From Enterococcus mediterraneensis (GTDB lineage Bacteria > Bacillota > Bacilli > Lactobacillales > Enterococcaceae), in assembly GCF_900604485.1 (NCBI RefSeq), contig NZ_UWOP01000001.1, positions 1,349,501 to 1,413,500 on the forward strand: a DNA stretch of 64,000 nucleotides, in the 5' to 3' direction. Every line of letters starts with the position of its first letter. Position 1 is the stretch's first letter. The notes beneath the pieces are model-generated. The model had not been told where the DNA came from. It did no database searches and worked only from the letters and a program-made list of their open reading frames with translations. A program made the translations under genes and the position numbers. Positions 1 through 64,000 of the stretch are shown here, one piece after another.

Positions 1-1
1 T

Positions 2-586
2 CCTGATCGTTGGTGGGAAGCGTTGTCTTACATGATTCATTCATTATGGGGTGGCGTAACAGCAGCAGCTACCTTCAAAGTATTTGATGCGTTGAAAGAT
101 ACGGATTATTTAGAAGCAAGTTATCGCGCAACTGCGGGTATTCTGTATTGTTATGATACCCATTCCACTACTACATTGGAATTAGAAAAAGGTATGGCGG
201 CTTCTACATACGCAGTAGCTGGCCCGCATTTGAATCGGCCGGATCTATCGAGAGAACGCTTTGGACAAGCAACCTTTTTCCGTGATGGCGGAATATTTGC
301 CCGCTTATTTGAAAATGATAGTCAGACACCGGATTGGGATATGGGAGAAGAATTAGTCGCTTACTTAGAAAGCTTTGGTCAAAAGACATTTATTATCAAA
401 GAAAACGGATCATATAAAGTGATCAATGGCAGCTTTGAAGAAAAAGACGACGAATTCATCTTTACCAGCTTTGCTCCGTACGCTAACCAGTTCTACCTGA
501 TAGAAGAAGGAAAAATCCATTTATTAAACGAACCGATCGTAAATAAAAGAGTAACTATGAAAAAAGAAGAGCCGGTTACTGCTTGA
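2..586 (+). CDS. C-terminal part of a probable carbohydrate-active protein (partial)
   Basis: The reading frame is open from the left edge of the window (first full codon at position 2) and ends with TGA at 586, so only about 194 C-terminal residues are visible. The TTG at 23 is unlikely to be the start: it has no ribosome site and the frame continues upstream with PDRWWEAL. The residues are rich in aromatics and acids (RWWEALSYMIHSLWGG, YCYDTHSTTT), as in alpha/alpha-barrel glycoside hydrolases, but I cannot assign a family. The following AraC regulator and GPH sugar symporter, 46 and 1000 bp downstream, support a role in oligosaccharide use. The function is inference only. Confidence 0.6.
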   Translation, partial: PDRWWEALSYMIHSLWGGVTAAATFKVFDALKDTDYLEASYRATAGILYCYDTHSTTTLELEKGMAASTYAVAGPHLNRPDLSRERFGQATFFRDGGIFARLFENDSQTPDWDMGEELVAYLESFGQKTFIIKENGSYKVINGSFEEKDDEFIFTSFAPYANQFYLIEEGKIHLLNEPIVNKRVTMKKEEPVTA

Positions 587-631
587 CGAAAGAGTCAAGG
601 AGTTCCTGAAAAAATATAGAGAGGAGAAATA

Positions 632-1507
632 ATGATGTCAGGTGAAATGATTTCGATTTCTATTCCACCCTTTCCCGATTTTATTGAAGGAAATGTCAAA
701 ATATTCAAAGAAGGACAGTATCATCCTAACCGTAAAAATTTGGGTTATTTTGATTTGATCGTTGTAAAAAAAGGTGTGCTATATCTGCAAGAAGAAATGA
801 AACGCTATACGATAAAAGAAAATGAACTTATCGTTCTTTTACCTGACAAACATCATTATTCATGGAAGCCTTGCGAACAGGAGACTGTTTTTTATTGGAT
901 CCATTTTTATACTACAGCGCAATGGAAACAAAGTGACGGACCGAGCCGATTTATTTCCAATCTGCCGATACCAGATCTTCATTACCATCAGCATTCCTAT
1001 ACATTGAATCTACCGAAACACGCCAAAATCAAAGAACCGATTTTGATGTTTGAATTGATGCAAGAGATCTTAGATAGCACGATTAAAAGAGAATATGGCA
1101 CATATGACATTTGGCGGACAGAAGAATTATTTTTGCGATTTTTAAAATTTGTTGAAGAGCAGAAGATCCATAAAGACCGTACGACGCTTTTAGCAGATGA
1201 AGTCCAATTGTTTTTGGAAAACAACTTTAATCAGCCAATCACTAATAAGATGCTGGAAGAAGTCTTTCATATGCACAGTAATCATATTGCGTTAGCGATC
1301 AAATCTACTTTTGGAAAAACACCTCTAGAGGTTTTACAGGATATCCGGATCGAGCGGGCAAAACAGTATTTATTGCGTTCTGATATGGATATTCAAACGA
1401 TTTCTAAAGAGGTAGGATATAATTCCGAAGTTTATTTTTCCAGCCGCTTCAAAAAAATTACGGGGATTTCACCCCAGAACTATCGCAAAAAATATCGAGA
1501 CAATTGA
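632..1507 (+). CDS. AraC-family transcriptional regulator
   Basis: A 291-residue protein with the usual AraC layout: an N-terminal cupin-like effector-binding half (about residues 1-150) and a C-terminal double helix-turn-helix (about 190-288). The C-terminal signature is clear: FGKTPLEVLQDIRIERAK, then IQTISKEVGYNSEVYFSSRF and KITGISPQNYRKK. GAGGAG precedes the ATG at 632; a second in-frame ATG follows at 635. It lies between a probable glycoside-degrading gene and a GPH symporter and probably activates these genes in response to a sugar. The ligand is unknown. Confidence 0.9.
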   Translation: MMSGEMISISIPPFPDFIEGNVKIFKEGQYHPNRKNLGYFDLIVVKKGVLYLQEEMKRYTIKENELIVLLPDKHHYSWKPCEQETVFYWIHFYTTAQWKQSDGPSRFISNLPIPDLHYHQHSYTLNLPKHAKIKEPILMFELMQEILDSTIKREYGTYDIWRTEELFLRFLKFVEEQKIHKDRTTLLADEVQLFLENNFNQPITNKMLEEVFHMHSNHIALAIKSTFGKTPLEVLQDIRIERAKQYLLRSDMDIQTISKEVGYNSEVYFSSRFKKITGISPQNYRKKYRDN

Positions 1508-1544
1508 CTAGTACAACGAGAATTAAGAATAAGGAGATCAAGCA

Positions 1545-2957
1545 ATGGATAAAGTTAATGAAAAAATAGCTATTACTATTGATAGTCACGCCGGTGAATC
1601 AGCAGTTGCAGAACCTAGATTAACTATGAAGAACAGACTGGCTTATGCTGGAACAGATGCTGCAGGGAATTTATTGTATTGTACATTGACCAGCTTCATC
1701 AATTATTTCCACACAGATGTGTTTGGCCTTTCGATCGGAACCGCGGCAACGATCGCATTGGTAGTGCGAATCGTCAACACATTGACGGTACCATTTTGGG
1801 GATTGGCGATCGATAAAACAAAATCGAAATATGGAAAATCACGTCCTTGGTTTGCACGATTAGCGATTCCGTTTGGTGTATTCATGGCATTAACATTTTT
1901 TACGCCGAATTTGGATGGTGGGGCTAAAGTTGCTTATGCAGCCTTTACGTATCTGACAGCAAGTATTTTGTACACCGGTATTTCAACACCAATCACAGCG
2001 ATTTTACCGAACATGACTAATGATCCATTAGAGCGTACAAAATTAAACTCGATGCGAATGAATGGTGGAAATATTGGATATTTCATTACTGCCACATTTA
2101 CGTTGACACTTGTATCTATGCTTGGCGGCTCCAATGATCAAAGAGGTTTCTTTTTAACAGTAGTCATTTTTGCCATCATTTCAACAGCTCTTTTCTTCTT
2201 TGCATTCAAAAATACACGGGAGATCAATACAACAGAAGTTGCTGAAAGCATGCCTATCAAGGATAGTTTCAAAGCACTTAAAGGTAACTGGCCGTGGGTA
2301 ATCATTGTTTCAAGCTTTATCTTTTACTGGTTGGGTAATTCGACACGAACATCGTCACTGATTTATTATGCTCGTTATAATTTAGAAAATGTTCATTATG
2401 TGTCCGTATTAAACGGGTTAGTTTTGACACAAATGATTGGTATCGCTTTAATTCCATTTTTGGTTCGACGCTATTCTAAAACGACAACGATGATTATTGG
2501 ATTGTTGTTGGCGGCAGTTGGACAAATAGGTTTAGGGTTAGCCGGTGGTAATTTCCCTCTATTGGTTATTACGTGGATTCTGACTAGTATTGGGACCGGG
2601 ATCGCTGTTTCGATGCCATTTGCGATGTTGTCTGATACGGTAGATTATGGCGAATATAAAAATGGTATTCGTGCTAGTGGCTTCTTAACAGCAGTTGGAT
2701 CAGCGGTCGGTATCCAAGTAGGTACTGGTGTTGGGGATTTTGTGCCGCTGAAACTTATGGAAGCTTTCGGCTATGTAGCGAATCAGGAACAAACAAGCAG
2801 TGCTTTAAGCGCAATCAAATTCGGATTTTCTTATCTTCCAGCAATCTTTTTCGTCTGCGGAGCGATTATTATGCTAACTTACAGTAGATATGAAAAAAGA
2901 GAAAGCCATGTGTTGGAAACGTTACAGCATAGAAGAGCAAATAATAGGAAAATATAA
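1545..2957 (+). CDS. GPH-family (MFS) sugar:cation symporter
   Basis: A 470-residue membrane protein with about 12 hydrophobic segments. Early motifs AGTDAAGNLLYC and AIDKTKSKYGKSRPWF match the glycoside-pentoside-hexuronide symporter family (as in MelB, XynB and related permeases), where the R-x-K-W/Y-G-K/R-R-P-W loop follows the second helix. It would import a glycoside or oligosaccharide with Na+ or H+. AAGGAG stands just upstream of the ATG. It follows the AraC regulator by 37 bp and is probably co-transcribed. The substrate cannot be read from sequence. Confidence 0.88.
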   Translation: MDKVNEKIAITIDSHAGESAVAEPRLTMKNRLAYAGTDAAGNLLYCTLTSFINYFHTDVFGLSIGTAATIALVVRIVNTLTVPFWGLAIDKTKSKYGKSRPWFARLAIPFGVFMALTFFTPNLDGGAKVAYAAFTYLTASILYTGISTPITAILPNMTNDPLERTKLNSMRMNGGNIGYFITATFTLTLVSMLGGSNDQRGFFLTVVIFAIISTALFFFAFKNTREINTTEVAESMPIKDSFKALKGNWPWVIIVSSFIFYWLGNSTRTSSLIYYARYNLENVHYVSVLNGLVLTQMIGIALIPFLVRRYSKTTTMIIGLLLAAVGQIGLGLAGGNFPLLVITWILTSIGTGIAVSMPFAMLSDTVDYGEYKNGIRASGFLTAVGSAVGIQVGTGVGDFVPLKLMEAFGYVANQEQTSSALSAIKFGFSYLPAIFFVCGAIIMLTYSRYEKRESHVLETLQHRRANNRKI

Positions 2958-2970
2958 AGGATTATAGAAG

Positions 2971-2993
2971 GTATGTTGAACTTTCAAACATAC
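2971..2993. repeat. Inverted repeat upstream of the eutP promoter
   Basis: GTATGTT at 2971-2977 is matched by AACATAC at 2987-2993, with a 9-bp spacer, directly next to the -35 box at 2994. It could be a regulator operator or just a small hairpin after the symporter gene. No T-run follows. Confidence 0.4.
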
Positions 2994-3022
2994 TTGACAA
3001 GTAATTGTATAGATAATAAAAT
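2994..3022 (+). promoter_or_regulatory. Sigma-A promoter of eutP
   Basis: TTGACA at 2994-2999, a 17-bp spacer and TAAAAT at 3017-3022. The start would fall just before the first antitermination hairpin at 3030, so the leader is short and ends in an overlapping terminator. Confidence 0.75.
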
Positions 3023-3029
3023 TAACTAA

Positions 3030-3120
3030 GCATACAATGTAGTATGTTCACTGATTTATAAAAATAGATGGCAATGGAGCCGGAAAGAGATTAAATTCTT
3101 TTTCGGGCTCCATTTTTATT
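3030..3120 (+). promoter_or_regulatory. EutV (ANTAR) antitermination leader and terminator before eutP
   Basis: Hairpin P1 (3030-3047) has stem GCATAC/GTATGT and hexaloop AATGTA. Hairpin P2 (3069-3082) has stem TGGC/GCCG and loop AATGGA. Both loops have A at position 1 and G at position 4, the ANTAR signature. The 3' side of P2 is the beginning of a terminator stem (3073-3090 with 3097-3114) followed by a T-rich run. P2 and the terminator therefore exclude each other. Phosphorylated EutV bound to the P1/P2 pair should block termination and allow eutP expression. Confidence 0.85.
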
Positions 3121-3139
3121 TTTGATTGACGGAGGAAAT

Positions 3140-3580
3140 ATGAAAAAAATTATTTTTATGGGAGCTATTGGTTGTGGAAAAACTTCTTTATGCCAAGCAA
3201 TTTATGGGGAAGAACTAAGGTATTCAAAAACACAAGCTTTATCATTTTATCCAGAGGTTATCGACACACCAGGAGAGTTTATTCTACATCGCCAATATTA
3301 TAATGCATTGATTGTCAGTGCAGCAGACGCACAAGTTATTGGCTTGATTCAAAGCATTATGGAAGTAGAGCAGATTTTTTCTCCGGGATTTGGAGCAATT
3401 TTCCCCAAACCAGTTATTGGTATTATCTCTAAAATGGATATGGAGTATCCTAAAGAAAATCTAGAGATAGTGAGACAAAATCTAAAAACTGCAGGTGCTG
3501 AAAAAATTTTTGAAGTTTCTTCAATGAATGGAATGGGGATAAAGGAAATAATAACATTTTTAGAGGAGATGGCAGAATGA
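3140..3580 (+). CDS. eutP: EutP/PduV-type small GTPase-like protein
   Basis: A 146-residue P-loop protein with Walker A GAIGCGKTS near residues 8-16, a DTPGEF switch, and SKMD and SSMNGMGI in the positions of the base-specificity loops. This is the EutP/PduV family; some members have been reported to act as acetate kinases and others have been linked to microcompartment positioning. The ATG at 3140, with GGAGGAAAT immediately upstream, is preferred over the in-frame TTG at 3122, which precedes the ribosome site. It is the first gene of the eut locus, under promoter 2994 and the EutV leader, and overlaps the next gene by 4 bp. Confidence 0.92.
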   Translation: MKKIIFMGAIGCGKTSLCQAIYGEELRYSKTQALSFYPEVIDTPGEFILHRQYYNALIVSAADAQVIGLIQSIMEVEQIFSPGFGAIFPKPVIGIISKMDMEYPKENLEIVRQNLKTAGAEKIFEVSSMNGMGIKEIITFLEEMAE

Positions 3581-4158
3581 AAATTTATACTAGAACCGGA
3601 GATAAAGGGATGACCAAGCTAGTCGGGGGTTCATCTGTATCGAAAGATTCAGATCGTGTAGAAAGTTATGGTACTATCGATGAATTAAACTCATGGGTCG
3701 GTTACATAGCTAGTTTATTAGGGAGTGAATATGAAAAAGAAAAAAATGAGCTAACACAAATCCAACAATTTTTATTTGACGTTGGTACAGATTTAGCTAC
3801 ACCAAGCGATGTAGAGCGTCCTTATCGTTTGAAAAAAGAATCTGTAGAGTGGTTGGAAAAAAGAATTGATTTTTATGTAGCGGCATCACCAGATATTGAT
3901 TGTTTTATTTTACCGGGTGGGACACCAGAAGCAAGTATGCTCCACATTGCACGTACTGTTGCTCGTCGAGCAGAACGATGTATTGTGCGGTTAAACTGGA
4001 CAGCTACTTTTAATCAGGAAGCCATAGCCTTTGTTAACCGTTTATCGGATTATTTTTATGCAATTGGACGCTATTTTAACGCTAAACAAGGACAATCAGA
4101 TGTTTTTTATGAACGTAGTGATAAGGTATTTCATAAAATCAAGAAAGATGGCTTGTAA
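3577..4158 (+). CDS. PduO-type cob(I)alamin adenosyltransferase
   Basis: A 193-residue protein starting KIYTRTGDKGMTKLVGG, the N-terminal ATP-binding motif of PduO-type ATRs, followed by KDSDRVESYGTIDELNSW and FILPGGTPEASMLHIART with RRAER. It makes adenosylcobalamin, the cofactor of EutBC, from cob(I)alamin and ATP. It overlaps eutP by 4 bp (ATGA). A second, quite different EutT-like gene lies at 15311, so the locus may have two adenosyltransferase-related genes. The cofactor it makes is also the ligand expected for the riboswitch directly downstream. Confidence 0.92.
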   Translation: MKIYTRTGDKGMTKLVGGSSVSKDSDRVESYGTIDELNSWVGYIASLLGSEYEKEKNELTQIQQFLFDVGTDLATPSDVERPYRLKKESVEWLEKRIDFYVAASPDIDCFILPGGTPEASMLHIARTVARRAERCIVRLNWTATFNQEAIAFVNRLSDYFYAIGRYFNAKQGQSDVFYERSDKVFHKIKKDGL

Positions 4159-4199
4159 AGTAGAGGTACTTGTGATAAATTTTTGATAAATGAATAATG

Positions 4200-4330
4200 A
4201 TGTTTATGAGATTTTTAGATGGAAGCCAGTGAGAATCTGGCACGGTCCCGCCACTGTAATAGAAAGTATGCCGTTCCTTGGAGAGTATATATTTCTAAAG
4301 TCAGGTCTTTCTAAAATTTCATCTTCGGGC
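4200..4330 (+). promoter_or_regulatory. Cobalamin riboswitch aptamer upstream of eutG
   Basis: The B12-box core is plain: a GCCAGTGAGAATCTGGC stem-loop at about 4224, CGGTCCCGCCACTGT at about 4243, and the downstream AAGTCAGGTC element near 4298. A possible promoter precedes it (TTGTGA 4170-4175, 17 bp, AATAAT 4193-4198). The switch does not lead directly into a coding gene; it is followed by a terminator (4353-4402) and then by an RNA with ANTAR hairpins. This is the EutX arrangement of E. faecalis, in which adenosylcobalamin shortens the RNA and removes a decoy for EutV. Confidence 0.92.
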
Positions 4331-4352
4331 ATGCTGTTTCGAGGTAAAACAG

Positions 4353-4402
4353 GATGTTTCTTCTTACGCTCCGCACAGTGTCTAAGCCCAAGCATCTTTT
4401 TT
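4353..4402 (+). terminator. Riboswitch-controlled terminator (short EutX end)
   Basis: GATGTTT at 4353-4359 can pair with AAGCATC at 4390-4396 (one G-U pair), followed by six T residues. It lies between the aptamer and the ANTAR hairpins, so ligand-induced termination here would remove the EutV-binding part. The stem is short and has a large loop. Its control by the aptamer is inferred from the known EutX system. Confidence 0.55.
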
Positions 4403-4497
4403 CAAAAAATACGCACAATGAGGTGCATGGGATACGGCTAGTCTTTCAAAGTTGAAAGAGGTAACAAGTACACTGATGTATGGCTAATTCCCTTTTT
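4403..4497 (+). ncRNA. eutX: EutX-like EutV decoy segment with three ANTAR hairpins
   Basis: Three short hairpins with A1/G4 hexaloops occur in a row: 4413-4426 (GCAC, loop AATGAG, GTGC), 4443-4458 (CTTTC, loop AAAGTT, GAAAG) and 4468-4481 (GTAC, loop ACTGAT, GTAT). A weak terminator (GGGA near 4430 with TCCC at 4489-4492, then TTTTT) ends the RNA just before the eutG promoter. In E. faecalis the long form of EutX, made without B12, sequesters EutV. The same role is inferred here. No credible coding frame occupies the region. Confidence 0.75.
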
Positions 4498-4500
4498 GTA

Positions 4501-4529
4501 TTGACAATTTTATATTATCGTTGTACATT
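4501..4529 (+). promoter_or_regulatory. Sigma-A promoter of eutG
   Basis: TTGACA at 4501-4506, a 17-bp spacer and TACATT at 4524-4529. It lies downstream of the EutX RNA, so eutG has its own promoter and is not read only through the riboswitch. Confidence 0.7.
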
Positions 4530-4546
4530 GATTTTGTAAAAGTCGG

Positions 4547-4622
4547 GTGTACAATGGTGTATACAAAAGAAGCAACGACGCTTCAAACGGATTCTGTAGA
4601 GATCTGTTTGAAGCGTTTTTTG
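4547..4622 (+). promoter_or_regulatory. EutV antitermination leader and terminator before eutG
   Basis: P1 is 4547-4564 (GTGTAC, loop AATGGT, GTATAC). P2 is 4569-4584 (GAAGC, loop AACGAC, GCTTC). Both loops carry A1 and G4. The 3' arm of P2 is also the start of a 14-bp terminator stem (4579-4592 with 4602-4615) followed by TTTTTT. This is the clearest of the four EutV targets in the window. Confidence 0.9.
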
Positions 4623-4662
4623 ATTTTTGCAGAATTAAAGTTAAGAAGGAGGAAACGAAAGA

Positions 4663-5796
4663 ATGGAAAAAATCAATTTTCCAACTGAAATATGGGTAGG
4701 AAACGATGCTCTCTGTGAATTAGAACAAATAAAAAATAAACGAGTCTTTATCGTAGCAGATCCCTTTCTTGTCCATTCAGGTGTTATTGATCAAGTTTTG
4801 CAAAATCTAGCTAAAAATGACTGTTATGTTTTTAGTGATATTGTTCCAGATCCCCCGATTGATAAGGTTATATCTGGAATTCAAGTAATGGATGAATTTC
4901 ATGCAGAAGTGATAATTGCAGTCGGCGGCGGATCAGCTATTGATGCAGCAAAAGCTATGAATTTTTTTGGTAAGCGAACACTTCAAACGGAAATAGAACA
5001 GTTTATAGCTATCCCTACTACTAGCGGTACAGGATCTGAAGTGACCAATTTTTCTGTAATCACGATTCCAGAAAAAGAAATCAAGGTTCCCCTAGTCAAA
5101 AATGAGTTACAGCCGGATATTGCGTTATTGGACACAACATTAGTTATGAGTGTTCCGCCCAAAATAACTGCAGATACGGGAATGGATGTGTTAACTCATG
5201 TTATTGAAGCTTATGTATCCAGTCAATCAAATGTAGTAGCAGATGCTCTTTGCGAAAAAACAGTAAGATTGGTTTTTGATTACTTAGAGAGAGCCTATAT
5301 TGATGGATCGGATCAAGAAGCTCGCGAAAAAATGCATTTAGCATCGTGTTTAGCTGGCATGGCATTTAATTTGACATCTTTAGGTTTGAATCATGGAATT
5401 GCTCATGCTGCTGGAGCATTGCTTCATGTACCACATGGGCGTATAAATGCAATCTTGCTACCTAGTGTCATTGAGTTCAATGGCTCATTAGAAAGTTTTG
5501 ATATAACAGAAAATGAAACAGCCAAGCGATATATGATGTTGGCAAATTGTGTTGATAGTGCTACATCAACTAAAAATCCACGAATTGGTATTCAACGTTT
5601 GGTACGAAATATCAAACAATTGCGTAAAAAATTGGATATGCCAGAAACTTTGACAGAACATGGTATTTCAAAGAATGAAATTGAAAAGAATAAATATGCT
5701 ATTTGTTCGGGCGCGTTGTCTGACGGATGCACAAATACGAATCCGAGAAAGGCAACCATAAGCGACATAGAAAAAATCATTAATGAAATCGCTTAA
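4663..5796 (+). CDS. eutG: Iron-dependent alcohol dehydrogenase EutG
   Basis: A 377-residue iron-containing (family III) alcohol dehydrogenase. The NAD-binding motif GGGSAIDAAKAM is near residues 86-97, PTTSGTGSEVTNFSVI follows, and the metal region includes DTGMDVLTHVIEAYVS and GLNHGIAHAAGALLHVPHG with its histidines. It reduces acetaldehyde to ethanol and recycles NAD+ inside the Eut microcompartment. AAGGAGG precedes the ATG. It is preceded by its own promoter and EutV-dependent terminator, and followed by another such unit before eutS, so it forms a separately controlled transcript segment. Confidence 0.93.
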   Translation: MEKINFPTEIWVGNDALCELEQIKNKRVFIVADPFLVHSGVIDQVLQNLAKNDCYVFSDIVPDPPIDKVISGIQVMDEFHAEVIIAVGGGSAIDAAKAMNFFGKRTLQTEIEQFIAIPTTSGTGSEVTNFSVITIPEKEIKVPLVKNELQPDIALLDTTLVMSVPPKITADTGMDVLTHVIEAYVSSQSNVVADALCEKTVRLVFDYLERAYIDGSDQEAREKMHLASCLAGMAFNLTSLGLNHGIAHAAGALLHVPHGRINAILLPSVIEFNGSLESFDITENETAKRYMMLANCVDSATSTKNPRIGIQRLVRNIKQLRKKLDMPETLTEHGISKNEIEKNKYAICSGALSDGCTNTNPRKATISDIEKIINEIA

Positions 5797-5803
5797 AAAA
5801 TCA

Positions 5804-5832
5804 TTGACACTTTTATAGAGATAACCTATACT
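5804..5832 (+). promoter_or_regulatory. Sigma-A promoter of eutS and the main eut operon
   Basis: TTGACA at 5804-5809, a 17-bp spacer and TATACT at 5827-5832. It begins inside the last bases after the eutG stop codon and leads directly into the next EutV hairpin pair at 5839. Confidence 0.8.
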
Positions 5833-5838
5833 TTATTT

Positions 5839-5935
5839 AGCACAACGTGGTGCTTCAAAACTAAAGAGCAAAGAAGCTCCTTAATAAATAGCGAAAAGTG
5901 ATGGTTGCTTTGCGTATTTATTGAGGGTTTTTTAT
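5839..5935 (+). promoter_or_regulatory. EutV antitermination leader and terminator before eutS
   Basis: P1 is 5839-5854 (AGCAC, loop AACGTG, GTGCT). P2 is 5866-5879 (GAGC, loop AAAGAA, GCTC). Both loops have A1 and G4. The terminator stem starts at the end of P2 (about 5879-5898 with 5909-5926) and is followed by a TTTTTTATTT run. P2 formation removes the base of the terminator stem. Confidence 0.87.
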
Positions 5936-5960
5936 TTGCTTAATTAGGGAGCGATACCTG

Positions 5961-6308
5961 TTGGAAGAAAAACAACGAATGATTCAAGAATATGTTCCTG
6001 GTAAACAGGTAACACTGGCGCATATAATTGCAAGCCCTACCAAAGAGCTATATTCAAAATTAGGTCTGAATTTTGTGACAAATAGTGCGTTAGGTATTTT
6101 AACGATTACACCCAGTGAAGCGGCAATTATCGCTGTTGATATTGCCACCAAAAGTGGAGATGTCCAAATCGGATTTATTGACCGGTTCTCAGGCTCTGTT
6201 GTGATAACTGGTGATATCAGCTCAGTTGAAGCAGCGCTTAGAGCAGTTATTGAGGGATTGGCTAATATTTTGAATTTTTCAGTAACATGTTCTATTACTA
6301 AGACATAA
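5961..6308 (+). CDS. eutS: Microcompartment shell protein EutS
   Basis: A 115-residue BMC-domain protein close in sequence to enterobacterial Eut[20 protein letters not shown] at the N-terminus, then [21 protein letters not shown] and [18 protein letters not shown]. EutS is a circularly permuted BMC protein that forms bent hexamers in the shell. The TTG start at 5961 is chosen because it gives the family's usual N-terminus and length; AGGGAG lies upstream. It is the first gene after the promoter at 5804 and is followed by eutV after 28 bp. Confidence 0.93.
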
Positions 6309-6336
6309 AAAGTGAATCTGTAAAGGTGTGAAAAAG

Positions 6337-6909
6337 ATGAATGGAAGAATTGTGATAGTCGACGATGAGCCTATTACAAGGTTGGATATTCGAGACATTG
6401 TTTTAGAAGCTGGATATGAAGTAGTTGGTGAAGCCGCCGATGGTTTTGAGGCAATTGAAATTTGTAAAAAAACGAAGCCTGATGTTGTGCTGATGGATAT
6501 TCAAATGCCGATACTAGATGGATTGAAAGCCGGAAAGAAAATTGCGCAGGATGGGTTAGCTAATGGAATTGTTTTTCTCTCTGCCTATAGTGATACAGAA
6601 AATACAGAAAAAGCCAAAAAAATAGGTGCAATCGGTTATTTAGTGAAACCGTTAGATGAGAAATCATTAGTACCTACATTGGAGATGAGTATTGCCAAAG
6701 GGAAACAAACTCAAGACTTGATGTCGGAAATCAATAAACTCAAGATACGCTTAGAGGAAAGAAAAATCATTGAAAAGGCGAAGGGGATTTTAGTTAAAGA
6801 AAACAGAATTACTGAAGATGAAGCCTATCAAATGATTCGAAAACTTAGCATGGATAAGCGTGCGCGTATGAGCGAAATTGCAGAAGTGATCGTGATGAAC
6901 GATGACTGA
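6337..6909 (+). CDS. eutV: Response regulator EutV with ANTAR RNA-binding domain
   Basis: A 190-residue protein with a receiver domain (residues 1-120; acidic pair D9/D10, phospho-acceptor D54 in VVLMDIQMP, K near 107) and a C-terminal ANTAR domain (about 130-185; KAKGILVKENRITEDEAY and QMIRKLSMDKRARMSEIA). Phosphorylated EutV dimers bind paired A1/G4 hexaloop hairpins in nascent RNA and prevent termination. The ATG at 6337 is preferred to the GTG at 6328 because AAAGGTG lies at proper distance only from the ATG. It overlaps eutW by 8 bp. Targets are seen at 3030, 4547, 5839 and 8324, and decoys at 4413. Confidence 0.95.
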   Translation: MNGRIVIVDDEPITRLDIRDIVLEAGYEVVGEAADGFEAIEICKKTKPDVVLMDIQMPILDGLKAGKKIAQDGLANGIVFLSAYSDTENTEKAKKIGAIGYLVKPLDEKSLVPTLEMSIAKGKQTQDLMSEINKLKIRLEERKIIEKAKGILVKENRITEDEAYQMIRKLSMDKRARMSEIAEVIVMNDD

Positions 6910-8344
6910 TATCAGGGAAATTGTTTACTTATGTGAGAAATATACGAGCCTTTTTGAAAGCGATATCAAAGAGCTTATCAAAACTGCTCAGCATATCACT
7001 GAAAAAAATTTATATGCAGATGCAGATGTCTTTATCGATGTGTATAACGAGATGACACAAGAAGCATTGGTTGTTTACCATAAACGTCCTAAAAATAAAG
7101 AATCACTGTATCAAAAGCGTGTTATTGGTCAAGCAGCATTATTGGAAAATGAGCCGGGAGTTATGCGCACAATGGAAACAAGCCTCAATACCATTGGGTT
7201 AATGGCCTTGTCACAAGAAAATCGTCCTATTAGACAAAATATCTATCCTATAAGAAATAATAAAAAAACAATAGGAGTAATCATTGTTGAAAAGGATATT
7301 ATTCAAGAATTTGATGGGAATTTTGCTAAAGCTGAACAGTCTAACGGTTTTAAAATATCAAATGTTATTAAACAGATCTATCAAGTTCAAGAAGGTTTTG
7401 TCGACCAGTTAGCGGAAGCAATCCTTATCTACAATGATGCTGGTATATTAATCAGTTCAAATCAAGTTGCTAAAGAGCTATACCGTAAATTAGGTTATCG
7501 AACTGAAATTTATGGAATGCACTATGATAACTTAACATTAGACTATACTACTTTTGAATATTCACTTTATCAATTCAAAAATGCCTTTATTACAGAATCA
7601 CTAAACACAGAAACGACTTATCTTTCATACCATTTTAAAATCAAACGGATTTGGATTGAAAGTGAAGCAAAGCTGATTGTTATCATTCAAGATGATACAG
7701 CTATCAAGGAGAAAGAAGCAGAGATTGTGTCTAAATCGGCTGCTATTCGTGAAATCCACCACCGAGTGAAAAATAATTTACAATCTGTTGTTTCTCTTTT
7801 ACGAATACAAGAGCGTCGGACAAAAAGTACTGAGGCTAAAAAAGTATTGAAAGAAAGCGTTGGGCGGATTATGGCGATTGCTGCCACGCATGAATTATTG
7901 TCCAAACAAGTTGAGGATCAGGTATCTTTGATCCAGACACTTGAAGCGGTGGTATATAATTTCCGACATATATTTTCAAATTCTCGTGAGATTGAATGGA
8001 TAGTAGAGATCGATCCTAAAATTTACGTCCAAAGTGATCAGATGGTAACAATTTCTTTGATTGTTAATGAATTAATCCAAAATATTTTTGATCATGCCTA
8101 TGCATCAAATGAAAAAGGAAAAATCAAATTATCAGGTCAAATAGATGATTACATTATCTGTATCAAGGTTCAAGATAATGGTCATGGCTATGATGCTAAA
8201 GCAAAGTATGACAGCAGCTTAGGCCTGATGATTGTAAACAGTTATGTTAAAGATAAGCTAAAAGGTAAAATTAAAACTGAATCGAATGAGCAAGGAACTA
8301 CAACTTGCTTCTATTTTGAAAAAAACACCAATGATGTTGTTTGA
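6902..8344 (+). CDS. eutW: Ethanolamine-sensing histidine kinase EutW
   Basis: A 480-residue soluble kinase with no obvious membrane segment. The N-terminal half (about 1-150) resembles EutW sensor regions, a PAS-like segment follows (about 160-265), then a HisKA_2 dimerisation/phosphotransfer helix EIHHRVKNNLQS with the tandem histidines at residues 286-287, and a GHKL ATPase domain (N box SLIVNELIQNIFDHAY, G1 VQDNGHGYD, G2 SLGLMIVNSYV). It senses ethanolamine and phosphorylates EutV. The last codons also form hairpin P1 of the eutA leader, so coding and RNA control overlap here. Confidence 0.93.
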   Translation: MTDIREIVYLCEKYTSLFESDIKELIKTAQHITEKNLYADADVFIDVYNEMTQEALVVYHKRPKNKESLYQKRVIGQAALLENEPGVMRTMETSLNTIGLMALSQENRPIRQNIYPIRNNKKTIGVIIVEKDIIQEFDGNFAKAEQSNGFKISNVIKQIYQVQEGFVDQLAEAILIYNDAGILISSNQVAKELYRKLGYRTEIYGMHYDNLTLDYTTFEYSLYQFKNAFITESLNTETTYLSYHFKIKRIWIESEAKLIVIIQDDTAIKEKEAEIVSKSAAIREIHHRVKNNLQSVVSLLRIQERRTKSTEAKKVLKESVGRIMAIAATHELLSKQVEDQVSLIQTLEAVVYNFRHIFSNSREIEWIVEIDPKIYVQSDQMVTISLIVNELIQNIFDHAYASNEKGKIKLSGQIDDYIICIKVQDNGHGYDAKAKYDSSLGLMIVNSYVKDKLKGKIKTESNEQGTTTCFYFEKNTNDVV

Positions 8345-8407
8345 AATTAAGCAAAGACGCTTAAAGAAAGTAGAAATTATTTTACTATTCTTTGAGTGTC
8401 TTTTTTG
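8324..8407 (+). promoter_or_regulatory. EutV antitermination leader and terminator before eutA
   Basis: P1 is 8324-8341 (AACACC, loop AATGAT, GTTGTT, one mismatch) and lies inside the end of eutW. P2 is 8347-8364 (TTAAGC, loop AAAGAC, GCTTAA). Both loops have A1 and G4. The terminator stem (about 8356-8374 with 8385-8400, some wobble pairs) is followed by TTTTTT. It is an internal terminator: the eutA-to-eutQ part is read only when EutV acts. Confidence 0.83.
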
Positions 8408-8437
8408 TTGCAAAAAACTTCATTGGGAGGTGATGAA

Positions 8438-9868
8438 ATGGAAAAAGAAAAATTGCTGACTGTCGGTATTGATTTAGGAACATCTACAACTCAATTAGTT
8501 CTTTCTGAGTTAACAGTCGAGAATTTTGCTTCGGCTTTTTCAGTTCCGCGAATCACTATTTCAGAAAAAAAAATCATATTTAAAAGCGATATCATGTTCA
8601 CCCCCTTACTTAGTCAAACAGAAATTAATGACGAACCTATCAAAAGATTTGTCTCAGAGCAATATCAAAAAGCAGGTATTAAAAAAGAAGATATCCAAAT
8701 GGGGGCAGTCATTATTACTGGTGAAACTGCTAGAAAGGTAAACTCTAGTAAAGTTTTACAAGCATTGAGTGGTTATGCGGGAGACTTTGTCGTAGCAACA
8801 GCTGGACCGGATCTTGAAAGTATTATTGCTGGAAAAGGAGCCGGTACAGAGGAGTTTTCAAAAGAACAGCACAGAACAATTGTCAATATTGATATCGGAG
8901 GCGGAACAAGTAATTTAGCTGTGTTTAAAGACGGAGAGATTTATGACACAGCTTGTTTTGATATTGGGGGACGATTGATCAAAATAAATCCCCAAACACA
9001 AAAAATCGTGTATATATCTCCTAAAGTTCAACAACTAATCAAAGAAATACAATCTCCGGTTTCAGTTGGGCAACGTGTTGATCCTGATTTATTACAACCC
9101 ATTATTTCTGAGTTAGTCAATGTGTTGGAAAATAGTGTTGGTATTGGTAAAAGCCATTTTTATGATCTGTTTATTACCAATCATGGACTGCGGCTTGATA
9201 ATGAAATTCCAGCAATCACTTTTTCTGGAGGTGTTGCTGATTGCTTATATGAAGACAGACCAACAGATATCTTTAAATATGGTGATATTGGTCTGTTACT
9301 AGGTCATCGACTACGTCATTCTCGTTTGTTTACAGAAAAAGAAGTCTTGCAGTCACGTGAAACAATTCGTGCAACAGTTGTAGGTGCTGGCTCACATACG
9401 GCTGAAGTAAGCGGCAGCACGATTGTTTACACAGAACAAGTTTTGCCAATCAAAAATTTGCCGATTTTAAAATTGTCACAAGAAGACGAAGTATTGACTT
9501 CTGAGAAAATGGCCGCCCGTATCATAGATAAATTGAATTGGCATTCTTTAGAAGGAGATGTACCCAAAATCGCTTTGGCAATTAAAGGTATCAAGAACCC
9601 AGCTTTTACAGATATTCAACGTTATGGAGAAGGGATAGTGTTGGGCTTAGATTCTTTGATCAAACAAAAAATCCCATTGATCATCATAGTAGATACGGAT
9701 ATGGCAAAAGCACTTGGACACAGTCTCCACGCTTTTTTACCTAAAAAATATCCATTCGTCTGTTTAGATTCAGTCAAAGTAGAAAATGGCGATTATATCG
9801 ACATTGGCTTACCGGTTGCAGAAGGAGCCGTTTTACCGGTAATTGTTAAAACATTGATTTTTAATTAG
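8438..9868 (+). CDS. eutA: Ethanolamine ammonia-lyase reactivating factor EutA
   Basis: A 476-residue ASKHA-fold protein. The phosphate-binding motifs are visible: GIDLGTSTTQLVLSEL near the N-terminus and NIDIGGGTSNLAVFKDG near residue 150. EutA removes damaged cobalamin from EutBC and allows reloading with adenosylcobalamin, at the cost of ATP. The ATG at 8438 has GGGAGGTGAT just upstream; the in-frame GTG at 8396 lies within the terminator and is rejected. eutB follows after 16 bp. Confidence 0.93.
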   Translation: MEKEKLLTVGIDLGTSTTQLVLSELTVENFASAFSVPRITISEKKIIFKSDIMFTPLLSQTEINDEPIKRFVSEQYQKAGIKKEDIQMGAVIITGETARKVNSSKVLQALSGYAGDFVVATAGPDLESIIAGKGAGTEEFSKEQHRTIVNIDIGGGTSNLAVFKDGEIYDTACFDIGGRLIKINPQTQKIVYISPKVQQLIKEIQSPVSVGQRVDPDLLQPIISELVNVLENSVGIGKSHFYDLFITNHGLRLDNEIPAITFSGGVADCLYEDRPTDIFKYGDIGLLLGHRLRHSRLFTEKEVLQSRETIRATVVGAGSHTAEVSGSTIVYTEQVLPIKNLPILKLSQEDEVLTSEKMAARIIDKLNWHSLEGDVPKIALAIKGIKNPAFTDIQRYGEGIVLGLDSLIKQKIPLIIIVDTDMAKALGHSLHAFLPKKYPFVCLDSVKVENGDYIDIGLPVAEGAVLPVIVKTLIFN

Positions 9869-9884
9869 AGGGAGTGAAGAAAGA

Positions 9885-11249
9885 ATGATTTTAAAAACAA
9901 AGCTGTTTGGCAATACCTACCAGTTTTCTTCAGTCAAAGAAGTTTTGGCTAAAGCAAATGAAGAAAAATCTGGGGATAAGCTGGCTGGAGTAGCTGCAGA
10001 AAGTTCTGAAGAGCGGGTTGCTGCAAAAGTAGTTTTATCCCAACTTACATTAAATGATTTATTCAATCATCCAGTAGTAGATTACGACAAGGATGAAGTT
10101 ACTAGGATTATTATTGATCAAGTGAATATGCGTATTTTTGAATCAATCAAGAATTGGACAGTTGAAGAATTAAGAGAATGGCTCTTATCTGACAAAACTA
10201 CGGATTTTGAAATCAAACACATTTCGCGCGGTCTAACATCAGAGATGATTGCAGCTGTTTGTAAATTAATGTCAAATATGGATTTGATTATTGGCGCTAA
10301 AAAAATTCATATTGAAAAAACAGCGAATACAACGATTGGTCGTCAAGGAACTTTCTCAGCACGTTTACAGCCTAATCATCCTACAGATAATATCGATGGT
10401 ATCATGGCATCTGTTATGGAAGGGTTATCCTTTGGAGCCGGTGACGCAGTAATAGGACTTAATCCGGTAGATGATTCAACGGAAAGTGTTAAACGTATTT
10501 TGAATAAGTTTGAGGAATTTCGCAGTGAGTGGGATATTCCAACACAGACTTGTGTGTTGGCACATGTAACTACACAGATGGAAGCAATGCGGCAAGGTGC
10601 CCCAACAGGATTGGTCTTTCAATCTATTGCCGGCTCTGAAAAGGGAAACACGGCATTTGGTATAAATGCTTCAATACTTCAAGAAGCACGTGAATTGGCT
10701 CTATCTCAAGGGCAAGCTGCTGGTCCAAATGTTATGTATTTTGAAACTGGTCAAGGATCTGAATTGTCCTCGGAAGCTAATTTCGGCGCAGATCAAGTGA
10801 CAATGGAGGCACGTTGTTATGGATTAGCAAAGAAATTTGATCCTTATATTGTCAATACGGTAGTAGGTTTTATTGGACCAGAATATTTATATGATTCAAA
10901 ACAAGTGATTCGTGCAGGTTTAGAAGACCACTTTATGGGTAAACTGACAGGCATTTCAATGGGGTGTGATGTTTGCTATACCAACCATATGAAAGCTGAT
11001 CAGAATGATATGGAAAATCTAACTGTTCTTTTAGCATCAGCTGGGTGTACGTATATTATGGGGATTCCGCATGGTGATGATGTGATGTTGAATTACCAAA
11101 CTACTGGATTTCATGAAACAGCAACAATTCGCGAGATGTTTGGTTTGAAACCAATCAGAGAGTTCGAGCAATGGATGGAAAAAATGGGATTTATGGAAAA
11201 TGGAAAACTGACTGAATGTGCGGGCGATGCATCAGTATTTCTTAAATAG
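9885..11249 (+). CDS. eutB: Ethanolamine ammonia-lyase large subunit EutB
   Basis: A 454-residue protein of the expected EutB length, with conserved blocks [67 protein letters not shown] and [14 protein letters not shown]. It forms the TIM barrel in which adenosylcobalamin-generated radicals convert ethanolamine to acetaldehyde and ammonia. GGGAGTGAAG precedes the ATG. It is followed by eutC after 17 bp. Confidence 0.97.
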
Positions 11250-11266
11250 GGAAGGAGGATAAAGGG

Positions 11267-12190
11267 ATGAATGAAGTAGAACTAAAAAAAATGATAGAAG
11301 ATATCTTGGCTGACATGGTTGAAGAGAAAGAAGAAAGCATACCACCTTCAATTACCGTACCAGGGAAAACAGCATTACCAATGCAACGAAAAAAGTTTGC
11401 TGAGTCAGTAGAATCTGCAGATGAAAGAATGATTGATGATATCACATCAGTTGATTTACGAAAACAGTTACTGATTCCCAAACCGAAAAATAAAGATGGT
11501 TACCTGAAAATGAAATCTTATACACCTGCCCGTATAGGTGTATGGAGAACAGGAACACGCTATATGACGCAATCATCATTACGGTTTCGTGCTGACCATG
11601 CCGCAGCGCAAGATGCGGTTTTTTCGGATGTTGATCCTCAATTAGTCAAAGAGATGAGTTTTATTCCTACACAAACGATTTGTCAAAGTAAGGATGAATA
11701 TCTAACAAGACCGGATCATGGAAGAATTTTTAGTGAAGAGATGGTTGAATTTATTAAGAAGAATACTGCAAAGAATCCAAGAATCCAGATTATGGTAGGA
11801 GATGGATTAAGCTCTGCAGCTATCGAAGCAAATATCCGGGATATTATTCCTTCCATAAAACAAGGCTTAAAAATGCACCAACTAGAATTCGAAGATGTCA
11901 TTTTTGTGAAATATTGCCGCGTACCAGCAATGGATAAGATAGGTGAGATTACAGATGCGGAAGTAGTTTGTTTGCTTGTTGGAGAACGTCCTGGATTAGT
12001 TACAGCTGAATCAATGAGTGCATATGTTGCCTATCGACCAACTGTAGGTATGCCGGAAGCGCGAAGAACGGTCATATCAAACATTCATAGTGGCGGTACA
12101 CCGGCAGTTGAAGCTGGAGCGTATATTGCAGATTTGATCAAAAAAATGCTGGACAAAAAGAAATCTGGAATTGATTTAAAAAGTGAGTAA
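11267..12190 (+). CDS. eutC: Ethanolamine ammonia-lyase small subunit EutC
   Basis: A 307-residue EutC. The first 70 residues are charged and of low conservation; the conserved part begins about residue 85 ([35 protein letters not shown]) and includes [14 protein letters not shown] and [17 protein letters not shown], regions that bind the lower part of the cobalamin. The N-terminal extension is likely the encapsulation signal that directs the lyase into the shell, as known for EutC. The ATG follows GGAAGGAGG. Confidence 0.96.
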
Positions 12191-12202
12191 GGGGGAAATA
12201 GA

Positions 12203-12856
12203 GTGAGAAATGATCGATTAGGCGCAAAAGTTTTGAGCGTCAAAATCATTCCCAATGCAGATGGTGCATTAGCGGAGCAGTTGGAGCTGAGACCGGGGAT
12301 GCGTTCATTAGGGATCATTACTTCAGATTGCGATGATGTAACTTATGTAGCGTTAGACGAAGCAACGAAAGCGGCAGATGTTGAAGTTGTTTATGCAAAA
12401 AGTATGTACGCTGGAGCAGGAAACGCATCTACTAAATTAGCGGGTGAAGTGATTGGTATTTTAGCTGGACCTAGTCCTGCAGAAGTCAATAGCGGCTTAG
12501 ATATTGCCGTTCAGGTAATTGAAAACGAAGCAAGTTTTATTAGTGCTAATGATGATGACAGTATTCCCTATTTTGCTCATGTCGTTTCACGCTCAGGCCG
12601 TTTTTTATCTGAACAGGCTAAGATCCGTGAAGGGGAAGCAATTGCTTACCTTATTGCTCCACCGTTAGAAGCGATGGTGGGATTAGATGCAGCACTAAAA
12701 GCAGCAGATGTTCAAATGGGAATTTTTTATGGTCCTCCGTCAGAAACGAACTTTGGTGGGGCTTTGTTGACAGGTAGCCAATCGGCATGTAAAGCTGCTT
12801 GCGGTGCATTTGCACAGGCAGTACAAAATATTGCAGATCAACCGTTAGCGTATTAA
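12203..12856 (+). CDS. eutL: Microcompartment shell protein EutL
   Basis: A 217-residue tandem-BMC protein: first domain about residues 1-105 (SVKIIPNADGALAEQLEL), second about 110-210 (EGEAIAYLIAPPLEAMVGLD, FYGPPSETNFGGALLTGSQ). EutL forms pseudohexameric trimers with a gated pore and a known ethanolamine-binding site. The start is GTG at 12203 with GGGGGAA upstream. The next BMC gene begins 13 bp later. Confidence 0.95.
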   Translation: MRNDRLGAKVLSVKIIPNADGALAEQLELRPGMRSLGIITSDCDDVTYVALDEATKAADVEVVYAKSMYAGAGNASTKLAGEVIGILAGPSPAEVNSGLDIAVQVIENEASFISANDDDSIPYFAHVVSRSGRFLSEQAKIREGEAIAYLIAPPLEAMVGLDAALKAADVQMGIFYGPPSETNFGGALLTGSQSACKAACGAFAQAVQNIADQPLAY

Positions 12857-12868
12857 GGAAGTGTTTAG

Positions 12869-13423
12869 ATGAGAGCGCTGGGTATGATTGAAGTACGTGG
12901 ATTTTTAGGAGCTATCAGCGCTGTAGATGCAGCGTTGAAGGCAGCGAATGTAGAACTGAATAATGCAGAGACTATTCGCGGAGGATTGACCACTATCGAG
13001 TTAGTTGGTGATGTTGCAGCGGTTCATGCAGCAGTTGGTGCAGGAGTAATAGTTGCAAAAAAACTTAATTGTTTGATTGCTCATCATGTGATTGCAAGAA
13101 TCGATGATCAAACGGTTGGAATTATAAGTAAACCTAAAGATAATATTCTCTCTTCGGTTACAGAAATTCAAACAGAAAAGCCTGTGGGAAAATCAGCTAT
13201 TGGAGAACTTGTAACAAGTAATACAGAATCTGTCGAAAAACAAACCAAGATCTATCAATTAAAAGAATCGTTACAAAACAAAAAGGTAGTTGAATTGCGC
13301 AAACAAGCTTATCAGATGAATCTTGAAACACTAAAAAAATCAGAAATAAAATTTGCTAATAAGCAAGCATTGATCACTGCAATTATGACAGAGATAGAAA
13401 GAAGTGAGAAGGATTGGAACTAA
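12869..13423 (+). CDS. BMC shell protein fused to a SAP/Rho-N-like C-terminal domain
   Basis: A 184-residue protein. Residues 1-90 are a standard hexameric BMC domain (RALGMIEVRGFLGAISAVDA, GGLTTIELVGDVAAVHAAV). Residues 95-130 are a Ser/Thr/Glu linker. Residues 135-184 form a helical domain: NKKVVELRKQAYQMNLETLK then KFANKQALITAIMTEIE. The VxELRxxA ... KxxLIxAI pattern is like SAP or Rho-N helix-extended-loop-helix modules that contact nucleic acid. EutK of enterobacteria also has a C-terminal DNA-binding-like domain but of a different type. It overlaps eutE by 10 bp. The fusion is seen; the domain's function is inference. Confidence 0.85.
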   Translation: MRALGMIEVRGFLGAISAVDAALKAANVELNNAETIRGGLTTIELVGDVAAVHAAVGAGVIVAKKLNCLIAHHVIARIDDQTVGIISKPKDNILSSVTEIQTEKPVGKSAIGELVTSNTESVEKQTKIYQLKESLQNKKVVELRKQAYQMNLETLKKSEIKFANKQALITAIMTEIERSEKDWN

Positions 13424-14892
13424 TTGATAAAGACTTACAATCTGTACAAGAAGTTCGCACATTAATCAAAGAAGCGAAACAAGCACAAAAAGAATTAGCA
13501 ACTTTTTCTCAACAGCAGATTGACCGGATCGTCCAAGCGATCTCAGAGGCTACTTACGATAACAGAGAGCGACTTGCTAAAATGGCTAGCGAGGAAACCG
13601 GTTTTGGTCTATGGCAGGATAAAATTTTAAAGAATTCTTTTGCGTCCAAAACAGTTTATAACTATATAAAAGAAATGCGCACAGTGGGGGTGGTCAATGA
13701 AGATCCAATAAATAAAGTAACCGAAATTGCAGTACCGGTAGGGGTAATAGCCGGATTGGTTCCATCAACAAATCCGACATCGACTGTTATCTATAAATCA
13801 TTAATTTCCTTAAAAGCAGCCAACAGTATCGTTTTTTCACCGCATCCCAATGCATTAAAGTCAATTATTGAAACAGTTGAAATCATACAACAAGCGGCTG
13901 AAAACGCAGGTGCACCTAAAGGTTGTGTTTCAGTTATGACGATTCCTACGATGGAAGGCACTCATGAACTAATGACTCACACGGATACGAATTTAATATT
14001 AGCTACCGGTGGAAATGCTATGGTGCGTGCTGCGTATTCTTCTGGAACACCGGCGATAGGGGTAGGTCCGGGCAATGGCCCAGCTTATATCGAGAAAAGT
14101 GCTCATGTACCTACTGCTGTTAAACAAATCATGGATTCTAAAACTTTTGATAATGGAACTATCTGTGCATCTGAACAATCGATTATTGCAGAAAAAGCTA
14201 ATAAGCAGATGATCAAAGATGAATTGATCAGGCAAGGAGCCTACATCCTGAATAAAGAGGAAGCTGACAAGTTAGCTAAATTTATTTTGCGACCTAACGG
14301 TACAATGAATCCACAAATTGTTGGTCATTCTGTTCAGCATATTGCTGAGCTGGCTGGATTAAATATTCCAGAAAATCGTCGATTGATTGTTGCTGAGGAA
14401 AGCCGTGTTGGACCACAATATCCATATTCTAGAGAAAAATTAGCACCAATTATTGCACTATATACTGTCGAAAACTGGGAAGAAGCTTGTGACCTTTCAA
14501 TAGAAATATTAAAAGGTGAAGGTGCAGGACATACGATGATCATTCATACGGAAAATAAAGATGTAATTCGTGAATTTGGTCTCAGAAAGCCGGTTTCGCG
14601 ATTACTTGTAAATACTCCAGGATCTTTAGGTGGAATTGGCGCAACGACTAATTTAGTCCCAGCGTTGACATTGGGATGTGGAGCTGTAGGAGGAAGTTCA
14701 ACATCAGATAATATTGCACCCGAAAATCTATTCAATTTACGAAGAGTTGCTTATGGTACAACAGAATTAGCAGATTTACGGAAAGCCGAAGGACAAGATC
14801 TGATAAACGAATGCTCAGAGCAAAATAGTCAAAACAATAAAGACGAATTAATTAATTCTTTGGTAGCCGAAGTATTAGCACGATTACAATAA
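13414..14892 (+). CDS. eutE: CoA-acylating acetaldehyde dehydrogenase EutE
   Basis: A 492-residue aldehyde dehydrogenase-superfamily protein. The catalytic cysteine is C251 in [27 protein letters not shown] is the cofactor-binding segment, and [14 protein letters not shown] and [17 protein letters not shown] are typical of the CoA-acylating group. It converts acetaldehyde to acetyl-CoA in the microcompartment lumen. The start is TTG at 13414, overlapping the BMC gene by 10 bp, with GAGAAGG close before it; it gives the N-terminus expected of Firmicute EutE. The C-terminal tail (about 465-492), ending in a short helix, may be a second encapsulation signal. Confidence 0.95.
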
Positions 14893-14938
14893 ATTGTAAT
14901 AAATAAAATAAAAAAACATATAAATGGAGGAATTTATA

Positions 14939-15226
14939 ATGTCAAGTACAAACGCTTTGGGAATGATCGAAACACGTGGGTTAGTAGGAGCAGTAGAGGC
15001 TGCGGATGCAATGGTAAAGGCAGCTAACGTGACATTGATTGGGAAAGAACAAGTGGGTGGAGGATTAGTTACTGTAATGGTTCGTGGAGATGTCGGTGCG
15101 GTGAAAGCAGCAACAGACGCAGGGGCTGCAGCAGCCGAACGTGTAGGTGAACTTCTGTCTGTTCATGTGATTCCACGGCCTCATTCTGAAGTAGATGCTA
15201 TTTTGCCTCACGCTGCTGAAATGTAA
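14939..15226 (+). CDS. eutM: Major hexameric shell protein EutM
   Basis: A 95-residue single-BMC protein with [39 protein letters not shown] and a C-terminal [16 protein letters not shown] tail, the canonical EutM/PduA form that tiles the facets. The ATG at 14939 follows GGAGGAATTTATA. The upstream in-frame ATG at 14924 overlaps the ribosome site and is rejected. The 46-bp gap after eutE is AT-rich with no terminator. Confidence 0.96.
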
Positions 15227-15310
15227 AAAAGACAAAATAGAGGAACTGTGGCATGAGCAGCGGGAAAATGACTTGTGTCACAGTTCCGTTCAGTTTGAAA
15301 GGGAACGCTG

Positions 15311-15889
15311 ATGAAAGTAATCACTGAAGAGAAGATTCGCCAACTGATATTAAAAAAGGAGCTTTATGATGGTGCATGTTATGATGTTTCATCATCCAGC
15401 TTACTCACTCCCTCTGCTCAAAGCTATTTACGAGAACATCATATTGAGATACGAAAAAAAGCAGAGATAACTAATGAAAAATACTTAAAAAAAGCATCTT
15501 CATCTATTCAGCACTCAATTTCTGGACAATTTACTAAAGATACGGATCAGATAATGAAATTAGAGATTATACATCTAATCAACCTGCTTTATTTTCCAAT
15601 AATACCTGAAATTTTCTTCGAGGAAAATGAATGGCAATTTTTCCAGAAACAACAGAAATGGCTAAAAGATTTTTCTGAAAATCAATACACCATGCAAGGC
15701 TTTGCTGAACCGTCTCCCTTTAAATCAAAAAAGATAAAAAATACTCGTAGTTGGCAATATTTAATTGGCGAGATTTCTTATCAAATTGGAAAAATACAAA
15801 TTAGATTGACAGATGAAGAAAAGAAAAAAGTTTTTGATCAATGGAGTAAAAGTTTTTTTGCTGTAATTCAATCGTATATCGAAGAGTAG
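15311..15889 (+). CDS. EutT-like protein, divergent cobalamin adenosyltransferase-related
   Basis: A 192-residue protein. The first 45 residues carry the Eut-type N-terminal motif (VITEEKIRQLIL ... LLTPSAQSYLREHHIEI), which is shared by EutT. The rest (about 80-190) is mainly helical, compatible with a cobalamin adenosyltransferase four-helix bundle, but weakly conserved. The Cys-rich H-x11-CC-xx-C metal motif of enterobacterial EutT is absent; there is only one Cys. With an intact PduO-type ATR at 3577 this copy may be non-catalytic or specialised. An 84-bp gap after eutM holds a possible hairpin (GGAACTGTG at 15242 with CACAGTTCC at 15278). Confidence 0.6.
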   Translation: MKVITEEKIRQLILKKELYDGACYDVSSSSLLTPSAQSYLREHHIEIRKKAEITNEKYLKKASSSIQHSISGQFTKDTDQIMKLEIIHLINLLYFPIIPEIFFEENEWQFFQKQQKWLKDFSENQYTMQGFAEPSPFKSKKIKNTRSWQYLIGEISYQIGKIQIRLTDEEKKKVFDQWSKSFFAVIQSYIEE

Positions 15890-15892
15890 GAG

Positions 15893-16522
15893 ATGAAAAG
15901 TTTGGAACAACTTGCAGAGATTATAAATGAAGTTGTCAAACGTGTAAGAGAAGAAACACTGTCTTTTGAGGTAGAAGCTTCAGGAAGACACATTCATTTA
16001 TCTCGAGAAGCAATCGATAGGTTATTTGGTGAAGGTCATCAGCTGACAAAAGTAAAGGATCTTTCTCAACCTGGACAATTTGTCTGCCAAGAAAGAATTA
16101 CGATTTCAGGGCCTAAAGGATTGTTTAAAAATGTTGTTATTTTAGGACCCGAAAGAAAGAATTCACAGGTGGAAGTGTCATTAACAGATGCACGGGAGTT
16201 GGGAATAAGGGTACCTATTCGCGAGAGCGGGAATATTGAAGATACTCCTGGTATTGTCTTAATGAATGGCGATAAGGTTCTTCACTTAGACAAAGGTCTG
16301 ATTGTTGCTAAGCGACATATTCATATGACTCCGGAAGATGCTCGAAAAAATCAAGTGGAGAATGGTCAAATCGTAAAGGTAAAAATCAATAGTGAACGTG
16401 CATTGATTTTTGATGATGTTGTAGTACGTGTCAGTCCTAAATTTGCTACATATATGCATATTGATTACGACGAGGCAAATGCGTGTGGTCTGAATAAGGG
16501 GGACCGCGGAGCCATAATTTAA
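15893..16522 (+). CDS. pduL: PduL-type phosphate acetyltransferase
   Basis: A 209-residue PduL-family protein with two similar halves: EASGRHIHLSREAIDRLFG and SQPGQFVCQERITISGPKG in the first, VAKRHIHMTPEDARKNQVENG and MHIDYDEANACG in the second. The conserved histidines bind the two metals of this phosphotransacylase. It converts acetyl-CoA to acetyl phosphate and recycles CoA; it takes the place of EutD here. The ATG at 15893 abuts GGAG, whereas the in-frame TTG at 15902 has better spacing, so the protein may start three residues later. Confidence 0.92.
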   Translation: MKSLEQLAEIINEVVKRVREETLSFEVEASGRHIHLSREAIDRLFGEGHQLTKVKDLSQPGQFVCQERITISGPKGLFKNVVILGPERKNSQVEVSLTDARELGIRVPIRESGNIEDTPGIVLMNGDKVLHLDKGLIVAKRHIHMTPEDARKNQVENGQIVKVKINSERALIFDDVVVRVSPKFATYMHIDYDEANACGLNKGDRGAII

Positions 16523-16537
16523 TAAGGAGGCTCATAA

Positions 16538-17149
16538 ATGAAAGTATCTGAAATTGAAAACGTTATCCAATTCGTTACAAAAAAAATCTATGAATCTCAA
16601 ATTAGAACTAAAAAATATATTATCGCCCATAATGCCCCTTTTAAAAACTATCCCTGTAAAATGATCTATGAATTGGATGATGTAGAGTGGGTAGATGCAA
16701 ATCAAACAACAAATGCTCAAGGTCTTATTGTAGATTCACTATCTTTGAAACAGGCAGTAAGTATTGCAAATTTAATGCCGCAAGATCAATTATGTATACA
16801 AATTCTAGATTTTCTTTTTAAAGGAAAACCGGTTTGGGTGGTAGGAGATGCGGGTACTTATGAAAAATTATTACAGAAAAATAAATATAGACTTAGAGAA
16901 AAAATTCAAGATATACAAAAACAATGTCAGGGCTATGGTATCGTTTTTTTTGATAAAGAACAATCTTTTGTCGATATCTTGCGAGATATTCCTAAAGAAA
17001 CGAAAACAAAGAGTATGATTGTACCTTCATTTATTACAGAAAAGAAATTGATACAGTTATTTGAACACGGAAACATAGTCTTACCTGTAAACAGTCGTTT
17101 GACACCTTTAGCAAAAGATTTTGCAAAAGAACATGATATTGAAATTTAA
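16538..17149 (+). CDS. Conserved Eut-locus protein of unknown function
   Basis: A 203-residue protein with a predicted Rossmann or flavoprotein-like pattern: KYIIAHNAPFKNYP, GLIVDSLSLKQAVSIANL, FKGKPVWVVGDAGTYEKLL. The C-terminus ends NSRLTPLAKDFAKEHDIEI, echoing the LTP..A...L....I.I motif found at the N-termini of EutT-like and EutQ proteins. It appears to be the Firmicute-specific ethanolamine utilisation protein (I believe TIGR02536). GGAGG precedes the ATG. It sits between the phosphotransacylase and eutN with gaps of 15 bp on each side, so it is surely part of the operon. No function can be given. Confidence 0.8.
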   Translation: MKVSEIENVIQFVTKKIYESQIRTKKYIIAHNAPFKNYPCKMIYELDDVEWVDANQTTNAQGLIVDSLSLKQAVSIANLMPQDQLCIQILDFLFKGKPVWVVGDAGTYEKLLQKNKYRLREKIQDIQKQCQGYGIVFFDKEQSFVDILRDIPKETKTKSMIVPSFITEKKLIQLFEHGNIVLPVNSRLTPLAKDFAKEHDIEI

Positions 17150-17164
17150 GGAGAGCGGATCGAT

Positions 17165-17434
17165 ATGTTATTAGGAAAAGTGTCAGGAAGTGTATGGTCT
17201 ACACGAAAAGATGAAAAGTTAAACGGCTGGAAATTTATGGTTGTGCAAGTTTGGGATACGGAAACGAAAGAGCAAAAAAAATCACTGATTGCAGCTGATA
17301 ATGCTGGTGCGGGAATTGGAGATATGGTTTTGATCACGCAAGGTCAGGCGGCAAGAATCTCGGCAGAAAAAATGGATGTTCCAATAGACGCGATGATTGT
17401 AGGAATAGTAGATTCCTTAGACACGGAAAATTAA
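17165..17434 (+). CDS. eutN: Pentameric vertex protein EutN
   Basis: An 89-residue EutN/CcmL-type protein: LLGKVSGSVWSTRKDEKLNG, then ADNAGAGIGDMVLITQGQAA and PIDAMIVGIVDSLD. Such pentamers cap the corners of the icosahedral shell. GGAGAG precedes the ATG. eutH begins 13 bp after the stop. Confidence 0.95.
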   Translation: MLLGKVSGSVWSTRKDEKLNGWKFMVVQVWDTETKEQKKSLIAADNAGAGIGDMVLITQGQAARISAEKMDVPIDAMIVGIVDSLDTEN

Positions 17435-17446
17435 GGAGGCGATCAA

Positions 17447-18547
17447 ATGAGTATCAATGAAATTATTATGTATATCATGGTTCTTTTTATGGTTATCGGC
17501 GGAATCGATAAATGTATTGGTAATAAGCTAGGACTGGGCGAAAAGTTTGAAGAAGGTATTATGGCTATGGGATCTTTGGCATTGTCCATGGTGGGGATTA
17601 TTACTTTAGCACCGGTACTTGCCAATATTTTAAGTCCAATTGTCGTACCTGTTTATACTTTATTAGGTGCCGATCCGTCAATGTTTGCAACGACCCTATT
17701 AGCTAATGACATGGGAGGGTTTGCTCTAGCGCAGCAAATGGCGCATGATCCGCAAGCAGGTTTGTTTGCTGGTGCGATTTTAGGTGCAATGATGGGACCA
17801 ACGATTGTATTTACAATTCCAGTAGCCTTGGGAATCATTGAAAAAGAAGACCAGCGTTTTTTAGCAACAGGTGTTTTATGCGGTATCATCACAATCCCAA
17901 TCGGATGTTTTGTTGGTGGTTTAGTAGCTGGTATGCCAATAGGTATGATTTTATCAAACTTAGTACCAATCGTACTAGTAGCTGCCTTAATTATCTTAGG
18001 ATTATGGCTTATACCAGATGGCATGATTAAAGGTTTTACTGTATTTGGTCAAGGAGTCGTCATTGTAGCAATTTTTGGTTTGATTATTGGAGCGATTCAA
18101 CAATTAGTAGGAATTACTTTGATCAAAGGTATTGCACCTGTTTCAGAAGGAATCGAGGTTGTTGGTGGAATTGCGCTTACTTTAGCAGGTGCATTTTGTT
18201 TGGTAGCATTTATCACGAAAGTATTTAATAAACCATTGCTCAAATTAGGTGAAGCGATGGGAATGAATGAAATTGCAGCGGCTGGAATGGTGGCTACATT
18301 GGCCAATAATATTCCCATGTTCCAAATGATGAAGGATATGGATAATAGAGGGAAAATTATCAATGTGGCTTTTGCTGTATCTGCTTCATTTGTGCTGGGA
18401 GATCATTTAGGATTTACAGCAGGGGTGGCAAAAGAGATGATTTTTCCAATGATGGTTGGTAAATTGGTTGCGGGAGTAACTGCGATTTTTGTAGCAATTT
18501 TTATGGCTAACAGAATGTTAGGTAAGAAGGCTGAGGTGCAACAGTAG
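17447..18547 (+). CDS. eutH: Ethanolamine permease EutH
   Basis: A 366-residue integral membrane protein with about 10-11 hydrophobic segments. Family motifs are visible: GGIDKCIGNKLGLGEKFEEG near the N-terminus, LANDMGGFALAQQMA, and GMVATLANNIPMFQMM. EutH imports protonated ethanolamine, mainly needed at low pH or low concentration. AAGGAGG precedes the ATG; eutQ follows after 1 bp. Confidence 0.96.
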   Translation: MSINEIIMYIMVLFMVIGGIDKCIGNKLGLGEKFEEGIMAMGSLALSMVGIITLAPVLANILSPIVVPVYTLLGADPSMFATTLLANDMGGFALAQQMAHDPQAGLFAGAILGAMMGPTIVFTIPVALGIIEKEDQRFLATGVLCGIITIPIGCFVGGLVAGMPIGMILSNLVPIVLVAALIILGLWLIPDGMIKGFTVFGQGVVIVAIFGLIIGAIQQLVGITLIKGIAPVSEGIEVVGGIALTLAGAFCLVAFITKVFNKPLLKLGEAMGMNEIAAAGMVATLANNIPMFQMMKDMDNRGKIINVAFAVSASFVLGDHLGFTAGVAKEMIFPMMVGKLVAGVTAIFVAIFMANRMLGKKAEVQQ

Positions 18548-18548
18548 T

Positions 18549-18992
18549 ATGTCAGAGTTAAGTCGTGAAATGATAGAGAGTTTAGTACGACAGTTGGTAA
18601 ATGAAAAATTAATGCCTACTAAAAAAATAGATCCAAGTGGAGTTTTATCAATCAAATTACCAGAAATCAATGTATCAGAGGAAGATCGTTTGGATACGGG
18701 AAAACCTTCCGATATTGTTTATACAAAAGATTTGATTTCATTACAAGAAAGCCCACGTTTAGGATGCGGGCTAATGATAATGAAAGACACGACATTTGAT
18801 TGGCTGTTAGAGTACGATGAAATTGATTATGTTATCTCTGGTCAATTAAGTATTCTAATAGAGGATCGAGAAATTTCTGCTGGACCAGGTGAGATTATAT
18901 TGATACCTAAAGGCAATCATATCAAATTTTCAGTTACTGGTGAAGCTCGCTTCCTCTACATCACCTATCCTGCCAATTGGCAAGATCAATAG
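18549..18992 (+). CDS. eutQ: Cupin-fold protein EutQ
   Basis: A 147-residue protein with an N-terminal helical segment and a C-terminal cupin (about 60-145: LGCGLMIMKDTTFDWLLEYDE, YVISGQLSILIEDREISAGPGE). It is the short Firmicute form of EutQ; enterobacterial EutQ has been reported to have acetate kinase activity, so it may work with the phosphotransacylase to make ATP. It is the last gene of the operon. No strong terminator directly follows it, but a new riboswitch leader starts about 50 bp later. Confidence 0.92.
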   Translation: MSELSREMIESLVRQLVNEKLMPTKKIDPSGVLSIKLPEINVSEEDRLDTGKPSDIVYTKDLISLQESPRLGCGLMIMKDTTFDWLLEYDEIDYVISGQLSILIEDREISAGPGEIILIPKGNHIKFSVTGEARFLYITYPANWQDQ

Positions 18993-19039
18993 AAGTGGAT
19001 GATTTAAGACACGAGGTATTGTATGATAGAAATATAAAA

Positions 19040-19195
19040 CTAAATATCAGCTAGAGATATTAGGGAATGAGGTGCGAATCCTCAACAGCCCCTTTCTACT
19101 GTGACATGGACGAAATCTTATTACTCACTGAGAGAATCTTGGGAAGAGAAGATAGTAGGTCGAAATGAAGTCAGGATATCTAATTTCTTTAGCGC
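19040..19195 (+). promoter_or_regulatory. Second cobalamin riboswitch, upstream of a B12-uptake pair
   Basis: The core is at 19062-19102: GGGAA, a GAGGTGCGAATCCTC stem-loop, CAGCCCC and CTACTGTGA; the downstream GAAGTCAGGATATC element is at 19167. The order matches the cobalamin class. It is on the same strand as the DUF4430 lipoprotein and the ECF S component. It differs in sequence from the aptamer at 4200, so it is not a recent copy. Confidence 0.9.
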
Positions 19196-19288
19196 TGGAT
19201 AAATATCAGGGTGGTACATCCAGCAATCACGGACAATATTTTGTTTTTGTAAGAAAAGCTTATAATATTGTGACGGGACTGCTGTTAT

Positions 19289-19318
19289 TAAAGACACTCT
19301 TTAGTGTCTTTTTTTTAC
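19289..19318 (+). terminator. Expression-platform terminator of the second riboswitch
   Basis: A perfect 9-bp stem AAAGACACT/AGTGTCTTT with a CTTT loop is followed by a run of T. It lies between the aptamer and the first gene, so B12 binding probably terminates transcription here. Confidence 0.85.
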
Positions 19319-19344
19319 GAAAAAAATAACTGAGGTGATGAGAA

Positions 19345-19737
19345 ATGAAAAAAGTAGTAGGAATATTAATGGTAATGATCGTCGGTATTATTTTGTCCGG
19401 ATGCAGCGATAACCCTCAAGATGCTCAAGAATCAGCAAGTACCGAACAAACTGTGCAAGCAAAAGTCGAGGTCATTTTAAAGGAAGATGATAAAGAAATC
19501 AGCTCTAAATCGATCGACTTTAAAGACGGAGACAGTCTGTATGACGTCATGAAAAACAACTTCGAAATCAAAGACGATAACGGTTTTATTACTTCTATTG
19601 ATGGACACACGCAAAATCAAGATCAGCAAAAATACTGGATGTACACTGTGAATGGTGAGGAAGCAACGACAGGCGCAAAAGAGTTGAAAGTAAAAAATGG
19701 TGACGAGATAGTCTTTAACTTGGCGGGTATGAAGTAG
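19345..19737 (+). CDS. DUF4430 lipoprotein, probable cobalamin-uptake partner
   Basis: A 130-residue lipoprotein: a hydrophobic signal with lipobox LSGC (Cys about residue 20), a short Gln/Ser/Glu linker, then a DUF4430 domain (about 45-130; KSIDFKDGDSLYDVMKNN, YWMYTVNGEEATTGAKEL). DUF4430 is related to the C-terminal domain of transcobalamin and intrinsic factor. The B12 riboswitch and the following ECF S component support a role in capturing cobalamin or a precursor at the membrane. GAGGTGATGAG precedes the ATG. Confidence 0.85.
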   Translation: MKKVVGILMVMIVGIILSGCSDNPQDAQESASTEQTVQAKVEVILKEDDKEISSKSIDFKDGDSLYDVMKNNFEIKDDNGFITSIDGHTQNQDQQKYWMYTVNGEEATTGAKELKVKNGDEIVFNLAGMK

Positions 19738-19774
19738 TATGGTCTAAACGAAAATTTGATTGTGAGGTTTCTAT

Positions 19775-20317
19775 ATGCGGTATAAGACAAGAGAAATCGC
19801 GGTACTATCGTTACTGACAGCTCTTTGTGTCGTGGGGCGGCTGCTGACGAACTGGCTGCCGAATATGCAACCGATCACGGCAATCTTACTGCTGATCAGC
19901 TTTTATATGGGGTGGCGGCAAGCGATGGTGGTCAGTACATTATCGATATTGATCACCAACTTTTATTTGGGCATGGGAATTTGGACGTTTGCCCAGATTC
20001 TGTCCTTTATTTTAGTGATCATCTTTAGCAGCCTGTTGGACCACTATCTTCCTTGGCTGACGAAAAGGCTGGTTTTCCAAGTCATCCTGTGTGTCGCCGT
20101 AAGTATGCTGTATGGTTTTCTCGTAACATTGATGTTGGCTCCTTTTTGGGGCGTAACGAAATTTTGGCCCTACTATTTGGCGGGAGTCAGCTTCGATGTG
20201 ATGCATAGTATCAGCACGGTCGGATTTTTCTTAGTATTGAAGCAGCCTCTTTCCAAAATATTTGGTCAGTATCTTCGTGTAGAGACCACCAAAGTAAAGC
20301 AAATCGATTCGAAATAA
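19775..20317 (+). CDS. ECF transporter S component, probably for cobalamin or precursor
   Basis: A 180-residue membrane protein with about five to six hydrophobic segments and the ECF S-type start TREIAVLSLLTALCVVGRL, then ISFYMGWRQAMVV. It should use the shared EcfA/EcfT energising module, which is not encoded nearby. Because it is under a cobalamin riboswitch and beside a transcobalamin-like lipoprotein, a B12 (CblT-like) specificity is inferred. TGTGAGG lies upstream of the ATG. The adenosylcobalamin-dependent eut operon next door explains the need. Confidence 0.85.
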   Translation: MRYKTREIAVLSLLTALCVVGRLLTNWLPNMQPITAILLLISFYMGWRQAMVVSTLSILITNFYLGMGIWTFAQILSFILVIIFSSLLDHYLPWLTKRLVFQVILCVAVSMLYGFLVTLMLAPFWGVTKFWPYYLAGVSFDVMHSISTVGFFLVLKQPLSKIFGQYLRVETTKVKQIDSK

Positions 20318-20404
20318 GTAACTTTAGAAAATTTTTTGAAGTATTCTATTTATTGAGGGTTAGTATAGTCAGAACTTAGGGGGGAATTCACCTCCGCCTA
20401 AACA

Positions 20405-20575
20405 GTCGTCGGTGCTACGATCCTCAATACGATCATTGTGGAAGTGACTCGCAACCTGATCGCCGAGGGCATCCAGTATCCGCCAATCTTTTATTCAGCC
20501 AACTTAGACGGCGGCGATAAATTGAATCAAGAGCTTTTTGAAAATTATCGAGAAATGATCCACTATCGTTTGTAA
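20405..20575 (+). pseudogene. C-terminal remnant of a SIS-domain sugar-phosphate protein
   Basis: A 56-codon frame without a start, entered just after an in-frame TAA at 20399, encodes VVGATILNTIIVEVTRNLI, then EGIQYPPIFYSANLDGGD and a short tail before TAA at 20573-20575. The pattern G-I-x-x-P-x-x-x-SAN-x-DGG is the same as at the end of the intact SIS protein at 25652. It is therefore a leftover of a deleted SIS gene. The hairpin-like GGGGGGAATTCACCTCC directly upstream may mark the deletion joint. Confidence 0.75.
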
Positions 20576-20584
20576 GAAATATTA

Positions 20585-20630
20585 AAACATACCAGCCTAC
20601 AGTTAAACTGTGGGGCTGGTATGTTTTTTA
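20585..20630 (+). terminator. Rho-independent terminator after the SIS remnant
   Basis: AAACATACCAGCC (20585-20597) pairs with GGCTGGTATGTTT (20614-20626), followed by T residues. It probably once ended the operon of the lost gene and now ends the B12-uptake transcript. Confidence 0.85.
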
Positions 20631-20796
20631 TCATCCTAGTATTTTTTAGTTTACAGGTTATTTATAACAGATTTATCAAAAAAACTGTTTAATAAAAAAA
20701 CATATATGACAGTAAATACTGAGGTTAATTAACTAATTTTCTTAAATCCGTTGTAGTGGAGATATCAGATAAATTTCAAAAAATAATTTTGTTCGC

Positions 20797-20826
20797 TTTA
20801 CAAAAACAAACATACGTTCGTATAAT
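20797..20826 (+). promoter_or_regulatory. Promoter with LexA (SOS) box for the Y-family polymerase
   Basis: A -35-like TTTACA (20797) and TATAAT (20821-20826) enclose CAAACATACGTTCG at 20807-20820, one base away from the Gram-positive LexA consensus CGAAC-N4-GTTCG. The operator lies in the spacer, so LexA should occlude the promoter until DNA damage. Confidence 0.8.
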
Positions 20827-20846
20827 GAGTTAGAGAGGTGTTTGTT

Positions 20847-22181
20847 ATGGCGAATTTCGATTATTCTAAAGAACCATTGCGTGATATTTTAATGATCGAC
20901 GTCAAATCGTTTTATGCTTCGGTAGAATGTGTGGAACATGGATTAAATCCGCTCACAGCGATGGTGGTCGTTATGTCTCAAAGTGACAATACTGGCAATG
21001 GTCTGATCCTGGCAGCATCTCCCATGGCAAAAAAAGTTCTCGGAATAACCAATGTTTCCAGAGCAGACAATCTGCCGGATCATCCAGATCTTTTCAAATT
21101 TCAGCCCAGAATGAACTTTTATATCGAAAAAAATTTAGCCGTGAACAACGTGTTCAGACGCTACGTAGCAGATGAGGATTTGTTAATTTATTCGATCGAT
21201 GAATCAATCTTGGATGTAACGCATTCCCTTAATCTATTTTTTCCTTCACCGGAAATGAGCAGAAAAGAAAAACGCTGGCGGATGGCACGAACCCTTCAAA
21301 AAGCGGTATTCAAAGAGACTGGATTATATGTCACAGTAGGCATCGGTGATAATCCGCTGCTTGCAAAGCTGGCGTTAGACAATGAATCAAAACATAATCG
21401 CTCGTTGATCGCGGAATGGACCTATCAAGATGTTGAATCAAAAATATGGAATATTCCTGAACTCACTGATTTTTGGGGAATCGGCTCGCGGACGAAAAAA
21501 CGTTTGTACAAATTAGGGATCGATACTGTAAAACAGCTAGCCAATGCAGATGTTTATCGGCTAAAAAACGACAGCGGAGTATTAGGTGTACAGCTTTATT
21601 TTCACGCCAATGGCATCGATCGTTCAATACTTTCTGAGCCGAGGCAACAGAAGTCAGTAGAAAAAAGTTATGGCAACAGCCAAGTGTTGAACCGCAATTA
21701 TTTCAAACAAGAAGAAATCGAGATCGTTGTAAAAGAGATGGCTGAACAAGTGGCGACCCGTATTCGTAGGCATCATGCGCAAACCCAATGCGTCCACTTA
21801 TGGATCGGTTCCGCATTTGGCGAGGCAAGCAAGGGATTCTCCCATCAGATGAAGATTCCCGCAACCGATCACACGAAAACATTGGTCCAGCACTGCTTGT
21901 ATCTTTTTCGCAAACACTACACAGGTCAAGCGGTCCGTCATGTAGGGATCACTTATTCGAAACTCATTTTTACGGAAAATGTGCAGCTGGACTTGTTCAG
22001 TGATCCTGACAAAATGTTGAAGGAAAGAAATTTGGATCAGATCGTTGATCAGATTCGGGAAAAATACGGATTTACTTCGTTGATTCATGCCAACAGCAAA
22101 TTGACTGGCGGTCGTGCCATCGCCCGCAGCAAACTCGTTGGCGGACATTTCGGAGGAGCAGGGGGATTGGATGGCTTATGA
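20847..22181 (+). CDS. Y-family DNA polymerase (UmuC/UvrX-like)
   Basis: A 444-residue error-prone polymerase. The palm has DVKSFYASVECVEHG (first catalytic Asp) and IYSIDESILDV (catalytic Asp-Glu pair); the helix-hairpin-helix thumb is around FWGIGSRTKKRLYKLGI; the C-terminal little finger ends about residue 400. It performs translesion synthesis. The ATG at 20847 follows GAGAGGTG; the GTG at 20838 overlaps that site and is rejected. It is under a LexA box and overlaps the YolD-like gene by 4 bp, a pairing common on enterococcal chromosomes and plasmids. Confidence 0.92.
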   Translation: MANFDYSKEPLRDILMIDVKSFYASVECVEHGLNPLTAMVVVMSQSDNTGNGLILAASPMAKKVLGITNVSRADNLPDHPDLFKFQPRMNFYIEKNLAVNNVFRRYVADEDLLIYSIDESILDVTHSLNLFFPSPEMSRKEKRWRMARTLQKAVFKETGLYVTVGIGDNPLLAKLALDNESKHNRSLIAEWTYQDVESKIWNIPELTDFWGIGSRTKKRLYKLGIDTVKQLANADVYRLKNDSGVLGVQLYFHANGIDRSILSEPRQQKSVEKSYGNSQVLNRNYFKQEEIEIVVKEMAEQVATRIRRHHAQTQCVHLWIGSAFGEASKGFSHQMKIPATDHTKTLVQHCLYLFRKHYTGQAVRHVGITYSKLIFTENVQLDLFSDPDKMLKERNLDQIVDQIREKYGFTSLIHANSKLTGGRAIARSKLVGGHFGGAGGLDGL

Positions 22182-22531
22182 GACAAGAAGACTATGAAGA
22201 TCGCGGCATAATAAAGTGGAAAGGTTTTTATCTTTCCGATCACACGGCAAAGTTATCCGCGCTGGATCAACAGCGAAATCGTGTGATTCTTCCAAAGAAG
22301 AAAATGACGGAACAGGAAATCAATCATGTATTGACAGAAGCCAGATTGAAAGACAAAGCGATCGCTATTCAACTAGATGTAAAAAAAGATAACGCATTTC
22401 AAGACGATGTGGTGGGTAAAGTAAATGGGTATGATGAGCTGGGAATTTTTGTCGGTGTTGAACATGTGCTGTATGAAGAGATCCGTCATGTCGAGATTCA
22501 TGTACAGAAAAAGTGGTCTAGTTTGGATTGA
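22178..22531 (+). CDS. YolD-like protein
   Basis: A 117-residue protein that overlaps the polymerase stop codon (ATGA). It begins EDYEDRGIIKWKGFYLSDHT and has RVILPKKKMTEQEINHVL, the pattern of the YolD-like family, which typically accompanies UvrX-type Y-family polymerases. The molecular role is unknown; it is probably part of the same SOS operon. Confidence 0.88.
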   Translation: MRQEDYEDRGIIKWKGFYLSDHTAKLSALDQQRNRVILPKKKMTEQEINHVLTEARLKDKAIAIQLDVKKDNAFQDDVVGKVNGYDELGIFVGVEHVLYEEIRHVEIHVQKKWSSLD

Positions 22532-22606
22532 TAACGGACAAATAGTAAAAAGAAAGACAAGAAATTTTGTTAATTCAATTTGGAGATTTATTTTTTATTT
22601 GTTCGC

Positions 22607-22636
22607 TTGACAAGAAACAAACGTTTTCATTAGAAT
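22607..22636 (+). promoter_or_regulatory. Promoter of a possible small RNA
   Basis: TTGACA at 22607-22612 and TAGAAT at 22631-22636 with an 18-bp spacer. No gene with a ribosome site follows; the transcript would run into the structured region at 22665-22760. The sequence before it (GTTCGCTTGACA ... AAACAAACGTT) is similar to the polymerase promoter region at 20791 but lacks a full LexA box. Confidence 0.6.
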
Positions 22637-22639
22637 GTA

Positions 22640-22775
22640 TTCAGATAGTTTAAATCAAATAAAAAAAGGCACCTTGCAGTTCGTTGGCGCGAATCTACAA
22701 GGCCTTGATAAGTCAACTACACTGACCATCAAGTTGCCATAGTTAGTGCAAGCACTAACCTTATTTATTGTACCT
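22640..22775. ncRNA. Candidate convergent small-RNA (antisense) locus
   Basis: The region has no convincing coding gene but much structure. On the minus strand, 22706-22660 forms a terminator (stem of 22695-22706 with 22666-22679, then a U-run from the A-tract 22660-22667). A perfect 8-bp inverted repeat GTTAGTGC/GCACTAAC lies at 22742-22759. A minus-strand -10 (TACAAT, 22772-22767) would start an RNA towards the plus-strand promoter at 22607. Two overlapping convergent RNAs resemble par/Fst-type antisense loci, but I found no Fst-like toxin frame. The only plus-strand frame (22636, 35 codons) lacks a ribosome site. Confidence 0.4.
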
Positions 22776-23014
22776 AATTTCTTTCGGGATTTCTACCAAT
22801 TTATTGGAATTTTTTAATCAAGTTAGGTCTATTTTGAGGGGATTGTTGCTCGTTTATTTGCTATGTCAGAGGTATTGGACAGTTGTCTGGTACCTCTTTT
22901 TTTATTTGATTTGGCTATCAGAAAGGGTGGGAGTATGGTGGTAATTCAAGTATTGTCGCACAATGCGGTGATCGCAAAAGAAATGGATAAGAAAGGAGAG
23001 TGGGTGCTAGTGCA

Positions 23015-23070
23015 GCGGGGCATCGGATTTGGGAAGAAACGAGCGGGGCATCGGATTTGGGAAGAAACGA
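23015..23070. repeat. Perfect 28-bp tandem duplication in a leader region
   Basis: A 28-bp unit beginning GCGGGGCATCGG is present twice in immediate succession (23015-23042 and 23043-23070) without mismatch. It lies in the leader of the PTS operon, about 80 bp before its terminator-like hairpin. It is GC-richer than its surroundings. A coding frame crosses it but looks spurious. Confidence 0.9.
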
Positions 23071-23146
23071 GGTGATAGTGTTAATACAAAACATGCGCAA
23101 CAGTATCGAAAAATTGAATAATATATGTTGGAGAGTAACTGGTAGG

Positions 23147-23200
23147 CAGGCTTGATCCATTTCACTATTGTGGAGTGTATCAAGTCTGTTTTTGTTTTTA
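23147..23200 (+). terminator. Terminator in the leader of the first mannose-family PTS operon
   Basis: CAGGCTTGAT (23147-23156) pairs with ATCAAGTCTG (23179-23188, one wobble), followed by TTTTTGTTTTT. It ends only a few bases before the ribosome site of the IIA gene, so it is either an attenuator of this operon or the end of an upstream small RNA. Confidence 0.7.
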
Positions 23201-23214
23201 AGGAGGGCATAAAA

Positions 23215-23589
23215 ATGAAGATTATTTTATGTGGCCATGGTTATTATGGCAATGCGCTTAAAGAGAGTGCGGAGATGATAGCGGGTTCTCAACCGCAACT
23301 TACAGCGATTGATTTTACTCCAGAGTTGGCTGTAAAAGACTTAGTCATGAAGATGCAGGAAGTAATCTTGGAAAATGAACACGAAGAAATTATTATTTTG
23401 ACGGATATTCCAGGAGGCAGTCCAGCAAATGCCGCAACACTCTGTAAGAAGCTATATCCTACTATCCATGTAGTGACTGGTTGTTCACTAGTATTACTTT
23501 TATCACTATTGTTAACAAAAGATATCAGTGAGGCTTGTCAAGATGGACAGCAGGCAATGCAAGAAATTCGATTGGAGGAAATGAAATGA
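23215..23589 (+). CDS. Mannose-family PTS EIIA component
   Basis: A 124-residue EIIA-Man protein: KIILCGHGYYGNALKESAEM holds the phosphorylated His at about residue 9, and ILTDIPGGSPANAA is the conserved second block. It accepts phosphate from HPr and passes it to EIIB. The ATG at 23215 follows AAGGAGGGC; the longer frame start at 23152 lies inside the terminator hairpin. It overlaps the EIIB gene by 4 bp. Confidence 0.92.
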   Translation: MKIILCGHGYYGNALKESAEMIAGSQPQLTAIDFTPELAVKDLVMKMQEVILENEHEEIIILTDIPGGSPANAATLCKKLYPTIHVVTGCSLVLLLSLLLTKDISEACQDGQQAMQEIRLEEMK

Positions 23590-24077
23590 TTGTAGCGATT
23601 CGGATTGATGAACGATTGATTCACGGACAAGTTGCGACAATGTGGACGAATAGTTTGAAAGTCACTCGTATTATGGTAGTTGATGACACGATTATAAAAA
23701 ATGAAATGGAAAAAGAAGTGTTGAAACTGGCGAAACCGGGGAACGTAAAGCTTAGTATCTTATCCGTTCGTACAGCTGCCGATAGGATTCTAGCTGATAA
23801 TTATGAGGATCAACGTGTGTTTTTACTGGTAAAAAATCCAGAAACGTTAGTTCAGTTGATTTCATATGGAGTAGCCATTAAGGAAGTCAATGTGGGAAAT
23901 TTATCTGCAACTGTAAATAGTCGAGCTGTAACAAAATCTGTCCATGTTGATGATAAACAAGCCAAAGCCTTTAAAGAACTTCATGATGCCAAAGTAAATT
24001 TGCAATATCAAATGGTTCCTAATGAAGAAGGACGTGACTTTTATAAAATGATGGAGGATGTTGGAAAATGGAATTGA
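23586..24077 (+). CDS. Mannose-family PTS EIIB component
   Basis: A 163-residue EIIB-Man/Sor protein: IVAIRIDERLIHGQVATMWT with the phospho-acceptor His near residue 14, and VNVGNLSATVNSRAVTKSV. It takes phosphate from EIIA and gives it to the sugar during transport. The ATG at 23586 has GGAGGAAATGA upstream and overlaps the EIIA stop. The last 10 bp overlap the EIIC start. Confidence 0.92.
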   Translation: MIVAIRIDERLIHGQVATMWTNSLKVTRIMVVDDTIIKNEMEKEVLKLAKPGNVKLSILSVRTAADRILADNYEDQRVFLLVKNPETLVQLISYGVAIKEVNVGNLSATVNSRAVTKSVHVDDKQAKAFKELHDAKVNLQYQMVPNEEGRDFYKMMEDVGKWN

Positions 24078-24856
24078 GTGTTTGGCAATTAGGCATATTG
24101 ATCATTTTTTCTTTTTTTACGATCTTAGATTCTTTGTCTTTGAACCTAGGTTGTCAATTTCCCGTAATCGTTGGAGCATTTGTTGGTATGGTCATCGGTG
24201 ATTTAAGGTTGGGATTGATGATCGGGTCTACATTGCAATTGATGGTCTTAGGAGTTGGAACTTATGGTGGCGCCTCTGTTCCTGATTTTACGACTGGGGC
24301 GATCGTTGGGACAGTCTATGCATATCTAACAGGTGGAGATGTAGAATTTGCCCTTGCATTAGCGGTACCTGTAGGGCTGCTAATGGTTCAATTAGATGTT
24401 TTAGCTCGTTTTAGTAACACTTTCTTTTTACATCGAGTAGATCGAAGTATTGAAAGAATGGATTTAAAAGGCATTCGCCGCAATATCTTATTAGGGGCAT
24501 TGCCATGGGGATTATCTCGAGCGATTCCTGTGTCAATCATGCTTATTTTTGGACGTGGCGTTATAAATGCAATCGTAAATCAATTACCAGATTGGCTAAT
24601 GGGTGGATTAAAAGTTTCGGGTGGCTTGTTACCAGTCGTTGGGATTGCTGTGCTACTTCGCTATTTGCCGACAAAGAAATTTTTCCCATATCTTATTATT
24701 GGATTTTTTTGTGCAGCCTATTTAAAGGTGCCAATGCTTGGGGTCGCGTGTGTGGGAAGTGCCATTGCTCTGATTGCGTATAATAATCAAATTCAGAACA
24801 AACCCGTCTTTGTAAATGCCGTTAGTTCAGAAGGAGAAGATGATTATGAAGAATGA
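24068..24856 (+). CDS. Mannose-family PTS EIIC component
   Basis: A 262-residue membrane protein with 6-8 hydrophobic segments, LGCQFPVIVGAFVGMVIGDL and STLQLMVLGVGTYGGASVPD being the family's conserved N-terminal features. It forms the sugar channel with EIID. It is intact here, unlike the EIIC at 51950. It overlaps the EIID start by 11 bp. Confidence 0.92.
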   Translation: MELSVWQLGILIIFSFFTILDSLSLNLGCQFPVIVGAFVGMVIGDLRLGLMIGSTLQLMVLGVGTYGGASVPDFTTGAIVGTVYAYLTGGDVEFALALAVPVGLLMVQLDVLARFSNTFFLHRVDRSIERMDLKGIRRNILLGALPWGLSRAIPVSIMLIFGRGVINAIVNQLPDWLMGGLKVSGGLLPVVGIAVLLRYLPTKKFFPYLIIGFFCAAYLKVPMLGVACVGSAIALIAYNNQIQNKPVFVNAVSSEGEDDYEE

Positions 24857-25640
24857 AGCGACTAAAAAAGAATTATTACAAATGAATACTCGTTGGATAT
24901 TTACCAGTCAAATTTGCTGGAATTACGAACGGATGATGTCTACAGGGTATTTGTACTCTATCCTGCCATTTTTAGAAAAAAATTATCCCAATAAACAGGA
25001 TTTGCAATCAATGTTACGAATGCACAACCAATTTTTCAATAGTAATCCAATGACCGGTACGTTGATTCTTGGAATCGATCAAGCGATCGAAGAAAAAGAA
25101 GGGATCAAATCAAAAGAGGTCGTTACTGGAATCAAGACCGGATTGATGGGGCCATTTGCTGGCGTAGGAGATACATTGTTCGGTGTTCTTTTGCCAACCA
25201 TCATGGGTTCGATTGCTGCTTATATGGGGCTTCAAGGAAATGTTACTGGAGTCTTGCTATGGATTGCGGCAAATATCAGCGTTGTTGTTTTGCGATATTT
25301 TTTGATGCTGAGTGGTTATCGTCAAGGAACAAAATTAGTGAACGAAATGGGAAATCGTCTGCAGATTCTCACGGATACAGCGATTCTTTTAGGAATGACA
25401 GTAGTTGGTGCGTTGATTCCGACTGTAGTGAATGCGCCTATTTCTTTCATCTACAAATCTGGTGAGGTAGAAATGAAACTTCAAGAGATTCTGGATCAAG
25501 TAATGCCATCGTTGATTCCGGTTTTACTTGTTATGCTTGTCTATCATCTATTGGGAAAGAAAAAAATGACTTCCTCAAAAGCGATTTTATTCATTATGAT
25601 TTTAGGCATTGTTCTTTATAATTTACACATTTTAGGATAG
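24846..25640 (+). CDS. Mannose-family PTS EIID component
   Basis: A 264-residue EIID-Man protein: [38 protein letters not shown] and [16 protein letters not shown] are diagnostic, with membrane helices in the C-terminal half. The ATG at 24846 is chosen because AAGGAG lies 9 bp upstream; ATG 24840 would be too close. Confidence 0.92.
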
Positions 25641-25651
25641 GAGAGAAAAAA

Positions 25652-26353
25652 ATGAGTTTAGCATATTTTGATTATTGTGAGGAATTGGCTGTTGTTTTAA
25701 GGAAAGAAGAACCTAAGATGAGAGAGGCAGGAAAACGAATCGCTGTTGCAATTGCAAATGGAGGGATACTTCAAGCCTTCGGTAGCGGACATTCACATGC
25801 AGGCGCAATTGAAATATCGGGCAGAGCAGGCGGATTGATCCCTACAAAAGCTATCATCGATCCAGCAAATGGCATGTATGAAAGCATCGAAGGCGTCGGT
25901 AATCTGCTGGCTAAAAAAGTTCAGATAAAAGAGTATGATATTTTTGTTATTATTTCAAATTCTGGAAGGAATCCAGAAGTCATTGAACTAGCAAAATGGG
26001 TCAAAGATCATGGGAATGATTTGATTGTTGTAACTGCTTTAGATATCTCAGAAAAAAGTACTTCTCGCCATAGCAGCGGTATGCGTCTTTTTGAATTGGC
26101 GGATGTGATTTTGGATAATCATTCTGTTTTTGGAGATGCGGCATTAACGATCGATGGACTAGATACGCCAGTTTGCGGTACTTCCTCTTACGCCGCTACG
26201 TTACTTCTCCAACAGACCATGCATTTTGCAATCAATGAATTGGTAACACAAGGAATTAAACCACCAGTCTATAAAAGTGCAAATATTGATGGTGGCAGAG
26301 AAGAAAACGATTATTGGGAGAAAAAGTATGCCGATCGAATCTTCCATATGTAA
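25652..26353 (+). CDS. SIS-domain protein (UPF0309-like), probable sugar-phosphate isomerase/deglycase
   Basis: A 233-residue single-SIS protein: [20 protein letters not shown] is the phosphosugar-binding loop, [19 protein letters not shown] the second, and [14 protein letters not shown] the C-terminal signature. This family acts on phosphorylated amino sugars or glycated compounds, or regulates by binding them. It follows EIID after 11 bp and is overlapped by the PatB-like gene. The substrate should be the compound imported by the PTS. A remnant of a related gene lies at 20405. Confidence 0.85.
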
Positions 26354-27503
26354 GAAACAACTTCAGTTCCCAGATCGACATGAAACTTGTTCTGTGAAAT
26401 GGGATCGAAACACGCAAGATGTTTTACCATTTTCTGTTGCAGATATGGATTTTTCAGGGAGCGTTCATCTGATCAATAGATTAAAACAAAGATTAGAGCA
26501 TCCTGTTTTGGGTTACACAGATCCTTTTCCGAACACAAAACGAACAATCTGTAATTGGTGGAATAGTAGATACCACACGACCATATCAGAAGAAGCAGTG
26601 ATCTATTCCACCGGTGTTCTTCACAGCTATGTGCAGATTATTGAAGAGTTTACAAGAATCGGTGATAAAATTCTGACTTTCTCGCCGATTTATCCGCCGC
26701 TGTTCAATTTGCCTGTTAAATTGGGTCGACCGGTGGTTTTCAGTGAATTGATAAACGACAATTGGCAAATTGATTGTGAAGATGTAGAGAAAAAAATCCG
26801 CTCTGATCCAACGATCCGTCTATTGGTTCTATGTAATCCCCATAATCCAGTCTGTAAAGTATGGGGTAAAGTGCTATTGGAAAAATTAGTAATGATTTGT
26901 TCGAAATATGATGTATTGCTGGTATCTGATGAGATCCATATTGATCTGAGCTTTATTCCAGCTGTATCTATTTTACAAGTCTCAAGACCACAGGATGCTG
27001 TGATTGTGTTAGGATCACCAGTGAAAACTTTTAATGTAGCTGGAATAAAAGGATCTTTTCTATTCTGCCCATCTGTTAAAATTCGCGAACGTTTAGCAAT
27101 CCGCTTTAAAACAAGAGGAATCTCTGATTTGAATTTATTCGCCTATCAAATGCTAGAAGAGGTGTATGGTAATCCGGAAAACGAAATTTGGTTAGAGCGA
27201 GCGAAGAACCAAATTTCAGCTAATTACCAGTTGTTATGTAAAAATATGAAACGATCTTTGCCAAAAGTAGAAATTGCCCCTTTAGAAGCTACCTATCTTG
27301 CTTGGATAGATTTGCGGGCCTATTTAACTGATGAACAAATAAAAAAAGCTTGTCACCGAGCAAAAATTACTCTTCACTACGGAAATGAATTTGGTTTGAA
27401 TGGAGAAGGGTTCATTCGTTGGAATATTGCCTGTGACCCTGTGATTTTGGAAAAGGGAATTGATTTATTTATCAAAGAAGTATCGCGAATAAGTTTAGGC
27501 TGA
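26328..27503 (+). CDS. PatB/MalY-type PLP-dependent C-S lyase/aminotransferase
   Basis: A 391-residue fold-type I PLP enzyme. Typical PatB/MalY blocks: CSVKWDRN and [10 protein letters not shown] near the N-terminus, [22 protein letters not shown], the PLP-lysine region [14 protein letters not shown], and [19 protein letters not shown] at the end. These enzymes cleave C-S bonds of cystathionine-like substrates or transaminate. The ATG at 26328 follows GGGAG and overlaps the SIS gene by 26 bp, so it is tightly coupled to the PTS operon, an unusual partner. Confidence 0.88.
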
Positions 27504-27622
27504 AGTCTCTAAATTAAAAACTGTTTTTCATCATCTGGTTAAGTCAAAATGAGTAACATAAAACAAATAACTTTTCTATAACAGAGGATCAGGAAAATAT
27601 AACAATAAATCAGGAAAAGAAG

Positions 27623-28246
27623 ATGAGTGGAATGTTATTCAAATATTTAGAAAATGATAATGCAGAAGCGAAAAGTCAAGTGAATGCATTGGAAGAGCCT
27701 CATGTCCACATTTTGATTTCCCAAAAATTAGCAAAGATGTTTGGGATCGATCCTCGAAAATTAGCACCTTGTCCTGAAGAGGTAAAGCCTGAGAATACGT
27801 TTCTGGCGTCGACCTTTTCATTTGGTGATGAGAATGAAACGATATTATTAGCGCGAAATCTAGCTATGAATTCCACCTATATGGTAGATATCTAACCAGA
27901 AGAAGTGGAGGCCGATGAAATCGGCAATGAAGTGCTAATGGGATATGAGGAGGAATATCTTTCTGAAGATGCGACGATCGATCCAGAGAAATTGCCAATA
28001 AAGAGCGAGGACTTTCCTGCTGCTTGGGAAGCTTTTGGCTATTATGAGGCACCTCGAGACATGGTAAGAAATATGATCAACATGACTCGTTTCCAAATTT
28101 CTGTGATAAAGAATCATTTGCAGCATAATTCTCCAGAAATATCGGATGAGCCTGATCTCAAGCTGTTGAAACTTTACGAATCACTCTTGAACGGAAACAT
28201 TAGCTTAGAAGAAGCACACAAAAATTACCTAGAAAATAAAGACTAG
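27623..28246 (+). pseudogene. Unknown gene split by one in-frame stop codon
   Basis: Two frames, 27623-27895 (90 aa) and 27905-28246 (113 aa), are in the same phase and separated only by TAA at 27893-27895 and nine bases. Read through, they give a 207-residue acidic protein without recognised domains. Both parts have the same composition, and the second has only a GTG without a ribosome site. A single substitution in a sense codon explains the split. Readthrough or independent function cannot be excluded, but a decayed gene is most likely. Confidence 0.7.
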
Positions 28247-28278
28247 CTCAGCCGAGAACAGTCAACAAAAAAAGCTGA

Positions 28279-28320
28279 ACAGCTTGTAAGTCCAAATGCG
28301 GGACTTACAAGCTGTTTTTT
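28279..28320. terminator. Strong terminator between convergent units
   Basis: A 15-bp perfect stem ACAGCTTGTAAGTCC/GGACTTACAAGCTGT followed by TTTTTT on the plus strand, with AAAAAAA upstream so that it can also serve the minus-strand Mga-like gene. Confidence 0.9.
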
Positions 28321-28365
28321 AGTGTCTGAGGATTTATAAAAATGTTAGAAGTTCTCAAGCGTATA

Positions 28366-29871
28366 CTATTGCGGCAATTTATACGCTAGATTTTTCTTTC
28401 GATGGTGTTTTTGCAAGTCGCGATACAATGCAACGTAGTTTGTACTATTGCTAAAAAAATTAAAAACGAAAAACGGTGTCTGATTTCCTTCTGGCAACAG
28501 TGCGACAGAGGAGCAGATCAAATAATCATAGCGCTCTACTTCATGGATCGAAAAAGGCAATAACTCCACAAATGATAAATCTCGCAGATGTGCCTTGATA
28601 TCTTGTTGAAACAGCTGGTTGGCTTCCATGATCAAGGAAACATATAGCGGTTGTTTTTGTCCAGATTCCTCAAAGTATTCTAGTGTCAACCACGTGAACA
28701 GCTCCGCCAAGCAACCGTTACATCCTTGCAACCAATCAAATTCTTGTCTTTTCATAAATTGCTGGAAAAATGCTGTAACGCGTTCTTTTAATGTTTCGAA
28801 CAATACAGACTGGTTTTTCCGGAAATAAAGCAATAAGTCGAATAGATTAGGGATCCGCTGAGGAAATACATAGTAGCAAAACAAAACATTATACAGATTG
28901 CCATGGATATTAGGATTTTTTTTCAATAAATCAGTATCGCCTCGCAGGATTTTTTTGCTCCAAAATTGTTCGAAACACTCTAACAATTTATTCAGCTGAT
29001 TTTTCTGCTGAAGATGAGATTGCATTATCGGCAGGCGTGGATCGTTTGGATCAGTATAAGTAGGCGCGTAATGATACATAAACTGGATAAAACGGTATTC
29101 GCCTTTAAGTTTTTCAGCTGTTAATGGAAAGAAGGCTTGGAGATTTTCCGGTGCCAAAGGGCTATCTACAACCAATATACCATCGTAGCGCGGATCATCT
29201 TCTACGTAAAATCCTTGTTTCGTGCGGATATAGGTGATCTCCGCGAAAAGATAGATTTCTTTAATACCCACGTAATCTTGACCCAAAGGAACTTCCTGCT
29301 TTAAAGCTGCTAATGTAGTAGCTAATTCCCCTTCTTCAAAATGATGGAATAATTCCTCGCTGCCTTTAGAAACGGCCCAGACGAAATTGAAAAAAGTCAA
29401 ACGGATCAGCCGTTCATCGCCTTTTAGTGTCAATTTGCTGCGATTGAATGTTAAACCAAATTGTTGAATGTACTCTGCTAGCGGTTGTAAGTAGCGCATA
29501 GCAGAAGCGATGCTTATGTATTGAATCTCGCAAAAGTTGACCAATTCCTTTTCGGGAAACTGCAACATGAAAAGAAGTGCCTGATAAGGAATGCTTCGTC
29601 TGATCAAAAACGAGAAATACTGTTCATAGGTGACCAATCCCGGCTCCCAACAAAGCTGTCCTTGTGGTGAAAAAAAAGATTCTTTTTGATCTTGCAACGC
29701 TCGAAAATCTTCAAGCATCTCCATCAACAAAGACTGCGTACTGCTGTAAGCAAATCCCAATCCATCATTGATAGATTTCACCGAATATTCCCCAGCAGGC
29801 AACGTTTCAAGAAAATAGGTGATCTTCAGTTTTTTCTGTTCTTTTTTTGATAACAAAATAGACGCCAGCAT
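28366..29871 (-). CDS. Mga-family regulator, EbpR-like
   Basis: A 501-residue protein. The N-terminal part has two helix-turn-helix segments (TYFLETLPAGEYSVKSIND, then YEQYFSFLIRRSIPYQALLF and IQYISIASAMRYLQPLAEYI), the central part is PRD-like and the C-terminus EIIB-like, as in Mga/AtxA regulators. It is divergent from the pilus operon at 31041; in E. faecalis the Mga-family EbpR sits by ebpABC and activates it, so the same role is inferred. ATG 29871 is preferred to the GTG at 29880, because GAGGGTGAGG lies at the right distance only from the ATG. Confidence 0.85.
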   Translation of the reverse strand: MLASILLSKKEQKKLKITYFLETLPAGEYSVKSINDGLGFAYSSTQSLLMEMLEDFRALQDQKESFFSPQGQLCWEPGLVTYEQYFSFLIRRSIPYQALLFMLQFPEKELVNFCEIQYISIASAMRYLQPLAEYIQQFGLTFNRSKLTLKGDERLIRLTFFNFVWAVSKGSEELFHHFEEGELATTLAALKQEVPLGQDYVGIKEIYLFAEITYIRTKQGFYVEDDPRYDGILVVDSPLAPENLQAFFPLTAEKLKGEYRFIQFMYHYAPTYTDPNDPRLPIMQSHLQQKNQLNKLLECFEQFWSKKILRGDTDLLKKNPNIHGNLYNVLFCYYVFPQRIPNLFDLLLYFRKNQSVLFETLKERVTAFFQQFMKRQEFDWLQGCNGCLAELFTWLTLEYFEESGQKQPLYVSLIMEANQLFQQDIKAHLRDLSFVELLPFSIHEVERYDYLICSSVALLPEGNQTPFFVFNFFSNSTNYVALYRDLQKHHRKKNLAYKLPQ

Positions 29872-29880
29872 ATCCCTCAC

Positions 29881-31040
29881 CCTCAGCTCTTAATATCTAA
29901 TTACATTATAATTAAAGCGCGTATTTATTGCAAACTTCTAATGAAACGGCTGAAATAAATAACGTTATAAGTAAATATATCCAGAAAATTTACGATAATT
30001 TTACCCTATTACACGGCTGTTTTTACACGAACAATATTTATCTATAAATAAAAATAATTCGTTTTATACAAATAAAAACCAACAGCAAAGTACCTCGACA
30101 GATGGATTCGAGTATTTCTATGGAAGAAAAAAGTGAGTGAACTATCTATGAAAATAATATTGACGAAATCCACTAATGGATACAACTGTTACTAAGACAG
30201 CAATAGATTTGTTGAAGGACATTGCTCTGAATTGCTATCTACTTTGATGTGCTAAATCTGACAAAGAAATATAAGTAAATAATAGTAGAAAAAAATCGGA
30301 AGAAGACAAATAAGAAAATAAATCAGTTACTAGAAGCTGAACCAACTGTAAAATATGCCATCAAGCAGCACAAACAATTACTGGAGACGTAACGATAAAG
30401 CTAATACCCTAAAAACAATGCAAGCTGATTCCTACGAGTCGTTTGGTCTTAAAAAACTACATCTATCTACCTCCTTTCTTCAAAAGGCTACTGACTGTAA
30501 GAGACCCATCAGTTTTTAAGGTGTTCTTTTTAGAACATCTATGACCATAACGATCTTTATTTTAACAAGAAATTATTTGTTAATAAAAAACAAAAATAAA
30601 AGATAATAATGTTCGTTTTAAATTATCAATTTCTGGTAGTGAGTTTCTCTTTTTTGATAATTTTACAATAAATTTAAAAATATATGTTTTTTAAAAGTGT
30701 CATAAACGCTTATAAATATGCTTTTTTTTTGTTTTATTAGTTATTAATATTTAAGGAAACCGCTTTTTCGTTAAAATTGTTCTCAGAAAGATAGATTGTT
30801 AGTATTGAATTAGGAACAATTAAAAAATAATTTGATAATGGGAGGAGTGTCGATAAAAGGGTTGGTTTTTTAGATTTTTTAATACGAATATTGACACTTG
30901 GTTTTTAAAAAAACACAGTCAATCGCGATGTTGGTTAAGGAAATAAGGAAGTTTCTTAATAGTTTAGTTGGAAAAAAGGATTTGCATGAGATTCATTATT
31001 TAATGCAAAAAAATATGAAGGAAAGGAAGTGTAAAAAATA
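29881..31040. other. AT-rich intergenic region with possible gene remnant
   Basis: About 1.1 kb between the regulator and the pilus operon has no intact gene. It is very AT-rich and probably contains the regulatory region of both. From about 30177 to 30410 an interrupted plus-strand frame reads TKTAIDLLKDIALN, then after stops AKSDKEI and EAEPTVKYAIKQHKQLLET, which looks like decayed coding sequence of unknown origin. A short hairpin AGGTGTTCT/AGAACATCT lies at 30519-30540. No good sigma-A promoter could be chosen with confidence. Confidence 0.5.
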
Positions 31041-34000
31041 ATGAAGCTTGCAAAAAAATGGTGCCCTGCTATGCGGATTTTGGTTATTTTGACGATCCTC
31101 GTCCCGTATTTCAGTTCACTCGCTGTTCTTTTGCCGCAAGATGCTGAAGCCATCACTAACGAACCGCAAGTGGTCTTCAATGAAGAAAATTATGGAAAAG
31201 TCGAAGCATCCTATGTGGAAAAAGAAACAACGATCGAATGGACGATCGATTATCAAAAATATCAAGACACTAGCACGAATGATGATGTGCAGCGCTTGAT
31301 GAAACTGAGACTAGAGCAAGTAGCTAGCGGCGTCGGCACAGTCAAGAACATGAACGATTCAGATTTGACGGAAGAAGACGACTGGTACGTAGAAAAAGAA
31401 TTTTCGGCAGAATCAAAAGGAACATTGATCGTCGAAATGCCGAAAGATGACCTTGAATTGACTATCGAAGTTCAAATGGACGAGCAGCGTACCACGATCC
31501 AAGAAGTCGAAACAGCAGTTTTAGCGGCTGAAGTAGAAACTGCGGAGACAACGGAAGCTGCAGAACCGGCTGTACAAACAGAAGAAATCACAGAAACGGT
31601 GGAAACATCAGACATTCTTTCTTCAACAGATGCCGGTCCTCACACTGTGACTGCGGAAGTTGCGGCAGAAGAGCCACAGCCAGAAGCGCAACCAGAAGTA
31701 CAAGCAACAGAGCCTGCAAAAGAAGCACAAGAGGAGAGCGTTGAAGCAGTTGAACCGTCCGAAACGGCGACCTCTGATGCAGAAGAAACAGAAGCTGTGA
31801 TTTCTGATGAATCAGCACAAGGAAGAGTCCAAACGGCTGCTTGGAATTTTAATCCACTGCTTGAGAACACAGGGTCTGATGCGACTGACCGGTTTATTTA
31901 TACTACAGATGACACGGGAACTTTTCCTGAAAATGGAACAGGGCTTCACTTAGAGGGTGGTCCTAGTAAAGAAATCGTGAACTATGATTATAGTTCTGTT
32001 TCTGAAGATTTTGTTCCTACAACGAACATTCTAGAAGAGGATTCAGGATTCTATGGCGGCTATCATGACTATGATGGTGCATATCTGAAGAAAAGCGTTA
32101 TGCCTACAGATGATCCAAATCAATTCACTGTACAGCTGGATATGATTGGCGATATTACAAAATCGGAAACCCCACTTGATGTGGTATTGGTCTTGGATAA
32201 ATCTTCGAGTATGACTAGAGATATAACAAAAATAATTTATGGTGAATGGGAAGAGATTACTTGGCAACAATACAATGATCGACGTAGCGGAGACGGCTAT
32301 CAATATCAGGCTGTACGACTAGGTTGGTTTAGGTATAGATATGAACGTCGAACAAGGACTGAAACTACTTCTAATCGGTGGGATGATGTAAAGAATGCTA
32401 CAAAACAGTTTGCTACAGAATTATTAAAAAATGAGAATATTCAAATGGGATTGGCCAGTTTTGGCTCAGTTGGAAACGGGAACATTTGGGGAGAACATAG
32501 CGTATTCGCTAATGGCTCCGGATTTACCAATGATGTTGATGAACTTCTTGCCAACAGTATATATACTGTTACTCCAAGTAATTCAGGAACACCAACTTTT
32601 CTAGGAGTTGACGTTGGATATGAATTATTAACAAGTTCGGAGTATAAATCATCCAATGAAAATCCTCAAAAAGTAATGATTTTCTTGACTGATGGACAGC
32701 CTACTTTTGGCCCTAGAACAAGGTATACAGGACTGAGTCAGTTAAGTAAAACTACGGATTCAGGTAATATTCGCTATACCACAAATGATTCTTTACGTCT
32801 CTATGAAGGGGATGGTTCTGACACTCAAGGGAATACTACATTAAACCGAATAGCTACTAATACAGTAACTCATGCAGGAAGTCGTAGAAAAGAGAACATT
32901 CAAACTTACTCTATTGGTTATGCAGATACAACGATTAGTGTAAATGTATTAACTGCTTTGGGAGAACACGGATACTATAGGGCTGAAAACTTTACGACAC
33001 TCATCGAGGTATTAAATAATATTCTATCAAAGCTAACAGCAACGATCCAAAATGCTACGTTCATTGATCCGATGAGCATTTTTGTAGAACGAATTAGTGA
33101 TATAACAACTGCCGCATTGACACTTCATAAAGGTAATCCTAATACTTTAAGTGTAACACCAAAAGGCACGACTGAAGATGGATATCCTTTATATGCTCAA
33201 CATATTGACGATACTCTTACCGAATCAGAAGATGGTTCCATTAATTTATCTGATATTACCTTAGGCGGTACCGAAACAGAACTTCAAGGTTATCGAATAA
33301 CTTACACTGTGGAGCTTATAGATAAACATCGAGACGGTAAATTCTATCCGACTAATGGTCCTACCTATTTGCAAAATGGTGATGAAAAATTTTTACACTT
33401 CGCAGTTCCATCGGTTAAAGTAGCTCCGCCAGAAGTTGACTTTACTTTAACTAAGATGGTGACTAATACGACGAGCATCTTAGCGGGTGCAGGATTTACA
33501 CTATACGAAGATCAAGAAAGAAAAAATCCTGTGGAGGGTCAGAGTGAAGTTGAATCCGATTCATATGGAAAAATTTATTTTACTAACGTTAAGCCAGGCA
33601 CCTATTGGTTACATGAAACTACTACACCACTAGGGTTCGAGACTATGGATCCGATTGAGATAACAGTCAATAGTGACGGTACAATTACTAGTGATGGAAT
33701 AAAAGATAATAAAATCTTCAACGAATTAAAACCTTTCCGCTTGCGATTAGATAAAGTTACGCAAACGGGTGCATCTTTAAGTGGAGCTACTTTCAGACTT
33801 GATGAAGTAGCTGAAACTACTAAAGAAGTTGAGACAGTTATTTCTGATGAAGACGGAAATATTTTATTTACAAAAGACTTATCACCAGGATCCTATAAAT
33901 TAACTGAAACAAAGGCTCCTGATGGGTATCAAATCTCTGAGAATAGCCCATGGACGATTGAAATATCGGCGGATCGTACAGCGACAATTCAGGGCAAGAA

Positions 34001-34622
34001 CGAGACGACGGAACAAGAGTTATCCGTTGAATTTGATACAGTAAATGGCGTATGGCAGATTGCTCCTGGTGAAAGTTCTGGGAAGATAAGTAATGACTTG
34101 AAACCGTTTGATCTTTCAATTAAGAAGGTAAGTTCGGTGAATGAAGTTGTACTACTACCAGGTGCTAAATTCAGCTTGTATGCTGATTCAAGCGCTTCAG
34201 GAACTCTATTAGCAACTGCAACAACAGATGCTTATGGAATTGGATCATTCATTAAAAACGATGGTAGTGGAGAAAAATTCCCATTAGCATCTAATAGTAT
34301 TTACTATATCAAAGAAACCAAAGCACCAGATGGTTTCATCTTGTTAGATGGGATTTTCACAGTAGAAGTTAATAAGTATGATTCAGTAACTGTATCGTAT
34401 GGTACAACAAACTTAGATAAAGATGCAGTGGCCGTAGGTTTGGTTGCTGGCGAAGATAACAACACCATCCAATTCACCGCTGAAAACCGACCAAAAGGAC
34501 AACTGCCGTCAACCGGTGGTCCAGGGCGCAAGTCTTCCATGATTGCCGCAGCGGTGCTCATCGTCTTTGCAACAGGTACTACCGTCTACTATGTCTACCG
34601 CAATCGAAAGGGGGCGAAGTAA
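31041..34622 (+). CDS. Pilus tip adhesin with vWA domain, EbpA-like
   Basis: An 1193-residue surface protein: a signal peptide (about 1-37), an Ala/Glu/Thr-rich stretch (about 150-270), a vWA domain (about 375-680) with MIDAS motif DKSSS at 386-390 and LTDGQPTFG, then three Cna-B/SpaA-like domains (about 810-1140, each with an E-box such as YWLHETTTPLGF, YKLTETKAPDGY and YYIKETKAPDGF), and sorting signal LPSTGG at 1155-1160 followed by a membrane helix and basic tail. It is the probable host-binding tip of the pilus. The A/E-rich segment is unusual and may be a flexible spacer. Confidence 0.9.
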   Translation: MKLAKKWCPAMRILVILTILVPYFSSLAVLLPQDAEAITNEPQVVFNEENYGKVEASYVEKETTIEWTIDYQKYQDTSTNDDVQRLMKLRLEQVASGVGTVKNMNDSDLTEEDDWYVEKEFSAESKGTLIVEMPKDDLELTIEVQMDEQRTTIQEVETAVLAAEVETAETTEAAEPAVQTEEITETVETSDILSSTDAGPHTVTAEVAAEEPQPEAQPEVQATEPAKEAQEESVEAVEPSETATSDAEETEAVISDESAQGRVQTAAWNFNPLLENTGSDATDRFIYTTDDTGTFPENGTGLHLEGGPSKEIVNYDYSSVSEDFVPTTNILEEDSGFYGGYHDYDGAYLKKSVMPTDDPNQFTVQLDMIGDITKSETPLDVVLVLDKSSSMTRDITKIIYGEWEEITWQQYNDRRSGDGYQYQAVRLGWFRYRYERRTRTETTSNRWDDVKNATKQFATELLKNENIQMGLASFGSVGNGNIWGEHSVFANGSGFTNDVDELLANSIYTVTPSNSGTPTFLGVDVGYELLTSSEYKSSNENPQKVMIFLTDGQPTFGPRTRYTGLSQLSKTTDSGNIRYTTNDSLRLYEGDGSDTQGNTTLNRIATNTVTHAGSRRKENIQTYSIGYADTTISVNVLTALGEHGYYRAENFTTLIEVLNNILSKLTATIQNATFIDPMSIFVERISDITTAALTLHKGNPNTLSVTPKGTTEDGYPLYAQHIDDTLTESEDGSINLSDITLGGTETELQGYRITYTVELIDKHRDGKFYPTNGPTYLQNGDEKFLHFAVPSVKVAPPEVDFTLTKMVTNTTSILAGAGFTLYEDQERKNPVEGQSEVESDSYGKIYFTNVKPGTYWLHETTTPLGFETMDPIEITVNSDGTITSDGIKDNKIFNELKPFRLRLDKVTQTGASLSGATFRLDEVAETTKEVETVISDEDGNILFTKDLSPGSYKLTETKAPDGYQISENSPWTIEISADRTATIQGKNETTEQELSVEFDTVNGVWQIAPGESSGKISNDLKPFDLSIKKVSSVNEVVLLPGAKFSLYADSSASGTLLATATTDAYGIGSFIKNDGSGEKFPLASNSIYYIKETKAPDGFILLDGIFTVEVNKYDSVTVSYGTTNLDKDAVAVGLVAGEDNNTIQFTAENRPKGQLPSTGGPGRKSSMIAAAVLIVFATGTTVYYVYRNRKGAK

Positions 34623-35888
34623 ATGATGAAGAAAATCAAAGGATTAGTCCTGACACTTTTACTTCTGCTGCCGTTCATTGGTGGATTGGGCGCAACGTTG
34701 CAAGCTGACGCTCAGACCGAAAACGTAGACTTGATTCTCCATAAAAGAATCATACGGGATATCAACCAAAATGAGATTAGATACAACAATAAAGGTCTTG
34801 AGCTAGAAAATGAAGACTTTGATGTTGTCACTGGTCCTACTCCGTTAAACGGTGCGGAATTCAGCGTTTATGATATGACAGACTTTTTCTATGAAGAAAT
34901 AGCCAAACCTAACACGAATGCTGAATCGTTGATCAAAGAATATTCTACTCGAAGCAAGGCTAGCGAACTGATCGTGAGTGAGAAAATTCAAATGGTTGAA
35001 ACTGTTACAACAAGTGGAGAAGGAGATGCGCGAGGAACTGCCCGCCTTTCTGTTCCGCGAATGAAAGATGACAACTATGCTGTCTATCTGATTTTCGAAA
35101 ATGATATAGATAACCCACAGGCGGAATTCAATATCGATCTCGAAAAAATCGCTATGCCGATCATTGTGATGCTGCCGATCATGCATCCAGACAATGAAAC
35201 AGAAGAGCTGAACGAGATCCATATTTATCCGAAAAATATCGGTTATCTCCGTGACCCGTATTTCTTTAAATATGGAAAAGAGAACGCGCAATCACCTGAG
35301 TTGGGTGTTCCGTTAGAAGGAGCAATCTTTGTTCTCTATCAAATCGTCAATGATCAAAAGCTTTACCTTGATCTAAGTCCTGCTAGTGATCTACAAAATA
35401 GCTGGGTAGTTCCGGAAGGGGACCCATTGAGTGATCCTCGAATCAGTAAATTCATTTCTGATGAAGACGGAGTTGTGACCACAGGCGGAAGATTGTTGCC
35501 TTCAGGAGAATATTTCTTTGAAGAAGTTCAATCTGTTGAAGGATATCAGATTGAAAAAGAATCCATTCCAGTAGTTGTTCCTGATTCTTGGGAGGACGGA
35601 AACGGTAATCCGTTGTATGTAACCGTCAATGGGCAACAAATGGATGAATTAGAAAATGGTGAAGTACCAGCTTCCGCATATGCAAAAGTTGAGCCGCGTG
35701 TCTACAACTATCAGACACCGACAGATCCGCCGGTAACACCGGAGGAGCCAACGTCGCCAGGTCAGCCAAGTAAGCCAGGGTTCAAGTTGCCACAGACCGG
35801 TGAAGCTAAGATGGCGATCTCACTGTTAGGCGTATTGCTCATTATTTTAGTAGCATATATTTGGAAAAAACGGCAAAAAGCAGAATAA
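34623..35888 (+). CDS. LPXTG pilin, EbpB-like (probable basal/minor subunit)
   Basis: A 421-residue precursor with a signal peptide (about 1-31), a pilin motif YPKN at residues 202-205 with the Lys used for isopeptide cross-linking, a Cna-B-like domain with E-box YFFEEVQSVEGY, a Pro-rich stalk (TDPPVTPEEPTSPGQPSKPG) and LPQTGE at 389-394. The Pro-rich tail and the gene position between tip and major pilin fit the basal anchor subunit. It starts directly at the end of the tip gene (TAA/ATG), with GGGGGC upstream. Confidence 0.87.
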   Translation: MMKKIKGLVLTLLLLLPFIGGLGATLQADAQTENVDLILHKRIIRDINQNEIRYNNKGLELENEDFDVVTGPTPLNGAEFSVYDMTDFFYEEIAKPNTNAESLIKEYSTRSKASELIVSEKIQMVETVTTSGEGDARGTARLSVPRMKDDNYAVYLIFENDIDNPQAEFNIDLEKIAMPIIVMLPIMHPDNETEELNEIHIYPKNIGYLRDPYFFKYGKENAQSPELGVPLEGAIFVLYQIVNDQKLYLDLSPASDLQNSWVVPEGDPLSDPRISKFISDEDGVVTTGGRLLPSGEYFFEEVQSVEGYQIEKESIPVVVPDSWEDGNGNPLYVTVNGQQMDELENGEVPASAYAKVEPRVYNYQTPTDPPVTPEEPTSPGQPSKPGFKLPQTGEAKMAISLLGVLLIILVAYIWKKRQKAE

Positions 35889-35900
35889 ATGAAATTGTTG

Positions 35901-35925
35901 CTAAAGGGGAAGACCTCCCCTTTAG
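35901..35925. repeat. Stem-loop between pilin genes
   Basis: A perfect 9-bp stem CTAAAGGGG/CCCCTTTAG with a 7-base loop, followed by A rather than T. It is not a typical terminator on the plus strand. It may protect or partially stop the transcript between the minor and major pilin genes. Confidence 0.7.
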
Positions 35926-35972
35926 TTCAAAAAAATAAAAAAAGGAAGCGATTTTAAGAGGAGGAATTAAAC

Positions 35973-37625
35973 ATGAAAAAAGGACGGAAAATTTGGGGCA
36001 TTTTTGCCTCAGTGCTAATGATGCTTCCGCTACTATTGGGAGCATTCAGCATGGGTAATGTCGCATTTGCTGAAGATAGTGAGGGTGCTACAGTCAATGT
36101 AGAGTTGCGGAAAAAGCAATTTGAGGAAGTACCAGAGCTTAGACCAAATATTGGACTAGAGATGGATTATTTTGAAGATTTTGACGGATTAAAAGGAGCT
36201 GTTTTCAAAGTTGTCGATGCCACAGAAGAATATTACGATTATCTAGCGGACAATCCTAATGCTACCGTAGCAGATGCACAAAAAGCATTAGCAGCGGATC
36301 CAGATTTGGAAGCTAAAGCACCACTTCATGAAGGGGTGACCGATGCTGACGGAATCCTAATATTCGAAGGACTTCCGGCAACTGCTACTTATGAGGAGAG
36401 AACCGTAGATGCAGTCTACATGTTTGTAGAGACAGATAGTCCAACACAAGTTTCTGCACGTGCCGCAAACTTAGTATTGGTATTACCAGTATATGCGACG
36501 GTTGAGGATGAAGAAACTGAGCTTGAACATATCATCCTTTACCCGAAAAATGAAATTACTGAAGGATTTGATAAAGGGATTGTAGGTGAAGATGGCAACA
36601 TTATAGATGAGTCTAAATTGGAAGGTGCACTTCCATTTGAAATTGGTCAAGAGATCACTTATGCGATCCAGTTCCGTGTACCAAATAATATTGGACAAAC
36701 CTATACAGATGCAGAGGGAGTAAAAACAAGTTATCAAGCATTTGGTATCCGAGATGTGGCTGATCCAGAGTTAACTTTTGTCGGCATCAAAAGTATTACA
36801 AATGCAAGTGGTAATGTAACATTAGTAGAAGATAAAGGTGAAGGCGGACATTACACAGTGTCTCCTGCAACTGGAGGCAACGGCTTTAGTTTAGACTTCA
36901 ACTTATCTGCCACAGCTGGTGATCTTACTTCACAAGCAACAGCAACTGCATTAAAAGCGTATGCAGGTCAAACGTTAACGATTACTTACACGATGTATCT
37001 GAATGACACAGCAGAACCTGATTTCTTCTATGATAATGATGGTTATATCAATGTAAACCATCGTGGAACACCATATCAAGATACAGACGATGCTCCTCCA
37101 GTAACCACTGGTGGTCGCCGCTTCTTAAAACAAAACGCTGCAACTAGCGCGGCATTGCCAGGAGCGAAATTTGTCATCGGACGTGGTACAGCATCTGCTT
37201 TAAATAATGATACTGACAGAACGCGTGAATATGCATTCTTCACGGATGATGGCAAAATTGAATGGGGTGAACTTGAAAAGGCAACGGTATTTACTTCAGG
37301 ATCAGATGGTGCTTTTGCAGTAGAAGGTATGACTTACTCTTCTGAATTGGGAACAGGTATGACTTACTTCGCGGAAGAAACTGAAGCACCAGCAGGGTTC
37401 CGTATTATTACACAACGGACACCGTTTGAGGTTAATCTTTACAGTTACTATGCAGATCCAACTGAGCTGACTCCGGCTGATCCTCTTGCTATCGGTAACC
37501 GTCCAGAGGGTGGTCTTCCTTCAACTGGGGGCAATGGGATCTATGCCTTCTTGATGATCGGTGCTGGTCTGATGGTTGGAGCTTACCTGTGGTACAAAAA
37601 AAGTAAAGAACAAGCAGAAGTTTAA
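35973..37625 (+). CDS. Major pilin, EbpC-like
   Basis: A 550-residue pilin precursor with a signal peptide (about 1-33), pilin motif YPKN at 190-193 (Lys192), an isopeptide-type middle domain, a Cna-B-like C-terminal domain with E-box MTYFAEETEAPAGF, and sorting signal LPSTGG at 515-520 plus membrane anchor. This is the usual architecture of the polymerising shaft subunit. AGGAGG precedes the ATG. It is flanked by stem-loops on both sides. Confidence 0.9.
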   Translation: MKKGRKIWGIFASVLMMLPLLLGAFSMGNVAFAEDSEGATVNVELRKKQFEEVPELRPNIGLEMDYFEDFDGLKGAVFKVVDATEEYYDYLADNPNATVADAQKALAADPDLEAKAPLHEGVTDADGILIFEGLPATATYEERTVDAVYMFVETDSPTQVSARAANLVLVLPVYATVEDEETELEHIILYPKNEITEGFDKGIVGEDGNIIDESKLEGALPFEIGQEITYAIQFRVPNNIGQTYTDAEGVKTSYQAFGIRDVADPELTFVGIKSITNASGNVTLVEDKGEGGHYTVSPATGGNGFSLDFNLSATAGDLTSQATATALKAYAGQTLTITYTMYLNDTAEPDFFYDNDGYINVNHRGTPYQDTDDAPPVTTGGRRFLKQNAATSAALPGAKFVIGRGTASALNNDTDRTREYAFFTDDGKIEWGELEKATVFTSGSDGAFAVEGMTYSSELGTGMTYFAEETEAPAGFRIITQRTPFEVNLYSYYADPTELTPADPLAIGNRPEGGLPSTGGNGIYAFLMIGAGLMVGAYLWYKKSKEQAEV

Positions 37626-37650
37626 TATCAACATATAACAATAGCTTCAT

Positions 37651-37731
37651 GAGCAGGGACGAAGATCATAGTGATTTTGGTCCCTGCTCGAGTTCAATCG
37701 CAAGGGAATCTACTTTATATCCCCTTGCGAT
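37651..37731. repeat. Two consecutive stem-loops between major pilin and sortase genes
   Basis: GAGCAGGGAC (37651-37660) pairs perfectly with GTCCCTGCTC (37680-37689), and ATCGCAAGGG (37697-37706) with CCCTTGCGAT (37722-37731). Neither is followed by a T-run. They could stabilise the pilin message or reduce readthrough into the sortases. Confidence 0.8.
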
Positions 37732-37756
37732 CACTACATAAAAGGAGGTGCCCGTT

Positions 37757-38977
37757 ATGAAAAAAATGAAAGCTAAAAAAGAAGATAAAATCAATCTTTT
37801 TCTAAAATTATTCATAGCGCTGATGTTTCTGGCGGGGGCCATGATTTTCTCCTATCCATTTGTCGTAGATTCATTGAATAATTTTTTGGATCAACGCAAA
37901 ATAGAACACTATCAACGAATATATGAAGAAAAAAACGCCGAAACACAAAAGAGACAGCTGCGTGAACTGGAAGAAAAAAACAAAGAGATACAAAAATCAA
38001 CCAATATCCCAGGAATGGGCATGGTGGAAGACCCGTTTGAAGAAGCAGTAGGGCATGTAAAAGATCCTGACAGATCTTATTATGAAGAACATACATTAGG
38101 TGCTATTTATATACCTGCAATCAATGTCAGTCTGCCGCTTTTCGATGAGACCAATGACCTTTTGTTAGATAAAGGGGCCACCCTTTTGCAAGGAACGTCA
38201 TATCCTATCGGCGGTTCGAGTACTCATTCAGTGATCACCAGTCACAGTGGACTGCCGGAAAAAAAACTATTTACAGATTTGGATAAGTTGAAAAAAGGCG
38301 ATCATTTCTACATTGAAATAGTGGGTGAAAAGCTGGCTTACGAAGTAGAATCGTTTAAAACTGTACTGCCAAATGAGATCGATAGTTTAGTGATACAAGA
38401 AGGACGAGATCTGGTGACATTGCTTACTTGTACACCATATATGATCAACACCCATAGATTGCTAGTGACAGGTTTCCGGATACCGTATGTAGAAGAGATG
38501 ACAGAAGAAATCCAGCGCACTAAAAACTATCACAATATACGTTTGATTATTTTAAGTACATTAATGATCGTTTTCTTGCTTATCTTCTTCTATTGGGTCT
38601 GGCGCAAATTTGTTTACTATCAAAGTACGAAACGACTGTATCAACTAAAATTTTACTGGACGGATAAACAAGTACCTCAATCCGGACAGCTGTTCACTTT
38701 ATTGGATCGAAGAGGAAAACCAATGGATAATGTGCCCGCTGTAATAAGCCAATCTGATGGGAAAGTAGATTTTGGCGAAATACCGGGAAATATTTATCGT
38801 ATCCAGTTAGGTAAGGAAAAGGAACATTCCTTTAAAATCAAAGCTAAGGTCTGGCATATAAAAGATCCTCAATTCAAAATAATAACGAAAAGAGGGCATT
38901 TGAAAGTAATCAAAGCAAAAGAAGGCAAAAATTATTTTTTGAGTAAAGAACGTTTAGGTAACAAGAAAGTTAAGTGA
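37757..38977 (+). CDS. Class C (pilin) sortase 1 with cytoplasmic C-terminal extension
   Basis: A 406-residue sortase: N-terminal membrane helix, a lid with DPF motif, and catalytic residues His163 (ITSHSGLP), Cys225 (LLTCTPYM) and Arg234 (THRLLV). A second membrane helix (about 260-280) is followed by about 120 residues instead of a short tail. That extension looks like a small beta-sandwich (LFTLLDRRGKPMDN, VDFGEIPGNIYRIQL), similar to Cna-B repeats, with a very basic end. It polymerises the pilus. The ATG at 37757 follows AAAGGAGGTG; GTG 37748 is rejected. Confidence 0.92.
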   Translation: MKKMKAKKEDKINLFLKLFIALMFLAGAMIFSYPFVVDSLNNFLDQRKIEHYQRIYEEKNAETQKRQLRELEEKNKEIQKSTNIPGMGMVEDPFEEAVGHVKDPDRSYYEEHTLGAIYIPAINVSLPLFDETNDLLLDKGATLLQGTSYPIGGSSTHSVITSHSGLPEKKLFTDLDKLKKGDHFYIEIVGEKLAYEVESFKTVLPNEIDSLVIQEGRDLVTLLTCTPYMINTHRLLVTGFRIPYVEEMTEEIQRTKNYHNIRLIILSTLMIVFLLIFFYWVWRKFVYYQSTKRLYQLKFYWTDKQVPQSGQLFTLLDRRGKPMDNVPAVISQSDGKVDFGEIPGNIYRIQLGKEKEHSFKIKAKVWHIKDPQFKIITKRGHLKVIKAKEGKNYFLSKERLGNKKVK

Positions 38978-39024
38978 AAATCTTTGATTAAACTAGGATC
39001 TTATTTGAAAAGGAGGCGGAACAA

Positions 39025-40194
39025 ATGAAAAAAGGAGTAAAAAAACAACTGATCACTCGAATATTTATGATCATCATCTTCCTTTTGGGCTGTTTGACCG
39101 CTCTCTATCCGTTTTATTCAGATGCTATCAATGGGATTCTCGATCAGCGAATGATAGAAAAGTTTGAAAGAGAAAGAGCGATCCAAGAAGCAGAACGGCG
39201 TGAACAGATGCTGGAAGAAAACGAGCGTATAGCTAAAAACGGAGCCAGTCCTGGTGCGGATCCTTTTGGAGGTGAAAGCGGGAAAAAAAATACAACTCAA
39301 AGCTATTTAGAAAAACATATGATTGGGACATTGACGATTCCCAAAATCAATGCACAAATGCCGATTTTTGATACCACGAATGATCGCTTATTGGATCGGG
39401 GAGCAACTGTATTACAAGGTACATCATATCCTACTGGTGGTCCCAGCACTCATTCAGTCTTGACTGCTCATCGGGGATTGCCCCAACGACAATTATTTAC
39501 GGATTTGCCTAAATTACAAAAAGAAGATTTATTTGTATTGGAAATCTTGGGAGAGAAATTAGCCTATGAAGTGAACCAAATCAAAACAGTCGAACCAAAT
39601 CAAACAGAAGATTTACGGATCTTTGAAGGGGAAGATTTGGTGACGCTGGTTACTTGTACGCCATATATGATCAACTCCCATCGCTTGTTGGTTCGCGGGC
39701 ATCGAGTGCCGTATACTGAAGAAATAGCGAAAGCTTCTGAAGCAGCGAAAGAAAAGCGTGAATGGATGCAGTGGCTCATCTTAGCGGGAATGATACTGTT
39801 GATTTTATTCTTACTTTATTTGCTCTATCGCAGTCTTCAGATTTATCGCTTACGTAAGAAAGTATTTGATTTAACGTTTTATTTGCGAGATGCTCACGAC
39901 CGTCCACTTAGCGGTATAACTATGGAATTGTTGGATCGCAAAGGCAAACTGCCGAAACAACGTAATGGTCGTAAAATGCAAGCGACTTCTGATGGACAGG
40001 GAAAAATCATTTTTGAGAAACTTCCTGGCAATCTGTATATGGTCAAGCTGCTTGGAAACAGTACAGTTCCTGCTTTTCGTATCGGATTGACGAAACCTAA
40101 ACAAACAGAGCTTCAAGTGTTTCTTCCAAAAAATGCGGAGATAGAACAAATTAAACAAGACCAACAAATCATATTACGTAAAAAAGCTGATTAA
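39025..40194 (+). CDS. Class C (pilin) sortase 2 with cytoplasmic C-terminal extension
   Basis: A 389-residue paralogue of the preceding sortase. It has a DPF lid, His149 (LTAHRGLP), Cys211 (LVTCTPYM), Arg220 (SHRLLVRG), a second membrane helix (about 247-268) and an extension with FDLTFYLRDAHDRPLSG, ITMELLDRKGK and IIFEKLPGNLYMVKL. Both sortases share the tail design, so it predates their duplication. The Ebp locus of E. faecalis has one pilin sortase; two here may serve different steps or pilins. AAAAGGAGG precedes the ATG. Confidence 0.92.
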   Translation: MKKGVKKQLITRIFMIIIFLLGCLTALYPFYSDAINGILDQRMIEKFERERAIQEAERREQMLEENERIAKNGASPGADPFGGESGKKNTTQSYLEKHMIGTLTIPKINAQMPIFDTTNDRLLDRGATVLQGTSYPTGGPSTHSVLTAHRGLPQRQLFTDLPKLQKEDLFVLEILGEKLAYEVNQIKTVEPNQTEDLRIFEGEDLVTLVTCTPYMINSHRLLVRGHRVPYTEEIAKASEAAKEKREWMQWLILAGMILLILFLLYLLYRSLQIYRLRKKVFDLTFYLRDAHDRPLSGITMELLDRKGKLPKQRNGRKMQATSDGQGKIIFEKLPGNLYMVKLLGNSTVPAFRIGLTKPKQTELQVFLPKNAEIEQIKQDQQIILRKKAD

Positions 40195-40366
40195 TAAAAT
40201 TTTTTTGATATGTATTATTAAAGAGGAAAACTGAGAATAAGAGTTGATCATTTTACATAAAATAATGTGGCAAAATGATCGCTTTTCTAACAGTAATCTC
40301 TGAATCAGCAACGTTGATTTCTTCTTATGAGAAAAATTATCTGAAAAGTAAATTAGCAGAAATAAT

Positions 40367-40412
40367 AAACATCGTGGCCGAACGATCATGCTCGCCTCGA
40401 TGTTTTTATTTT
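40367..40412 (+). terminator. Terminator of the pilus operon
   Basis: AAACATCG (40367-40374) pairs with CGATGTTT (40398-40405), followed by T-rich sequence. An additional hairpin (GATCATTTT/AAAATGATC, about 40244-40280) followed by CTTTT lies upstream. Confidence 0.7.
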
Positions 40413-40578
40413 AAGGATGGGAGTCGGAGTCTAAGTTGAAAAAATATCCATAGTTCATTAATTGTTATTTTAAAAAAAGTAAAGTATTTACATCTATTTG
40501 AAATAAACTCGCTTGTCTTATTCCATCAGCGGATAAATCCGAAAAGTTATGTTAAAATGAGTCCGAGGAGGGATGTTT

Positions 40579-41454
40579 TTGAGAGGACAAATCCGAAAAG
40601 CTTTAAGCGGCTTTTATTATGTAGAATCAGAAGGCGAAGTCTATCAGACGCGGGCGCGGGGAAATTTCCGCAATCGCAAGATCACGCCGCTGGTAGGCGA
40701 CGAAGTAGTTTTTGAAAGTAGCAATCCGACTGACGGGTATTTGCTGGAGATATTGCCTAGAAAAAACGAATTAGTGCGTCCGCCGGTAGCGAATGTCGAT
40801 CTAGGGATCGTGGTAGCCAGCATGGTGGAGCCGAATTTTTCATTCAATCTGTTGGATCGTTTCTTGGTCACGCTGGAATACAATGAGATCGAGCCAATCA
40901 TTTATTTGAGTAAAATTGATCTGTTGGCAGATAAATCTTTGGCTGAAACGGTCAAAAAGCTCTATGAAAAAATCGGGTATGTGGTGATCGCCTCAGAAGA
41001 CGGTTTAGATGAGCTGAAGGCATTGTTTCCAAAACGGATAAGTGTCTTTATGGGCCAGTCAGGTGCTGGCAAATCAACACTTTTGAACAAGATCGTGCCA
41101 GAGCTGGAATTGGCGACTGCTGAGATTTCTGATTCATTAGGACGAGGCAAGCATACCACCCGCCATGTAGAATTACTGCCGATTGCCGGAGGTCTTGTCG
41201 CTGATACGCCAGGATTTAGTTCCATCGACTTTTTGGAGATGGAAGCTGTACAGCTGCCCAAACAATTCCCCGAATTTGTCGAAGCATCCCATCTATGCAA
41301 GTTTCGGGAGTGCATGCACGCCAAAGAACCCCAATGCGAAGTCAAACGACGGGTCGAATCCGGCGAGATCGCTCAGACCCGTTATGATGATTATTTACAA
41401 TTTTTAGCAGAGATCGAAAACCGGCGTCCGGTTTATCGTAAAAGGAGAGATTAA
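40579..41454 (+). CDS. rsgA: Ribosome small-subunit-dependent GTPase RsgA
   Basis: A 291-residue circularly permuted GTPase: N-terminal OB domain, G4 SKIDLL, P-loop GQSGAGKSTLLN and G3 DTPGFSS in permuted order, and a C-terminal zinc knuckle (C-x-F-x-E-C-x-H ... C). It helps late maturation of the 30S subunit. The TTG at 40579 has GGAGGG six bases upstream and gives the normal N-terminus (RGQIRKALSGFYY); the ATG at 40573 abuts the ribosome site. It is followed by rpe and thiN in a common Firmicute order. Confidence 0.95.
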   Translation: MRGQIRKALSGFYYVESEGEVYQTRARGNFRNRKITPLVGDEVVFESSNPTDGYLLEILPRKNELVRPPVANVDLGIVVASMVEPNFSFNLLDRFLVTLEYNEIEPIIYLSKIDLLADKSLAETVKKLYEKIGYVVIASEDGLDELKALFPKRISVFMGQSGAGKSTLLNKIVPELELATAEISDSLGRGKHTTRHVELLPIAGGLVADTPGFSSIDFLEMEAVQLPKQFPEFVEASHLCKFRECMHAKEPQCEVKRRVESGEIAQTRYDDYLQFLAEIENRRPVYRKRRD

Positions 41455-41458
41455 TAAG

Positions 41459-42109
41459 ATGAAAATTGCCCCATCGATTTTAAGTGCTGATTTTGCCAAT
41501 TTGCAACGAGATATCCAATTTGTCGAAAAACATGGCGCGGATTATATCCATGTGGACGTGATGGACGGTCAATTCGTACCAAATATTACATTAGGACCAA
41601 ATGTGGTCTCAGCGATCCGACCTATCACAAAATTGCCGCTAGATTGCCATTTGATGATCGTTGATCCGGAAAATTATATCGAGGCTTTTGCTAAAGCCGG
41701 CGCGGATATCATTACTGTCCACGTAGAAGCTACTCCCCACATCCATCGGGCAATGCAGCTGATCAAATCACAAAACGTCAAAGCCGGTGTGACTTTGAAT
41801 CCCGGTACGCCAGTTTCCGCTATCAAACATGTGCTGTCAATGGCAGACCAAGTGCTGGTGATGACGGTCAATCCAGGGTTTGGCGGTCAATCATTCATTG
41901 AAGAATCATTGGAAAAAATCGCGGAACTGAAAGCATTGAAAGAAGAAAACGGCTATCATTACGATATCGAAGTCGACGGCGGGATCGTACCGGAAACCGC
42001 TAAAAAATGTCAGGAAGCCGGCGCCAATGTTTTTGTGGCAGGATCCTACATCTACAACAGCGAACATCCTGAAAAACAGATCCAAGCGTTGAAAGAAGCG
42101 TTAGCGTAA
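41459..42109 (+). CDS. rpe: Ribulose-phosphate 3-epimerase
   Basis: A 216-residue TIM-barrel enzyme: KIAPSILSADFANL, YIHVDVMDGQFVPNITLGP, LDCHLMI, VNPGFGGQSF and EVDGGIVPETA hold the metal-binding His/Asp residues. It interconverts ribulose-5-P and xylulose-5-P in the pentose phosphate pathway. AGGAGAG precedes the ATG. thiN begins directly at the stop codon. Confidence 0.97.
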   Translation: MKIAPSILSADFANLQRDIQFVEKHGADYIHVDVMDGQFVPNITLGPNVVSAIRPITKLPLDCHLMIVDPENYIEAFAKAGADIITVHVEATPHIHRAMQLIKSQNVKAGVTLNPGTPVSAIKHVLSMADQVLVMTVNPGFGGQSFIEESLEKIAELKALKEENGYHYDIEVDGGIVPETAKKCQEAGANVFVAGSYIYNSEHPEKQIQALKEALA

Positions 42110-42745
42110 ATGAAAGTATTATTGGTTGCCGGGGGAAAACCGGAATACTGGCCGCATTTAGAAGATCAGTATGATTTTTATGTGGGAATCGATCGCGGCA
42201 GTTTGTATCTGTTGGAAAAGGGTTATCCATTAGATCTGGCGGTAGGAGATTTTGATTCTCTTTCTCCCAGTGAACAAAAAACAGTCTTTGATGCGGCAAA
42301 AGAAGTCAAACGCTCGCCGGCAGAAAAAGACGATACCGATACTCAATTAGGCTTAGCGGCGGCTTTGGAAAAATTCCCCAAAGCGGAGATCCTGCTGATC
42401 GGAGCTACCGGCGGCCGTTTGGATCACTTTTTGGCAAATCTTTGGCTAGGAGTAGAGCCGCGGTTCGCGCCGTTTTTATCGCAACTGACATTAGCGGATC
42501 GGCAAAATCATCTGCGCTATCTGACACCGGGAGAATATGTGATCCGCAAGATCCCGGGAATGACTTATTTAGCCTATTGCTGTTTGACTCCGGTGGATCA
42601 TCTGACCCTGACTGGCAGCCGGTACACGTTATTGAATCATCAAGTTGCTGTACCAACTTCATTTGCCAGCAACGAATTTTTAACAGAAACGGCGCAGATC
42701 GCCTTTGATTCAGGCATCGTCGCTGTGATTCAAAGCCATGATTAA
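42110..42745 (+). CDS. thiN: Thiamine pyrophosphokinase
   Basis: A 211-residue protein with YVGIDRGSLYLLEKG, LAVGDFDSLS, EKDDTDTQLGL and IGATGGRLDHFLANL, the substrate- and Mg-binding motifs of thiamine pyrophosphokinase. It makes thiamine diphosphate from thiamine and ATP. The ATG follows the rpe stop codon directly, so it is translationally coupled. Confidence 0.96.
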   Translation: MKVLLVAGGKPEYWPHLEDQYDFYVGIDRGSLYLLEKGYPLDLAVGDFDSLSPSEQKTVFDAAKEVKRSPAEKDDTDTQLGLAAALEKFPKAEILLIGATGGRLDHFLANLWLGVEPRFAPFLSQLTLADRQNHLRYLTPGEYVIRKIPGMTYLAYCCLTPVDHLTLTGSRYTLLNHQVAVPTSFASNEFLTETAQIAFDSGIVAVIQSHD

Positions 42746-42898
42746 CGAAAAGACAAGGACATATTTTTGAGTTTTTTTCTGTAAAAAAATCCATCTGACT
42801 GGATTTGCAAAAAAAAGCTTAAGAGTCTGTACTTGTCTTTTGTTTATGGTGAAATAGTGGTAAAATCAATACTATCTGAAATTAGTTGAGGTGTCCTT

Positions 42899-43756
42899 GT
42901 GAAGAAGTTTAATCCCAATAAAAATATTATCATCACATTGATTTTAGTTATTTTTGTGGTGACTGTGTTGAGTGTGACAGCGGCGAAACGCGCCTCTGAA
43001 ACCAAAACCAATTTTTTTCAATCCATTGTCAACGATAGTGTGGGGATCGTTGATAAGGTCATTTCCGCGCCGATCCGTTTTGTGGAAAACAGCGCCAATT
43101 CCGTCCATAACTTATTCACAACATATAGTGAAAATGAACGCTTGAAACAAAAAATCGACAGCTATGACGAGCTGGAACAAAAGAATAAAAATTACCAACG
43201 CGAAATCAATTCTTTGAAAGAAGAATTAGAACTGAACAAAACATTGACCAACTATGAAAAAGTAACTGCGAATGTCATCACCCGTTCACCGAATTCTTGG
43301 CAGGACATGCTGGTGGTGGACAAGGGGTCAAAAGACGGCATCGAAACCAATATGGCGGTAATGTCGCAAAAAGGTTTGATCGGTCGGGTCATCGAAGTCA
43401 ATCTGGCTTCTTCTAAAATCGAATTGCTGACATCGGAAAATCAGAACTCCAATCATTTCCCAGTGCGGATCTCTAGCGAAGGCGGCGAATCTTTCGGCGT
43501 GATGAATGATTACGATGAAAAGATCGGTGCTTTGGTGGTAGATCAATTGACCGGCGATCAAGAATTGAAAGCCGGCGATGTGGTTCAAACATCTGGCCTT
43601 GGGGGCAATTCGCCAGCGGACTTGCCGATCGGTACAGTGATGGAAATGAAATCCAATAGCTTCGGTCTTGGCGGACAAGTCTACGTGAAACCTTATGCGC
43701 AAATGTATGATCTTTCCGTTGTGACCATCGTTAAACGAATGGTAAAGGAAGGATAG
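42899..43756 (+). CDS. mreC: Rod shape-determining protein MreC
   Basis: A 285-residue protein with one N-terminal membrane helix (about 10-28), a coiled coil (about 70-115) and a beta-rich extracellular domain (VDKGSKDGIETNMAVMSQKG, GLIGRVIEV, DVVQTSGLGGNSPADLPIG). MreC organises peripheral cell-wall synthesis. The start is GTG at 42899 with GAGGTG upstream. mreD follows after 4 bp. Confidence 0.96.
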   Translation: MKKFNPNKNIIITLILVIFVVTVLSVTAAKRASETKTNFFQSIVNDSVGIVDKVISAPIRFVENSANSVHNLFTTYSENERLKQKIDSYDELEQKNKNYQREINSLKEELELNKTLTNYEKVTANVITRSPNSWQDMLVVDKGSKDGIETNMAVMSQKGLIGRVIEVNLASSKIELLTSENQNSNHFPVRISSEGGESFGVMNDYDEKIGALVVDQLTGDQELKAGDVVQTSGLGGNSPADLPIGTVMEMKSNSFGLGGQVYVKPYAQMYDLSVVTIVKRMVKEG

Positions 43757-43760
43757 GCGG

Positions 43761-44264
43761 ATGAAAGAGAATGTCAAATATTACGCGATCCCTTTCTTCT
43801 TTTTCATGATGCTGGTGGATGGGCAGGCGACCCGTTTGATCGAAGTATGGACAAAAGATGCCTATGTCGCTAAGTTCCACTTTTTGATCTTGGCATTGAT
43901 GTGCGGCTGTCGGGCATTACCAAAACGGTATATGGTGATCACCGCATTAGTTCTGGGGTGTATCTATGACCTGTATTATATTGGTGTGCTGGGCATCTAT
44001 GCAGTGGCCTTGCCGATTTTGGTGTGGGTGATGTATGGAATGTCAAAAGCATTGTATCGTAATATCTTCACCATGTTTTTTGGCTTGATCATCCTGATCA
44101 CTGGCTTTGAGTTAGCGACATTGGGGATCCAATTATTGTTCAAATTAGTCAGCGTCAACGGAACTTTCTTCATCACAAGATTCTTAGGACCTACCTTATT
44201 GATGAATATGATCGTGTTTGCAATCTTTATATTTCCCTTCAAAAAATTATTCGTTATCGAGTAA
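43761..44264 (+). CDS. mreD: Rod shape-determining protein MreD
   Basis: A 167-residue membrane protein with about five hydrophobic segments; position directly after mreC and the YDLYYIGVLGIYAVALP segment are typical of MreD. It partners MreC in cell-wall elongation. Its 3' end forms the 5' arm of the following terminator. Confidence 0.92.
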   Translation: MKENVKYYAIPFFFFMMLVDGQATRLIEVWTKDAYVAKFHFLILALMCGCRALPKRYMVITALVLGCIYDLYYIGVLGIYAVALPILVWVMYGMSKALYRNIFTMFFGLIILITGFELATLGIQLLFKLVSVNGTFFITRFLGPTLLMNMIVFAIFIFPFKKLFVIE

Positions 44265-44284
44265 TTTTTTGAAGGCTTTTTTTG
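44236..44284 (+). terminator. Terminator of mreCD
   Basis: CCTTCAAAAAATTA pairs with TAATTTTTTGAAGG (3' arm 44262-44275), followed by CTTTTTTTG. The 5' arm lies within mreD. Confidence 0.85.
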
Positions 44285-44326
44285 TCTAAAGACTTGTTAT
44301 AGATAACGGGTGAAATGAAACATCCC

Positions 44327-44370
44327 TGTAACAATTCTTTTATCTGGCTGACATATCCCTATGGTACAAT
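44327..44370 (+). promoter_or_regulatory. Promoter with WalR-like box for the NlpC/P60 hydrolase
   Basis: TGTAAC-5 bp-TTTTAT (44327-44343) differs by one base from the WalR/YycF direct repeat TGTWAH-N5-TGTWAH. A good -10 TACAAT follows at 44365-44370, while the -35 is weak, as expected for an activated promoter. The same arrangement precedes the paralogue at 46285. Confidence 0.55.
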
Positions 44371-44463
44371 TTATTTATCGTAAAAGAAAATTTAGAATTT
44401 CTTACGTTAGATTAATTTTTTACTAAAAAAAAGGAAAAATAAAGCCAGTCGGAGGAATGAAGA

Positions 44464-46029
44464 GTGAAGAAAAGTTTGTTATCAGCATTATTGGTATGCT
44501 CCTTAACGCTTACAGCAGTTGCAGCTCCAAGTGTGGCCGCGGCGGCAGATAATATTGATCAAAAAATCGAACAACAAGATAAAAAAATCAATGAATTGAA
44601 AGGCCAACAAGCGGACGCCCAAGCGCAAATCGACGCGTTGGAAGCAGAACTTGCTTCAATCAATTCAAAAGCGGAAGGTTTGCTAAAACAACAAGCTGAA
44701 CTGCAAAAAGCATCTCAAAAATTACAAAAAGATATCGAAACCTTGCAAGCGCGTATCGAAAAACGCGAAGCTACTATCAAAAAACAAGCCCGTGACGTTC
44801 AAGTCAACGGACAAAGTACTAACTTTATCGATGCCGTTTTAAACGCTGATTCATTAACGGACGCTGTCAGTCGTGTTCAAGCGATGACGACGATCGTGAA
44901 AGCAAACAACGACTTGGTTCAACAACAAAAAGCTGACCAAGAAGCTGTGAAAGAAAAGAAAGCTGAAAATGAGAAAAAAGCGGCAGAAATCATTGCTAAT
45001 CAAGTTGAGCTAGAATCTCAAAAAGGCGACCTTCAAGCAAAACAAGCTGATTTGAATGTCGTGAAAACAAGTCTAGCAGCAGAACAAGCAACTGCTGAAA
45101 GCAACAAAGCTGAATTGAACAAGCAAAAAGCAGAAGCAGAAGCAGAACAAGCTCGCGTCCAAGAACAACAAAGACAAGCGCAAGCAGTTCGCGAAGCCGC
45201 TGAAGCAGAAGCACAAAGTTCTGAAACACAAGTGGCTGAAACACAAGCATCAGAAGCAGTCACAGAAACACAAGGTTCTGAAGCTCCAGCAGCCGAAGCT
45301 CAACCATCAGAAGCACAACAATCAGAAGCACAACAATCAGAAGAAACACAAGCTACAGAAACAGAAGCTTCGTCTGAAACAAATACTTCAACAGAAGCAT
45401 CTTCTGAAGAAACACAACTAAGCAGTACAGAAGAAAGCAGCGCGCCAAGTGCAAATACTAATACTGGCGGATCAAGCAATACTGAAGTAACAAGACCAAG
45501 CAACAATACTAATAACAATACAAACAATAATACAAATAACAATAGTAATAACAATAGCAATAACAATAGCAATAATAATAGTGGAGCTACGACACCAAGT
45601 CAAAGTAATACCAATAACCAAGGAAGTTTAACTCCTGCTAAACCAACTCCAGCTCCAGCGATCCCTGCACCAACAGGCGGTGGTGTAGTCGGCTTAGCAA
45701 AACAATTGGCAACAATGAATATCCCATACGTATGGGGTGGAAAAACAACTTCTGGTTTTGACTGTTCCGGTCTGGTTTGGTATGTTTATAAAAATGCAGC
45801 AAACCGTGAAGTCGGCGGTTGGACAGTACCACAAGAATCAAATGGACCAAGAATCCCAGTTAGCCAAGCACAACCTGGCGATCTATTATTCTGGGGCGCA
45901 CCTGGCTCTACACACCACGTAGCGATTTATATCGGCGGTGGACAATACGTTCACGCACCTACTTTTGGACAAACAGTAACGATCCAATCAATTTCTTACT
46001 ATGCACCAGATTTTGCGGTACGTATGTAA
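44464..46029 (+). CDS. SagA-like secreted NlpC/P60 peptidoglycan hydrolase
   Basis: A 521-residue secreted protein: signal peptide (about 1-28), a long coiled coil (about 30-250) of the SagA/PcsB type with KKQARDVQVNGQSTNFIDAV, a Ser/Thr/Glu- and then Asn-rich low-complexity linker (about 250-400), and a C-terminal NlpC/P60 domain with Cys434 (FDCSGLVW) and His485 (HHVAIYIGGG). It should cut stem peptides of peptidoglycan; SagA of E. faecium is the model. The start is GTG with GGAGGAA. The N-terminal two thirds match the next protein. Confidence 0.93.
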   Translation: MKKSLLSALLVCSLTLTAVAAPSVAAAADNIDQKIEQQDKKINELKGQQADAQAQIDALEAELASINSKAEGLLKQQAELQKASQKLQKDIETLQARIEKREATIKKQARDVQVNGQSTNFIDAVLNADSLTDAVSRVQAMTTIVKANNDLVQQQKADQEAVKEKKAENEKKAAEIIANQVELESQKGDLQAKQADLNVVKTSLAAEQATAESNKAELNKQKAEAEAEQARVQEQQRQAQAVREAAEAEAQSSETQVAETQASEAVTETQGSEAPAAEAQPSEAQQSEAQQSEETQATETEASSETNTSTEASSEETQLSSTEESSAPSANTNTGGSSNTEVTRPSNNTNNNTNNNTNNNSNNNSNNNSNNNSGATTPSQSNTNNQGSLTPAKPTPAPAIPAPTGGGVVGLAKQLATMNIPYVWGGKTTSGFDCSGLVWYVYKNAANREVGGWTVPQESNGPRIPVSQAQPGDLLFWGAPGSTHHVAIYIGGGQYVHAPTFGQTVTIQSISYYAPDFAVRM

Positions 46030-46052
46030 TCGAAACAAATTGAAGGATAACT

Positions 46053-46084
46053 AAAAGCTGACGATTGTTCGTCAGCTTTTTTTA
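46053..46084 (+). terminator. Terminator after the NlpC/P60 gene
   Basis: AAAGCTGACGA/TCGTCAGCTTT with a short loop and a T-run of seven. Confidence 0.9.
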
Positions 46085-46154
46085 TGGCAATGAGATTATA
46101 AAGATATTAAAATAACTCGTTTTCATACATTTATTTTCAAAAATGAAATTTTTT

Positions 46155-46198
46155 TGTAACATTTCTTTTATCTGGATGAAATATCCTTGTGTTAGAAT
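46155..46198 (+). promoter_or_regulatory. Promoter with WalR-like box for the CHAP hydrolase
   Basis: TGTAAC-5 bp-TTTTAT at 46155-46171 and TAGAAT at 46193-46198, spaced as in the upstream paralogue's promoter. The flanking TTTATCTGG.TGA.ATATCC is also shared, showing that the promoter was duplicated with the gene. Confidence 0.55.
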
Positions 46199-46284
46199 TC
46201 ACTTGTCGGAAAAAAAGAATTTAGAAATTCTTATACTCATTTAAGTTTTTATTAACCATAAACGTATTATTCGGAGGAAAAACA

Positions 46285-47631
46285 GTGAAGAAAAGTTTGC
46301 TATCAGCATTAATGGTATGTTCATTAACACTAACAGCAGTCGCTGCACCAACTTTAGCCGCAGCAGATAGTATCGATCAAAAAATCGAACAACAAGATAA
46401 AAAAATCAGCGAATTAAAGGGTAAACAAGCAGATGCTCAAGCACAAATCGAAGCTTTGGAAGCAGATATCGCATCTGTAGAAGCAAAAGTCAAAGATTTA
46501 GAAGCACAACAAGCAAAATTGACTGATGATACGCTTAAATTGCAAGATACGATCGCTGAATTGAAAGTCCGCATTGCTAAACGTGAAGAAGCGATCCAAA
46601 AACAAGCTCGTGACGTTCAAGTCAACGGTCAAAGCACAAACTTCATCGACGCTGTTTTAGATGCTGACACATTGACAGATGCTATCGGTCGTGTTCAAGC
46701 AATGACTAAGATCGTTAACGCAAATAATGATTTAGTAGAACAACAAAAACAAGATAAACAAAAAGTTGAAGATAAAGTTAAAGAAAACGAACAAAAAATT
46801 GCGGCTCTTACTGCTAACCAAAGCCAGTTAGAAGATGAAAAAAATGCGATTGCTTCAAAACAAGCTGATTTGAATGTGATGAAAGCAAACTTAGCAGCTG
46901 AACAAGCAACAGCTGAAAAAGACAAAGAAAAATTAAACAAACAAAAAGAAGAAGCGGCAGCTGAACGTGCACGCGTACTAGCTGAACAAAAACGTGCAGC
47001 AGAAGCTCGCAAAGCTGAAGAAGCTCGTCAAGCCGAAGCAGCAGCTAAAGCTCAAGAAGCAGCTAAAAAAGCAGCAACAACCAATACTGAAACAACTGAA
47101 CAAACTGAAAGCAGCAAAACGACTGTATCAAAACCAGCTAACACACAACAATCAGAAACACCTGCTAAAACCGAAGAACCTGCTGATAACAACAATAGCA
47201 ACGATAACGGCAATAGCGGAAACGATAATACATCAACCATTTCTAATGGAGCTACTACTGGAGGTGGGAAAGACCACAGCAATTCAGGCAACATGTATCC
47301 ACCAGGTCAATGTACGTATTATGTTAAATCCGTAGCACCTTGGGTAGGTACTTACTGGGGCAATGGCGCTCAATGGGGCGCATCAGCACAAGCTGACGGT
47401 TACCGAGTAGATTCTACTCCAGCCGCAGGCGCTGTCGTAGTATTTGCTGGCGGACAAAGTGTTGGTAGTTGGAATGCTGATCCTGTGTATGGTCACGTAG
47501 CTTACGTTCAATCATACAATGCTTCAAACAATACAATTACGATCACACAAGGCGGTATGGGATTCTCTAATCCTTATGGACCGAATACTGAAACAATAAG
47601 TGCTTCAGGCTTGGTTTATATCCACCGTTAA
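46285..47631 (+). CDS. Secreted CHAP-domain peptidoglycan hydrolase, paralogue of the preceding gene
   Basis: A 448-residue secreted protein. Residues 1-240 (signal peptide and coiled coil, including KKQARDVQVNGQSTNFIDAV) closely match the preceding NlpC/P60 protein. After a Lys/Glu/Ala-rich and Asn/Thr-rich linker the C-terminus is a CHAP domain (about 330-448): Cys343 in PPGQCTYYVK, His404 in YGHVAYVQSY, and ITQGGMGFSN. It probably cleaves within peptidoglycan cross-bridges or stems. The start is GTG with GGAGGAAAA. The pair shows replacement of the catalytic domain on one scaffold. Confidence 0.93.
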   Translation: MKKSLLSALMVCSLTLTAVAAPTLAAADSIDQKIEQQDKKISELKGKQADAQAQIEALEADIASVEAKVKDLEAQQAKLTDDTLKLQDTIAELKVRIAKREEAIQKQARDVQVNGQSTNFIDAVLDADTLTDAIGRVQAMTKIVNANNDLVEQQKQDKQKVEDKVKENEQKIAALTANQSQLEDEKNAIASKQADLNVMKANLAAEQATAEKDKEKLNKQKEEAAAERARVLAEQKRAAEARKAEEARQAEAAAKAQEAAKKAATTNTETTEQTESSKTTVSKPANTQQSETPAKTEEPADNNNSNDNGNSGNDNTSTISNGATTGGGKDHSNSGNMYPPGQCTYYVKSVAPWVGTYWGNGAQWGASAQADGYRVDSTPAAGAVVVFAGGQSVGSWNADPVYGHVAYVQSYNASNNTITITQGGMGFSNPYGPNTETISASGLVYIHR

Positions 47632-47647
47632 TCATTTGAATAAAGTC

Positions 47648-47677
47648 AAAAGCCGGCGAATACGCCGGCTTTTTTTA
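47648..47677 (+). terminator. Terminator after the CHAP gene
   Basis: AAAAGCCGGCG/CGCCGGCTTTTTTT, a GC-rich stem with a short loop and a T-run. Confidence 0.92.
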
Positions 47678-47873
47678 CAAATAAATACAGATTCAAAGGG
47701 TACCAATGATAGCCATGACCATTTCACAAGGAGGGCAAGTGACGGTGATCTGTAGAAACAAAAAAACCGATCACTGGAAAATTCATTTCCTGCATCCAGC
47801 AGGACTCGCTACAAAATGCAACGGAAGGATCTTCCAGTATTCGGATAGTTTTTTAAAATGTTTATTATGAGAA

Positions 47874-48890
47874 TTAAATATGCAGTAGAGAGATGAAGAG
47901 GATTGCTGCGATCGTTTGAAAAGCACCGACTGAGAGTCCATAAATCAAAAAGCGCGGACCTTCTTTGATAAATTTTCGAAAATCCAACCTTAGTCCAATT
48001 GCAGCTAAAGCAGTAGTCTCAAACCAAGTGCTGATAAAATGGGCGGATTCATTAAAAATAGCCGGCAAAGTAACAAAACTATTTAATACGCAGAAAATTA
48101 AAAAGCCCAGTACATACCAAGGGATCGGAATTTTTTTCTTTTTGACAGATGCCACTTGAGGCGAAGAGCTTTGGACTTTTTTCTCGAAGGCAAAGACTAC
48201 GATCACTAAGAAAATGATCCGAGTGATTTTGAACAACATAGAATAATCGACGGTTTCAGCATCCAACAAACTTGCGCCAGCGACGACTTGTCCTACTGAT
48301 TGCAGTGTGCCTCCTAGCAATGCACTTTTCCTTAAAAGATTGCTGCCGAAAAGTGATAGTCCTAAAAACGGCAGTGTCAGCATCATGACAGTTCCTAATA
48401 AATTGACCAGTGTAATGATCTGGCCTTTTTCTTCGTCATCAGCGTCAATAGCAGGTGCGATCGCTCCGATAGCTGAGGACCCGCAGACTGCGTTGCCGCC
48501 TGCCATCATCAGTGCCATTTTTTCATTGAATCCCAATTTACGACCAATGAGATAGGCACTGAAAATGACAGTGGTCATCATCAGCAGGACATAGATCAAT
48601 CCTTTGAATCCCATCTGCTGGATCGTTTGAAAGGTGACTGTGAAGCCAAGTAAAACGACAGAGTATTCCAGCAAACGGCTCTCTGCGAATTTTGTTCCTT
48701 GTGCCAATGATTTCTGCTTGAATAAAGTATTTCCTAAAACGATCCCTAATAAAATGGCGATGGTTGCGCCACCCAAACTAGGGAAAATCAGTGCAAGTCC
48801 TTTTGAAACGACAGCGACAGCGAAAGCTAAAATCAATCCTGGTAAAATCAGTTTGATTTCTGTCTTTTTGCGAATAATTGATAAATTCAT
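47874..48890 (-). CDS. YeiH-type putative sulfate exporter family transporter
   Basis: A 338-residue membrane protein with about 10 hydrophobic segments; [51 protein letters not shown] and [17 protein letters not shown] match the UPF0324/YeiH family. The substrate is not established. AGGGGAGAAA precedes the start. It is divergent from a LysR regulator, the usual YeiH/YeiE arrangement, so it is likely controlled by it. Confidence 0.9.
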
Positions 48891-48996
48891 TGATTTCTCC
48901 CCTTTTATAACATACGATATATTATACTAGATGTTTTGATAGCTTTTATTTATTGATATAATAATTTAAATAGAAAAAGATGATGGAATTGATTGC

Positions 48997-49827
48997 ATGT
49001 TCAAGTGGTTAGAAACATTCCGAGTGGTCTACGAAACGAAAAGTTTTTCTAAAGCTTCGGAAATCCTGTTTATTTCACAGCCGACAGTTTCGGCGCAGAT
49101 CAAACAATTAGAAAATGAATTTCAAACACAGTTTTTCGTTCGTAACGGTCGAAAAGAAGTGAATGTTACCCCGCAGGCAGATATTCTTTACCAGCGTGTG
49201 GTGAATCTGATGGATGATTGGGAAAAGGTATATCGAGAGGTCCAGAATAACCAGCAACGGATCGTACGTTGTGTGATCGGCGCTTCCCATACATTTGCTA
49301 CCTATTTATTGCCGGATCTGTTGATCGAATTATACCAACAGTTTCCTCAGATCCAATTCAGTGTGAAGATGATGAATTCGCTGGAAGTTTTGCAAGCGGT
49401 AGAACGTCATACCGTTGATATCGGCTTTATTGAAAAACCTTTATCGGCAGCGAATATTACTCGTATTTCTCTTGTGGAAGATCAAATGGTGTTAGCCGGT
49501 GATACTGAAAAAGGTCCGTGGCTTGTACGGGAACCGTCTTCTGGTGTCTACTATTATACAAAACGTTTCTTGGAAGAACAAAATATCAGTGAGAACGTCA
49601 TGGAGATTCAGAACAATGAGATCATCGTAGAACTTCTGCGCAAAGGATTCGGCTGTTCAATCATCTCTGAACGTACCGCATCTGAAATTCCTTATAAACG
49701 TTTGAATGAGGCTTATCGACGACAATTCTTCCTTATCAAAAGAGATCAAACGATTTATGATGAGCTGGAAAAGTGCGTGGAATATATCCAGCGGTGGGGA
49801 GAGAGTTATACAGCAGATAAGAGGTAA
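48997..49827 (+). CDS. LysR-family regulator (YeiE-like)
   Basis: A 276-residue LysR protein with N-terminal winged HTH (FRVVYETKSFSKASEILFIS, QPTVSAQIKQLENEFQTQF) and a periplasmic-binding-like effector domain (VIGASHTFATYLLPDLL, DIGFIEKPL). It is divergent from the YeiH-type transporter with about 105 bp between, typical of LysR targets. The effector is unknown. Confidence 0.92.
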   Translation: MFKWLETFRVVYETKSFSKASEILFISQPTVSAQIKQLENEFQTQFFVRNGRKEVNVTPQADILYQRVVNLMDDWEKVYREVQNNQQRIVRCVIGASHTFATYLLPDLLIELYQQFPQIQFSVKMMNSLEVLQAVERHTVDIGFIEKPLSAANITRISLVEDQMVLAGDTEKGPWLVREPSSGVYYYTKRFLEEQNISENVMEIQNNEIIVELLRKGFGCSIISERTASEIPYKRLNEAYRRQFFLIKRDQTIYDELEKCVEYIQRWGESYTADKR

Positions 49828-49868
49828 TTTGTGGCAGTTTATTGAACAAATACTGTGTATAAAATAAT

Positions 49869-49926
49869 AAAAGACTCGCCATGATAGAGACAATAAAGCT
49901 TTATTGCCTATCATGGCGAGTCTTTT
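49869..49926. terminator. Long palindromic bidirectional terminator
   Basis: An almost perfect 58-bp inverted repeat: AAAAGACTCGCCATGATAG with CTATCATGGCGAGTCTTTT, the inner part CAATAAAGCTTTATTG being itself palindromic. T-runs on both strands fit a bidirectional terminator between the LysR gene and deoC. Confidence 0.85.
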
Positions 49927-50088
49927 GTATTTTGATATAAGATTTTTGATTAACAAAAAAGTTTGAAATATAGTAACAAAAATGAGTTTGAGAATTTAGT
50001 TTTTAATTGTATCTACTAAGGTTTATTTCAAAGAGATAAGTTAAAGCGTATTGTTTAAAATTAACAATCAGAACCTTTTTATAACGTT

Positions 50089-50787
50089 TTAAATTGAAAT
50101 ATTTCCATTTAAAGCTTCCTTTTTTAAGTCCTCAATAATAGTAATCCCTGAACTAGTTCCGATACGCTCAGCACCAGATGCAATCATTTTTTTGAATGTA
50201 TCAGCATCCCGAATACCTCCAGCAGCCTTAACTTTAACTTCAGATCCAACATGTTCTTTCATTAGTTTGATGTCTTCAATAGTTGCCCCTGTAGGAGCAA
50301 AACCAGTTGAGGTTTTGATAAAATCTGGTTTCACGAGTTTGGCGATATGACAGAGAGTGATTTTCTCGTCTTCACTTAAATAAGCGTTTTCAAAAATAAC
50401 TTTTGAAATTACATTGTACTGTCGACACACTGCCACAATTTTTTCCATTTCATCTTTTAAATAATCCCAATTTTTTGCCTTAACTTCAGTGAGATTTATC
50501 ACATAATCGATTTCATTTGCACCGTTATTGATTGCATCGAGAGTTTCAGCAACTTTTGCTTTGATAGAAGTTTGGCCTAAAGGGAAACTTATAGCCGCAC
50601 CTACATTGATATCAGTGTCAGCAAGGGCTTCATGACATACTTGCGATTGAACTTGATTTATAGCTACCATTTTAAAATGGTACTCTTTTGCCTCAGTGCA
50701 TAAAACAAGCATATCTTCTTTTGTAGCATAAGGTTTTAAATTTGTGTGGTCAATAAAGCGGGATAGTTGATCAATAGTGTACTCCAT
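50089..50787 (-). CDS. deoC: Deoxyribose-phosphate aldolase
   Basis: A 232-residue class I aldolase: [16 protein letters not shown] at the N-terminus, [21 protein letters not shown] and [14 protein letters not shown], where the Lys forms the Schiff base, and VKAAGGIRD. It splits deoxyribose-5-P into glyceraldehyde-3-P and acetaldehyde. The ATG at 50787 follows AGGAGG; the longer frame lacks a ribosome site. It stands alone, divergent from a PTS operon, instead of in a nucleoside operon. Confidence 0.95.
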
Positions 50788-50802
50788 TAGATTTCCTCCT
50801 GT

Positions 50803-50933
50803 ATATGTATTTACATATTGGATGTTAAAGCAAAAATATCTTCTTGTCAACTTAAAAAATTTGCTGATATATTTGATTGACAACGCTTTCTTTAAAGTTT
50901 ATCATTGTGATATGGTATTAAATGTAATTACAT
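50803..50933. promoter_or_regulatory. Divergent control region: two palindromes, cre-like site and PTS promoter
   Basis: A perfect palindrome ATATGTA-TT-TACATAT lies at 50803-50818, next to deoC, and ATGTAATTACAT at 50922-50933, next to the PTS genes; both share ATGTA...TACAT and are candidate GntR operators. The PTS promoter is TTGACA 50877-50882, 17 bp, TATCAT 50900-50905. The 15-mer at 50877-50891 matches the CcpA cre consensus at all but one fixed position and overlaps the -35. Confidence 0.6.
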
Positions 50934-50947
50934 AAAGGGTGGAGATT

Positions 50948-51361
50948 ATGAAAGTAATTGTAACTAGTCACGGTGATTTTTGTCATGGTATTTTAAAGAG
51001 TTATCAAATGATTGCTGGTGAAAGTGAAAATTTTTATGCGGTTAGTTTAACTGAAGAAGGGGTAAAAGATTATTCCGACCGGCTAAACAAAGTATTGACA
51101 GAACTTGAGTCGGAAGAAATTTTGATTTTAACAGATATTAAAGGAGGGACACCGTACAATGAATCATATCAATACTATCTAACCCATGAAGAACGTGTAA
51201 GAGTAGTGGCAGGAATGAATTTACCAATGATTATTGAAGTAGGAATAAATCTATTCAACGATAATCTAGAGATTTTGTATAACAAAGCATTGCAAGCAGG
51301 TCTTTTAGGTATCGAAGGAGCAGACAATGGTTCCATGATAGAAAATGATTTAGAATTTTAA
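50948..51361 (+). CDS. Mannose-family PTS EIIA component
   Basis: A 137-residue EIIA-Man protein: KVIVTSHGDFCHGILKSYQM with the active His at about residue 8, and ILTDIKGGTPYNES. The ATG at 50948 follows AGGGTGGAG. It is the first gene of the second PTS operon, which has a broken EIIC. In sequence it differs clearly from the EIIA at 23215. Confidence 0.9.
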   Translation: MKVIVTSHGDFCHGILKSYQMIAGESENFYAVSLTEEGVKDYSDRLNKVLTELESEEILILTDIKGGTPYNESYQYYLTHEERVRVVAGMNLPMIIEVGINLFNDNLEILYNKALQAGLLGIEGADNGSMIENDLEF

Positions 51362-51386
51362 AAATTATGCTGGGAGGATTTATAAC

Positions 51387-51884
51387 ATGACAATTACATT
51401 AGCAAGAATCGACGATCGCGTGATTCATGGACAAACTACCACGAGATGGACAAAAAGTCGATCTGTTCAAGGGATTTTGGTGGTAGGAGATGATATTGCT
51501 CGAGATGATTTACGGAAAAAAGTTTTAAAAGCGGCAGCAGGCAATTTGAAGCTAGGAGTTTATACTACGGAACAAGCTATTACCAGTATTCCAAAGGGGA
51601 AAAATTCTGAAAAAGATTTCTTTTTAATTAGTAATTCGCCCCAAACATTTGCTGAATTGGTTCGCTTGGGAGTTGATTTTGGAGGCAAGCTGAATGTCGG
51701 ACCTATGAATACCCGTGAAGGTGCAGTGGTACTTGGTAGAACTGTAGCTATTGATGCGAAAGATTATGATGCATTCGAGTATATGAGTCAACATGGGATA
51801 GATATCGGCTTTCAACTTTTACCTGATGATGAAATAAAATCTTGGAAAACAATGAAAGCTAAATATGACTCATTGACTAAATAG
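51387..51884 (+). CDS. Mannose-family PTS EIIB component
   Basis: A 165-residue EIIB protein: ITLARIDDRVIHGQTTTRWT with the phospho-His at about 15, and GGKLNVGPMNTREGAVVLG. GGGAGG precedes the ATG. It remains intact though the adjacent EIIC is not. Confidence 0.9.
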   Translation: MTITLARIDDRVIHGQTTTRWTKSRSVQGILVVGDDIARDDLRKKVLKAAAGNLKLGVYTTEQAITSIPKGKNSEKDFFLISNSPQTFAELVRLGVDFGGKLNVGPMNTREGAVVLGRTVAIDAKDYDAFEYMSQHGIDIGFQLLPDDEIKSWKTMKAKYDSLTK

Positions 51885-51949
51885 TTTGCAATTCTTAAAA
51901 GATATAATTCAAATGAAACAAAAAAATAAGATTGTAGGAGGGATTAAGC

Positions 51950-52674
51950 ATGGATGGGGGTTTGTTTTTACCTGCATTATTGACTGGTATTTTCTGTTAT
52001 TTAGGAGCTATTGAAAGCCCATGGTTATTTGGTATGAGCGGCGGTTTCTACGTTGTCGGTAGACCATTAGTTGCAGGACTTCTAACAGGTATTGCTTTCG
52101 GAGATATTAAAGCTGGTGTTTTATGTGGTTTAGCAGTTCAAGCTGTTTTTATTGCAAACTTGTCTACCGGTGGTGCTACAAATAGTGAAATTACTTATGC
52201 AGCTTATGGTGGTATTGGATTGGCGTTAGCAACTACTAGAGAACCTGCAGTAGCGGTGACCTTATCAATCTTGATTGGTCAAACATTCGGTCTAATTTTT
52301 TATAATACTAGAATGGCATTGTATTCTTTTTGGAATAGAAGAGCTCAAAAAGCTGCAGAAGATGTGAATAACCAAGGGATTGTAATGAATCATATTGTAT
52401 ATCCACAGATTACAACTTACCAGCTCTTGGGATTGCAATGTTGATGGGGATCGTAATTAAAGAAAAAATCCATCTGGTCTTTTTCTTTGCGGGATTTGTT
52501 TTAATGGCTTTCGCAAAATTGAATATGATTGCTTTGGTATTTCTTGCAGCAATGGTGGCTTATATTGTTTATTTAAGTACAGAAAAGCTTAGCAGAAAAG
52601 ATCAAGTAGTAACGGAAACAGCTACTGTTGGTAATCAGAGCGATGCTGCCTATGAAGATGATGACTTGTTTTAA
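51950..52674 (+). pseudogene. Mannose-family PTS EIIC broken by internal deletion and frameshift
   Basis: The first frame (51950-52444) gives the N-terminal 155 or so residues of an EIIC ending IVMNHIVYPQITT, then shifts and stops. The C-terminal part continues in another phase: the bases from about 52418 read PALGIAMLMGIVIKEKIHLV up to 52674. Family members have some 40-50 residues between these blocks, and the expected total is about 260-270 residues against some 240 here. A deletion of a length not divisible by three near 52415-52420 explains this. The transporter should be inactive unless another EIIC complements it. Confidence 0.85.
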
Positions 52675-52687
52675 GGAGGTAAAATAA

Positions 52688-53497
52688 ATGGAAAATCGAT
52701 TGACTAAAAAAGAATTGCGTCAGATATGGAGACGTTGGGGTTTTACTCATCTATCTTCAATGAGTTACGAAAAGTTACAAGCTCATGCATGGGCGTACTC
52801 ATATTTACCTTTTGCTGAAAAATATTATAAAAATGATAAAGAAGCTAAACGTCGTTTACTTCTAAGGCACTCTATGTTTTATAATACGGAACCGCAAACG
52901 GGACAGCTGATTAATGGGATTGTTGCTTCTCTGGAAGAAGAAATAGCATTAGGTAGAGATGTGCCTGAAGAAATGCCAATAAATATAAAAACAACACTGA
53001 TGGGCCCGTTAGCTGGTATCGGAGATTCAATAATTCAAGGGATCATCGTTCCAATATTATTATCTATTGCCATGGGGTTAGCAGCAGGGGGGAATGCATT
53101 AGGGCCAGTTTTTTACATTATCAGCTATGGAATCATTGGGCCTTTGATTTCGTATCTATGTTTTATGAATGGATATCGTCTAGGTGTTAATGCAATAGAT
53201 GCTATTATTGGAGAAAATGCAAAGAGAATCACTGATGCTTTTAACATCTTGGGAGTTATGGTTGTTGGAGGACTGGCTGCTTCTAATATCATGTTAACAA
53301 CGGCAATCAAAATTCCTATGGGAGACGAAGTCCAAAAGTTACAAGACGTTTTAGATGGGATTTTTCCTAATATTTTACCTTTGGCTATGGTATTATTAGC
53401 GTGGTATTTACTTACTTCAAAACAAATGACAGCAACAAAGGTTATTCTTGTATTAACATTGATTTCTGCAGTGGGAGTAGTGATTGGAGTATTTTAA
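52688..53497 (+). CDS. Mannose-family PTS EIID component
   Basis: A 269-residue EIID: HLSSMSYEKLQAHAWAYSYL, RHSMFYNTEPQTGQLINGIV and TLMGPLAGIGDSIIQG, with C-terminal membrane segments. AAGGAGG precedes the ATG. It follows the damaged EIIC by 13 bp and is itself intact. Confidence 0.9.
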   Translation: MENRLTKKELRQIWRRWGFTHLSSMSYEKLQAHAWAYSYLPFAEKYYKNDKEAKRRLLLRHSMFYNTEPQTGQLINGIVASLEEEIALGRDVPEEMPINIKTTLMGPLAGIGDSIIQGIIVPILLSIAMGLAAGGNALGPVFYIISYGIIGPLISYLCFMNGYRLGVNAIDAIIGENAKRITDAFNILGVMVVGGLAASNIMLTTAIKIPMGDEVQKLQDVLDGIFPNILPLAMVLLAWYLLTSKQMTATKVILVLTLISAVGVVIGVF

Positions 53498-53505
53498 GAT
53501 AGTTG

Positions 53506-53529
53506 GACGTGTTTCTATAGAAACGCGTC
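53506..53529 (+). terminator. Small hairpin between EIID and the isomerase gene
   Basis: GACGTGTTTC/GAAACGCGTC, with the palindromic core GTTTCTATAGAAAC, followed by TTATTT. It may be a weak terminator or processing site. Confidence 0.5.
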
Positions 53530-53569
53530 TTATTTGTATAAAAATGTTAAACTATTTAGGAGGACGATC

Positions 53570-54475
53570 ATGTACATTTTGAAACCAGAATCACGAGAAC
53601 GTATTTGGGGGACACCACGCCTACATGAATATCATGGGGAACGACCAATTGAGAAAATAGGCTCAGTCTATTCTGCAAGCGGTGTTGAGGGTGTTGATTG
53701 CCAAATTGTTGGTGAAGAAAAAACATTTGGAATGTTGGTTGAGGAAAAACCAGAAATATTTGGGTTGGAAAATGGTGAAGTTTACCCCTTAATCATTTCT
53801 TTTACAGCATGCGATGAAAACTTAAGTATTCAAGTTCATCCAACCGATGATTATGCACAGAGTGTAGAGAAAAAGATTTATGGAAAAAGTGAAGCATGGT
53901 ATTTTATTACACCACCAGAAAATGGGTGGATTTATGCGGAACAACAAATTCCAGAAAAATCTATAATCTTGGAGGCGGCAAAAGAAAATCAGTACATGAA
54001 TATTCTTAAAGAATATCCTGTGGAAAAAAATGATTTAGTTTATATCCCTTCAGGTACAATCCACGCACTAACGAAAGGATCGTTAGTTTATGAGATCCAA
54101 CAGTCTACTGATATTACATATCGGTTTTATGACTATGATAGAAAAGATAAAGATGGTAAAAAACGTGATTTGCATGTTGAAAAGGCAATTGGAACCCTTC
54201 ATCCAGAACAAAAGGTGGAGAAAAAAACTTTTAAAATGGGTGAAACAGTCAAGCAACGTGAATTTACGATTCAACATCTAAGTGGTAAACAAATTGTAAA
54301 AAATAATTCAGATGTCGCAAGTGTTCTCACGATTTTAGCTGGTGAGTTGAAAATCAACGAAACGACTTGTTATACAGGCCAAAGTATTGTTTTATTGAAA
54401 AATGAGTACTGTGAATTACCAGAGTTTGTTGAGGCAGTTTTAGCTACACCTAAGAGATATTGGGCAGATGAATAA
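53570..54475 (+). CDS. manA: Class I mannose-6-phosphate isomerase
   Basis: A 301-residue zinc cupin: LKPESRERIWGTPRLHEYHG, SIQVHPTDDYAQ (metal-binding Gln and His), GKSEAWYFI, YIPSGTIHALTKGSLVYEIQ and STDITYRFYDYDR. It converts mannose-6-P to fructose-6-P, or a related aldose phosphate. The ATG at 53570 follows AGGAGG. Its position in the PTS operon suggests the imported sugar is a mannose-like aldose. Confidence 0.92.
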   Translation: MYILKPESRERIWGTPRLHEYHGERPIEKIGSVYSASGVEGVDCQIVGEEKTFGMLVEEKPEIFGLENGEVYPLIISFTACDENLSIQVHPTDDYAQSVEKKIYGKSEAWYFITPPENGWIYAEQQIPEKSIILEAAKENQYMNILKEYPVEKNDLVYIPSGTIHALTKGSLVYEIQQSTDITYRFYDYDRKDKDGKKRDLHVEKAIGTLHPEQKVEKKTFKMGETVKQREFTIQHLSGKQIVKNNSDVASVLTILAGELKINETTCYTGQSIVLLKNEYCELPEFVEAVLATPKRYWADE

Positions 54476-54491
54476 TTGAGGAGTAGGTAGT

Positions 54492-55202
54492 ATGAAAGTT
54501 CCATTACACAAAAAAATTCGAGCGGATTTACTGGAAAAAATTAAGACTGGTGAATATAGAGAAAATCAATTGATTCCAACAGAACTAGAATTAGCAGAAC
54601 GATATCAGGTGAGTCGTCCAACTATTCGTCAAGCAGTACAAGCTCTTGTAGATGAAGGTTATTTAGAAAAACGTAAAAAACGAGGAACTATCGTTAAAAA
54701 ACCAAAGATACAACAAGAGTTTACTCATGTGATCGAAAGTTTTGATTCTGAAATGAACCGTAAGGGAATTATTCCTAAAACAAAGATTTTAAATTTTCTG
54801 CAGACAACAGCTAATGAGGAAGTAGCTGAAAATCTTAAATTGGAATTAGGGGAACGAGTCTATAAATTAACTCGATTGCGCTATGCAGAAGAAAAGCCAA
54901 TCGTATTAGTGATTAGTTATATTCCTTATAAATTGTTTCCACAATTTCAAGAGGTTGATTTTACTAAAGAAAAAATGTATCAAGTGTTTGAAGATATGGG
55001 ACATCCCATCAGAACAGTTACACGGAAATTGGAAGTAATAAAAGCTGATGAAACAATTAGTGATTTATTAGATATCGCTGAAGATGATCCATTGTTTTAT
55101 TTCCATACCCAAGGATTTTCAGATGACCATCTGCCGATAGAATATTCAATTTCGAAGTACCGTGGTGATATCAATTACTTTGTATTCGAATTGAGTCAAT
55201 AA
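54492..55202 (+). CDS. GntR/HutC-family regulator of the second PTS operon
   Basis: A 236-residue regulator with an N-terminal GntR winged helix (LIPTELELAERYQVSRPTIR, QAVQALVDEGYLEKRKKRG) and a C-terminal UTRA ligand-binding domain (about 85-236). UTRA members typically bind sugar phosphates. It is the last gene of the PTS-manA operon; the ATGTA-type palindromes at 50803 and 50922 are its probable operators. GAGGAG precedes the ATG. Confidence 0.9.
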   Translation: MKVPLHKKIRADLLEKIKTGEYRENQLIPTELELAERYQVSRPTIRQAVQALVDEGYLEKRKKRGTIVKKPKIQQEFTHVIESFDSEMNRKGIIPKTKILNFLQTTANEEVAENLKLELGERVYKLTRLRYAEEKPIVLVISYIPYKLFPQFQEVDFTKEKMYQVFEDMGHPIRTVTRKLEVIKADETISDLLDIAEDDPLFYFHTQGFSDDHLPIEYSISKYRGDINYFVFELSQ

Positions 55203-55240
55203 AAGCTCGAAATTTTTTGTTGGATAGAACTTTGAACCTT

Positions 55241-55297
55241 AAAAGGTAAAATACAGTTATAGCTGATCTATCTGCTATAACTGTATTCTATCTTTTA
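55241..55297. terminator. Terminator between convergent GntR genes
   Basis: AATACAGTTATAGC/GCTATAACTGTATT is a perfect 14-bp stem (55250-55287) that extends with mismatches to AAAAGG and CTTTT on the outside, giving T-rich ends on both strands. Confidence 0.8.
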
Positions 55298-55333
55298 AAG
55301 CAAATCCTGGTTTCTGTGAGTAAATCTAAATGT

Positions 55334-56095
55334 TTACTCAGTTACTTGATCAACGCTAATATTCTTATCGTCATTAGGTCCGGTCTTAATGACATATGTG
55401 ACCCTATCACAACGAATGGTCGATGATGAATAATGAATTACTTGTCCTTCACTATTGAAGCTAATTTTCTCCACAACAAATAGCGGGTCACCAGTGAGAC
55501 ATTGTAAGAGTTCTGCTGTTTCCTGGGTAGCAATGATACCATTAAAGGTTAACTCTGATTGATAGTTTTCCACTTGGTATTTGTCGCTAAGGAGTTGGTA
55601 AAGTGACTTAGTGCTAGAGATATTATCCAAAATTTCCGGATATTTTGCATCTTCCACATAAAAGTTGTCAATACCAAGGGGGATATTGTCTTCCAACATG
55701 AGTCGCTTAATGTTGATGACACTATCGTTGATTTTGATATGAAGTTTCTCGGATAAAAATTTATCAGCTTTGATTCTACGAGCGTGTAGAATATTATTTT
55801 CAACTTTATGTCCACGACTAGATAGGGAAGAATTAAAACCTTTGTCATTACCAATGGCTAAGGTTTCTTTTTTTGGTTTAACGAAAGTACCTCGACCTCG
55901 TTGACGCTCTACCAAACCATTTTCGGTTAAAAGTTTGAAAGCCTTTCGGATGGTAATTTTACTGACGCTATAGAGATTACACATTTCTTCTTCAGTAGGA
56001 AGTTGTTCGCCAGGAAGGTACTTTTTTTGTTGTATATCATTGCGGATAGCGGCTTCAACCTGTAAATATAGAGGTTTGTTGGATTTAGCATTCAA
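55334..56095 (-). CDS. GntR/HutC-family regulator of the deglycase-PTS operon
   Basis: A 253-residue regulator: GntR helix-turn-helix (LPTEEEMCNLYSVSKITIR, KAFKLLTENGLVERQRGRGT) and a UTRA domain. It is divergent from the SIS/PTS operon at 56360. TTG at 56095 is preferred, since GAGGTGA lies eight bases upstream; GTG 56104 overlaps that site. A half-operator ATTATATAACTTTT before its start (56146-56159) resembles the centre of the palindrome at 56286, suggesting auto-regulation together with control of the PTS genes. Confidence 0.9.
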   Translation of the reverse strand: MNAKSNKPLYLQVEAAIRNDIQQKKYLPGEQLPTEEEMCNLYSVSKITIRKAFKLLTENGLVERQRGRGTFVKPKKETLAIGNDKGFNSSLSSRGHKVENNILHARRIKADKFLSEKLHIKINDSVINIKRLMLEDNIPLGIDNFYVEDAKYPEILDNISSTKSLYQLLSDKYQVENYQSELTFNGIIATQETAELLQCLTGDPLFVVEKISFNSEGQVIHYSSSTIRCDRVTYVIKTGPNDDKNISVDQVTE

Positions 56096-56262
56096 TTTTT
56101 TCACCTCAAATACTCATTTTTATCTAGTATATCACATGCTATAACATTATATAACTTTTGTAAAAAGTAAATTTATCTTTATTAATTTTTGTTTTAGAAA
56201 AAAAATATGTCATTTTTTTCTAATATTATTATGATGGGAGAAAATCACATATTTTACATTTA

Positions 56263-56299
56263 AAAAAGCGCTTGCAAAACCGACGTTCTTAGTTATAAT
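56263..56299 (+). promoter_or_regulatory. Promoter and cre-like site of the deglycase-PTS operon
   Basis: TTGCAA at 56272-56277, a 16-bp spacer and TATAAT at 56294-56299. The 15-mer at 56263-56277, read on the minus strand, fits the CcpA cre consensus with one mismatch and covers the -35, so catabolite repression is likely. Confidence 0.65.
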
Positions 56300-56347
56300 A
56301 AGTACTATAAAGTTATATAACTTTATAGTACTTATTATAACTAAGAA
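56286..56347. repeat. 62-bp perfect palindrome between GntR and the PTS operon
   Basis: Bases 56286-56316 are the exact reverse complement of 56317-56347, with no loop. The centre is AAAGTTATATAACTTT, a GntR-like operator, and the left arm contains the -10 box of the PTS promoter. In RNA the transcript would begin with a strong hairpin just before the ribosome site of the SIS gene; as DNA it could extrude as a cruciform. Confidence 0.95.
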
Positions 56348-56359
56348 AGAGGGATAGCG

Positions 56360-57334
56360 ATGCGTACAGAACACCAAGAACAAATTAAAGCAGTAATGAA
56401 TTGTTTGAAACACAAGAATGTTGAATGTTTTTATTTTGTAGCTTGTGGAGGATCACAAGCTCTGTTGATGTCAGGACAATACTTATTCGACAAGGAGTTA
56501 GATATTCCTTCCCACGTATATACAGCAAATGAGTTTATTTATGATACACCAAAAGGTTTAAACAATAATTCAGTAGTAATCTCCTGTTCACATTCTGGAA
56601 CAACACCAGAAACTGTAGAGGCTACTAAATTGGCTCGTAAAAAAGGGGCTGTGACAATTGCGCTGTCAAATGAAGAAGGCTCGCCATTGTGGGAAGCAGC
56701 AGAATATCCGATTCATTATGACTGGGGGCAAGATGCTGATGCTAGTGATTTGAATAAAGGCATTTTGTACGGAGTTTTATTTAGTATTTTGATCGTCTTA
56801 GATGGTTCAGATAAATGGATAATCTGTTTAGAGGCTTTGAATAACCTAAATGATTTAGTTAAGAAAACGAAAGAACAATTTGCTGATTTTGCCAAGGATT
56901 GGGGAAAATCACAAAAACGTGATGGGATTATCTATACTGTTGGAAGTGGGATTAATTGGGGAGAAATTTATTCTACTGCAATTTGTTGGTTTATGGAAAT
57001 GCAGTGGATTAATTCAAATGCCATTCATTCAGGTGAATTCTTTCATGGTCCGTTTGAAATCACTGATTATGATGTACCATTTATTTTGGTTAAGGGTATC
57101 GGAAACACTCGATTCTTAGATCAACGTGTAGAAGATTTTGCGCTAAAGTTTACAAATAAAATTGCAATATTAGATCAAGAGGAGTTTGAATTATCAACTG
57201 TGGCAGTTGAGGCAAAACAATATGTGGCAACAATCTTGACCGGAGTTGTAATTCGGCAAATGGTAGAAGCTATTGCATTTGAGCGAGGACATTCGTTAGA
57301 AGTTCGAAGATATATGTGGCAAATGGAATATTAA
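56360..57334 (+). CDS. SIS-family deglycase, FrlB/GfrF-like
   Basis: A 324-residue protein with two SIS halves: FYFVACGGSQALLMSGQYL and ISCSHSGTTPETVEATKLA in the first, YTVGSGINWGEIYSTA and NAIHSGEFFHGPFEITD in the second, and a C-terminal RQMVEAIAFERGHSLEVRRY. This pattern fits fructoselysine- or glucoselysine-6-phosphate deglycases, which release lysine and a hexose phosphate. E. faecium uses glucoselysine through such an enzyme and a mannose-family PTS, which fits the four PTS genes that follow. The exact substrate is inference. Confidence 0.85.
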   Translation: MRTEHQEQIKAVMNCLKHKNVECFYFVACGGSQALLMSGQYLFDKELDIPSHVYTANEFIYDTPKGLNNNSVVISCSHSGTTPETVEATKLARKKGAVTIALSNEEGSPLWEAAEYPIHYDWGQDADASDLNKGILYGVLFSILIVLDGSDKWIICLEALNNLNDLVKKTKEQFADFAKDWGKSQKRDGIIYTVGSGINWGEIYSTAICWFMEMQWINSNAIHSGEFFHGPFEITDYDVPFILVKGIGNTRFLDQRVEDFALKFTNKIAILDQEEFELSTVAVEAKQYVATILTGVVIRQMVEAIAFERGHSLEVRRYMWQMEY

Positions 57335-57367
57335 GATAGAACATTAATTAAATAGGGGTCGTGAGTA

Positions 57368-57802
57368 ATGAGTGAACAACAATTTCGAGTAATTATAACC
57401 TCGCATGATAGTTTATGCGTGGGTTATCTAAAAGCAGCACAGTTGATTTTGGGAGTTGAATTCCCAAACGTTTCAACGTTACCTTTTGAAGCCAGTAGTT
57501 CAATGAGCGATTTTGAAGATGCTATGCGCAAAATGGTGGAGCAAAAACCCTTGCGACCCTTATTGATATTATGTGATTTGATGGGGGGAACACCAGCAAA
57601 TGTCGCAACGAAATTTATGTTGATAAATAAACAAATAAAAGTCGTTGTTGGTGTGAATTTACCATTTATTTTAGAAATCTTGCTACATCAGGATTCTGGT
57701 GCTTCTTTATTAGATATTCCGTTGGATGATGTCATTTTAAGTGCTAAGAATAGTGTGATAGATATTAGGAGCTTGATGAAAGGGTGTACTATGAATGATT
57801 AA
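57368..57802 (+). CDS. Mannose-family PTS EIIA component
   Basis: A 144-residue EIIA: RVIITSHDSLCVGYLKAAQL with His at about residue 13, and ILCDLMGGTPANVATKF. It overlaps EIIB by 8 bp. It belongs to the third PTS operon and probably phosphorylates a glycated amino acid via EIIB. Confidence 0.9.
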   Translation: MSEQQFRVIITSHDSLCVGYLKAAQLILGVEFPNVSTLPFEASSSMSDFEDAMRKMVEQKPLRPLLILCDLMGGTPANVATKFMLINKQIKVVVGVNLPFILEILLHQDSGASLLDIPLDDVILSAKNSVIDIRSLMKGCTMND

Positions 57803-58259
57803 ATTAGTGCGAATAGATCATCGTTTGTTACATGGCCAAGTAATTTTTTCATGGACTAAACAGATGAATGTAAATCATATCGTTGTGGCTGATAATAATG
57901 TTCCAAATGACCCTATAGCTGTTATGGCGTTAACAATTGCCAAACCGGCTGATTGTAAATTAGATATCGTAGAAATAAAGGACGTGCCTAAGGTATTAGA
58001 GAAAGAATCAGATCATAATTATATGATTTTGCTGAAAGGTCCTGAAGAAGCTTTGAATTTAACAGAAATGATTCCGAAAATAACTGAAATTAATCTTGGC
58101 GGTGTAGCGAAGAAAAAGGACTCTATACAATATGGTAAAGCTGTTTACTTAGACAAAGATGAGCTATCTGCTATCAAAAATCTAATTGCGAAAGGAATTA
58201 ATATTTTCGTGCAGCAGGTCCCATCTAGTTCGGTGGAGAATGTCGACTTTAAGAAATAA
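57795..58259 (+). CDS. Mannose-family PTS EIIB component
   Basis: A 154-residue EIIB: IKLVRIDHRLLHGQVIFSWT with the phospho-His near 13-14 and EINLGGVAKKKDSIQYG. The start ATG overlaps the stop of EIIA. Confidence 0.9.
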   Translation: MIKLVRIDHRLLHGQVIFSWTKQMNVNHIVVADNNVPNDPIAVMALTIAKPADCKLDIVEIKDVPKVLEKESDHNYMILLKGPEEALNLTEMIPKITEINLGGVAKKKDSIQYGKAVYLDKDELSAIKNLIAKGINIFVQQVPSSSVENVDFKK

Positions 58260-58328
58260 TAGCGGTATAAGATGTAGGCTCGTTTCATAATTAAGTAAAA
58301 AGATGAAATTTGTCAAGGAGGAGATTAA

Positions 58329-59075
58329 GTGATAATAAAAGCTATTCTGCTTGGACTTGTTGGGGTTATTGCGGTTATTGATTCACGTTTGATTGGTCGT
58401 CAAAATATTGGTCGTCCGTTGATTCTGAGCGCGCTAGTGGGCTTAGTTTTGGGAGATCTGACAACTGGAATCAAATTAGGAGCCTCATTGGAGCTGATTT
58501 CAATGGGTTTTGTTTCTATCGGCGCTGCAGGACCGCCTAATATGCAATTGGGGAGCATAATCGCTACAGCTTTTGCTATATTGACTGATAGTTCCACAGA
58601 AGCAGCACTAACCATTGCCATTCCAGTGGCAGTAGCTGGAGAATTTCTAAGTATTATTATGCGTATGTGTATCGCTCAGTTTGCTCATATAGCTGATAAA
58701 GCAATCGAACAAGGTAAGTATCGTAAAGTTCAGATCATTCATATATACTGGTCTTTTATTTTCAATGCTTTTGTTTACTTTGTTCCAATTTTCTTATCTA
58801 TCTATTTTGGAGCAGATATGGTAAAAGCTATTATTGATAAGATTCCAATCATCATTACTGATGCTTTAACGGTAGCGGGAAACATGTTGTCTGCCTTAGG
58901 TTTTGCTATGCTCCTAAGTACAATGTTAAGTAAAAAATATATGCCATATTTTATTTTTGGCTTTTTCATCGTAGCCTATTCAGGACTTGGCTTGATTGGG
59001 GTTACTATATTTGCGGTATTAATTGCATTTGTCATGGACCAAATAAAATACAACGGAAAGGAGCTATCATTTTAG
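58329..59075 (+). CDS. Mannose-family PTS EIIC component
   Basis: A 248-residue membrane protein: IGRPLILSALVGLVLGDLTT and LELISMGFVSIGAAGPPNMQ, with six or more hydrophobic segments. The start is GTG with AAGGAGGAG. It is intact and serves as a useful comparison for the deleted EIIC at 51950. It abuts EIID (TAG then ATG). Confidence 0.9.
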   Translation: MIIKAILLGLVGVIAVIDSRLIGRQNIGRPLILSALVGLVLGDLTTGIKLGASLELISMGFVSIGAAGPPNMQLGSIIATAFAILTDSSTEAALTIAIPVAVAGEFLSIIMRMCIAQFAHIADKAIEQGKYRKVQIIHIYWSFIFNAFVYFVPIFLSIYFGADMVKAIIDKIPIIITDALTVAGNMLSALGFAMLLSTMLSKKYMPYFIFGFFIVAYSGLGLIGVTIFAVLIAFVMDQIKYNGKELSF

Positions 59076-59900
59076 ATGAAAAATTCCAATGCTATTTCAA
59101 TCACAAAAAAGGATCTGCAAAAAGTTGTGTTTCGTTCTATGACTATTATGTGTTCATGGAACTATGAACGTCAAATGCACATGGGATTTATTTATGGGTT
59201 ATCTCCAATTCTGGATAAACTATATATGAATGATGATAAACGCAAGAAAGAAGCCTACGAGCGTCATATGGAGTTTTTCAACTGTACGCCTCAAATGACT
59301 TCTTTTATTATGGGACTAGTTGCATCAATGGAAGAACAAAATGCTAATACGGCAAATGGCAAGTATAACGAGGAAACAATTGCTATGATCAAGACCAGCT
59401 TGATGGGACCATTTGCCGGTATCGGTGACTCTTTTTTTCAAGGAACTTTGCGAATCATCACTTTTGGTATCGGCATTTCTTTTGCTCAACAAGGCAGTAT
59501 TTTAGGACCAATATTAGCTGTTGGATTATTCGCAGTTCCATCAATTTTGACGCTTTATTATGGAGCGATGTTAGGATATAAATCCGGAAATAAATATTTG
59601 ACCAAACTATATCAGGAAGGACTTATGGATCGGGTAATGCAGATGGCTTCTATCGTAGGTTTAGCTGTTGTGGGAGGAATGGTTGCCAGTATGGTACCTA
59701 TCACTACACCGATAAAGTTTACTACTGGCGGTACGGAATTGATTTTGCAGGATATGCTGAATTCAATCTTGCCACAAATGTTGCCGTTGATTTTTACCAT
59801 GATTATTTATAAATTAGTTAAAAAAAATGTCAGTACTAATATGCTACTTCTAGGATGCATTGTGGTTGGTATGGTTCTAAGTGTAGTAGGAATATTATAA
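59076..59900 (+). CDS. Mannose-family PTS EIID component
   Basis: A 274-residue EIID: SMTIMCSWNYERQMHMGFIY, RHMEFFNCTPQMTSFIMG and TSLMGPFAGIGDSFFQG are diagnostic. It is the last gene of the operon and is followed by a terminator at 59901. Confidence 0.92.
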   Translation: MKNSNAISITKKDLQKVVFRSMTIMCSWNYERQMHMGFIYGLSPILDKLYMNDDKRKKEAYERHMEFFNCTPQMTSFIMGLVASMEEQNANTANGKYNEETIAMIKTSLMGPFAGIGDSFFQGTLRIITFGIGISFAQQGSILGPILAVGLFAVPSILTLYYGAMLGYKSGNKYLTKLYQEGLMDRVMQMASIVGLAVVGGMVASMVPITTPIKFTTGGTELILQDMLNSILPQMLPLIFTMIIYKLVKKNVSTNMLLLGCIVVGMVLSVVGIL

Positions 59901-59965
59901 AAAAGCGAGACAGTGACAGATTTATGGAAGAATTACTGTAAAATCTGTCACCGTCTCGTTACTTT
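59901..59965. terminator. Bidirectional terminator
   Basis: AAAAGCGAGAC.GTGACAGATTT pairs with AAATCTGTCAC.GTCTCG, T-rich on both sides. It separates the PTS operon from the convergent oxidoreductase gene. Confidence 0.88.
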
Positions 59966-59982
59966 TATTTATTTCTATTTTC

Positions 59983-61008
59983 CTAATCACGCCACCCAAG
60001 CTCTGGCGCGATGTCTTTGACGATTGTTTCCAATAGATGCATGTTGTATTCCACACCTAATGTATTCGGAATCGTAACCAAAACGGTATCTGCTTCTTTA
60101 ATTGCTTCGTCTTCAGCCAATTCTTTGACCAATTTATCAGGTTCGCCAGCGAAAGTCTTACCGAAGATCGTTGGATTTCGGTGATAAGCCAGATAACCCA
60201 CTTGATCTTGTTGTGGTGTGCCGTCTTGACCGAATAATCGACGATCCAGATCCGTTGTGATTGGTTGGATCGAGCGGGTCACGAGTGTTCTTGGTTCAAA
60301 GTCGTGCCCGGCTTGTTTCCAAGCTTCCTTGTAAGCTCGTAATTGATTAGCTTGTTGGACATGGAATGGTTCATTGGATTCATAGTTTACCAATGTAGAT
60401 GATTGCAAATTCATTCCATGTTGAGCTGCCCAAACAGCAGTTTGTTGTGAACCGGCACCCCACCAGATGCGTTGACGCAATCCTTCTGAATAAGGCTCGA
60501 TCCGTAATTTTCCAGGACCTTGTGGGAACATTGGTTGTGGATTTGGTTCCGCGAAAGGTTTTCCTTCAATCAGTTTCAAAAATTCAAGGGTACGTTCACG
60601 AGTAACATCTTTGATTTCTTCTTCGCTGTAATCATAGCCGAAATAATTCCAGCCGTCTAAAACTTGTTCAGGTGAACCACGACCGACTCCTAACTGCACT
60701 CTTCCTTGAGTGATAATGTCGGTTAATCCTGCATTTTCTGCCATGTAATAAGGATTTTCGTAGCGCATATCGATAAGGCCGGTTCCGATTTCAATCTTGC
60801 TGGTTTTCGCACCGATCGCAGAAAGTAATGGGAACGGTGAACCGATTTGATTAGCGAAATGATGGACGCGGAAATACGCACCGTCCACTCCGATTTTTTC
60901 TGCTTCTACAGCTAGTTCAATCGATTGAAGATAAGCATCTTGTGCTGTTCTTACAAGTGAACCTTGGCTCATCCAATGGCCAAAACTTAAAAAGCCGATT
61001 TTTTTCAA
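59983..61008 (-). CDS. Luciferase-like (LLM class) flavin-dependent oxidoreductase
   Basis: A 341-residue protein of the bacterial luciferase-like family: KIGFLSFGHWMSQGSLV, GAYFRVHHFANQIGSPF, IEIGTGLIDMRYENPYYMAE, RVQLGVGRGSPEQVLDGW and RIWWGAGSQQTAVWAAQHG. It should bind FMN or F420-like flavin and oxidise an unknown substrate. The TTG start at 61008 follows GAAGGAGGAC; the longer frame from 61035 begins upstream of this site. Monocistronic. Confidence 0.9.
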   Translation of the reverse strand: MKKIGFLSFGHWMSQGSLVRTAQDAYLQSIELAVEAEKIGVDGAYFRVHHFANQIGSPFPLLSAIGAKTSKIEIGTGLIDMRYENPYYMAENAGLTDIITQGRVQLGVGRGSPEQVLDGWNYFGYDYSEEEIKDVTRERTLEFLKLIEGKPFAEPNPQPMFPQGPGKLRIEPYSEGLRQRIWWGAGSQQTAVWAAQHGMNLQSSTLVNYESNEPFHVQQANQLRAYKEAWKQAGHDFEPRTLVTRSIQPITTDLDRRLFGQDGTPQQDQVGYLAYHRNPTIFGKTFAGEPDKLVKELAEDEAIKEADTVLVTIPNTLGVEYNMHLLETIVKDIAPELGWRD

Positions 61009-61680
61009 GGCAATGTCCTCCTTCTTTTTTATCAAAAATGATGGTTTTTTATTTTAACTTGTTCTGATTTTACTATGTTTTCTCTCAAAAGACGAATAAT
61101 TGTTCTCGGAAAAAAATAAATAGGCAATGTCCAAATAGAAAAAAGACATTGTGCACCGTAAAATCAGGAATTTGGTACGTTTTTGCTCTTTTAAAATAAT
61201 CTTAAAATTTATCTATGATGAGTCTTTTGAAAATATAGTGCAAAGAAGACATCATATTGCTAGTTAAAAAATGACAAAAATTTGTTGGATTTTGAGATGC
61301 GACGATACAAATTAATAAGTAGATAGATAATAGGAAAAGTGTCGGTTTTTCTTTGTACAAAGCTAAAAGGAAAAAAAGAGATCTAAGAAAAACAACCGCT
61401 ACGAGAAAAAGTGCAGTGAGATGGCTAGAGATTTTTATTTTGCTCTTATTCCAATCAATTTTTCAATAAAGGGCTCTTTGTTGTATAGTTATTTTATCAT
61501 TGAATAACAGATTGGAATTTAATGATTATTTACTTGATAAATGTCATGGCTAAATTCGCAGAAATAGCCGTTTTCACTTTATGTACCAATAAAATAAAGT
61601 TGCCCTAATCATTGGATAGTTAGTGGATTTGAACGTATAATTGTCCATTGGGAAGAAACTAATTGTATAGGAGATATGTT
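61009..61680. other. AT-rich intergenic region
   Basis: About 670 bp without a recognisable gene. It is very AT-rich and contains A- and T-tracts but no convincing terminator, riboswitch or repeat. The part nearest 61640-61680 must hold the promoter and ribosome site (TAGGAGATA) of the HAD gene. Confidence 0.6.
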
Positions 61681-62523
61681 ATGAAATTAATCGGAATCGA
61701 TCTAGATGGGACACTTTTGAATTCTGAACAGAAAATCAGCGAAAAAAATGTAAATGCTTTAAAAGAACTTTCGCAAGATTTTCTACCATTTATCTGTTCA
61801 GGTAGAGAAGTCGAAGATATCAAAATGATTTTGAAAAAATCAAACTTTACGTTGCCAGTCGTTGGATTGAACGGTGCTTTAGGGTATGACGGAGACAAAT
61901 TGATTTTTGAATTTGCCTTTGATCCTCAAAGTGTACGGGAGGCAAACCGTATCATTTCCAGATTTCCCACAAAAGTTTATACCAATAGGGGAAGTTACGA
62001 ATCGCAAAACTATAAAGACGAGATGCAAAAGGTCTTTAGAGAAATAGGAAGCGAATTTTCTATTGAAGAGCTCAACTATGAGTTGGATTATGAAAAAACG
62101 ATACGTTCGACCGCTTATGAGAGCATTGAAGAAGTCATCAGTCAAGAAGATATTAAAATCTACAAGCTTTTTATCTTTATCCCTAATAGGCAGGTCAAAA
62201 AAGAAATCTATACACGTTTAGGAGAAGTTGCCAATATTTCTGTTACTGAATCAGCTGCGGTAAATCTTGAAATTGTTCCTAACAATGTGTCTAAAGGATT
62301 CGTGTTTGATCATATGCGTAAAATATATAACTTGAATGATCCTCTAAAAATAGCTATTGGTGACAGCTTAAATGATTTAGAGATGTTCAAGAGTGCGGAT
62401 CTGAGTTTTGCAATGGCAAATGGACATAAAACGATTAAAGAGATAGCGGATCATATCACCGTCACAAATGATGAAGACGGTGTTTCAGAAGCATTATCTA
62501 AGATTTGTGCGCTCTCTTTATAA
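61681..62523 (+). CDS. Cof-type HAD-superfamily phosphatase
   Basis: A 280-residue protein: motif I DLDGTLLNSEQKIS with the nucleophile Asp at about 8, motif II FICSGRE, and motif IV IGDSLNDLEMFKSADLSFAMANG. The cap is of the Cof type. It likely dephosphorylates sugar phosphates or a flavin precursor. ATG 61681 follows TAGGAGATA; TTG 61663 lies upstream of the ribosome site. Confidence 0.92.
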   Translation: MKLIGIDLDGTLLNSEQKISEKNVNALKELSQDFLPFICSGREVEDIKMILKKSNFTLPVVGLNGALGYDGDKLIFEFAFDPQSVREANRIISRFPTKVYTNRGSYESQNYKDEMQKVFREIGSEFSIEELNYELDYEKTIRSTAYESIEEVISQEDIKIYKLFIFIPNRQVKKEIYTRLGEVANISVTESAAVNLEIVPNNVSKGFVFDHMRKIYNLNDPLKIAIGDSLNDLEMFKSADLSFAMANGHKTIKEIADHITVTNDEDGVSEALSKICALSL

Positions 62524-62654
62524 GAGAACCGTCAAGGAAAGAGGTCACTTGAAACATTTTTCAGCGACTCTTTGTTTGAGGAATCTGCAAGTAATTTAAT
62601 AATGACATTGCGAGAAGTTATAGATTGTTTAAAAAAATTAAGGGAGCAGAATAG

Positions 62655-64000
62655 ATGAAAAAAATCGCAAACTTATTGATAGTTTCTTTGTTGTTGGTGA
62701 GCGCAATCTTTACGAATGGTATCGTAGTTGCAGCTGATGAATCAGTTACGAATCTTCCTGATCCTGGAAGTATCCATACTGATTTGAATGGAGATTATGG
62801 TGTCTTGGGAATCGCCTCACAGTTCCATATCTTTGCTAGAGGAACTACGACATTGAACGCCCATACCAATGGAAACTTGGCAGTAGCTATGTTGGAAGGA
62901 AATGTAAACTTTGGAACAAGTATCCATGAAGGTTCTGTCAATCGAGAGATCGATTATATCCAAAATGTAACGAATCTTCAAAGCTCGTCAGAAGTTCCAA
63001 CCACAGAAAAAAGAAGAGAAAAATTTGTCTTAGGCAAAGATATCGCGGTCACTTCCGTCGATCATGGAAATCGCTATGCAATTAATGGAACGAAGATGGA
63101 CCACATCGCTCCTGAAGATTTTTATCAAGACAGGGAGGGAGTGTATATTGATTTTCAAAAGGAATTTGCTCAATTAACAAAAGCTTCCGCAACTTTGATG
63201 AATATGCCGGCGACACTCACGGTTCACAATGATTTTGCAGACACCAATAATCGCGTGATCGATTTAAGCGGTATAAATGCAGATACGATCTATGTCAATA
63301 TCGATGGAGATGTTTTAACTAGCGATACAGAATTATATATTAGAAATCCTAATGAAAAGATCGTAGTCATGAATGTGGTGAATACTGGCTCTAATTTAAC
63401 CATAAATTCCGAAATCAATTACAATGATCGTGCAAGTCAAGAAACAGAAGATTTTTCTGATGCAAATATATCGTGGAATTTCGGGAATGCTATTCAGACC
63501 ATCACGACCGATAAACGATTTTTAGGAACAGTTTTGGCACCTAACGCGACGATTACGGTTGGAGGGAATCTGGATGGTTCGATCATTGCGAATAATGTTG
63601 TGATCAATGCGGAAACCCACCGTTGGGATCCTAACGAGATTTATCCAAATACGGATGCTGTTGTTACAGGTTCGGTTCACTTGAAAAAAATCGATGCGGC
63701 AGATAACACGAAAACATTGAGCGGAGCAGTATTTGATCTGTATTCCAGTGATGGTACCCAGATCGCGACCGATTTGCAGACCGGAGAAGACGGTACGTTA
63801 AGCTATGACAACTTGCCGACAGGAGATTATTATTTTGTTGAAACAAAAGCACCAGAAGGATATCAGTTAGACGAAAGCCATCACGATTTTACTATCACTG
63901 CCGGAGAGACCAGTGAAGCGGCAGAGGTGACAGTGACTAATAAAGTCCAGCCAGTAGAAACAGGTTCCGTTAAATTGACGAAGATTGATGCCGCAGATAA
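62655..64000 (+). CDS. Large surface adhesin, choice-of-anchor A domain plus Cna-B/SpaA repeats (partial)
   Basis: The frame is open from ATG 62655 (GGGAGCAG upstream) to the window edge, at least 448 residues. A signal peptide (about 1-27, VVAADE) is followed by a beta-helix-like domain (about 35-330; GDYGVLGIASQFHIFARGTT, AHTNGNLAVAMLEGN, GTVLAPNATITVGGNLDGSI) characteristic of choice-of-anchor A (collagen-binding-like) surface proteins. Then a Cna-B/SpaA repeat begins (about 337-430; GSVHLKKIDAADNTKTLSGA, E-box YYFVETKAPEGY), and a second almost identical repeat starts (GSVKLTKIDAAD) at the edge. An LPXTG end is expected beyond. Confidence 0.88.
   Translation, partial: MKKIANLLIVSLLLVSAIFTNGIVVAADESVTNLPDPGSIHTDLNGDYGVLGIASQFHIFARGTTTLNAHTNGNLAVAMLEGNVNFGTSIHEGSVNREIDYIQNVTNLQSSSEVPTTEKRREKFVLGKDIAVTSVDHGNRYAINGTKMDHIAPEDFYQDREGVYIDFQKEFAQLTKASATLMNMPATLTVHNDFADTNNRVIDLSGINADTIYVNIDGDVLTSDTELYIRNPNEKIVVMNVVNTGSNLTINSEINYNDRASQETEDFSDANISWNFGNAIQTITTDKRFLGTVLAPNATITVGGNLDGSIIANNVVINAETHRWDPNEIYPNTDAVVTGSVHLKKIDAADNTKTLSGAVFDLYSSDGTQIATDLQTGEDGTLSYDNLPTGDYYFVETKAPEGYQLDESHHDFTITAGETSEAAEVTVTNKVQPVETGSVKLTKIDAAD

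Follow-up and report, generated by a model that had tools for sequence, protein, structure and literature searches.

Why should an operon for sugar uptake carry a gene for an enzyme of the C-S lyase family? The question is raised by a locus in a 64,000-nucleotide stretch of the Enterococcus mediterraneensis genome (referred to as the window), in which a sequence-only reading had described genes for EIIA-B-C-D, a SIS protein, and a PatB/MalY-like enzyme as tightly packed. Open reading frames and searches of Pfam and NCBIfam bore this out. All genes lie on the plus strand. The first four encode a PTS of the mannose/sorbose family, with all subunit domains passing their Pfam cut-offs: EIIA (23215..23589; EIIA-man, 59 bits), EIIB (23586..24077; PTSIIB_sorb, 167 bits), EIIC (24068..24856; EII-Sor, 250 bits), and EIID (24846..25640, starting at an ATG picked by inspection; EIID-AGA, 286 bits). 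Successive overlaps are 4, 10, and 11 bp. The best NCBIfam models, AgaF for EIIA and AgaW for EIIC, both fell short of their cut-offs (86.7 bits with 130 required, and 172 bits with 300 required). A gap of 11 bp leads to a SIS-domain protein of the UPF0309/NagS family (25652..26353; Pfam SIS_2), which is overlapped by 26 bp, as the earlier reading had it, by the PatB/MalY-family PLP enzyme (26328..27503; Pfam Aminotran_1_2; NCBIfam PatB C-S lyase), whose ATG has GGGAG just 5′ of it. A consensus scan detected no plus-strand terminator-like hairpin outside open reading frames between the PatB stop and a hairpin at 28277..28317 (plus strand), so the operon transcript may continue through two small open reading frames. 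Pfam searches found no glycosidase, deacetylase, or kinase gene in the operon and placed a gene for an Mga-like regulator downstream of it. A scan of the entire window with a cre (CcpA) consensus gave one hit, at 6954, compared to 1.5 expected by chance, and no site before the operon.

The SIS protein was informative about the sugar side. It matched PRK02947, a sugar isomerase domain protein model, with 248 bits (curated cut-off 135), had PDB relatives 3cvj and 9eol, the latter being NagS, and scored 114 bits against Streptomyces NagS (SCO4393) using phmmer. NagS is a GlcNAc-6P dehydratase that acts on GlcNAc-6P and ManNAc-6P, with H53, R64, E94, and D179 essential and S91 and N228 important for activity (PMC12680351). 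In an alignment with NagS numbering counted by hand, the window protein keeps eight of the nine probed residues (H53, S54, R64, E94, S119, S121, D179, and N228); the S91 position is a glycine, preceded by a shorter loop. Three homologues with 25.7%–35.7% identity to NagS dehydrated GlcNAc-6P negligibly or not at all, and the orthologues in Streptomycetaceae share at least 58.7% identity and a linkage to dmdR1 (PMC12680351), whereas the window gene sits between EIID and PatB. Gene runs containing relatives of the SIS protein include nagA (two loci), nanE (three loci), and, at locus L115, a beta-N-acetylglucosaminidase gene together with a GH3 gene. Family, kept residues, and neighbors are all pointing to N-acylhexosamine-6-phosphate as the putative substrate. 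SIS deglycases of the GfrEF/FrlB type act on Amadori products, and Amadori or Heyns compounds had been suggested as substrates of this operon; that suggestion is not favored, since the SIS protein groups with UPF0309, for which NagS is a solved relative. No deglycase model was among its NCBIfam matches at 1e-3, in a library that may hold no such model.

We were interested in how regularly PatB accompanies such PTS and SIS genes, and surveyed 105 Enterococcaceae genomes for loci with the window SIS or a close relative. Such loci numbered 13. In six of them, representing three genera and including the window, PatB directly follows SIS, so the PTS-SIS-PatB order is no chance arrangement. The other seven lack PatB and consist of five fucose clusters, one locus with a GH35 gene, and one bare locus. 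Beyond the family, SIS proteins with 60%–63% identity occur in 15 genomes of a genus that we take to be Listeria; PatB was absent from all 13 Listeria-type loci examined, and CutC was near SIS in 10. PatB is thus an add-on to a PTS and SIS core, and the consistent association that the sequence-only reading had expected held for one part of the family loci and failed for the rest and for the Listeria-type loci. The Listeria monocytogenes locus (lmo0021–lmo0025) has the order GntR-EIIABCD-SIS-CutC, matching the window in PTS and SIS (60% identity in SIS) but carrying CutC where the window has PatB. Of these genes, lmo0021–lmo0024 have been described as PTS subunits (PMC10580955). The SIS tree did not support a single clade of PatB-bearing loci, requiring at least two gains or losses of PatB. 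A PatB-less family locus (G315) yielded just two weak, short matches to PatB (E 0.22) as possible remnants, and no SIS was found in viral contigs. All four PatB loci of the g7 group have a RidA-family gene upstream (PF01042 in L107, by similarity in the other three); RidA acts on aminoacrylate. Regulators near the PatB loci vary, with GntR in g7, a small HTH-like open reading frame in g8 (by inspection), and the Mga-like gene downstream in the window.

Is the operon PatB an ordinary member of its family? The best model was TIGR04350 (PatB C-S lyase), which the window protein matched with 303 bits and the operon PatBs of two other genomes (G409 and G303) with 285 bits each, all below the curated cut-off of 340; two ordinary PatBs elsewhere in the same genome scored 465 and 392 bits, both above it. 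A structure predicted from eight sequences (mean pLDDT 83.8) had Bacillus subtilis PatB (6qp3; TM 0.90) as its top match, and the window protein, a candidate beta C-S lyase, is accordingly modeled with a C-S lyase fold. The PLP lysine (K233) and the carboxylate-binding arginine (R364) are kept in 59 out of 59 PatB/MalY proteins. In a tree of 19 proteins, the six operon PatBs formed their own clade (support 98/95), which persisted with G303 or the four g7 rows removed and is to be read with the tool's warning that long branches meet. Querying the 105 family genomes with the G409 protein returned the six SIS-adjacent PatBs as the best matches, and members of the clade were found only beside SIS. 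By score the window protein is hardly distinct, with 250 bits for its own clade (G409 query) and a nearly equal 245 bits for the best ordinary PatB; its identity is 32%–38% to its own clade and 36%–37% to four Lacticaseibacillus-type PatBs.

Eight alignment columns, including H99, Y101, L125, and H350, were exclusive to the six operon PatBs and absent from 53 other PatB/MalY proteins, most of them from Enterococcaceae and one other genus; six control sets gave zero such columns. B. subtilis PatB and Staphylococcus hominis ShPatB share the fold and catalytic residues of the window protein and lack these eight. A constant numbering offset, taken from sequence, places H99 at V108 and H350 at E362 of ShPatB. 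In the ShPatB study, V108 lies in the pocket, E362 is important by mutation, and a conserved arginine binds the alpha-carboxylate of the substrate (PMC7385124). H99 and H350 therefore seem, by this correspondence, to occupy substrate-pocket positions. The private clade and the eight-residue signature lead us to reject chance capture of a housekeeping PatB, with the caveats on long branches and on the narrow origin of the 53 comparison proteins applying here as well. The operon PatBs of the relatives are under purifying selection (dN/dS computable for nine out of 10 pairs, and for eight out of 10 SIS pairs), with dS mostly above 1 for both genes, making the ratios rough. Housekeeping PatB was saturated in dS in five out of six pairs, leaving only dN comparable: Across the same four genomes it was 0.086–0.151, versus 0.152–0.243 for operon PatB. 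Recurrence, clade, private residues, and selection in relatives together uphold the association of PatB with the PTS and SIS operon.

The sequence-only reading knew of no described pathway of this type. The pathway is likely new, but E. coli malX-malY is an older pairing, in which the gene for a PatB/MalY-family C-S lyase comes immediately after that for a PTS permease. No SIS gene adjoins malX-malY, MalY has 28% identity to the window PatB, and the mannose-family domains of the window PTS set it apart from a MalX-type PTS with a MalY orthologue. MalX is annotated as IIBC, another PTS type, and we know of no natural substrate of the pair. A third kind of PTS, with a IIA annotated as lactose-type together with IIB and IIC, adjoins PatB/MalY in E. 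raffinosus. Among the papers listed in literature searches, we found no substrate for a PTS and PatB/MalY pair. AsdA, an aspartate decarboxylase, is a PLP enzyme. It is found in the alf-2 cluster of Lacticaseibacillus casei, through which this lactic acid bacterium takes up and cleaves fucosyl-GlcNAc-Asn, a glycoamino acid, by means of an MFS permease and a glycosylasparaginase; no PTS, SIS, or PatB gene is named in the cluster (PMC6960285).

Our tentative reading, to which we give somewhat less than an even chance, is that the operon serves the uptake and splitting of an (N-acyl)hexosamine-beta-substituted amino acid conjugate, S- or O-linked. It draws on gene content, order, and conservation, on the PatB clade with its altered residues and its kept PLP lysine and carboxylate-binding arginine, on the RidA-family genes of the g7 PatB loci, and on the active-site residues, amino-sugar neighbors, and NagS relationship of the SIS protein. 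Weighing against it are the loci in which the PTS and SIS core occurs without PatB, the distant NagS homologues with little or no activity, the glycine at the S91 position, the narrow margin in score and identity between the window PatB and ordinary ones, the meeting of long branches in the tree, and an operon with no glycosidase, deacetylase, or kinase gene. The PTS would import the conjugate and phosphorylate its sugar; PatB would break the C-S (or C-O) bond in a PLP-dependent beta-elimination that takes off the amino acid part and yields pyruvate and ammonia; and SIS would act on the ring-opened N-acylhexosamine-6-phosphate, the order of steps being as provisional as the substrate and the bond. 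The earlier proposal of a substrate holding both a sugar and a cysteine-type amino acid is sensible as far as a sugar–amino acid conjugate goes, the bond of which may run through S or O. We consider it rather doubtful that the operon is a PTS-coupled glycoamino acid pathway in which glycosyl-Cys or glycosyl-Ser is imported and phosphorylated, a dedicated PatB-derived beta-lyase for glycosyl-amino acids releases the sugar phosphate along with pyruvate and ammonia, and a NagS-like SIS feeds N-acylhexosamine-6-phosphate to metabolism. Example substrates of such a pathway would be S-GlcNAc-Cys or GalNAc-O-Ser from glycopeptides.

Other readings divide the operon differently. The PTS and SIS may use a plain (amino) sugar, with PatB a passenger that answers to the same signal and draws sulfur, pyruvate, or ammonia from an unconnected amino acid, as the PatB-less core in Listeria-type and fucose-type loci and the frequent CutC genes of the former would allow; with two ordinary PatBs already in the genome and a separate operon clade found only beside SIS, we regard this as possible if on the unlikely side. 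It is improbable that PatB converts the amino sugar or the SIS product, instead of a cysteine conjugate, by elimination, racemization, or transamination: The arginine whose ShPatB counterpart binds the alpha-carboxylate is invariant, in favor of an alpha-amino acid as substrate, even though the window protein falls below the subfamily cut-off, its altered residues may line the pocket, and an amino acid racemase activity was reported for a MalY-type enzyme (PMC5845896).

Two further roles for PatB appear much less plausible. NagS makes the reactive intermediate 6P-chromogen I (PMC12680351), and the SIS protein could similarly yield an electrophilic unsaturated sugar phosphate to which cysteine adds, with PatB clearing the adduct. 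The RidA-family genes near g7 loci fit such detoxification, which is nonetheless very unlikely given that distant NagS homologues lack the activity (PMC12680351) and that the PTS encoded alongside points to a nutritional role. Least probable of all is a mainly regulatory PatB that binds a regulator as MalY binds MalT, a direct interaction that inhibits MalT (PMC10427625); catalytic residues are kept, purifying selection acts on the PatB genes of the relatives, and the neighboring regulators vary from locus to locus.

If the conjugate reading is true, the operon would represent a further bacterial route to use glycopeptide remnants, the UPF0309 SIS family would gain a metabolic setting outside Streptomyces, and the old MalXY puzzle would become testable. 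The glycoamino acid pathway, if true, would moreover offer a route to the role of MalXY in E. coli.

Six genes make up the operon, all on the plus strand of this 2.70-Mb genome: EIIA (23215–23589), EIIB (23586–24077), EIIC (24068–24856) and EIID (24846–25640) of a mannose/sorbose-family PTS, a UPF0309/NagS-family SIS-domain protein (SIS; 25652–26353), and a PatB/MalY-family PLP enzyme (PatB; 26328–27503). Overlaps occur at four of the five junctions (4, 10, 11 and 26 bp), and the remaining one is an 11-bp gap. An ORF and sequence check confirmed the operon coordinates and the 26-bp SIS/PatB overlap proposed in the sequence-only reading. The top-scoring models were (N-acetyl)galactosamine PTS for EIIA and EIIC, with scores below cut-off, and general mannose-family for EIIB and EIID. 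E. coli malX-malY offers a precedent for a PTS with a C-S lyase, and L. casei alf-2 one for a glycoamino acid pathway (available part of PMC6960285); no description of the PTS-SIS-PatB combination was found in the literature, surveyed at overview level.

We examined how often PatB accompanies SIS. Within the genus, SIS had matches (E ≤ 1e-20) in two of 10 genomes: that of the window itself and G009, whose relative is 37% identical. Across the family Enterococcaceae there were 13 SIS loci in 12 of 105 genomes (E ≤ 1e-60), the 12 non-window loci being 61%–66% identical, and the surroundings of all 13 were inspected. PatB follows SIS in six (the window and genomes G303, G397, G403, G406 and G409). 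Fucose clusters account for five more (G211, G251, G422, G369 and one of the G389 pair); Pfam identified alpha-L-fucosidase, FGGY kinase, L-fucose isomerase and class II aldolase at the G211 locus, and the fucosidase and isomerase of the other four were recognized through similarity to it. The second G389 locus has a GH35 gene, and the G315 locus consists of PTS and SIS, nothing more. In the order sample, SIS matched in 40 of 395 genomes (E ≤ 1e-35). Fifteen of these belong to one genus of another family (SIS 60%–63% identical), which we take to be Listeria because of an annotated L. monocytogenes locus (L120). Among the 13 of these 15 loci with long flanks, EIIABCD was present in 12, CutC in 10 and PatB in none; the window's genome carries a CutC gene at another place than the operon. 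In the phylum sample, nine of 398 genomes matched (E ≤ 1e-45), and the flanks read, those of seven of the eight non-window loci, showed no PatB label.

The six SIS-adjacent enzymes, here called operon PatBs, stand apart from other PatBs. A search of the 105 family genomes with the G409 operon PatB matched 70 of them (E ≤ 1e-57), and the top six matches were the SIS-adjacent PatBs (880 to 250 bits); the window PatB lay close to the best ordinary PatB (250 vs. 245 bits). In the order sample, two of 364 genomes matched at E ≤ 1e-73 (the window and G303), both with SIS-adjacent PatBs. A 19-protein tree separated the operon PatBs from the rest by a branch with support 98/95, with a tool warning that long branches meet; the branch was robust to removal of G303 (98/97) and of the four rows from another Enterococcaceae genus, g7 (98/98). 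Twelve alignment columns were shared by 6/6 operon PatBs and by <15% of 42 other PatBs. Eight were exclusive against 53 others (L48, H99, Y101, L125, V237, L268, E315 and H350), a set that further takes in MalY of E. coli, proteins from viral contigs and four housekeeping PatBs of g7 and is not broad, most of its members belonging to this family or to a single other genus; none of six control sets, each of six proteins, yielded an exclusive column. D65 was dropped as an exclusive residue, being found in four of the 53. For the five non-window operon PatBs, dN/dS was 0.10–0.27 (nine of 10 pairs), and SIS of the same genomes was tighter (0.013–0.083, eight of 10 pairs); these ratios are rough, with dS mostly >1. 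Judged by its sequence, the window PatB is a member of a specialized PatB branch.

Two of the exclusive residues may line the substrate pocket. In S. hominis PatB (ShPatB), the available part of PMC7385124 models the substrate side chain among Tyr25, Val46, Tyr72, Val108, Pro134, Phe274 and Thr276, and reports E362 as important by mutation. Window H99 would fall at V108 and H350 at E362, a numbering-based placement drawn from a B. subtilis PatB alignment and spacing from Tyr72 and Arg376 rather than from a direct ShPatB alignment. If so placed, the two histidines would be well suited to a side chain that is polar or phosphorylated. An AlphaFold model of the window PatB (8 sequences, pLDDT 83.8, pTM 0.84) had B. 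subtilis PatB as its nearest fold.

Gene content and conservation are observed, and the chemistry is inferred at every step: the PTS would take up and phosphorylate the compound, PatB would split off an amino acid of cysteine or serine type by beta-elimination and so release the sugar phosphate, and SIS would act on the released N-acylhexosamine-6-phosphate. RidA-family genes lie upstream in all four g7 PatB loci, which fits an aminoacrylate product; the RidA family has a role linked to aminoacrylate.

The clear solved relatives of the window SIS were 3cvj and SCO4393, the Streptomyces protein NagS. According to the available part of PMC12680351, NagS dehydrates GlcNAc-6P and ManNAc-6P. Of nine NagS residues probed in that work, the window SIS retains eight; at the place of the ninth, S91, it has G (numbering counted by hand on the alignment). 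The same part reports negligible or no activity for three homologues (25.7%–35.7% identity) and concludes that GlcNAc-6P use is likely impossible for NagS homologues outside Streptomycetaceae. NagS activity therefore cannot be assumed for the window SIS.

Genes in the same run as SIS relatives point to amino sugars. One run includes nagA (L143), as does another with two PTS genes in between (L138); nanE occurs in three (L111, L113 and L139), called in L113 from inspecting the sequence start and in L139 from 36% similarity; and L115 has beta-N-acetylglucosaminidase and GH3 genes. No amino-sugar genes were found nearby in the remaining SIS-relative loci. The fucose loci would fit an amino-sugar setting if the imported glycan had a hexosamine as its other sugar. 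SIS homologues of a further Enterococcaceae genus, g6 (L069–L080), are ∼200 aa long; the GSGHS motif is missing from the printed L072 and L075 sequences, and L072 matches the second half of SIS_2 only. These homologues are perhaps non-catalytic. A DcuC-family carrier and an amidohydrolase come after the L072 homologue.

A candidate structured RNA (22643–22781, plus strand) lies ∼430 bp 5′ of the operon, beside promoter-like (22607–22636) and terminator-like (22868–22897) elements. It is conserved 5′ of the SIS homologue in 12 g6 genomes (67%–74% over longer BLAST pieces). Both-side changes occurred in nine of 30 model pairs, and four of five measures surpassed every one of 500 shuffles; the remaining measure, further pair types, did not (114/500). 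Slid controls scored well below. Rfam gave no match to the candidate in the window and only two in L072, both far below gathering scores, and a model search of 55 sources gave strong matches for the window and the two included g6 loci only. Elsewhere in the window, we noted a perfect 28-bp tandem duplication ahead of the operon (23014–23069) and two cobalamin riboswitches (4194–4362 and 19019–19198, plus strand). Downstream are two small plus-strand ORFs in the same frame with TAA between them (27623–27895 and 27905–28246), with no family match and no relatives in the fetched loci except the window's own copies, and an AcpB/EbpR/MafR-like (Mga) regulator oriented toward the operon (28366–29880, minus strand; 75.7 bits, below the cut-off of 130).

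A second neighborhood was found on an E. raffinosus plasmid (L122/L195). There, the IIA, IIB and IIC genes of a PTS, lactose-type by annotation, precede genes for two peptidases (Xaa-Pro and M42) and for a PatB/MalY-family enzyme; next come a regulator and an ascorbate-type PTS accompanied by a UPF0309 SIS. The stretch from peptidases to SIS is also present in G403, G404, G406 and G409, the G409 run being 97%–100% identical to the plasmid's. The closest solved structure to the plasmid enzyme was E. coli MalY (312 bits; runner-up 233); TIGR04350 scored 307 bits, also below cut-off, and the tree placed the enzyme outside the clade of the window PatB. No peptidase or PatB label was present at ten loci (L128–L137) that share this ascorbate-type PTS and SIS. 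Because of this second neighborhood, we conclude that a PTS, a UPF0309 SIS and a PatB/MalY enzyme have been brought together at least twice, once with peptidases. The peptidases suit a peptide-derived substrate, and the plasmid's MalY-like enzyme, encoded together with the two peptidases downstream of the PTS labelled lactose-type, provides a lead to the role of MalY-type enzymes.
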